Translations under genes and position numbers: made by a program | IMG/VR virus record: IMGVR_UViG_3300032049_000001 | Span: 1-26,519 of that record | Source of the DNA: a virus | Reading direction: 5' to 3' (one strand) | Length of the DNA stretch: 26,519 bases | The notes under the pieces: model-generated | What the model was told of the DNA's origin: nothing | Databases searched by the model: none | The model's input: only the letters and a program-made list of their open reading frames with translations | Shown: one piece after another, positions 1 through 26,519 of the stretch | Layout: every line of letters begins with the position of its first letter | Numbering within the stretch: the stretch's first letter is position 1

Positions 1-127
1 CCCATTATGCGCGAGATTCTCGGCGCCGCGTTGAAGCTGCTGCTGTCGAAAGTCGAAGCGAGTACTGCGATATCGAGTCTTACGTCTGGCACTTCGCCGG
101 CTACCTCGGCGTAGCGCCGTGGGACTT
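1..127. repeat. Exact 127-bp terminal direct repeat, left copy
   Basis: Bases 1-127 are identical to 26393-26519. The repeat lies inside an open coding region, the tail chaperone gene, and joining the two copies restores an uninterrupted reading frame. That fits a circular or circularly permuted genome cut open by an assembler. The length 127 is a common maximal k-mer size, so the repeat is probably not a biological terminal redundancy. The non-redundant genome is 26,392 bp. Confidence 0.95.
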
Positions 128-395
128 TACGCTCGGCGAACTGCGAGCGATGTACGAAAGTAAGCTATTTCACGATCACTATCACTACGGTGTCATCGTG
201 GCGGCGATTGCGAACGCGTTTCGTGGTAGCGAGTCGCCGACGATTCGAGTCGAAGATATTTTCCCGGATGTTGTCGAGTACCTCGAGCGGTTCGGTGTTT
301 GCGGTGACAACGAGTTGCCGCTACTAACTAAGGACGATCTAAAGTCGTGGCTAGCCCAGCAGAAATCCGAGCGGGTCGCGCGAGTGTCGAGCTGA
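1..395 (+). CDS. Tail assembly chaperone, -1 frame extension (gpT-like part of a gpGT fusion)
   Basis: This open frame has no convincing start of its own. It runs in from the right end of the circular genome, stays open across the junction and stops at 393-395. It lies in the -1 frame relative to the chaperone gene that starts at 26006. The residues 'GVAPWDFTLGELRAMYESK' match the W-x(2)-T-x(2)-E/L pattern usual in the second half of phage tail chaperones. Slippage at T TTT TTC (26377-26383) would join 126 residues of the upstream frame to 134 residues here, giving a 260-aa long form. The position just before the tape measure gene is the classical lambda G/GT arrangement, in which the short and long forms coat the tape measure protein during tail assembly. 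The frameshift is inferred from sequence; the chaperone role follows from the family and position. Confidence 0.8.
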   Translation, partial: HYARDSRRRVEAAAVESRSEYCDIESYVWHFAGYLGVAPWDFTLGELRAMYESKLFHDHYHYGVIVAAIANAFRGSESPTIRVEDIFPDVVEYLERFGVCGDNELPLLTKDDLKSWLAQQKSERVARVSS

Positions 396-2017
396 CGCTG
401 ACGGATCGATTGACCGCGGACCTCAACGCGGTTTCGCGCAAGCTCGCAACGTGGGGCGTTGCGCTGCAGGGTATCGGCGCATCGATACTCGCAGCGTTTC
501 GGCCGGCGCTATCGGTCTTTCAAGAGCAGGAAGCGATAGGTGGCTGGGCGCTGCGACTGCGTACGTCGGTCGAGCAGTTCTCGAAGCTTACGTCGCTCTT
601 TCGCGTTTGGAACGTGAGCGTTGACGAACTTGGCGCATCGCTCGAGAGTATGACCGCGAAGCTCGATGCGAAGGCGGTGGCCGAGTTCGGAGACGTGCTG
701 CAAAATCTCGGCGTCATCTCGTTCGCACATCTACCGCTCCAGCAGCGACTCGAAATCGTACTCGAGGCGTTGCAGCGTATTCCGGACGAAACGCAGCGTG
801 CGCGCATCGCAGTCGAACTTTTCGGCGATAAGGTCGGCATGTCGCTCGTTTTGATGGGCATGCTCTCGAACGACGCGAAGGAGCGACTTGCGAATCTAAC
901 TGCAACTACGAGCGAACGAGTGCAGCACGCCACGCAGGTCATGCAGTCGTGGCGCGAGATCACGGCTTCGATTTCTGCGGTCTGGTATGAGGTCGCTGCT
1001 GCGATTGCGCCAGTGCTGGAGTCGATCGCAGCGTGGCTGCAAAACGCGACTGCGAATCTCGTCGAGTGGGTGCGCGCAAACCAGGGCGCTGTCATTGCGA
1101 TAGCAGCGTTTGCCGCAGGGCTCGTAACCGCCGGTAGTGCGCTACTTGCTTTCGCAGGCATCGTGAAACTCGTTTCGATCGCGATTGGCGTTTTTAGCGC
1201 GCTCCTCGCCGCGGTCAAGCTCGTGCTTCTCGCGATCATGAGTCCGATTGGTCTCGTTGTTGCCGGTGTTGTTGCGCTTGGCGTGGCCGCGGTCGCGAGC
1301 GGCAACAACACGATCGAGAAGTTCCGCGAACTCAAAACTGACTTGCAGGGACTCGCGACCGATTGGTCGAATTCGATAAAAGCGATCGTGGCTTCGATAA
1401 AGTCCGGCGATATCGAGACCGCGTTCAACATACTCGTAAAGGCGTTAGAACTAACGTGGGCCACGTTGATTCGATCGTTGAAGCGCCTGTGGTGGTCGTT
1501 TGTGCGTGACATCTTCGAGTTCTTCGCGAATAATCCGTGGGTGCTGCCGCTCGTCGGTGGTGGTGCGGGTCTCCTTATCGGGGGGCCCGCCGGTGGCCTT
1601 GTTGGTGTTGGTGTCGGTGCGCTCGGCCAAGGTGCGCTTTTACTGAACGCGGAAGAGATCGATAAATTCCTTAGAGATAAGATCGAAAACGTCGATCGCG
1701 CACGCGTCGACCAACTGCGCTGGGAACTCGAGCAAATGATCCTGCAAGCGCTGCGACGCCAACAACAACAGCAAGAGCAGCAGGGTCCACCGAAAGGTCG
1801 CGTCGCAGCGATGGAGGCGGTTTTCGTACCGAAGGAAGATCTCGCAAACATGCTCGCGATCGGCGAAGCGCGCGGTACGTTTACGGCGTTTGCGGCGCGA
1901 CAGCAGTTCGCGTTCGGCACGCGAACGCAGAAGCGTCAAGAAGATTTACTCGCGGATATTCTAAAGGAAGTGCGAAGAGTGCAGCAAGGCGTTCAGGACA
2001 ACATGAAGGTAAAGTAG
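347..2017 (+). CDS. Tail tape measure protein
   Basis: The 556-aa product starts with GTG at 347 and overlaps the chaperone extension by 49 nt. The N-terminal part (residues 1-240) is helical, with tape-measure-like sentences such as 'ELFGDKVGMSLVLMGML'. A long hydrophobic zone covers about residues 248-318, and a second Gly-rich hydrophobic stretch covers about 398-433. A Gln-rich, coiled-coil-like segment follows around 468-480. Tape measure proteins span the tail lumen, set its length and help DNA entry. The roughly 1.5 Å per residue rule would give a short siphovirus tail of about 80 nm, which is an inference. The position directly after the frameshifted chaperone strongly supports the call. 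The large minus-strand open frame across it is a shadow of its codon bias. Confidence 0.9.
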   Translation: MASPAEIRAGRASVELTLTDRLTADLNAVSRKLATWGVALQGIGASILAAFRPALSVFQEQEAIGGWALRLRTSVEQFSKLTSLFRVWNVSVDELGASLESMTAKLDAKAVAEFGDVLQNLGVISFAHLPLQQRLEIVLEALQRIPDETQRARIAVELFGDKVGMSLVLMGMLSNDAKERLANLTATTSERVQHATQVMQSWREITASISAVWYEVAAAIAPVLESIAAWLQNATANLVEWVRANQGAVIAIAAFAAGLVTAGSALLAFAGIVKLVSIAIGVFSALLAAVKLVLLAIMSPIGLVVAGVVALGVAAVASGNNTIEKFRELKTDLQGLATDWSNSIKAIVASIKSGDIETAFNILVKALELTWATLIRSLKRLWWSFVRDIFEFFANNPWVLPLVGGGAGLLIGGPAGGLVGVGVGALGQGALLLNAEEIDKFLRDKIENVDRARVDQLRWELEQMILQALRRQQQQQEQQGPPKGRVAAMEAVFVPKEDLANMLAIGEARGTFTAFAARQQFAFGTRTQKRQEDLLADILKEVRRVQQGVQDNMKVK

Positions 2018-2018
2018 T

Positions 2019-3089
2019 ATGCCGCATCTTCTTTTCAAAATCAACCCCGACGAGCTTTCGCTTTCGTATAATCGCACGAGTTATCGAATCAACGTGCACG
2101 CGATCGATTATCCTAATGTGATCTCGGTCGCGAACGCAATCTATACGTACACGCCTCCGATCTTTCTTGGCCTTACGCGATCGGACGTAGATATTCGCGC
2201 GAACGAAGACGGTCGAACCTACGATGTCGCGATCACGTACTCCGCGGAGCCGAGCGACGAAGCGGTTGACGCGAGTCCGCCGTCGGCGACGAAGTCTGCG
2301 CCGGCATCGGATACGGTCGATCTCTCGTTCGGCTACTCGATCTCCGCAGAGGCGCAGCAGATTCACGTTACGAGTGCGATCTCGCAGGGTCGTGTTGGTG
2401 CGGGTAACGCGACCGCGAGCGGAACGAATCTGCAGTGCGTTGCGTTCTCGGAAGTAGTCCCCGATGGCATCGGTGCGAACCCTGCGCACGAAGGTCGAAC
2501 GATTTTCGTGACCGGCGGTCCGTCGGTGTGGACGTACGGTCCGTATCGGATCGTAGCGCTAAACGGCGCACGCTGGGTGCTCGATCGTAATCCCGCGCCA
2601 GTCGGCGCGAGTGGCGGCGTGTGGACAATGCCAGCCGATGCGCCGGACTTCGAGAACGCAATCAACGTCTCCGAAGATTCGATCGAGGGCTGCGATATCG
2701 CTGCTCCGTCGCTCTCATTCGAGCGGCGTATCACAATTCCAGTCGTGAATGTCGCTTACATTCAAACCGTGATGCGTCTAATAGGCAAAGTCAACAAGAA
2801 GAAGTTCTACCACTTCGAGCCGGGCGAGGTCCTCTATCTCGGCTGCGTCGCGGATAAAGAGAACGCGAGTGCGTGGAAAGTTACGCATAAGTTCCGAGTC
2901 GAGCGCAACCAGCGAAACGTTCGCATCACGAAGGAGATAACGGTGCCATTGAAGCGTGGCCACGACTATCTCTGGGTCAAGTATCGCCCGGTGACGCGTT
3001 GGGGCATGGTCGTCCAAGAACCGGTCGCGGCGTACGTCTCGGTCGTCTACGAAGAGGGCGACTTTAGTCTACTCGGTATCGGAACGTGA
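2019..3089 (+). CDS. Tail-tip associated structural protein (planctomycete-phage type)
   Basis: The 356-aa product starts at ATG 2019, one base after the tape measure stop. The N-terminal 75 residues resemble the small beta domain often found after tape measure genes ('TSYRINVHAIDYP' ... 'RTYDVAITYSA'). A poorly conserved linker rich in Ala, Ser and Gly follows at about 80-190. The C-terminal half contains 'NVSEDSIEGCDIAAP', 'VMRLIGKVNKKKFYHFEPG', 'EVLYLGC' and 'GHDYLWVKYR'. I recall these as features of an uncharacterised structural family common in planctomycete genomes and prophages. By position it could be a distal tail or tail-tip component. No catalytic motif is visible. The structural role is inferred from context; the family likeness is from memory. 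Confidence 0.6.
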   Translation: MPHLLFKINPDELSLSYNRTSYRINVHAIDYPNVISVANAIYTYTPPIFLGLTRSDVDIRANEDGRTYDVAITYSAEPSDEAVDASPPSATKSAPASDTVDLSFGYSISAEAQQIHVTSAISQGRVGAGNATASGTNLQCVAFSEVVPDGIGANPAHEGRTIFVTGGPSVWTYGPYRIVALNGARWVLDRNPAPVGASGGVWTMPADAPDFENAINVSEDSIEGCDIAAPSLSFERRITIPVVNVAYIQTVMRLIGKVNKKKFYHFEPGEVLYLGCVADKENASAWKVTHKFRVERNQRNVRITKEITVPLKRGHDYLWVKYRPVTRWGMVVQEPVAAYVSVVYEEGDFSLLGIGT

Positions 3090-3098
3090 GGTGCGATC

Positions 3099-4241
3099 GT
3101 GAGCGATCCGTTATCGTTCGTTTCTCCCGGTGATCCGATCGGTGAGCTCGCGCGCGCCGATCGGATCAATCTTCTCATCGAGTCCGCGCGGCGCGTCTTG
3201 CGACCGCAGACATCGCCGAGCGATATCGAGAAAGAGATTTTCCGCGCACTGCAACCGCATAATATCGTTTACGTCAAGACGCCGATACCGGCACGCGAAT
3301 ACACGATCTGGCGCATCGCTGGCAACCTCACGTCACCGAGCGCGCTCCTCGCACCGCAAGCGTATCGAGTCGAAGCGCCCGAGGACTCGTGCGACCCGTT
3401 CGTCGTGCTCGTCGAGCCGTCGGACGGCGTTACGCTTGCGCGTGCGGCGGTGAGCGGCGTCGTCTTCGGTTACGTTCTCGGGCAGGGAAAGTACGCGCAT
3501 GCGATTCCCGGCGATCCGTATTTTCTCGAAGCGGACGACTACGGACCGGCGCGCATTCTTTATCGCGCAGGCAACTACGCGCTACTTCGACTTGGCGACT
3601 CGCGACATCAACGGCGATGCAAAAAGCTAAAGACGGACGAATACGGTTACGCGTACTATGGTCCTTACGGATTCGAGATCGAGGACGAAGAAGAGCGAGA
3701 CGAAGACGAAGAGCGGCAGTGCATCGACTGTCTCGCTAAGCTCTGCGTTGTTCGCGACTACTCGGGCGCGATCGTCGATATCTTCTACGAGGACACAAGC
3801 GGCAACCGTGTGCGTGTTCCGGATTGCACGAGTGCGCCGTATGGCGATGGCGGCAGCAGCGGTGGCGGCGGAGGATGCTGTCCGTCGGGCGACAGCGAGT
3901 ACGTACTCGAATACGACTTCGTCGTGTTCGGAAGTACGTTTTCCGGAGTGAGCTACTCTTTGGGTTGGGTGGGAGAAATTATAGGATGGTCGTTTACGAT
4001 ACCTAATCCGCCGTGCGATAACGGACCGCCTCCAGTGTACCTGTTTGTGTACTTTTCTGCGCGTTGCGAGAACGGTAGCATTTATCCTTCGGTTACACTA
4101 GTGTGCGGTACTCCGTTTTGCACTCTAAATCCCAGTGACTTCGAGGTAACGGTAACAGGATGCCCCGGTAACCCGACGATTTATCTCACGATTCTCCCCG
4201 GTCGTTGCGCATCAGGTTCGTTCGTACTTAGGCCAGCCTAA
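3099..4241 (+). CDS. Putative tail fibre / receptor-binding protein with a Cys-rich C-terminal domain
   Basis: The 380-aa product starts with GTG at 3099, nine bases after the previous stop. Residues 1-185 form a mixed alpha/beta module. An acidic stretch (EEERDEDEER) and a CxxC element (CIDC) follow. A glycine linker at about residues 251-259 leads into CC and a C-terminal domain rich in Cys, Pro, Tyr and Phe. The DNA for the last 100 residues (about 3940-4241) loses the TCG/CGA-heavy codon style of its neighbours and is more T-rich, which suggests a recently exchanged adhesin domain. The paired cysteines suggest disulphides in the mature virion. The function is inferred from its place between tail genes and from this modular build; no named family was recognised. 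Confidence 0.5.
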   Translation: MSDPLSFVSPGDPIGELARADRINLLIESARRVLRPQTSPSDIEKEIFRALQPHNIVYVKTPIPAREYTIWRIAGNLTSPSALLAPQAYRVEAPEDSCDPFVVLVEPSDGVTLARAAVSGVVFGYVLGQGKYAHAIPGDPYFLEADDYGPARILYRAGNYALLRLGDSRHQRRCKKLKTDEYGYAYYGPYGFEIEDEEERDEDEERQCIDCLAKLCVVRDYSGAIVDIFYEDTSGNRVRVPDCTSAPYGDGGSSGGGGGCCPSGDSEYVLEYDFVVFGSTFSGVSYSLGWVGEIIGWSFTIPNPPCDNGPPPVYLFVYFSARCENGSIYPSVTLVCGTPFCTLNPSDFEVTVTGCPGNPTIYLTILPGRCASGSFVLRPA

Positions 4242-4253
4242 GTCGAGGTCGTT

Positions 4254-5729
4254 ATGCTCGATCCGCTCGCGAACGTTCACGACCACACCGGCGATCGAAA
4301 GTGGGCGCACTGTCCGAATACGATTCGCGCTCACTACGAGGCGCTTGATCGCGTAATTGACCTCGCGCACAACGAACCGTACACTGGCCACGACTTCGAC
4401 TTCGGAGTCGTTTACGTCGGTGGCGGTCGATATTGGCCTGGCATCGTAGTCGGTGTTCGACTATTGCGTCACGTCGGCTATCGCGGACCGATCGAAGTCT
4501 GGCGTGGTCACTACGCAGACGAAGAACCGATTCGCGAATCCGATCTAGACGGCTACGACGTTCGCATCGTCGATGCACGCGAAGTTGCGAAGACGACGCG
4601 GCCACGTATTCTTCGCGGCTGGGAAGCGAAGCTGCATGCGATCCGGCACACGAGGTTTCGTCGTGTACTTTTTCTCGACGCGGACGCGTACTGCGTCGTC
4701 GATCCGACGCCGTACTTCGATCGCTTTTCGGACTTCGCGTTTTGGAGCGAAAATCGACAGAATATCCGCTGGCACTACGTCTGGCCTTCGCACGATCGAC
4801 GCGACGTAGTCGGCGTGCAAGGCGGTCAGTTTTTCGTTGATCGCGAGAGCTCGTGGCCACTCGTTGTCATTGCGGATTGGATTTGCCAGCATAGCGACTT
4901 CTACTTCCAGCATCTCTACGGTGATCAAGACGCGTGGCGACTCGCGATTGCGATTACGGAGTCGCCGTACACGATCGTTGGGCCAGCGACGTGGCAGCAT
5001 CCCGCGTTCGTGTGCTCGCTCGACAATCGAAGGTTCGTAGTGCATCGTCCGGTCTCGAAGCTCTTCCGCGCATGCGATTGGAATGCTCGCGACTGCACAG
5101 TCGATTTCGCGCCGCATTTACCGTTCGAGACGTTCGTGTGGCGCGAGTTCGCAAAATTCGCCGAACACGAAGTCGAGGAGTGCGAACCTGCATTCACAAG
5201 TCTCTATCGACGTGGCGCGACGCGTGTCTTCGACTCGCCATCGGTGGACGATCGTACATATCTTGCATGCATTGAGACTTTAGCTAAGACGCACAGTTGG
5301 ACTAAGATTGTCGATCTTGGGTGCGGCAACGGTCGGATCACGAAGGAGATCGCGCGTCGAACCGGAGTCGAAGTCGTTGGTCTCGACTGCGTGCACGAAA
5401 TACTACCGGAGAGCGACCTATCGAATCTTCGCTTCGAGTACGCGAACGCGTTCGAGATCGACTCGATTCCCGATGGCGATGCGTTACTCGTGAAGGACGT
5501 TCTCGCGTACTGGCCGTTTGCACACGTCCGCAGTTGGTTGCGCGAAGTCATGACGCAATCGAAGTGGCGACACGTCGTGATCACGAACGATGTCACGCAG
5601 TTCCCGTCCGAGATGCCGTTCGGCCGACACCACGGGATCAACCCCGAGCTTTGCGATTTTTTGCATGAGATCGCGCATGTGCAAATTCGCCTAGAAAACA
5701 AGGCAATTTTGCTGATTTTCGTTCGATGA
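4254..5729 (+). CDS. Glycosyltransferase-methyltransferase fusion protein
   Basis: This 491-aa product has two apparent enzyme domains. Residues 50-290 look like a GT-A-fold nucleotide-sugar transferase: 'GVVYVGGGRYWPGIVVGVR' resembles the opening strand and helix, and 'VLFLDADAYCV' holds a DxD metal/nucleotide-sugar motif (D142-A-D144), as in alpha-mannosyltransferase-like enzymes. Residues 340-491 look like a class I SAM-dependent methyltransferase, with motif I 'VDLGCGNG' (353-360), an acidic residue after the next strand ('VVGLDC') and a motif IV-like 'DALLVKDVLAYW'. A GAGG ribosome site precedes ATG 4254. Its place directly after the putative receptor-binding gene suggests modification of that protein or of a host surface glycan. 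The domains are seen in sequence; the substrate is unknown. Confidence 0.7.
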   Translation: MLDPLANVHDHTGDRKWAHCPNTIRAHYEALDRVIDLAHNEPYTGHDFDFGVVYVGGGRYWPGIVVGVRLLRHVGYRGPIEVWRGHYADEEPIRESDLDGYDVRIVDAREVAKTTRPRILRGWEAKLHAIRHTRFRRVLFLDADAYCVVDPTPYFDRFSDFAFWSENRQNIRWHYVWPSHDRRDVVGVQGGQFFVDRESSWPLVVIADWICQHSDFYFQHLYGDQDAWRLAIAITESPYTIVGPATWQHPAFVCSLDNRRFVVHRPVSKLFRACDWNARDCTVDFAPHLPFETFVWREFAKFAEHEVEECEPAFTSLYRRGATRVFDSPSVDDRTYLACIETLAKTHSWTKIVDLGCGNGRITKEIARRTGVEVVGLDCVHEILPESDLSNLRFEYANAFEIDSIPDGDALLVKDVLAYWPFAHVRSWLREVMTQSKWRHVVITNDVTQFPSEMPFGRHHGINPELCDFLHEIAHVQIRLENKAILLIFVR

Positions 5730-5731
5730 AA

Positions 5732-5751
5732 CGTCATCGTTTTTGATGACG
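5732..5751 (+). other. Stem-loop after the tail module
   Basis: There is a perfect 7-bp stem (CGTCATC/GATGACG) with a GTTTTT loop, three bases after the glycosyltransferase stop. No U-tract follows, so it is not a standard intrinsic terminator. It sits in the 99-bp gap between the tail module and the replication module and may mark an mRNA end or processing site. Confidence 0.4.
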
Positions 5752-5828
5752 CAACTACAAAAAAATCGGGTACGAGGTAAGCTACGGTTGCGGGTTCCAG
5801 GAGTTGTGCGAAGTGTGGAGGCGTTTCG

Positions 5829-6569
5829 ATGAAACCGGTTCGCGAAGTCGAGAAGTTACCGCCGCGAGTTATGCTTTACGGTGTCGAGGGCATCGGCAAG
5901 ACGACGTTCGGTGCGTCGGCACCGAAGCCGATCTTCGTGCTGACGGAAGACGGCCTCGGCGACCTTGATGTCGAGCACTTTCCGTTAGCGAAGTCGTACG
6001 ACGATGTACGTCACGCGCTCTGCTATGTACGTGACGAGGCACACGACTTCGAGACGATCGTGCTGGACTCACTCGATTGGCTCGAGCGACTCATACACGA
6101 TTACGTGTGTGCGGAACACAACGTTTTAACGATCGAACGCGTAGATGGCGGTTACGGTCGCGGCTACGTGGCAGCGCTCAAAGTCTGGCGCGAGGTGATC
6201 GGAATTCTTGACGAGATTCGCGCACAGCGGCGGATGATTGTGATCGGCATCGCGCATGCGAAGGTCGAGCGATTCGAGGACCCGGAGTCGCCGGCGTACG
6301 ATCGTTATTCGCCGCGACTGCATAAAACGTCAGCTGCGCTCGTAACCGAGTGGATGGACGCAGTACTCTTCGCGCACTGGCGCTTCGCTGTCAGAACGGA
6401 GACGGGTAATTTCGGAAAGACCCGTGGTGTCGCGGTCGCATCGCGAACGGACTGCGAGCGCGTTATTCGCGTTACCGGCGGGCCGACGTGTGTGGCGAAG
6501 AATCGGTACGGACTTACAGGTGAACTTCCGCTTAGTTGGGACGAATTTGCGAAGGCGATCGGTTACTAA
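5829..6569 (+). CDS. Sak4-like RecA-fold ATPase (phage recombination ATPase)
   Basis: This 246-aa protein has a Walker A motif 'GVEGIGKTT' (residues 18-26) and a Walker B strand 'TIVLD' (76-80) followed by S81. That arrangement is typical of the short phage AAA/RecA-fold proteins called Sak4, which assist single-strand annealing and recombination. The conserved 'MIVIGIAHAKVERFEDPE' region around residues 136-153 matches the sensor part of the family. The length fits the usual 220-260 aa. The next genes are a DUF669-like protein, RusA and a prim-pol, so it heads a recombination-replication operon. Start ATG 5829 follows a GGAGG-like site at about 5817. The family call is good; which DNA reactions it performs is inferred. 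Confidence 0.8.
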   Translation: MKPVREVEKLPPRVMLYGVEGIGKTTFGASAPKPIFVLTEDGLGDLDVEHFPLAKSYDDVRHALCYVRDEAHDFETIVLDSLDWLERLIHDYVCAEHNVLTIERVDGGYGRGYVAALKVWREVIGILDEIRAQRRMIVIGIAHAKVERFEDPESPAYDRYSPRLHKTSAALVTEWMDAVLFAHWRFAVRTETGNFGKTRGVAVASRTDCERVIRVTGGPTCVAKNRYGLTGELPLSWDEFAKAIGY

Positions 6570-6586
6570 GAGAAAGGAGAGAAGCG

Positions 6587-7054
6587 ATGGCGCTACTACC
6601 CGAAGAGTTCGATGCGTCGAGTGTACCGACTCGATTCGGCATGCTGCCCGAAGGCCGCTACGTAGTCGCGATCACGAAGACCGAGATTCGTTCTTCGATG
6701 AGCGGCACGGGCCAGTATCTCGCGGTCGAGTTTACTGTGCAGGAACCCGCAGAGTATCTCGGTCGAACGGTTCTCGTGCGTGTAAACGTTTTCCACGATA
6801 ACCCAATCGCTCGCGAGTACGCGAAGGCCGAGTTGGCCGCGATCTGCACGGCGTGCGGAAAGACGAAGATTTCGGATACGGACGAGCTTCTTCGTTCGCT
6901 ACTCGTTATCGATCTTCGTTATCGATCGTCTCAGGACGGTACGCAGTATCCACGAGTCGTGAACTACTATCCGTATCGACTTCCGGAACCGAAGTTAGGC
7001 GAGACTAAGGAATCAATACCGAAACCACCGCGGCGTGGCAACGCACAGCGATGA
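6587..7054 (+). CDS. DUF669-like protein, probable ssDNA-binding partner of the Sak4-like ATPase
   Basis: I take ATG 6587 as the start because AAAGGAGAG lies just upstream and an upstream in-frame start would run back into the ATPase gene. The product is 155 aa. Its first 110 residues look like an OB-type beta barrel of the DUF669 kind: 'LPEGRYVVAITKTEIR', 'GTGQYLAVEFTVQEP', 'LVRVNVFHDNP' and 'AKAELAAICTACGK'. A basic Pro/Lys/Arg-rich tail follows (KPPRRGNAQR). DUF669 proteins commonly sit beside Sak4-like ATPases in phages and probably bind single-stranded DNA. No replicative SSB is seen elsewhere, so this may fill that role. The family likeness is from memory and the SSB role is inferred. 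Confidence 0.65.
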   Translation: MALLPEEFDASSVPTRFGMLPEGRYVVAITKTEIRSSMSGTGQYLAVEFTVQEPAEYLGRTVLVRVNVFHDNPIAREYAKAELAAICTACGKTKISDTDELLRSLLVIDLRYRSSQDGTQYPRVVNYYPYRLPEPKLGETKESIPKPPRRGNAQR

Positions 7055-7061
7055 CATCGTA

Positions 7062-7418
7062 ATGCCACCGAAGCGTAGAGTCGAGCTTGTACTTCCGTAT
7101 CCGCCGTCGGTGAATTCCTACTGGCGGCACGCGCGGGGTCGTCACTATCTCTCGCGTGCCGCGAAGAACTATCGAGAGCTCGTCGTGCTTTCGATTCCGA
7201 AAGACGTGCGATTTGATCGCGAAGTCGAAGTTTTCGTCGAAGTGCGACCGCCGGATAATCGACGGCGCGACATCGATAACGTTCTCAAGGCGATCCTCGA
7301 CGTGCTCGAGTTTACGGGTCTGATCGCGGACGATTTTCTCGTATCGCGGATCGAAGTCATTCGTGGCGAAGTGGTACCGCGTGGAGAGTGTCATGTTGTC
7401 GTCAGCGAAGTACGGTAA
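7062..7418 (+). CDS. rusA: RusA-family Holliday junction resolvase
   Basis: The 118-aa product, counted from ATG 7062, starts with the RusA signature 'LPYPPSVNSYWRH' followed by 'GRHYLS'. It carries 'NRRRDIDNVLKAILD', with D70, D72 and K76, and then D90-D91. These fall at almost the same numbers as the catalytic aspartates and lysine of E. coli RusA, which supports this start over the upstream in-frame GTG at 7035. RusA dimers cut four-way junctions. Here it probably resolves recombination or replication branches before packaging. The gene starts seven bases after the DUF669 stop and overlaps the prim-pol gene, so it is translationally linked to both. Confidence 0.9.
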   Translation: MPPKRRVELVLPYPPSVNSYWRHARGRHYLSRAAKNYRELVVLSIPKDVRFDREVEVFVEVRPPDNRRRDIDNVLKAILDVLEFTGLIADDFLVSRIEVIRGEVVPRGECHVVVSEVR

Positions 7419-9444
7419 CTTGCACGCCGCAATTCGCTACGCAGAGCTCGGTTACGAAGTGCTGCCGGTCGTGGCGGGTGCGAAGAATCCGCTCACGGAG
7501 CACGGCGTTCGCGATGCGACGCTCGATACGAAGACGATCGAGTCGTGGTGGACGCGTTGGCCGAACGCGAATATCGGCGTCTCTGCTGCGGGCCTCGTCA
7601 TTATCGATATCGATTCGAAAGGCGATGCGCGCTGGCCCGAAGACGAAGAGCGTGCATGCGAACTCGTCGAGAGTGCGCGTGCGATTTCGGTGACGCCGTC
7701 GGGTGGTCGTCACTTTTTCTTTCGCAGGCCGGACGGCGTTTCGTGGCGATGCTCGGTACGCAAGCTCGCGGCCAACGTTGACGTGCGCACCGACGGCGGC
7801 TACGTCGTGGTACCGCCGAGCAAGTTACTTGCTGGTGCGTACGTGTGGCTCGAAAGTAAAGAACTCGATACCGCTAAGGAGTTTCTCTCGATACCACCGA
7901 AGTGGTTGTGCGATCTACTCGATGAACGAGAACGAGAATACGCATCGAAAGTAAATAAATCTGCACAGTTAGATGAGACGCGAGTTATTGAGGAGGGCAC
8001 GCGAAACGACGTTCTTTTTCGGATCGGTGCGAAGTTGCGTTCGATCGGTTTCGACTTCGAGGAGATTTACTCGGCGCTATCGGTCGTGAATCGAAGACGA
8101 TGTAGGCCACAGCTCGATGATGTCGAGGTGTGGCGTATTGCGGAATCGGCATCGCGGTACGATGTCAACGCGATCGAGGCTGCGCTAGTCGAATGCCGTT
8201 ACGTACAGATCGTCGAGAGCGAAAAGATCGAAGACGAGGTCATCGAGTTTGCGAAGCCGAGCGAGGAGTTCGTGGAGCGAGCACCTGGCATTTTGGCCTC
8301 GATTTCTAGGTATATTCTCGACACCGCGTATCGACCGCAGCCGATGCTTTCGCTTGGCTCCGCGCTCTCGTTCGTGAGCGTACTCTGCGGTGCACACTAC
8401 GTTGTAGACGAGTATGGTACGACGACGAATCTCTACTGTGTCGGTGTCGGGCCATCGGGATGCGGTAAGGAGCGAACGCGGCAAGCGATTCGCGATATCG
8501 CGAAGGCGTCGGGAGTACTCGAGCTAGTTGGCCCGGAGGACATCGCGAGCGGTTCGGGACTACTGCGCGCACTCGAGCGAAGTCGTGCGCAGCTCTTTCA
8601 GCTTGACGAGTTCGGACGATTTCTTAGTACGACACATAACGCGTATTCGAGTCCACATCTCTATAACGTGACCACACTACTTTTGAAGCTCTATACGTCT
8701 GCGAACGTAGTCTTTACTGGAGTCGCGTATGCGGACGTAGATAAGACGCGAGTTATCGATCGACCGCACGTCGCGCTATGGGGCACAACGGTGCCTGAAG
8801 ATTTCTTTCGTTCGATCTCGCGTTCGTCGATAAAGAGCGGTCTTCTTTCGCGGATTCTTCTTTTCGAGAATCGTGATCGCACGACGCATCAGCGACCGAC
8901 GGATCGGACGGTGCCGCGCGAGATCGTCGATTTCGTTCGTTCTCTCGGGAACGTAGTCGTAACGTATTCGCGGCCAGCGGGTGCGATTTTCGACTCGTAT
9001 CTCGAGAAGTTTGAGGAGTACGCGTTACGAGTACGCGAGCCGTATTCGTCGCTATGGGCGCGTGCGTACGAAGCGGCGAGGAAGCTTTCGATTATCGGCG
9101 CGGTTGCGGAGGGCAACGTAGTCGTACGAGATTCGGTCGCGCAGTGGGCCTGCGAGCTTGCGGAGGCGATCGTAGGTCGAACGATAACCGTGGTCGCGCG
9201 GAAGCTTGCGGAGAGCGCATTCGAGGCGAAGCGGAACGAGATACTCGAGTTTATTCGCGAGCGTGGCGTAGTAACGAAGACGGAACTCTGCTCGCGGTTT
9301 CGCGGGATTCGGCCGTCGGAGCGAGACGAGATTTTACGTTCGCTCGCCGAGGAAGAGGAGATCGAGGTCGAGGTCGGGTCGCGTATCGGCGAGCGTGGCC
9401 GGCCGAAGACGATCGTTCGCTATCTCAGCCGTCAGCGGTCGTGA
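7393..9444 (+). CDS. Prim-pol / helicase fusion (bifunctional DNA primase-polymerase)
   Basis: ATG 7393 is preceded by GGAGAG and gives 683 aa. Residues 8-180 form an archaeo-eukaryotic primase/polymerase domain: 'YAELGYEVLPVVAGAKNP', the catalytic 'VIIDID' (D72, D74) and the SGGRH motif (103-107). A linker of 180-300 follows. Residues 300-560 form a P-loop ATPase like those of DUF3987/D5-type helicases, with Walker A 'GPSGCGK' (353-359) and an acidic 'LFQLDEFG' (D405, E406) Walker B. The C-terminus (about 620-683) looks like a winged helix ('VTKTELCSRF'). The fusion is expected to open DNA, prime and possibly extend it. No other DNA polymerase is present, so it may be the main replicase or may recruit the host one. 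The gene overlaps rusA by 26 nt. Confidence 0.85.
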   Translation: MLSSAKYGNLHAAIRYAELGYEVLPVVAGAKNPLTEHGVRDATLDTKTIESWWTRWPNANIGVSAAGLVIIDIDSKGDARWPEDEERACELVESARAISVTPSGGRHFFFRRPDGVSWRCSVRKLAANVDVRTDGGYVVVPPSKLLAGAYVWLESKELDTAKEFLSIPPKWLCDLLDEREREYASKVNKSAQLDETRVIEEGTRNDVLFRIGAKLRSIGFDFEEIYSALSVVNRRRCRPQLDDVEVWRIAESASRYDVNAIEAALVECRYVQIVESEKIEDEVIEFAKPSEEFVERAPGILASISRYILDTAYRPQPMLSLGSALSFVSVLCGAHYVVDEYGTTTNLYCVGVGPSGCGKERTRQAIRDIAKASGVLELVGPEDIASGSGLLRALERSRAQLFQLDEFGRFLSTTHNAYSSPHLYNVTTLLLKLYTSANVVFTGVAYADVDKTRVIDRPHVALWGTTVPEDFFRSISRSSIKSGLLSRILLFENRDRTTHQRPTDRTVPREIVDFVRSLGNVVVTYSRPAGAIFDSYLEKFEEYALRVREPYSSLWARAYEAARKLSIIGAVAEGNVVVRDSVAQWACELAEAIVGRTITVVARKLAESAFEAKRNEILEFIRERGVVTKTELCSRFRGIRPSERDEILRSLAEEEEIEVEVGSRIGERGRPKTIVRYLSRQRS

Positions 9445-9797
9445 CCGCGGGGGTTTTTCTTCTATTTTCTGCAGGTTTTTTCGCAGGGTCGTTTTGCAAC
9501 GAAATCCGAGACGCAAGCGTTTACGCAATAAGGAGTTACGACGGCAAAGGGCATTTATTTGTAAACTTTCCACCCCCCTTAAATAAGACCCCCCGGAAGC
9601 GGGGTCGCGGGTGCGAAAAAACGGTATCGGGGGTTGCACGGGGCGAACGTCGGAGGTAGACTGAAGGTGCCACCTCCGAAGCCTCGCAGGGCCCGGCGCT
9701 TAGGCGCGTAGCGGGTTCGCGGGGGAGTACTGTCCGCGTATCGCTTCGCTCTTCGCGGACGATCTTTTTCTTTTCGATTAACGAAAGGAGGTACGCG
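9445..9797 (+). ncRNA. 353-bp structured non-coding block between prim-pol and clamp genes
   Basis: No supported gene is present. From about 9580 four inverted repeats follow one another: GACCCC/GGGGTC (about 9587-9606), CGGAGGT/ACCTCCG (9651-9657 and 9672-9678), CCCGGCGC with GCGC and CGGG (about 9691-9714), and GTCCGCG/CGCGGAC (9732-9738 and 9754-9760). The last is followed by a U-tract. The block is also locally C- and G-run-rich, unlike the flanking genes. It could be a small structured RNA ending in its own terminator, a long regulatory leader of the clamp gene, or part of an origin. Typing it as ncRNA is a hypothesis. Confidence 0.35.
9732..9774 (+). terminator. Intrinsic terminator before the clamp gene
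   Basis: The 7-bp stem GTCCGCG/CGCGGAC has a 15-nt loop, followed by the T-rich run ATCTTTTTCTTTT. The clamp gene's ribosome site AAAGGAGGT begins only ten bases later. Clamp expression would therefore need read-through or control of this terminator. Confidence 0.65.
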
Positions 9798-10982
9798 ATG
9801 CGTGCGCGATTCCAATCGGATCTCGTTCGCGATCGACTTCGCGCGATACGGTCGATCGTACGCGAGGTCGTACTCGAGCGTCGGATCGTTTTCGTGGAGG
9901 CTCGCGATGGGAAGTTATCGTTTTCGACGCGTAGCGGTATCGCAATCGGCGAGATTCGGTTCGATGCCGACGATAAGAAGGTCGTAATCGAAGAGGAGGG
10001 CGCAGCGGCGTTCGATGCGAACGAGTTCGTATCGTCGATCGATCGCGCCGCGGGCGAGGTCGTAGAGATCGCGAATGGCCCGGATCGAGACTATATTCGC
10101 TTCACGGCGACGGAGTACGCGTTTCCACGTGCGTGTGTCGCTTCGCTCCCACATGTCGCGCATTCGGATCACGATCGAGTTAGCGTTTCGTCTTCGGAGT
10201 CGCCGGTCGTTCGTTTCGCGTTCGAGCTCGAGGGTATTTTCGCTCGCACGGTTTTCGCGTCGAAGTCGAGCGTGCAGTCGAAGTCGCGGTTCGTTCTTTA
10301 TCGAAGCGGAGCGAGTGGCCTCGTCGTTTTCTCGACTGACGAGAAGCGATACGCGATCGTTCGCAGTCGCGTGGATGCAGACACGGAGTCGAAGGTTTTA
10401 GCGTATCTCGATTACGATTCTGCGGTGCTTGCGCACTCGTTCCTCGACTCTTCGGACGAGCGGGTAGAGGTAGGCGTGGATACGAACGGCTGGCTTGTGC
10501 TGGCGGGTGAGTCGTTTAGCGTTGGCCTTGCGACGTTATCGGTACCGAATAACGGCCATCGCTTTCTCGATTTCGATCGCAAGTTTCGCGCTCGTGTGCA
10601 TCGTGCGGCCACGATCCCTTACGAGTCGTTCGTTCGGGCGTATCGGAGTATCGAGCCGGTTATATCGAAGGAGTGGCGCACGATCGGGTTCGAGTTCGGC
10701 GAGTCTTCGGTTACGCTTTCTGCGACTTCGGATCTCGGCGTGTCTGCGAAGTCGCGAGTCGATTTCGAATCGATAGTGCCTACGAATTTGCGAACCACGA
10801 TCTATCTCGACTCGAAGTACGTAGGCGATTTTCTTGCGGCGGTGCGCAGGGTCGTATCCGCGGAGGCGCTCGAATCGACGAAGATCGTATTCGAGCGCGA
10901 GGAGGATTCGAAAGGTATCGTATTCTTCGGAATCGAGTCGGACGACTGGCGTTACGGGATGATGGCGATTAGTCGAGACTAA
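9798..10982 (+). CDS. DnaN-like sliding clamp
   Basis: The 394-aa product reads as a three-domain bacterial beta clamp. Domain 1 starts with 'LRAIRSIVREVVLERRIVF', then 'DGKLSFSTRSG' and 'FDANEFVSSIDRA'. Domain 3 ends with 'LDSKYVGDFLAAVRRV' and a final strand 'WRYGMMAIS', which corresponds to 'YVVMPMRL' at the end of E. coli DnaN. The length is close to the family's 360-390 aa. Clamps encircle DNA and tether polymerases and other enzymes, and E. coli DnaN uses its C-terminal cleft for partner peptides. A perfect AAAGGAGGT ribosome site lies seven bases before ATG 9798. No clamp loader is recognised here, so the host loader would have to act on it. The likeness is seen by eye, not by search. 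Confidence 0.65.
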   Translation: MRARFQSDLVRDRLRAIRSIVREVVLERRIVFVEARDGKLSFSTRSGIAIGEIRFDADDKKVVIEEEGAAAFDANEFVSSIDRAAGEVVEIANGPDRDYIRFTATEYAFPRACVASLPHVAHSDHDRVSVSSSESPVVRFAFELEGIFARTVFASKSSVQSKSRFVLYRSGASGLVVFSTDEKRYAIVRSRVDADTESKVLAYLDYDSAVLAHSFLDSSDERVEVGVDTNGWLVLAGESFSVGLATLSVPNNGHRFLDFDRKFRARVHRAATIPYESFVRAYRSIEPVISKEWRTIGFEFGESSVTLSATSDLGVSAKSRVDFESIVPTNLRTTIYLDSKYVGDFLAAVRRVVSAEALESTKIVFEREEDSKGIVFFGIESDDWRYGMMAISRD

Positions 10983-10994
10983 GGAGTAGCATCG

Positions 10995-11420
10995 ATGTCC
11001 AAAGACGTTTTCACGACGGGCGAGGTCGCGAGGATATGTCGGGTAGCCCCGAAGACGGCTTTTAAGTGGGTCGTTTCGGGATTGCTCGAGGGTTATCGTT
11101 TACCTGGGAGTCGGGATTGGCGCGTCACTCGAGAAAGTTTAGTTCGATTCCTCGAGGAGAACGGTATACCGTTGCGTTGGCTTGACGAATTCGCGAATGA
11201 GAATTCGAAGGATCGTCGCGTTTCGCTTCGACCTCGTGAAGCAGCGAAGGCGTTGGGCATATCTGAGACTACTCTTTGGCGGTGGACTAAGTTTGGGATC
11301 ATTCCACACGTTCGCGTTAGTCTAGGGCGCCGAGAGATAGTTCTTTATCCGCTAGACGAGTTGAGGGCGTGGTTAGCGCATCAGTCGCAGACGCGAGTTA
11401 ACGGTAAGGAACCGAAGTAA
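10995..11420 (+). CDS. Tandem HTH_17/BldC-type DNA-binding regulator
   Basis: The 141-aa product has two small winged-helix domains of the excisionase/BldC kind. The first (residues 4-60) reads 'FTTGEVARICRVAPKTAFKW' then 'GYRLPGSRDWRV' and a 'VRFLEENGIPLRW' helix. The second (about 77-130) reads 'REAAKALGISETTLWRW' then 'YPLDELRAWLA'. Domain 1 is clearly paralogous to the N-terminus of the regulator at 11547. The missing wing arginine of the paralogue's D-R-R motif (here DWR) may change target choice. Such proteins bind repeated short sites or act as excision or transcription factors. The two palindromes just downstream are candidate targets. The DNA-binding fold is confident; targets are inferred. 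Confidence 0.8.
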   Translation: MSKDVFTTGEVARICRVAPKTAFKWVVSGLLEGYRLPGSRDWRVTRESLVRFLEENGIPLRWLDEFANENSKDRRVSLRPREAAKALGISETTLWRWTKFGIIPHVRVSLGRREIVLYPLDELRAWLAHQSQTRVNGKEPK

Positions 11421-11426
11421 ACGAAG

Positions 11427-11459
11427 ACCGGCCGGTCGTGGGAGGATCAACCGGCCGGT
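11427..11459. promoter_or_regulatory. Two copies of the palindrome ACCGGCCGGT
   Basis: The identical 10-bp palindromes lie at 11427-11436 and 11450-11459, with centres 23 bp apart, about two helical turns. They are between the two HTH genes. They could be a regulator-binding site, or could pair as a strong RNA hairpin. There is no U-tract to make a terminator. Confidence 0.5.
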
Positions 11460-11488
11460 TCCAACCCGAAGGGAGAACAACGATATTA

Positions 11489-11538
11489 TCGTAGAACGCA
11501 AGTCTCCTTTCGGCAAGTCGAGTTTTCTACGAAAGGAG
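11489..11538 (+). promoter_or_regulatory. Two-state RNA hairpin masking the ribosome-binding site of the HTH-receiver gene
   Basis: CTCCTTTCG (11504-11512) is the exact complement of CGAAAGGAG (11530-11538), the ribosome-binding site for ATG 11547. An alternative perfect 8-bp pairing, TCGTAGAA (11489-11496) with TTCTACGA (11525-11532), overlaps the first by three bases, so the two cannot form together. In the second state the ribosome site is released. This is the layout of a translational switch such as a thermosensor or riboregulator. The pairings are seen directly; the function is inferred. Confidence 0.5.
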
Positions 11539-11546
11539 CGAAGTCG

Positions 11547-12122
11547 ATGCAGCGGAAAGACGTTTTCACGACGGGCGAAGTGGCGAAGATATGCCGGGTA
11601 GGCGTCAGTACCGTTTTGAAATGGTTTAACTCCGGGCGCCTCAAAGGATATCGCATGCCCGGAAGTCAGGATCGACGTATTCCTATAGAGAATTTAATTC
11701 GATTCATGAAAGAGCATGGAATTCCGTTGCGCGGTCTCGAGGATTATTTTCGGTATAAGGTTCTCCTCGTGGCCACGGATTCGACGTTCGATCGTTTACT
11801 TCGCGAGTCGATTTCGAAGATCGAGGACTATCGTTTTAAGTACGCATCGAGCGTTTTCGAGTTCGGTGCGCTCGTGGCTACGATTCGACCGGACGTAATC
11901 GTTCTCGATTTTTCTCTAGGTCGCCGCGAGTCGATCGAGATTGTTCGCGACTTGCGCAAGGACGATGCTTACGCGGCTACGTTGATCATTGGCTTGGCGA
12001 GCGAAGACGAAGCGGAACCGGAGCAGCTTCTCGAGTACGGCTTCAACGTCGTATTCAAGAAGCCGCTCGATGTCGCGGTTATCGCGAAGCGTATCGAGAT
12101 CGAGAAGGAGGTGCAGAGATGA
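11547..12122 (+). CDS. HTH-receiver fusion regulator (BldC-type HTH plus degenerate REC domain)
   Basis: The 191-aa product begins with an HTH_17 domain (residues 5-62: 'FTTGEVAKICRVGVSTVLKW', 'GYRMPGSQDRRIP') and continues into a CheY-like receiver domain (70-188). The expected phosphoacceptor is D121 in 'VIVLDFSLG', and the switch lysine is K172 in 'FKKPLD'. The acidic pair that normally follows strand 1 is reduced: 'KVLLVATDS' has only one aspartate (D78). Metal-dependent phosphorylation may therefore be weak or lost. I recall the same HTH-REC order in planctomycete chromosomes, so this looks acquired from a host. The N-terminus is paralogous to the gene at 10995. ATG 11547 is eight bases after AAAGGAG. 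Confidence 0.8.
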   Translation: MQRKDVFTTGEVAKICRVGVSTVLKWFNSGRLKGYRMPGSQDRRIPIENLIRFMKEHGIPLRGLEDYFRYKVLLVATDSTFDRLLRESISKIEDYRFKYASSVFEFGALVATIRPDVIVLDFSLGRRESIEIVRDLRKDDAYAATLIIGLASEDEAEPEQLLEYGFNVVFKKPLDVAVIAKRIEIEKEVQR

Positions 12123-12322
12123 GCGACAAAAAAAATTCGTATCCGCAGGATGATCCCCGACCGGATAGCCCGCCCTTTCTGTTAGCCATCTTGATTGCTG
12201 CACGCAAAACCGGGGATGAGCTACTGGAATCCCTCGCTCGGGACTGGCTGGCCGAACAAGGCATTCATGTAGTGTTTACCGATCAACTGGAGTCGACGGA
12301 GGAAACGAATCGAGACCGATAA
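12119..12322 (+). CDS. Small planctomycete-type protein of unknown function
   Basis: This 67-aa protein starts in an ATGA overlap with the HTH-receiver stop. The core 'LLAILIAARKTGDELLESLA' followed by 'RDWLAEQGIHVVF' is a two-helix motif I recall from many short genes in planctomycete genomes, often near HTH genes and mobile regions. The acidic, polar ends look disordered. Its codons differ from the neighbours: few TCG or CGA triplets, more CTG, GGG and CCC. This suggests recent transfer from a host. No function is known to me. It may be a partner of the regulator it overlaps, which is an inference. Confidence 0.7.
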   Translation: MSDKKNSYPQDDPRPDSPPFLLAILIAARKTGDELLESLARDWLAEQGIHVVFTDQLESTEETNRDR

Positions 12323-12334
12323 GGAGACATAAGC

Positions 12335-13183
<849 letters not shown>

Positions 13184-13184
13184 G

Positions 13185-13226
13185 CGCCGGTCGGTTAGGA
13201 GAGGGGCCGACCGGCGTGTTTTTTTT
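13185..13226 (+). terminator. Strong intrinsic terminator after the methyltransferase
   Basis: The perfect 10-bp GC-rich stem CGCCGGTCGG/CCGACCGGCG (13185-13194 and 13207-13216) has a 12-nt loop and then TG and eight Ts (13219-13226). The next gene begins 20 bases later with no room for a promoter, so downstream genes depend on read-through or on a promoter inside the methyltransferase gene. Confidence 0.9.
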
Positions 13227-13246
13227 CCAACTCGGAGGGTAGAGCG

Positions 13247-13942
13247 ATGTCGAAAACGAGTGCGCATCGATTCGTTATCGAGAGTACGCAGTTCGCAAAT
13301 CTTGAGCGTGCGTTATCGGTCGCGTTGCCGGCAGCGAAATCGTTGGGCGTCGATGCTGGCATCTTTTGGCTGCGCTATTCGATTTTCGCGGCAACGCCGT
13401 ACGCTTCGATTGGACTTGCGAGCTGCGATCTCGAGCTCGAAGAGTTGCCGGAGTGCATCGCGATTTCGCAGCTCGCTGCGAGGGCATTTCTTTTCGAGTT
13501 GCAAACGCATCGCGTTCGTTATCTCGAGAGGATCGACTTCGTGGCTACGCGAGACCGAGTCGTCTTTTCGTTCGAGTACGATCGAAAGTCGAAGTCGAGT
13601 ACGCCGCCGTTGTTCTCGCGTTATTCGAGTTCGTGGCGCCCGCGGACGACGCCGCGCGAGTACTACGAGTTACTGACCGCGCATCGACCTTACTTCGAGT
13701 GCACTCTAGCGACGAGAGAGATACGAAAGAAGTTGCGAGGCCACGAGGATTACGGCTACGTCGTACTCGAGGATTTTCCGGACGTTATCTCGCACGTTAC
13801 GGTAAGTCGTTCTCTTTTAGTCGCGTTTCTCGAGGCAGCGAAGGACGAAGACACGACGTTTCGACTCGAGTACTACGAAGGTCAGCGTTGCGTCGTCTGT
13901 CGTGCTGGCGATGTGATTGCGATCTTATCCGTAATCGACTAG
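13247..13942 (+). CDS. Unknown protein, possibly a second clamp-like (PCNA/gp45-sized) protein
   Basis: The 231-aa product follows a GGAGGG ribosome site. I do not recognise a named family. The pattern of alternating strands with short helices, such as 'ISQLAARAFLFELQTHRVRY' followed by strands, and 'VSRSLLVAFLEAAKD' followed by 'TTFRLEYYEGQRCVVC' and a final strand 'VIAILSVID', resembles a two-domain sliding clamp. The length equals that of T4 gp45 or PCNA (about 230-260). A basic Ser/Arg/Pro-rich loop (about 110-135) interrupts the middle. It lies between the methyltransferase terminator and thyX, in the DNA metabolism block. Clamp ancestry is only a suggestion from secondary-structure reading. 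Confidence 0.3.
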   Translation: MSKTSAHRFVIESTQFANLERALSVALPAAKSLGVDAGIFWLRYSIFAATPYASIGLASCDLELEELPECIAISQLAARAFLFELQTHRVRYLERIDFVATRDRVVFSFEYDRKSKSSTPPLFSRYSSSWRPRTTPREYYELLTAHRPYFECTLATREIRKKLRGHEDYGYVVLEDFPDVISHVTVSRSLLVAFLEAAKDEDTTFRLEYYEGQRCVVCRAGDVIAILSVID

Positions 13943-13955
13943 TGCGAGGTTCGCT

Positions 13956-14876
13956 ATGCGCGTTTACGTTCTCGGTCGATCGATCTTAGACGAGCGCGAA
14001 CTCGAACGATTCTTGCGCGATCACGGCATCGCGTGGCCGCGTGACAATGCGATGTCATCTAATCTCCCTGGGCCCAGGGAAAATGGTGACAGTTCGACGT
14101 CAGTAGTTTCGTCTGGGCCCGGGGAAAGTAATGACAGTTCGATGTCAGCGGTTTCGTCTGGGCCCGGGCGGATTTGTGACAGCGAGGTGTCAGCGGAGGT
14201 GTTGTGTGAGGTGGCCGGTCGAGTTTGCTACATGTCGTTCGCTCGACCGCGTCCCGGTGGCAACCGGGCGTATCTTGAGCACATTAAGGAGTCGGGGCAC
14301 GGCTCGGTGCTGGAGCACGCTGTGTGGAACCTGTTGATCACGGGCGTCAGTCGTAGTCTCACGCACGAACTCGTGCGACACCGCGCCGGTTTCTCGTATT
14401 CGCAACTCTCGCAGCGTTACGTGGACGAGTCGAACGCAGGGTACATCGAGCCGGACATCATCGCATCCGACGCCGAGTTGCACGTCGTGTGGTCGAAGGC
14501 GGTTCGATGTGCGCATGAAGCCTATAACCAACTCGTTCGACTTATCGAAACGAAACTAAAAGATCGGTCATTCGCATCGCGGTGGCTGCCGTCGTACGCT
14601 ACGGCAACGGATCGCAGGAAGTTAGCTCGGCAGGCGGCGCGCAGCGTTTTGCCGAACGCCACGGAAACGAAGATCTTCGTCACGGCCAACGCGCGGGCGC
14701 TGCGTCACTTTCTCGAACTGCGGGGCAGTCGGCAAGCTGAACCGGAAATCCGCAAGCTAGCCAACATCTTGCTCGAGGTCCTTCAACGAGAATCGCCTCA
14801 TCTGTTCGGCGACTATCGGCGAATTCCACTGCCCGACGGCACATTCGAGATCGTCACCGACTACCGCAAAGTGTAA
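13956..14876 (+). CDS. thyX: FAD-dependent thymidylate synthase ThyX with an internal repeat insertion
   Basis: The 306-aa product makes dTMP from dUMP using FAD, NADPH and methylene-folate. Motifs visible are 'CYMSFARP', 'ESGHGSVLEHA' and the ThyX signature 'RHRAGFSYSQLSQRY' (R141-H142-R143). The signature has one residue more than the textbook RHRX7S spacing. The N-terminal 'MRVYVLGRSILDERELERFL' matches the start of the long bacterial ThyX type as I recall it, so ATG 13956 is real. Between that start and 'VLCEVAGRVCYMSF' lies an extra segment, residues 30-79, built of 15-residue repeats rich in Ser, Gly and Pro. This segment is probably a disordered surface loop. The gene supports nucleotide supply for replication. 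A terminator-like structure and control region follow it. Confidence 0.9.
   Translation: MRVYVLGRSILDERELERFLRDHGIAWPRDNAMSSNLPGPRENGDSSTSVVSSGPGESNDSSMSAVSSGPGRICDSEVSAEVLCEVAGRVCYMSFARPRPGGNRAYLEHIKESGHGSVLEHAVWNLLITGVSRSLTHELVRHRAGFSYSQLSQRYVDESNAGYIEPDIIASDAELHVVWSKAVRCAHEAYNQLVRLIETKLKDRSFASRWLPSYATATDRRKLARQAARSVLPNATETKIFVTANARALRHFLELRGSRQAEPEIRKLANILLEVLQRESPHLFGDYRRIPLPDGTFEIVTDYRKV
14041..14200. repeat. 45-bp tandem repeat array with TGACA-N6-TGTCA palindromes inside thyX
   Basis: Units start at 14041, 14086 and 14131, with a partial fourth at 14176, at an exact 45-bp period. Each starts with GTGACA or ATGACA and has a 16-bp dyad, TGACA-N6-TGTCA. Three dyads are perfect (14042, 14132, 14177) and one has CGTCA (14087). 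The first three units then carry a shared GGGCCC core with GGG close after it. The period equals 15 codons, so the thyX frame is kept. The even spacing of dyads looks like iterons or regulator-binding sites embedded in a gene. Confidence 0.85.
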
Positions 14877-14887
14877 CCACGTACACC

Positions 14888-14921
14888 ACGAAAACGATGT
14901 ACGCGCGTACACGATTTTCGT
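14888..14921. promoter_or_regulatory. 34-bp near-perfect palindrome downstream of thyX
   Basis: The arms ACGAAAA/TTTTCGT and TGTACGC/GCGTACA are symmetric around 14904/14905, interrupted only by CGA on each side. The central 14 bp TGTACGCGCGTACA are a perfect palindrome. It starts 12 bases after the thyX stop. It may be a protein-binding dyad, or an RNA hairpin whose 3' arm is T-rich. Confidence 0.6.
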
Positions 14922-14950
14922 AGTTTTCGACGCCGTGGAGAGCTGCCGCG

Positions 14951-14971
14951 GAATTTTTTGAAAAATTTTTT
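14951..14971. other. AT-rich tract, possible DNA unwinding element
   Basis: Eighteen of these 21 bases are A or T in a GC-rich genome (T6, then A5 and T6 runs). The tract lies between the 34-bp palindrome and a long hairpin, a layout that would suit a replication origin. Nothing in the sequence proves that function. Confidence 0.35.
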
Positions 14972-15023
14972 CGCCGCAAGTGCCTAGAAAACTAGGCACT
15001 TACGTCGATCGGCGAATTTTTTT
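14970..15023 (+). terminator. Nested hairpin with T-tract after thyX
   Basis: An inner perfect 10-bp stem AAGTGCCTAG/CTAGGCACTT with an AAAA loop (14978-15001) is enclosed by an outer 7-bp stem TTCGCCG/CGGCGAA (14970-14976 and 15010-15016). Seven Ts (15017-15023) follow directly. This should end transcription from the thyX side just before the new promoter. Confidence 0.75.
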
Positions 15024-15035
15024 CGATTTTTCTGC

Positions 15036-15064
15036 TTGACGCCTTGCGGACGGCGTATTAAGAT
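15036..15064 (+). promoter_or_regulatory. Sigma70-type promoter for the small-gene operon
   Basis: The -35 box TTGACG (15036-15041) and the -10 box TAAGAT (15059-15064) are separated by exactly 17 bp. The predicted start is near 15071, which gives a leader of about 54 nt with a CGAAAGGAG ribosome site before ATG 15125. It lies directly after a terminator, as expected for an operon start. This is the best promoter I found in the window. Confidence 0.75.
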
Positions 15065-15124
15065 ACCGGTGACGACAACGAAGAACGGTAGCGAGGTAAC
15101 GAGTAACCCGAAAGGAGAACGACG

Positions 15125-15397
15125 ATGAAGCACATGCGACACAGCTATCACAAGGCGACCGGATGGGCGACTCGTCCGAATTGCGGCCGCGGGCTTTACC
15201 TAACGAAGGCCGGAAAGTGGATCAGCGTAGTTGTCTATTGGAAAGGCGTCTGCAAGGACGGTAAGGCGCGGGCCAAGGTCGGTTTTCCAGGTAAGGGGCC
15301 TAGCGACGATTTCTGGGTCGACGCTGAGCGATTGAAGACGTACGACGCGGGGCAGGCGACTCGAGATTGGAAAGACGATAACGACATTTTCGATTGA
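15125..15397 (+). CDS. Hypothetical small basic protein
   Basis: The 90-aa product is the first gene after the promoter at 15036 and has the strong leader ACCCGAAAGGAGAACGACG. It is not recognised. The first half is basic and aromatic ('HMRHSYHKATGW', 'GLYLTKAGKWISVVVYWKG'), suggesting a small beta sheet, and the C-terminal 15 residues are acidic. Only one Cys pair is present (C20, C44), with no zinc motif. First position behind a strong promoter suggests an early, highly made host-takeover protein. That is an inference. Confidence 0.65.
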   Translation: MKHMRHSYHKATGWATRPNCGRGLYLTKAGKWISVVVYWKGVCKDGKARAKVGFPGKGPSDDFWVDAERLKTYDAGQATRDWKDDNDIFD

Positions 15398-15485
15398 CCG
15401 TAACGATACCGACTGGCCACGGATGGCCCTACTGCAGTGATGCCGAAAGGCGATAGCGTTTTACAACCCGAAGGGAGGTCTTACG

Positions 15486-15731
15486 ATGGACGCGAAGTAC
15501 GTACGTACGAAAGACGGTCTTTACTTACTGCAGGTCGAATCCGAAATCCTTTTTCCGAAGTGGAAATTCGCTCTTTGTGACGAAGAAATGGCCTGGGAAG
15601 GCGGCTTCGGTATCGCTAACGAGTGGAAAGTCGTTTCTGCCGACGAAGTACCGGAAGATATTCGACGCAAACTCGAGCTTGTGCGCGAGGAACTCGAAGA
15701 AATCGAAGTCGAAAAGACGATCGAAGATTAG
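15486..15731 (+). CDS. Hypothetical small protein, paralogue of the gene at 16106
   Basis: The 81-aa product follows the leader AACCCGAAGGGAGG. It shares the pattern 'YVRTKDGLYLLQVES', 'KFALCDEEMAWEGGF', 'EWKVVSADEVPEDIRRKLEL' with the 72-aa protein encoded at 16106 ('FFVRTVFGDYLLRVED', 'GFALLDPNGRPWDGAF', 'SWTVVPDDEVPVEVRGRFE'). The fold is probably a small beta sheet with a C-terminal helix, here extended by an acidic coiled-coil-like tail of Glu, Leu and Val. No function is known. It is likely a duplicated accessory gene in an operon under the 15036 promoter. Confidence 0.7.
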   Translation: MDAKYVRTKDGLYLLQVESEILFPKWKFALCDEEMAWEGGFGIANEWKVVSADEVPEDIRRKLELVREELEEIEVEKTIED

Positions 15732-15746
15732 ATCGGAGAGCGAGCG

Positions 15747-16079
15747 ATGCCGAGGTCACTAGCGCGCTACGAGCGAGCGTACACCGAGTTGCTTTCGCGC
15801 TACTTAGTCGGCCCGCTCGCGAAGTATCGCGAAGTCTCGGGCCTGCGACTCGACGCCGAGGGCGTATTCCACTTAGTCCTGCCTAACCGCCACGGCGACC
15901 TCGTTCTTTATTCTTGTCCGCATCGCGACGGGCGCATCGTAACCGAAGATCGAATACCCGGGCAGCGCATTTCGCTACGTGCCGCGGTCAACCACGACGG
16001 CTGGGATGTTGCGGTATGGGTTGAACGTATCCTACTCGATAACCAGTTTGCGGCGAGCGAGGTAACGATGCCGAGTTAG
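15747..16079 (+). CDS. Hypothetical protein
   Basis: The 110-aa product follows GGAGAG. It is not recognised. The N-terminal helix ('ARYERAYTELLSRYLVGPLA') is followed by beta-rich segments ('FHLVLPNRHGDLVLYSC', 'AAVNHDGWDVAVWVERILLD'), giving a compact alpha/beta protein with no membrane segment or catalytic motif that I can name. It lies between the two paralogous small genes, so the duplication that made that pair was not a simple tandem event, or this gene was inserted later. Confidence 0.6.
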   Translation: MPRSLARYERAYTELLSRYLVGPLAKYREVSGLRLDAEGVFHLVLPNRHGDLVLYSCPHRDGRIVTEDRIPGQRISLRAAVNHDGWDVAVWVERILLDNQFAASEVTMPS

Positions 16080-16099
16080 TTGCGACTAACTAAGGAGGA
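16074..16099 (+). promoter_or_regulatory. Hairpin spanning a stop codon just before a ribosome site
   Basis: AGTTAGT (16074-16080) and ACTAACT (16085-16091) form a 7-bp stem with a TGCG loop. The stem covers the stop codon of the gene before it and abuts the strong ribosome site AAGGAGGA. Ribosomes finishing the upstream gene would melt it, so it may couple translation of the two genes. Confidence 0.45.
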
Positions 16100-16105
16100 A
16101 TTGCG

Positions 16106-16324
16106 ATGAAACCGTTTTTCGTGAGAACGGTTTTCGGAGATTACTTACTTCGAGTCGAGGACGCACACGCGCCGGGCGGATTCGCCTTACTCGATCCGAA
16201 CGGTCGCCCTTGGGACGGCGCTTTCGCCTGGGATTCGTGGACCGTTGTGCCGGACGACGAAGTGCCGGTCGAAGTACGAGGACGATTCGAGAAACTATTG
16301 CGAAGCGAATCCGAGTCGCTGTAA
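16106..16324 (+). CDS. Hypothetical small protein, paralogue of the gene at 15486
   Basis: The 72-aa product follows AAGGAGGA. It matches the protein encoded at 15486 over nearly its full length (VRT...YLLxVE, FALxD, DEVPxxxR) but lacks that protein's long acidic tail and has a Pro/Gly-rich middle ('HAPGGFALLDPNGRPWDG'). It is soluble and acidic overall. The function is unknown. The shared core suggests a phage-specific small fold kept in two copies, possibly acting on related host targets, which is an inference. Confidence 0.7.
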   Translation: MKPFFVRTVFGDYLLRVEDAHAPGGFALLDPNGRPWDGAFAWDSWTVVPDDEVPVEVRGRFEKLLRSESESL

Positions 16325-16342
16325 CGCCGGAAGGAGGTTCGC

Positions 16343-16963
16343 ATGCCGAGAAGACTTAGTTGGGACGAAGTATCCGCATGCATCGACCGCGAATCGGTCG
16401 AGCGATACGGTCGCTATTTACGCGGCGTCGTCGAAGGCGAGACTTACGTTCCGAAGGCGACCACGACGCCGAGCCTCGTGAATCGCACGATCGTGCTCGG
16501 CGTGGTCTACGACTGGTGTCGGCATCGCTATCGGCACCGACCTTTCGCCGTCGTTATCCGCGCATTCTCGTGGTGTGCGCGATTCTGCTATCCTTTTCAT
16601 CCCGTCTTCGCTCGTTTCGGTATCGAGAGCGAAGACGTAATCGAAGCGCTCGAGTGGATCGCGACCGACTCGTATTCGTTTCGTTTCGCGCCAGCGAGCT
16701 ACGGTGTTACGATCGTTAGCGAGCATCGAGACGGCGATCGTCGAGCGCGGCACTATTTCACGCCAGTGCCCCTCGTGGCCCCGGGTATCGACGACCCGAC
16801 CGCGGTGCCGTTTCGACTCCGCATGGCGACGCGACTCGTAATGGAGGCCGCACTTCGCGCGATCTGCGTGGTCGATGACGACGGCAACTACGACGAGATC
16901 GCGATCCGCGCAACTGTGCGCGATCTCCTCGAGGTCGCAGCACCGCTCGCAACTCCGAACTAG
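16343..16963 (+). CDS. Hypothetical protein
   Basis: The 206-aa product follows GGAGG. It is not recognised. It starts with 'MPRRLSWDEVSACIDRESVERYGRYL', has a Trp/Cys/Arg-rich middle ('VYDWCRHRYRHRP', 'SWCARFCYPFHP') and ends with a helical region ('ATRLVMEAALRAICVVDDD'). The cysteines do not form a clear zinc motif. It is the last gene before the terminator at 17028 and therefore ends the small-gene operon. Confidence 0.6.
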   Translation: MPRRLSWDEVSACIDRESVERYGRYLRGVVEGETYVPKATTTPSLVNRTIVLGVVYDWCRHRYRHRPFAVVIRAFSWCARFCYPFHPVFARFGIESEDVIEALEWIATDSYSFRFAPASYGVTIVSEHRDGDRRARHYFTPVPLVAPGIDDPTAVPFRLRMATRLVMEAALRAICVVDDDGNYDEIAIRATVRDLLEVAAPLATPN

Positions 16964-16985
16964 ATTCGCGATCGAATGCGCGGGT

Positions 16986-17007
16986 CGCTGTCACGCCGGT
17001 GACAGCG
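16986..17007 (+). other. 9-bp hairpin carrying TGTCA/TGACA
   Basis: CGCTGTCAC and GTGACAGCG form a perfect stem with a GCCG loop, followed closely by GGTGACATGAC. It shares the TGACA and TGTCA half-sites of the thyX array, but in the inverted order. It lies upstream of the terminator at 17028. Confidence 0.5.
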
Positions 17008-17027
17008 CGGTGACATGACTACGTTAT

Positions 17028-17050
17028 GCCCGGAGTTGCCGGGCTTTTTT
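17028..17050 (+). terminator. Intrinsic terminator of the small-gene operon
   Basis: A GCCCGG/CCGGGC stem with an AGTTG loop is followed by six Ts (17045-17050). This is a textbook rho-independent terminator placed after the gene that stops at 16963. Confidence 0.9.
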
Positions 17051-17071
17051 CATCGACTACGAGGGGCAACG

Positions 17072-17350
17072 ATGAAACGACGACCCAGCTATCGACTCCT
17101 CGACGTTTTCGGCAACGTCGTCTATACTTCGTCTAGCTTTCGCTATACGATTCGAAGGCTCGCGCAATCGCTCGTCAAGCCGATTATCTACTCGGCGCAA
17201 GGCCGACGACATGTCGTTTTCTACCTCGAAAACGGTGTAGTGAAGTGTTGTGTCGGCAACTTCGGCGAGTCACGTAAAAGCGTCGAAGAACGCGTGATTC
17301 GCTTATTCCGCGCAGCCGATGTCGCACGTCGTGTGCGACGCCACGTCTAG
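17072..17350 (+). CDS. Hypothetical small basic protein
   Basis: I start this gene at ATG 17072, behind GAGGGG, because an upstream in-frame start would place the terminator at 17028 inside the gene. The 92-aa product is strongly basic, with 'MKRRPSYRLLDVFGNVVYTS', a middle strand 'HVVFYLENGVVKCCVG' and an Arg-rich C-terminal helix ('VIRLFRAADVARRVRRHV'). It could bind nucleic acid or membranes. No family is recognised. Confidence 0.6.
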   Translation: MKRRPSYRLLDVFGNVVYTSSSFRYTIRRLAQSLVKPIIYSAQGRRHVVFYLENGVVKCCVGNFGESRKSVEERVIRLFRAADVARRVRRHV

Positions 17351-17418
17351 TCGATTTTCTCTAAACTCTTCTTGCTTCGACTTCGTCTCTTAGGTTAGAC
17401 TAACTACGGGGCGAGGTC

Positions 17419-17631
17419 GTGAACGAAGCTGCTCTCGGTGATACGCTACGCGAGATTCGCGTGGCCGCAGGCGCGGTCCGCGAATCGTCTACGAAAATTG
17501 CGACCGCGGTCGAACACGCAAGTAGCGCTGCAATCTCCGCGGCATACTTCGCCGGAGTGCGCGACGGATGTGTTGCGTGTACGATCGTGTTGGCGTTGCT
17601 GTACTTTGTTCTGACTCGCTTTAGACGGTAG
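17419..17631 (+). CDS. Small single-pass membrane protein (holin-like candidate)
   Basis: The 70-aa product starts with GTG at 17419 after GGGGCGAGG. Residues 1-45 form an amphipathic Ala-rich helix. One membrane helix follows at about 48-66 ('VACTIVLALLYFVLTRF') and ends with RR, so the N-terminus is probably outside or in the plane of the membrane. Small proteins like this next to a secreted or anchored hydrolase are often holins or spanin-like lysis helpers. The next gene is a membrane-anchored protease. The membrane helix is seen; the lysis role is inferred. Confidence 0.5.
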   Translation: MNEAALGDTLREIRVAAGAVRESSTKIATAVEHASSAAISAAYFAGVRDGCVACTIVLALLYFVLTRFRR

Positions 17632-17638
17632 GTGTAGT

Positions 17639-17662
17639 CGCGGGTCCTTCCTGGGTCCCGCG
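17639..17662 (+). other. GC-rich hairpin before the protease gene
   Basis: CGCGGG/CCCGCG arms enclose a T-T mismatch and two further C-G pairs (CC/GG) with a short pyrimidine-rich loop. No U-tract follows. It may slow transcription or protect the mRNA end of the protease gene. Confidence 0.4.
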
Positions 17663-17726
17663 CGAAACCGGTGGCCGGCGAGCAGCTTCGAAAATTGATT
17701 AGTCCGTCTTCGGAGGAACGATTTCG

Positions 17727-18518
17727 ATGCGCATTTCGATTCCCGAGCCGTGGCGATCGATTCTTGTTGCGGTCTTGACCGCGTTACTCACAGTTATTGG
17801 CGGTGGCACCGCGGTTCACTTTGGTTGTGTGCGCGTACCGCCGCAAGACGAGAAGCGCGGTGACAAGGAGAAGTCACCGCGGCCGGACGACGACAAACCG
17901 GCGGCGAATCCGTGCGACGCGATCGCGAAGATTATTATGACCGGCGGCTACTGCAGTGCGACGATCGTAGGTCCGAAGCGTGACGACGGTAGGTGGTATC
18001 TCGTGAGTGCGGCGCACTGTCATCGCCGCGTCGGCGAAGAGGTGACGGTCGTGTTGCGCAACGGCATCTCGTTCGGCGCGCGTGTCATCGCAATCAATCG
18101 CAAGTCCGACTGCTCGATCTTACTGACGGACGATCGTCACGACAAGCTGCCGTGGTTACGCGTTGCGGAGTCGTACGGGGTCGGCGATAAGGTCTTTCAC
18201 TGCGGTTACGGCGTGCATATTCCGGGCAATCGCGAGGACGGCTACGTCGTAGCGAAGGAGAACGCCGACCTTCAGGTTCGCTATCGCTTATCGGTTTCGC
18301 AGGGCGATAGCGGCGGTGGGATTATCGCGACATCGACTGGCGAACTCTTGTCGCCGGTCTGCTGTACGACTCGCTTGAACGGCGTCGGCGACGTGTGGGG
18401 CGCCTCACCGCGAGTTATTCGTTCGATGCTGACGCACCCGGCGCACTACTCGGACGATCTAAAGCCGATTGCGATGCCAGTGCGTGACTTAGGAGAGACT
18501 AAGAGCGATGGCAGCTAG
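17727..18518 (+). CDS. Membrane-anchored trypsin-like serine protease
   Basis: The 263-aa product has an N-terminal membrane segment at residues 11-32. A charged Pro/Lys/Asp linker (about 36-60) and an S1-type protease domain (62-250) follow. The catalytic triad is visible: His97 in 'VSAAHC', Asp128 in 'KSDCSILL' and Ser195 in 'QGDSGGG'. Several cysteines could form disulphides outside the cytoplasm. This is not a prohead protease, because that activity is fused to the capsid protein and this enzyme would be exported. It follows a small membrane protein, and no lysozyme, amidase or transglycosylase is recognised anywhere in the genome. A role in envelope breakdown at lysis is therefore plausible but unproven. 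It overlaps the terminase gene by 11 nt. Confidence 0.85.
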   Translation: MRISIPEPWRSILVAVLTALLTVIGGGTAVHFGCVRVPPQDEKRGDKEKSPRPDDDKPAANPCDAIAKIIMTGGYCSATIVGPKRDDGRWYLVSAAHCHRRVGEEVTVVLRNGISFGARVIAINRKSDCSILLTDDRHDKLPWLRVAESYGVGDKVFHCGYGVHIPGNREDGYVVAKENADLQVRYRLSVSQGDSGGGIIATSTGELLSPVCCTTRLNGVGDVWGASPRVIRSMLTHPAHYSDDLKPIAMPVRDLGETKSDGS

Positions 18519-20496
18519 GACGATCGAAGAGTACGCGTGTGAAGTCGCCGACGATTCGCTGCGTCGGCGACGTGTTATTTTGCGTGCTCGTGAGATCGGA
18601 CCGCTGCCTGAGGTTGCGCATCCACGTCGGCGTGCGCGAGCGAGTCGATCGATTCTCGAGTGGTGTCGCGCGTATCTACCGTCGGTTTTCTCGCTGCCGT
18701 TTTCGGACGCGCATCGATCGATCGCCCGGAAGTTCGAAGAGGTCGTTCTTCGTGGCGGTTGCTTCGCGTACGCGATGCCGCGCGGAAGCGGTAAGACTTC
18801 GCTTTCGCTCGCGACTGCGTTGTGGGCAGTCTTGCACGGTCACGCGAAGTACGTACTCGTAGTGACCGCGAACGGTCAGCGCGCGCGACAGACGATCCAG
18901 AATCTTATTCTCTGGCTGACGACGGCGCGCGAGCTCATCGAAGATTATCCCGAAGCGTGTTACCCGATTCTGCGCGCCGACGGCAGTCTTCAGCGCATGC
19001 GCTTTCAGCTTTTCGACGGCAAGCCGACGCATCTTCGACTTACGTTCGATCGCATTGTACTCGCGTCGATCGATGGTTCGAAGTGTTCTGGCGCGCTCAT
19101 TCAGTCGGTGCCGCTCCGTGGCGGTTCGTTGCGTGGTCTGCAGCACGCGTTGCCCGACGGCCGACTCGTGCGGCCGCAACTTATCCTGATCGACGACCCG
19201 CAAACACGCGACAGCGCGATGTCACCGCGCCAGTGCGAGTATCGGCGTGCGCTCATTCAGTCGGACATCCTCGGCACGATGGCGCACGACCACAAGGCCG
19301 CGGTGCTTTGCACGTGCACTGTCATCCGTCGCGGCGATCTCAGCGATCAGTTGCTGTCGCTCCCCGAGTGGAGCGGCGAGCGGATCGGTCTACTTCGTTC
19401 GATGCCAACCGATATGGTGGCATGGTCGGAGTACGAACGTGTTTATCGCGAAGCGATCCGCGTGCGCGACTACCAGCGCATCAACGATTACTACCTCGCG
19501 CATCGTGCGCAGCTCGATGCCGGTGCGGTGCCGTTCTGGGAGGCGTGTTACGATCCGCGCATCGAAGTATCTGCAATCCAACACGCGATGCATCTTTACT
19601 TCCAGGATCGTAACGCGTTCTATTCGGAGTACCAGAACGAGCCTGCAGCGAACGTCGTTGCGGACGATTCGATCGCGATCGCGCCGGAGTCGGTTGCGTC
19701 TGCGTTCGGCGATTTCTCGATCGCGCCGTCGGAGCGAGTCGGGATTTACGTTGACGTTCAGGAGCGGATTCTCTACTACGCGGTCGTTGCGCGCGAGAAC
19801 GACCGTGTGCGTATGGCGTTTTCGACGTGGCCGGAGCAGCATGCGAATTACTACTCGGCGTCGCGCCCGGCGCTATCACTCGAAGGCTTTTATCGCATCA
19901 CGGCGCCACAGTCGATCGAACGAGGCCTGCACGACTTACTCGCGCAGCTTCGCGTTCGCTATCCGAATAGCTTCGTGCTCGTGGACGCCGGTTATCGCAG
20001 TGACATCGTATCGGCAGTGACCGCGATACACGATCGCGTCTATCCGGCTTACGGTCGTTACGTCGGTGCGCGATCGAAGTCTTCGGTCGTTGAGCTGACG
20101 AAGCCGGGCGACGTAACAGGCAACGCGTGGCGCATGACGCGCGATCCGGACCGCGCCACGACGAGTGTGCTGATCGATACGAACCGTGCGAAGACGAGTG
20201 TTGCGAATCTCTTCGCATCGTCTTCGGTCGAGATCGCGCGAACAGTCGATGCACCGGTCGTGATCGAGCATCTCACGTCGGAGACCGGCGTGGCTACGCA
20301 GTCGATCTGGCGGCAGTGCGTCGAATGGACGCTTTTGCCGGCACGTGAGAACCACTACTTCGACTGCCTCGTGGGCGCGCTCGTTGCGCGCGAGATTTTC
20401 GATTCGCTCGAGTCGACTACGTCTTCGACTTCGGATTCGAGTTCGAACTGGCTACTCGAAGGACTACTTCGTTATCGTGCGAGGGCGATGTCATGA
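18508..20496 (+). CDS. Terminase large subunit (gpA-like)
   Basis: The 662-aa product has an N-terminal ATPase with Walker A 'PRGSGKT' (91-97) and Walker B 'LILIDDPQ' (D229-D230). A C-terminal RNase H-like nuclease follows, with acidic residues in 'VGIYVDVQ', 'FVLVDAGYRSD' and 'NHYFDCLVGALVA'. These parts power DNA translocation into the head and cut the concatemer. The length fits lambda gpA/GpA-like terminases. No separate small subunit was recognised, although the unknown genes just upstream leave room for one. It opens the head operon and overlaps both neighbours (protease by 11 nt, gpW by 4 nt). Confidence 0.9.
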   Translation: MAARTIEEYACEVADDSLRRRRVILRAREIGPLPEVAHPRRRARASRSILEWCRAYLPSVFSLPFSDAHRSIARKFEEVVLRGGCFAYAMPRGSGKTSLSLATALWAVLHGHAKYVLVVTANGQRARQTIQNLILWLTTARELIEDYPEACYPILRADGSLQRMRFQLFDGKPTHLRLTFDRIVLASIDGSKCSGALIQSVPLRGGSLRGLQHALPDGRLVRPQLILIDDPQTRDSAMSPRQCEYRRALIQSDILGTMAHDHKAAVLCTCTVIRRGDLSDQLLSLPEWSGERIGLLRSMPTDMVAWSEYERVYREAIRVRDYQRINDYYLAHRAQLDAGAVPFWEACYDPRIEVSAIQHAMHLYFQDRNAFYSEYQNEPAANVVADDSIAIAPESVASAFGDFSIAPSERVGIYVDVQERILYYAVVARENDRVRMAFSTWPEQHANYYSASRPALSLEGFYRITAPQSIERGLHDLLAQLRVRYPNSFVLVDAGYRSDIVSAVTAIHDRVYPAYGRYVGARSKSSVVELTKPGDVTGNAWRMTRDPDRATTSVLIDTNRAKTSVANLFASSSVEIARTVDAPVVIEHLTSETGVATQSIWRQCVEWTLLPARENHYFDCLVGALVAREIFDSLESTTSSTSDSSSNWLLEGLLRYRARAMS

Positions 20497-20684
20497 TCGA
20501 TGACGTTCAGCGACAGCAGCTCATCGAATCGTTAGTTGAGCAAGCGCGGCAGCCGAAGACGGTGACTGTCGATGGCATGACGATTCAGTATCGCGACGTG
20601 AGCGAGTTGCTCGAGTTCGTGCGTCAGGCATCGGAACCGAAAGCGGTAGTCGTGAAGATGAACGCGCCGGGAGCGTTAGGATGA
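20493..20684 (+). CDS. gpW-like head-tail connector
   Basis: The 63-aa product starts in an ATGA overlap with the terminase stop and ends in an ATGA overlap with the portal. The length and pattern ('RQQLIESLVEQARQPKTVTV' helix, 'MTIQYRDVSELLEFVRQA' strand and helix) match lambda gpW, which plugs the portal after packaging. Terminase-W-portal is the lambda order. The short sequence limits certainty, but the position is strong. Confidence 0.75.
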   Translation: MIDDVQRQQLIESLVEQARQPKTVTVDGMTIQYRDVSELLEFVRQASEPKAVVVKMNAPGALG

Positions 20685-22174
20685 TTGGGTGGCTGCGTCG
20701 AGTCTTCAGTACAAGTGGCAACGCGTCGTCATCGCGAGCGGACGTTTCGTTTCGCGCACGTTACGATGCTGCGGCAACGACTCCGGATAACGCGCAGCAC
20801 TGGTCGCAAGCGGATTCGCTATCGCCGTCGGCTGCGCTAACGCCGAGTGTGCGGCGTACACTGCGGAATCGATCGCGTTACGAGGTCGCGAACAACAGCT
20901 ACGCGAACGGCATTGTCTCGACGATCGCGAACTATACGATCGGCACCGGGCCGGTCCTGCAGGTTCGTACTGCGAACGAAGAGCTGAATCTTCGTCTCGA
21001 GCGAGCGTGGTCTGAGTGGTGCGCTGCGGTCGATCTGCCTGAGATTCTGCGCACGATGCGTCGCTGCGTTGTCGTCGATGGCGAGGCCTTCGCGATCCTC
21101 TGCGACTATCCGCGGCAGCGGACGAAAGTCAAGCTCGCAGTTCGACTCGTCGAGCCGGAGCAAGTTAGCGAGGGTCCAGTTTCTGCGCTCATGCAACCGG
21201 TCGAGGGCATCGTCTTCGATGACTACGGAGTACCGGCGGCGTATCACGTTCTGCGGCGACATCCCGGCGACATCGCAGTCGCGGACATCGACTACTCGTA
21301 CGAGACGATACCGGCGGACTCCGTCATCCACTACTTCCATCGCGAGCGACCGGGTCAGTGGCGTGGCGTTCCCGAGATTACGCCGGCGCTGCCGTTGTTT
21401 TCGATTCTGCGTCGATTCACGCTCGCAACTGCAGCCGCAGCCGAGACTGCAGCGAATCTCGCAGCCGTCTTGCAGACCGACTCAGCCGCGTACATTCCGC
21501 GTGATGCGGAGCGATTCGCGCGCGAACTCGTCTGGCAATTCGTCGATCTTCGACCGCGTAGTGCGACCGTGTTGCCACCGGGATGGCGACTTTCGCAGAT
21601 GACGGCGCAGCACCCGACTACGACCTACGGCGACTTTGTGTATCATCTCATGAGCGAAATCGCGCGCTGTCTCAACGTTCCCGTTGTGGTCGCGCTCAAC
21701 GACTCTTCGCGTGCGAACTTTTCGAGTGGCCGGCTCGATCTTCGCAACTGGTATCGCGCACTCGAAGTCGAGCGAGCGCGAATCGAAGCGATCGTACTTG
21801 AGCCGATGTTGCGAGCGTTCTATCGCGAGTGGCGCATTGCTGACAGCGAGGCGTCATCGCTAGTCGGCTTGGGTCGCGAGTTACCGGATCACGAGTGGTA
21901 CTGGCCTGCGCTCGAGGGTGTCGATCCGGAAAAAGAAGCGAAAGCGCAACGCTTGCGTCTTCAGAGCGGTCTTACGACGTTCGCGTACGAGTACGCGAAG
22001 CAAGGTCGTGACTGGATGACCGAGCTGCGTCAGCGAGCGAAAGAGTACGCGCTCGCGAACGAACTCGGTCTCGATTTCCTTTTCGAGAAAGGAGGTAATA
22101 GCGATGCCGAAGACGACGAAAAAGTTTCTTCGGATTCGAGCGAAAGCGAGGATTCGCGCACAGGAGAATCCTGA
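20681..22174 (+). CDS. Portal protein (lambda gpB family)
   Basis: The 497-aa product has the lambda-type portal pattern: 'RNRSRYEVANNSYANGIVST' near residues 61-80, 'YTIGTGPVLQV', 'RRCVVVDGEAFAILCDYP', 'LVEPEQVS', 'IVFDDYGVPAAYHVLRRHPG', 'VIHYFHRERPGQWRGVPEI' and 'YHLMSEIARCLNVPVVVAL'. The portal ring is the DNA entry gate and the nucleation point of the capsid. The C-terminal tail is acidic and Ser-rich and overlaps the start of the protease-capsid gene by 71 nt. That gene's ribosome site AAAGGAGGT (about 22087-22095) lies inside the portal coding region. Confidence 0.92.
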   Translation: MIGWLRRVFSTSGNASSSRADVSFRARYDAAATTPDNAQHWSQADSLSPSAALTPSVRRTLRNRSRYEVANNSYANGIVSTIANYTIGTGPVLQVRTANEELNLRLERAWSEWCAAVDLPEILRTMRRCVVVDGEAFAILCDYPRQRTKVKLAVRLVEPEQVSEGPVSALMQPVEGIVFDDYGVPAAYHVLRRHPGDIAVADIDYSYETIPADSVIHYFHRERPGQWRGVPEITPALPLFSILRRFTLATAAAAETAANLAAVLQTDSAAYIPRDAERFARELVWQFVDLRPRSATVLPPGWRLSQMTAQHPTTTYGDFVYHLMSEIARCLNVPVVVALNDSSRANFSSGRLDLRNWYRALEVERARIEAIVLEPMLRAFYREWRIADSEASSLVGLGRELPDHEWYWPALEGVDPEKEAKAQRLRLQSGLTTFAYEYAKQGRDWMTELRQRAKEYALANELGLDFLFEKGGNSDAEDDEKVSSDSSESEDSRTGES

Positions 22175-23975
22175 AGACGAGCTTGAAGACGAGGACAAGG
22201 ACGAAAACAAAGTTACTGCGCAAGACGAAGAGTCGCAGCCAGAGACTGAGGAAACACAGCCAGCGACTGACGATGTCGCATCAGAGCTAAGGAAAATTCA
22301 GATCGTTGCGTACACCGGTGGTACGATGACGGTCGAAGGTTGGCCACTACCGGTCGTAGTTGATCTCGACGGTCTCGAGATTCCGACCAACTCACTCCCG
22401 ATCCGCTACGCACATGATGAGTATGCCGGTATCGGGCACACAACGAATATCGCGATCGAGGGTAACGAGATCGTTGCAGACGCTGTGGTCTCGCGCGACA
22501 CCGAGTACTCGCGCGACTTTCTCTCGTCGATCGAGAACGGCTTTCCGTGGAAGGCCTCGATCGGCCTCGAGGTCGTCGAGTATCGCGAGATTCCCGACGG
22601 CGCGGAAGTCGAAGTGAATGGCCGTTCGTTTACGGGTCCGCTCTACGTAGTCGATCTCGCCGTGCTGCGCGAAATTTCGATCGTTGATGTTCCTGCAGAC
22701 ATCGGCACGTCAGTCGTGGCCGCGAAAGCCGCTCGGAGGGTTGAAATCGTGAAGCGAATTCTCGGTAAGTATCCGCACCTCGCGGAACGTGCGATCCAAG
22801 AAAACTGGTCCACGAAAAAGTGTCAGCTCGCTGCCATTCGAGCGAGTCGGCCGAGCAGTCGAGTTGTGCATGCGTTCGATGCCAGCGTGGACACGACTGA
22901 GGTTCTTACCGCCGCGATCATGCTCCGCGCCGGCGGTTCGGTCGCGAAGAGCGTCGAGAAGAAGTTCGCGCCGCGGATCGTCGATGCCGCGTCGAAGTAT
23001 CGCAACCTCGGTTTGCTGCAGCTTGCGCGCGAGTGTTTACGACTCGAAGGCCATCGTGTCGATCCGTACTCTTCACCGATGGATGTGATTCGCGCGGCGT
23101 TCAGCGTGCGATCGTTTCCGAATCTCTTACGCGAGTCGGCGTATCGAATTCTCGTTTCGACTTACGAGACGATGCCACCAACGTGTCTGCGAATCTCGCG
23201 TATTGTAGAAACTACAAATTTTATGCCACATACACTTGCTCGACTCAACGCATTCGCGCAATTTGAACGTGTACCACCGAGCGGTTCGATCGCGCAGGAG
23301 CGTATCGGCGATACCGGTTGGCAAGTGAAAGTCGATACATATGGACGGCTGTTCACGATCACGCATCAGGACGTTATCAACGACGATCTCGGTGCGTTCC
23401 TCGCAATTCCGCAGGAAGCTGCGCGTGGTGCGATCATCGCGCTCGAGAATCTCTTCTGGAGCACGGTCGTTGCGAACCCCGGTGGTTTCTTCAGCACCGC
23501 GAACGCGAACGTCGTGACGAGTGCGCCGCTCACGATTCCGAATCTCGATCGCGCTGTCGAGCGAATGCTCGCGCAGACAGACCAATTCGGTCAACCGGTC
23601 TTCGTGAAACCGAGTTTCCTCGTAGTGCCCGTGGGTCTAAAAGCGACTGCCGAGAATCTCTTTACCGGTGTGCGTGTCGTGATTGCGGGCGGTAGCGCTG
23701 AACGCACGTTACCGGAAACGAACGCCTACGCCGGGCAATTCGAGCCGGTCGTTACGCAGTACTTACCCACGAACGGTGCCAATTCAACATGGTACTTGGT
23801 TGCTGATCCAGCAACAACACCAGCATTTGCAGTCGCGTTTCTGCGTGGTCAGGAGACGCCGATTATCGAGGAAGTGCAACCGAGTCCGCAGTTCCTCGGT
23901 TACTCGGTACGCGCCTACTGGCACTTCGGTGTCGCTTTACTCGATCATCGAGCTGCAGTGCGTGCAACAGCGTAA
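22104..23975 (+). CDS. Prohead protease / major capsid protein fusion
   Basis: The 623-aa product has an acidic disordered start (residues 1-60) and then a protease domain of the HK97 U35 type (65-215). Candidate catalytic residues are His104 in 'PIRYAHDEY' and Ser152 in 'WKASIGLEV', and the closing motif is 'LREISIVDVPAD'. A helical link (215-330) may act as scaffold. The capsid domain (330-623) resembles Mu gpT-like major head proteins ('VDTYGRLFTITHQDVINDDL', 'PSFLVVPVGLKATAENLF', 'WHFGVALLDHRAAV'). A single polyprotein thus supplies protease, possible scaffold and shell, and must self-cleave during maturation. No separate capsid or scaffold gene is present. Confidence 0.9.
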   Translation: MPKTTKKFLRIRAKARIRAQENPEDELEDEDKDENKVTAQDEESQPETEETQPATDDVASELRKIQIVAYTGGTMTVEGWPLPVVVDLDGLEIPTNSLPIRYAHDEYAGIGHTTNIAIEGNEIVADAVVSRDTEYSRDFLSSIENGFPWKASIGLEVVEYREIPDGAEVEVNGRSFTGPLYVVDLAVLREISIVDVPADIGTSVVAAKAARRVEIVKRILGKYPHLAERAIQENWSTKKCQLAAIRASRPSSRVVHAFDASVDTTEVLTAAIMLRAGGSVAKSVEKKFAPRIVDAASKYRNLGLLQLARECLRLEGHRVDPYSSPMDVIRAAFSVRSFPNLLRESAYRILVSTYETMPPTCLRISRIVETTNFMPHTLARLNAFAQFERVPPSGSIAQERIGDTGWQVKVDTYGRLFTITHQDVINDDLGAFLAIPQEAARGAIIALENLFWSTVVANPGGFFSTANANVVTSAPLTIPNLDRAVERMLAQTDQFGQPVFVKPSFLVVPVGLKATAENLFTGVRVVIAGGSAERTLPETNAYAGQFEPVVTQYLPTNGANSTWYLVADPATTPAFAVAFLRGQETPIIEEVQPSPQFLGYSVRAYWHFGVALLDHRAAVRATA

Positions 23976-23990
23976 TGGTAATGAGAAACA

Positions 23991-24332
23991 ATGAACGCAG
24001 TCCTCAACGACTTTTTCGAGACACTACTTCGCAGTCGCGGCGTTCGACTTCGGTTGCCGAACGGTTCCGAGATCGACGCCGTAGTCGCGCGTCGCGATTC
24101 GCAGTCAGTGTCGCTCGGTGGTCAAGTCGCAGCTGACACAACGACGCAGTGCTTCGTTGTGCGCGCGAGCGACTTGCCCGCCGGATATTGGCCACGCGTC
24201 GCGGATGAAATCGTCAACGTCGCGACATCGCAGCGGTATATCGTTGTGCGCGCTATCGGTGGCGCGCACGCAACGACTTCGAGTGATCCCTATGGTTTCC
24301 TCGTTCGTGTGTGGACGAGATTAGCATCCTAA
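23991..24332 (+). CDS. Head completion / head-tail joining protein
   Basis: The 113-aa product follows the capsid gene by 15 bases. It is mostly beta ('VRLRLPNGSEIDAVVARRD', 'TQCFVVRASDLPAGYWPRV', 'DEIVNVATSQRYIVVRAIGG') and resembles the small gpFII-like joining proteins that bind under the portal. The pattern of 'DEIV' followed by 'RYIVVRA' is common in that group. The assignment rests mainly on size, beta content and gene order. Confidence 0.55.
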   Translation: MNAVLNDFFETLLRSRGVRLRLPNGSEIDAVVARRDSQSVSLGGQVAADTTTQCFVVRASDLPAGYWPRVADEIVNVATSQRYIVVRAIGGAHATTSSDPYGFLVRVWTRLAS

Positions 24333-24344
24333 CGGAGGTAAGCA

Positions 24345-24674
24345 ATGAACGTTGTTGTCAAGCATCACGATCTCGTAGTTCCGGTTACGTTTGGTTCCGA
24401 TATCCCTGCGGGTACAATCTTTTTTCTCGGCGAACTGCCCGCGGTTACGCTCGAATCGATGAGGTCCAACACGCAAGGTGGCGTCGCAGTCGGCGCCGTT
24501 ATCGAAGGTCCGCGCGAGACTGGTTCCGGTTGGACGCAAGGCACAGTCGTCTATTGGGACGCGGCGAACAGGCGTTTCACGACGACAGCGACCGGCAATA
24601 GGCGTATCGGCGTAGTAGTCGGTGGTGACGTTCCCGCATCCGCGACTCGCGTACTCGTGCTGATGGATCGATGA
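24345..24674 (+). CDS. DUF2190-like capsid cement / decoration protein
   Basis: The 109-aa product follows GGAGGT. The sequence 'VVPVTFGSDIPAGTIFFLGE' and 'NTQGGVAVGAVIEGP', with repeated short Gly-flanked strands and a C-terminal 'RIGVVVGGDVP', is the DUF2190 pattern. That family is linked to capsid-stabilising cement proteins such as lambda gpD-like trimers. It lies next to the capsid fusion gene, as expected for a decoration protein. Confidence 0.65.
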   Translation: MNVVVKHHDLVVPVTFGSDIPAGTIFFLGELPAVTLESMRSNTQGGVAVGAVIEGPRETGSGWTQGTVVYWDAANRRFTTTATGNRRIGVVVGGDVPASATRVLVLMDR

Positions 24675-25105
24675 TTGCGAACCTACTAGACGCTGTTGTC
24701 AATGTGCTCAACGAACCGCCGTTAGCTGCTTCGGTACCGGCAACGAAAACGTGGGCACACTATTGGGTGCTCGCACGCGAGACGCCCGACGTGTGCGTCG
24801 TCACGTTCGTTCGTTCCGAGCGCGAGCGACTTTCGCGATCGCGATTTCGATTCCTTCTCGACGTAGAGATTGTTCGCGCTCGGCCGTACGTGGACGCGTC
24901 GTCGATTGAGACTGTCGTGAACGACGTGCACTCGATCGCGTCGCGCATTACGAGTCAGGAAGTGCTCGAACGAGGTGACATCGCGTACGCATTCGAGTCG
25001 ATCTCGTTTTCCGATCCGCTTTACGAGATCGAGGAAGTATTCGACGAAAGTTCGTTCGTGCGCGCGAGTATAACTGCGCGCTACGCTGTGCTGGAGTCGT
25101 TGTAA
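24671..25105 (+). CDS. Tail completion / terminator-like protein
   Basis: The 144-aa product begins in an ATGA overlap with the previous gene. It alternates helices and strands: 'NLLDAVVNVLNEPPLAAS', then strands 'CVVTFVRSERERLSRSRFRF' with 'LLDVEIVRA', a helix 'IETVVNDVHSIASRI', and 'SSFVRASITARYAVLESL' at the end. This pattern is typical of gpU/gpZ-like proteins that cap the tail and join it to the head. The call relies on order and secondary structure, not on a diagnostic motif. Confidence 0.5.
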   Translation: MIANLLDAVVNVLNEPPLAASVPATKTWAHYWVLARETPDVCVVTFVRSERERLSRSRFRFLLDVEIVRARPYVDASSIETVVNDVHSIASRITSQEVLERGDIAYAFESISFSDPLYEIEEVFDESSFVRASITARYAVLESL

Positions 25106-25524
25106 TGCCATCGGAGTCGATCGTAAAAGTGAAACAACTCTTTCTCGACCGGCTAGCGGTTACGCGTTACTTCGATCGCAAGACGCTGCGCGTTTTCAAG
25201 CGGTTCGGAGCCTTCGTGCGACTAGTCGCGCAGCGAAGTATGCGTCGGCGTAAGACGCCGTCGCCACCGGACCAACCGCCGTCGGTGCGTAAAGGCCAGC
25301 TACGAAAGTTGATCTTCTTTTCGCTCGATGAGCGAAAGAAGAGCGTTGTCATCGGACCGACACTATTGCGTTCCGATTCGCCGGTGCCAGCGTTGCACGA
25401 GCACAGCGGCGTACGTCGATACGGTGCACGTGTCGCGAAGTATCCGAAGCGCGAGTACATGAAGCCCGCGTTTCGCGAAGGTTTGAAGAAACTGGCGCAG
25501 TTTTATAAGGAGGCGAAATCATGA
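25105..25524 (+). CDS. HK97 gp10-like / minor tail component
   Basis: The 139-aa basic product overlaps the previous stop by one base (TAATG). The sequence 'SVVIGPTLLRSDSPVPALHEHSG' followed by 'YPKREYMKPAFREGLKKL' matches the usual end of gp10/gpG-morphogenesis-type tail proteins (Gly-Pro strand, HEHSG, then a proline and a C-terminal helix). These act at the head-tail interface. The start region is a basic helical arm ('RVFKRFGAFVRLVAQRSMRR'). Confidence 0.6.
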   Translation: MPSESIVKVKQLFLDRLAVTRYFDRKTLRVFKRFGAFVRLVAQRSMRRRKTPSPPDQPPSVRKGQLRKLIFFSLDERKKSVVIGPTLLRSDSPVPALHEHSGVRRYGARVAKYPKREYMKPAFREGLKKLAQFYKEAKS

Positions 25525-25985
25525 GTCGAACAAGACTAGGGCACCTCGCGAAGCTCTACGTCGATAGCGCGAATAACTGGACCACGCCGACGTGGGTCGA
25601 GGTGCCGAATGTCAGTAACCTGACACTAAACCTCTCGCACGCGACCGCAGACGTGACAACGCGGGCGCATGCGGGTTGGCGAACGCAGGTCGCGACGCTG
25701 AAAGAGGCGACGATCGAGTTTGATATGCTCGATGTCGCAGGTGACCCGAGCGTCGCGCAAATTCGTCAAGCGTTTTTCGCACGCGGCCAGCTGCACGTTC
25801 TTTGTCTCAACGGTTCGCGCACCGAGGTCGGTTCGTGGGGCTTGAAGACGCTCGTCGAGGTGACGCGATTCAACCGCGCTGAGCAGATGGGTCAAGCGAT
25901 CGTAATCTCGGTTACGTTCGTGGTATCGCCGCTACTCGATGGCACCGTTTATCGCTATCCCGAGTACTTCGAGGTAACGTCCTGA
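25521..25985 (+). CDS. Major tail tube protein
   Basis: The 154-aa product starts in an ATGA overlap. It shows the tail tube sandwich: 'WVEVPNVSNLTLNLSHATAD', 'VTTRAHAGWRTQVATLKEAT', 'IEFDMLDVAGDPS' and 'AIVISVTFVVSPLLDG'. Homohexameric rings of this protein stack into the tail tube. Its position two genes before the tape measure, followed by the frameshifted chaperone, is the standard siphovirus order. Confidence 0.8.
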   Translation: MSRTRLGHLAKLYVDSANNWTTPTWVEVPNVSNLTLNLSHATADVTTRAHAGWRTQVATLKEATIEFDMLDVAGDPSVAQIRQAFFARGQLHVLCLNGSRTEVGSWGLKTLVEVTRFNRAEQMGQAIVISVTFVVSPLLDGTVYRYPEYFEVTS

Positions 25986-26005
25986 TCGCGTGAGGGTCGG
26001 TAGTT

Positions 26006-26506
26006 ATGCGACATCGATTTACGGACGAGCATGGCCGCGAGTACGAAGTTGCGCGGATCAGCTTCGCGCGGTACCACGATCTTCGTGATCACGGATTCGA
26101 TCTTGCGAAGTGGGCCTCGGAGGCGCTTGCACGCGTAGTGCAGCCAAGTACTGCGACCGACAACGCGCAGTCGCAACAATTCGACTACGAGGAGTTTGTG
26201 CGCATACTCGCCGACGGCGCCGTGTTCCGCGATCGCAAGACGGCAGAGGCGTTGCTGACAGTACTTTGTCGCGATTCGCTTTCGCGTCACGGTGTGACCG
26301 CGAACGAAGTTTTCGAGTCGCTCTACGGTCGATCGATTTGGGAAGCCGAGGTCGCGTTCATCTCGAGGATTCTCGATTTTTTCGAGGGCCATCCCATTAT
26401 GCGCGAGATTCTCGGCGCCGCGTTGAAGCTGCTGCTGTCGAAAGTCGAAGCGAGTACTGCGATATCGAGTCTTACGTCTGGCACTTCGCCGGCTACCTCG
26501 GCGTAG
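26006..26506 (+). CDS. Tail assembly chaperone, short form (gpG-like)
   Basis: The 166-aa product starts at ATG 26006 after GAGGGT. 'FTDEHGREYEVARISFARYHDLRD' leads into helices with a conserved 'EEFVRILADGAVFRDRKTAE' and 'FISRILDFFEGHPIMREIL', typical of gpG-like tail chaperones. At 26377-26383 the frame reads T TTT TTC, a canonical -1 slippery heptamer. Slipping there opens the frame that continues to window position 395 and gives a 260-aa GT form. Without slippage, translation stops at 26506. Small hairpins follow the slip site. The genome's linear ends fall inside this gene, so a tool that ignores circularity would miss the long form. Confidence 0.85.
   Translation: MRHRFTDEHGREYEVARISFARYHDLRDHGFDLAKWASEALARVVQPSTATDNAQSQQFDYEEFVRILADGAVFRDRKTAEALLTVLCRDSLSRHGVTANEVFESLYGRSIWEAEVAFISRILDFFEGHPIMREILGAALKLLLSKVEASTAISSLTSGTSPATSA
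26377..26383 (+). promoter_or_regulatory. -1 ribosomal frameshift site T TTT TTC
   Basis: In the chaperone frame the codons GAT TTT TTC give the X XXY YYZ heptamer. The -1 frame is open from 26383 across the genome junction to the stop at 393-395. A weak GGG/CCC hairpin lies two bases downstream and a bulged 7-bp hairpin about 17 bases downstream (window 9-26). Confidence 0.8.
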
Positions 26507-26519
26507 CGCCGTGGGACTT
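26393..26519. repeat. Exact 127-bp terminal direct repeat, right copy
   Basis: This is the second copy of the sequence at 1-127. It contains the 3' end of the short tail-chaperone frame (stop at 26504-26506) and the beginning of the -1 frame that continues at the left end of the window. Confidence 0.95.

Follow-up and report, generated by a model that had tools for sequence, protein, structure and literature searches.

The window examined here, the whole 26,519-base stretch of viral DNA in its record, carries a 127-base terminal overlap and is therefore a small tailed phage assembled as a circle. The gene set is siphovirus-like, with a tape measure, tail proteins, terminase, portal, and a head protease-major capsid fusion, alongside a Sak4-like protein, SSB, RusA, a primase-helicase, a DNA methyltransferase, and a thymidylate synthase for replication and metabolism. 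No integrase was recognized in this phage. Several features elsewhere in the window deserve mention in their own right. The head protease and the major capsid protein are fused in a single reading frame (22104-23975). One protein (4254-5729) combines a mannosyltransferase-like glycosyltransferase (PF11051) with a methyltransferase, occurs beside tail genes in several related phages, and could modify the virion or host surface. Three tandem 45-bp repeats lie within the thymidylate synthase gene (14068-14202); DNA alignments of several relatives are interrupted there (14078-14132), and the repeat copy number may vary. The proteins at 9798-10982 and 13247-13942 resemble DNA sliding clamps by eye; the latter type occurs twice in several relatives, and the former has no sequence match in the PDB.

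The locus of interest, on the plus strand, consists of a gene for a 70-aa one-helix protein (17419-17631) and a gene for a 263-aa serine protease (17727-18518), directly followed by the terminase large subunit gene of the late operon (18508-20496; PHROG 38, E = 2e-24). Upstream of the small gene lies a promoter-like element of the form TTGnnn-(17/18)-TAGACT (17372-17401), which alignment and pattern matching place in six of seven relatives compared. This element was found via alignment and is absent from the output of a generic consensus promoter scan. In three relatives (G014, G017, and G019), it is located upstream of the cos site and the protease instead.

The two genes are separated by a probable cos site, the 12-nt sequence GGCCGGCGAGCA (17673-17684). 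Close relatives contributed seven contigs, drawn from seven metagenomes, that all begin at the position equivalent to window 17684-17685, placing their shared left end 41-43 bases upstream of the protease gene. The right ends of two contigs (G013 and G443) correspond to window 17671-17672, and the intervening 12 bases are absent between the right and left ends of the linear contigs. Such fixed ends near the terminase gene, seven left and two right with a 12-nt gap, are those of cos-type packaging in Caudoviricetes, and at least nine contigs from relatives share the site. The missing bases are as expected from a cohesive overhang, probably a 3′ one judging from the contig ends. The window 'circle' thus represents a linear, cos-ended genome after its ends have joined. 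Because cos lies between the genes, the protease is the leftmost gene on packaged DNA and the small gene the rightmost, as seen in the 25,406-bp contig G013 (protease at the left end, small gene at 25153-25362), and the two become adjacent only after the DNA joins.

We then considered what the protease sequence reveals about its activity and location. The first-pass annotation had described a membrane-anchored S1 protease with an intact triad, and this description holds. The catalytic region (17952-18347) matches Pfam Trypsin_2 (PF13365), scoring 34.0 bits where the cut-off is 27.6 (and 35.7 bits in the genome search), and contains His97 (18015-18017), Asp128 (18108-18110), and Ser195 (18309-18311), the last within GDSGG. 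The triad is invariant in 12 homologues from three lineages, down to ~35% identity, as are Cys76 and Cys98, which occupy the positions of the chymotrypsin C42-C58 pair, and the adjacent Cys212-Cys213; a C-terminal P-x-x-x-P-x-R motif is present in all but one of the 12. The N-terminal anchor together with Cys34 spans residues 12-34 (17760-17828), with a hydrophobic segment starting at residue 12 (hydropathy 2.27) and a helix at residues 8-26 in the AlphaFold model; nine of the 19 residues at positions 12-30 are Gly, Ala, or Thr. A charged, Pro-containing linker of about residues 35-62 (17829-17911) follows and appears flexible, with pLDDT below 50 at residues 26-54, whereas residues 62-240 are modelled mostly with confidence and adopt an HtrA-like fold.

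The closest solved folds are indeed members of the HtrA/DegS/DegQ (S1C) family, namely H. pylori HtrA, DegS, DegQ, and AlgW, with E-values down to 9e-10. DegS is likewise held by a single N-terminal helix anchor and faces the periplasm. Unlike HtrA/Deg proteases, however, the window protease shares only 14-21% identity with these structures, has the C42-C58-type cysteine pair, and lacks a PDZ domain by both Pfam and the AlphaFold model, its chain stopping ~68 residues past the catalytic serine. Profile comparison with PDB chains gave no match at E ≤ 0.001. Its likeness to the PHROG 9683 'protease' is weak and partial (4.3e-5, residues 91-206), and neither Pfam nor PHROGs matched a peptidoglycan hydrolase catalytic domain in the protein. 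We also rejected its identity as the head protease: the HK97-type prohead protease is likewise a phage serine protease encoded in the late region, but that role is held here by the 22104-23975 fusion, whereas the 17727 protein is membrane-anchored and predicted to be exported.

Homologues of the protease fall into three lineages. Groups A (the window's) and B carry an N-terminal helix and linker, whereas group C proteins start with an evident Sec signal peptide followed by an extra N-terminal domain (Ig-like by eye), a proline-rich linker, and the protease. Given this helix or signal peptide, the protease works outside the cytoplasm, which for the anchored form of groups A and B we infer from the helix. 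Both the protease (dN/dS 0.03-0.08 among close relatives, rising to 0.16 in the most divergent pair) and the 70-aa protein (0.04-0.18) are under strong purifying selection.

The 70-aa protein, read from a GTG start and supported by homologues, was correctly recognized at first pass as a one-helix membrane protein. Its N-terminal ~48 residues look helical and are followed by a single C-terminal transmembrane helix (residues ~50-68, mean hydropathy 2.05) and an RFRR tail. Tape measure aside, it and the protease are the only clear membrane proteins in the window by hydropathy. Being small, with a transmembrane helix and a charged tail, it has the features expected of a holin and is a candidate holin-like partner of the protease. 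Small lysis proteins of the XhlA type have the same build, a helical N-terminus and then one C-terminal transmembrane helix, and a gene of this kind also precedes the lysozyme in one Gemmataceae prophage. In contrast to XhlA-type proteins, neither the 70-aa protein nor its group B homologue significantly matches a known holin or lysis family in PHROGs or Pfam.

The pairing of the small gene with the protease, which had been proposed as a module ahead of the terminase, does recur in related phages. In group B (G024, G028, and G032), a one-helix homologue of the 70-aa protein (28-39% identity) precedes the protease, and the two reading frames overlap by 8, 47, and 8 bases, respectively. In several lineages, the protease has small one-helix genes next to it, with holin-like small genes close to it in G046 and the G452 prophages as well as in the group B pairing. 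The notion of a fixed single module did not survive: the cos site lies between the genes, the intact small gene is about 3-6.5 kb from the protease in G014, G017, and G019 and also kilobases away in G022 (where the protease is on the opposite strand), and no one-helix partner adjoins the signal-peptide protease of group C upstream. The pair is thus recurrent, not universal. An apparently decayed 3′ remnant of the small gene is visible at its old site upstream of the protease in G014, G017, and G019 (L015, L018, and L020).

To place the protease in its wider context, we searched genome contigs, where a profile of close homologues yielded no match and a broader three-lineage alignment identified 15 loci. 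Eleven of these are from Planctomycetota by title (Isosphaeraceae, Gemmata, Gemmataceae, Gemmatales, Fimbriiglobus, and others), bearing out the suspected planctomycete connection; through these relatives, we infer that the window's own host is a planctomycete. Most of the 15 are prophages or phage contigs with homologues of the window's terminase, portal, capsid, tail protein, or tape measure. The protease family occurs in 1 of 392 sampled Planctomycetota genomes and 12 of 95 Gemmataceae genomes, a distribution that led us to reject a host housekeeping gene. It is present as a single copy in 10 of 11 genomes checked, with one copy split in two pieces in the eleventh. The protease is in the main a phage gene, one homologue (L102, in a Fimbriiglobus genome) lying near a host transketolase gene outside a recognized phage module. 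By tblastn with group A and group C queries, no relatives were found in 50,697 GenBank phage records, nor were any found among PLSDB plasmids. A DUF1559 protein with a prepilin-type N-terminal motif, from a family typical of Planctomycetes, is encoded on one related phage contig (likely L078:13253-14639).

The position of the protease differs between lineages: it precedes the terminase in some, follows the capsid gene or the tail module in others, and in group C, one large lineage, stands between the major tail protein and the chaperone of the tail. Every complete relative examined has retained it amid changing neighbours, though these relatives were found through the protease. Gene calls in the relatives were made with a simple codon model and membrane helices were called with a hydropathy window.

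The comparison most informative about function comes from Gemmataceae prophages. Gemmata sp. IIL30 contains a 39-kb prophage whose portal and capsid are unlike the window's and whose tail module ends with the protease, an 84-aa one-helix protein, a 74-aa one-helix protein, and a 68-aa protein. Among the proteins compared, the protease is the sole gene this prophage shares with the window lineage, a weak tape-measure match aside. The same cassette (protease, 84-aa, 74-aa, and 64-68-aa proteins) closes the tail module in three prophages of genome G452, two of which carry a quite distinct head module ahead of it, and DNA identity across the cassette is 83-95% despite the unrelated head modules. 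Elsewhere, homologues of the 74-aa and 68-aa proteins directly follow the protease in L097 (phmmer, 1.6e-11) and L095 (4e-9), respectively. The IIL30 prophage region also contains Pfam matches to ABC-three-component parts (CTD6 and MC2; L120-L122), possibly a carried defence system.

As a control, we searched the same 95 Gemmataceae genomes for phage lysozyme, which was present in 8 of them (16 copies). Four copies are located 18-23 kb past a portal gene on the same strand, and in one scanned prophage the lysozyme matches the PHROG 7 endolysin (7e-52). The portal-to-lysozyme distance in these four prophages (18.3-22.6 kb) is matched by the portal-to-protease distance in IIL30 and one G452 prophage (18.0 and 18.8 kb). 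The neighbours are also alike: in one example, a 65-aa protein with a helix and a C-terminal membrane segment precedes the lysozyme, which is followed by a 66-aa one-helix protein and an Rz-like spanin. Rz-like spanins adjoin the lysozyme in all four prophages. By tblastn, none of the four lysozyme prophage regions contains the protease, and no lysozyme was found in the protease-bearing Gemmataceae genomes. By itself, this genome-level exclusivity is not significant, as zero overlap is expected by chance with P = 0.32; the weight of the comparison lies in the common slot and neighbours, across about eight prophages compared. The Gemmataceae protease thus resembles a holin-endolysin-spanin cassette in sitting at the end of the tail module among one-helix neighbours in place of a lysozyme, but differs from it in that the enzyme is a serine protease and no Rz-like spanin was recognized in the protease cassettes.

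An absence of recognizable peptidoglycan hydrolases, already remarked on in the first-pass annotation, was confirmed by profile scans with PHROGs and/or Pfam of all predicted window proteins and extends to the protease-bearing relatives scanned. No wall hydrolase was present among all 16 Pfam families found in 48 scanned IIL30 prophage proteins, in the unknown genes of two further prophages, or among the matches listed for the unknown proteins of the ~30-kb G022 and G032 (25 of 33 Pfam families) and for group C phages (25 of 38). Two candidates in the window were discarded. One weak match, to PHROG 12278 'tail fiber protein/ lysozyme' (1.9e-5), lies within the tape measure, where many tape-measure matches outscore it, and was set aside as due to coiled or hydrophobic sequence. 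The gene at 16343, which had been raised as a possible divergent endolysin, did not live up to that suggestion: it matches no family, its AlphaFold model has a pLDDT of 57 with no significant Foldseek or PDB profile match, and it is largely deleted in one relative (G011), making it a poor endolysin candidate.

We also asked what such an enzyme might cut. No match to PBP_dimer, of the class-B penicillin-binding proteins, at E ≤ 1e-8 and no MurG above cut-off was found in 95 Gemmataceae genomes, whereas control genomes score. Since none of the 95 scores for either, a protein wall is a plausible target for the protease. Peptidoglycan cross-links cannot be cleaved by a serine protease. The genomic absence agrees with a report that Gemmataceae have cysteine-rich YTV wall proteins and miss most peptidoglycan genes (PMC8567305), but conflicts with the report of lysozyme-sensitive peptidoglycan sacculi in Gemmata obscuriglobus (PMC4432640). 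Eight of the 95 genomes without these markers yet carry phage lysozyme genes, and the occurrence of lysozyme prophages in this family implies that a sugar polymer may be important in certain hosts.

Together, these findings fit best with a role for the protease in breaching the envelope at the end of infection, like that of an endolysin, in planctomycete hosts with a largely protein wall. Late in infection, the protease would attack the host envelope from the outer side of the cytoplasmic membrane, substituting for the peptidoglycan-degrading endolysin of other phages. Transcription from the element at 17372 would proceed through the small gene, the joined cos site, and the protease into the terminase and structural genes. 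In the window lineage, the N-terminal helix would export the catalytic domain via Sec and tether it to the membrane, with the flexible linker giving it outward reach, and the 70-aa protein would act as a holin-like partner whose membrane damage sets the timing or release. Whether membrane-held or secreted, the protease would then cut proteins of the wall or outer layer. SAR endolysins offer a parallel, as their weakly hydrophobic, Gly/Ala/Thr-rich N-terminal anchor both exports and tethers the enzyme. The anchor of the window protease is similar in composition and would fit a signal-anchor-release scheme, but the enzyme class is different and release from the membrane is speculative here.

The proposal that the protease is a lysis or release tool therefore gains from the slot closing the tail module, filled by lysozyme and spanin or by protease, and loses from group C, where the protease sits within the tail genes rather than in a separate cassette, in a slot that is also typical of morons. 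The inability of a serine protease to cut peptidoglycan cross-links, the sacculi reported for Gemmata obscuriglobus, the presence of lysozyme in other prophages of the same host family, and the location of L102 outside a recognized phage module further argue against a lytic role. Because of the group C position, how few prophages were compared, and the computational nature of the reading, we consider the case for an envelope-breaching protease to be evenly balanced. Only tentatively would we advance its stronger form, in which, in phages of planctomycetes without canonical peptidoglycan synthesis, the endolysin has been replaced outright: an exported serine protease would cut a cysteine-rich protein wall with no peptidoglycan hydrolase involved, the one-helix proteins would act as the trigger, and the anchored form would be freed when the membrane collapses.

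Rather less likely, in our judgement, is a function in superinfection exclusion or surface remodelling, with an exported protease degrading receptors or incoming tail proteins as a moron among the structural genes. The movement of the gene between lineages, including its opposite orientation in G022, would fit such a role, and exclusion proteins are often membrane-anchored and exported. Against this, the protease runs with the late genes in most lineages rather than as a separate unit, Gemmataceae prophages have either it or lysozyme, and the window phage has no recognized integrase. Its retention in all complete relatives with a dN/dS near 0.05 points the same way, albeit weakly given how those relatives were found.

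It also seems unlikely that an unrecognized hydrolase is the main lytic enzyme, with the protease as an accessory that clears protein layers in a spanin-like or helper role. Many proteins of the protease phages have no assigned family, and the lack of an Rz-like spanin in the protease cassettes, compared with its presence beside lysozyme, could mean that the protease performs the outer-layer step. However, the Gemmata prophage and the window lineage have little beyond the protease in common, and each lineage would need a separate hidden endolysin; the lack of canonical class-B penicillin-binding proteins in Gemmataceae and the G011 deletion affecting the 16343 protein argue in the same direction. 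A virion-associated protease that aids DNA delivery through the envelope as a tail part is very improbable: the group C protease does lie beside the major tail protein and has the extra Ig-like-looking domain, but a cleavable-type Sec signal peptide in group C and a membrane anchor in groups A and B fit poorly with virion assembly in the cytoplasm. We give least credence to an exit without lysis, which would need no endolysin and in which the protease eases passage or does some other job. In its favour, chronic release that leaves the host unlysed has been reported for a 21.9-kb phage of planctomycete ZRK32 (PMC10945688), and some relatives encode an amidoligase and a glutamine amidotransferase domain resembling the ones named for the ZRK32 phage. 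Against it, full lysozyme-spanin cassettes persist in other planctomycete prophages, which makes it probable that lysis is used by phages of these hosts.

The titles and abstracts we consulted on phage lysis by serine proteases and on planctomycete phages contain no earlier report of protease-based lysis. If an envelope-breaching role for the protease is correct, it would represent a new wall-breaking principle for phage lysis. Whether Gemmataceae and their kin are enclosed by peptidoglycan or by a protein wall is disputed, and if some phages leave these cells by means of a protease and other prophages within the family retain lysozyme, phage tools would directly test what holds the cells together. 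The protease itself would also offer a defined enzyme that can be expressed to open planctomycete cells.
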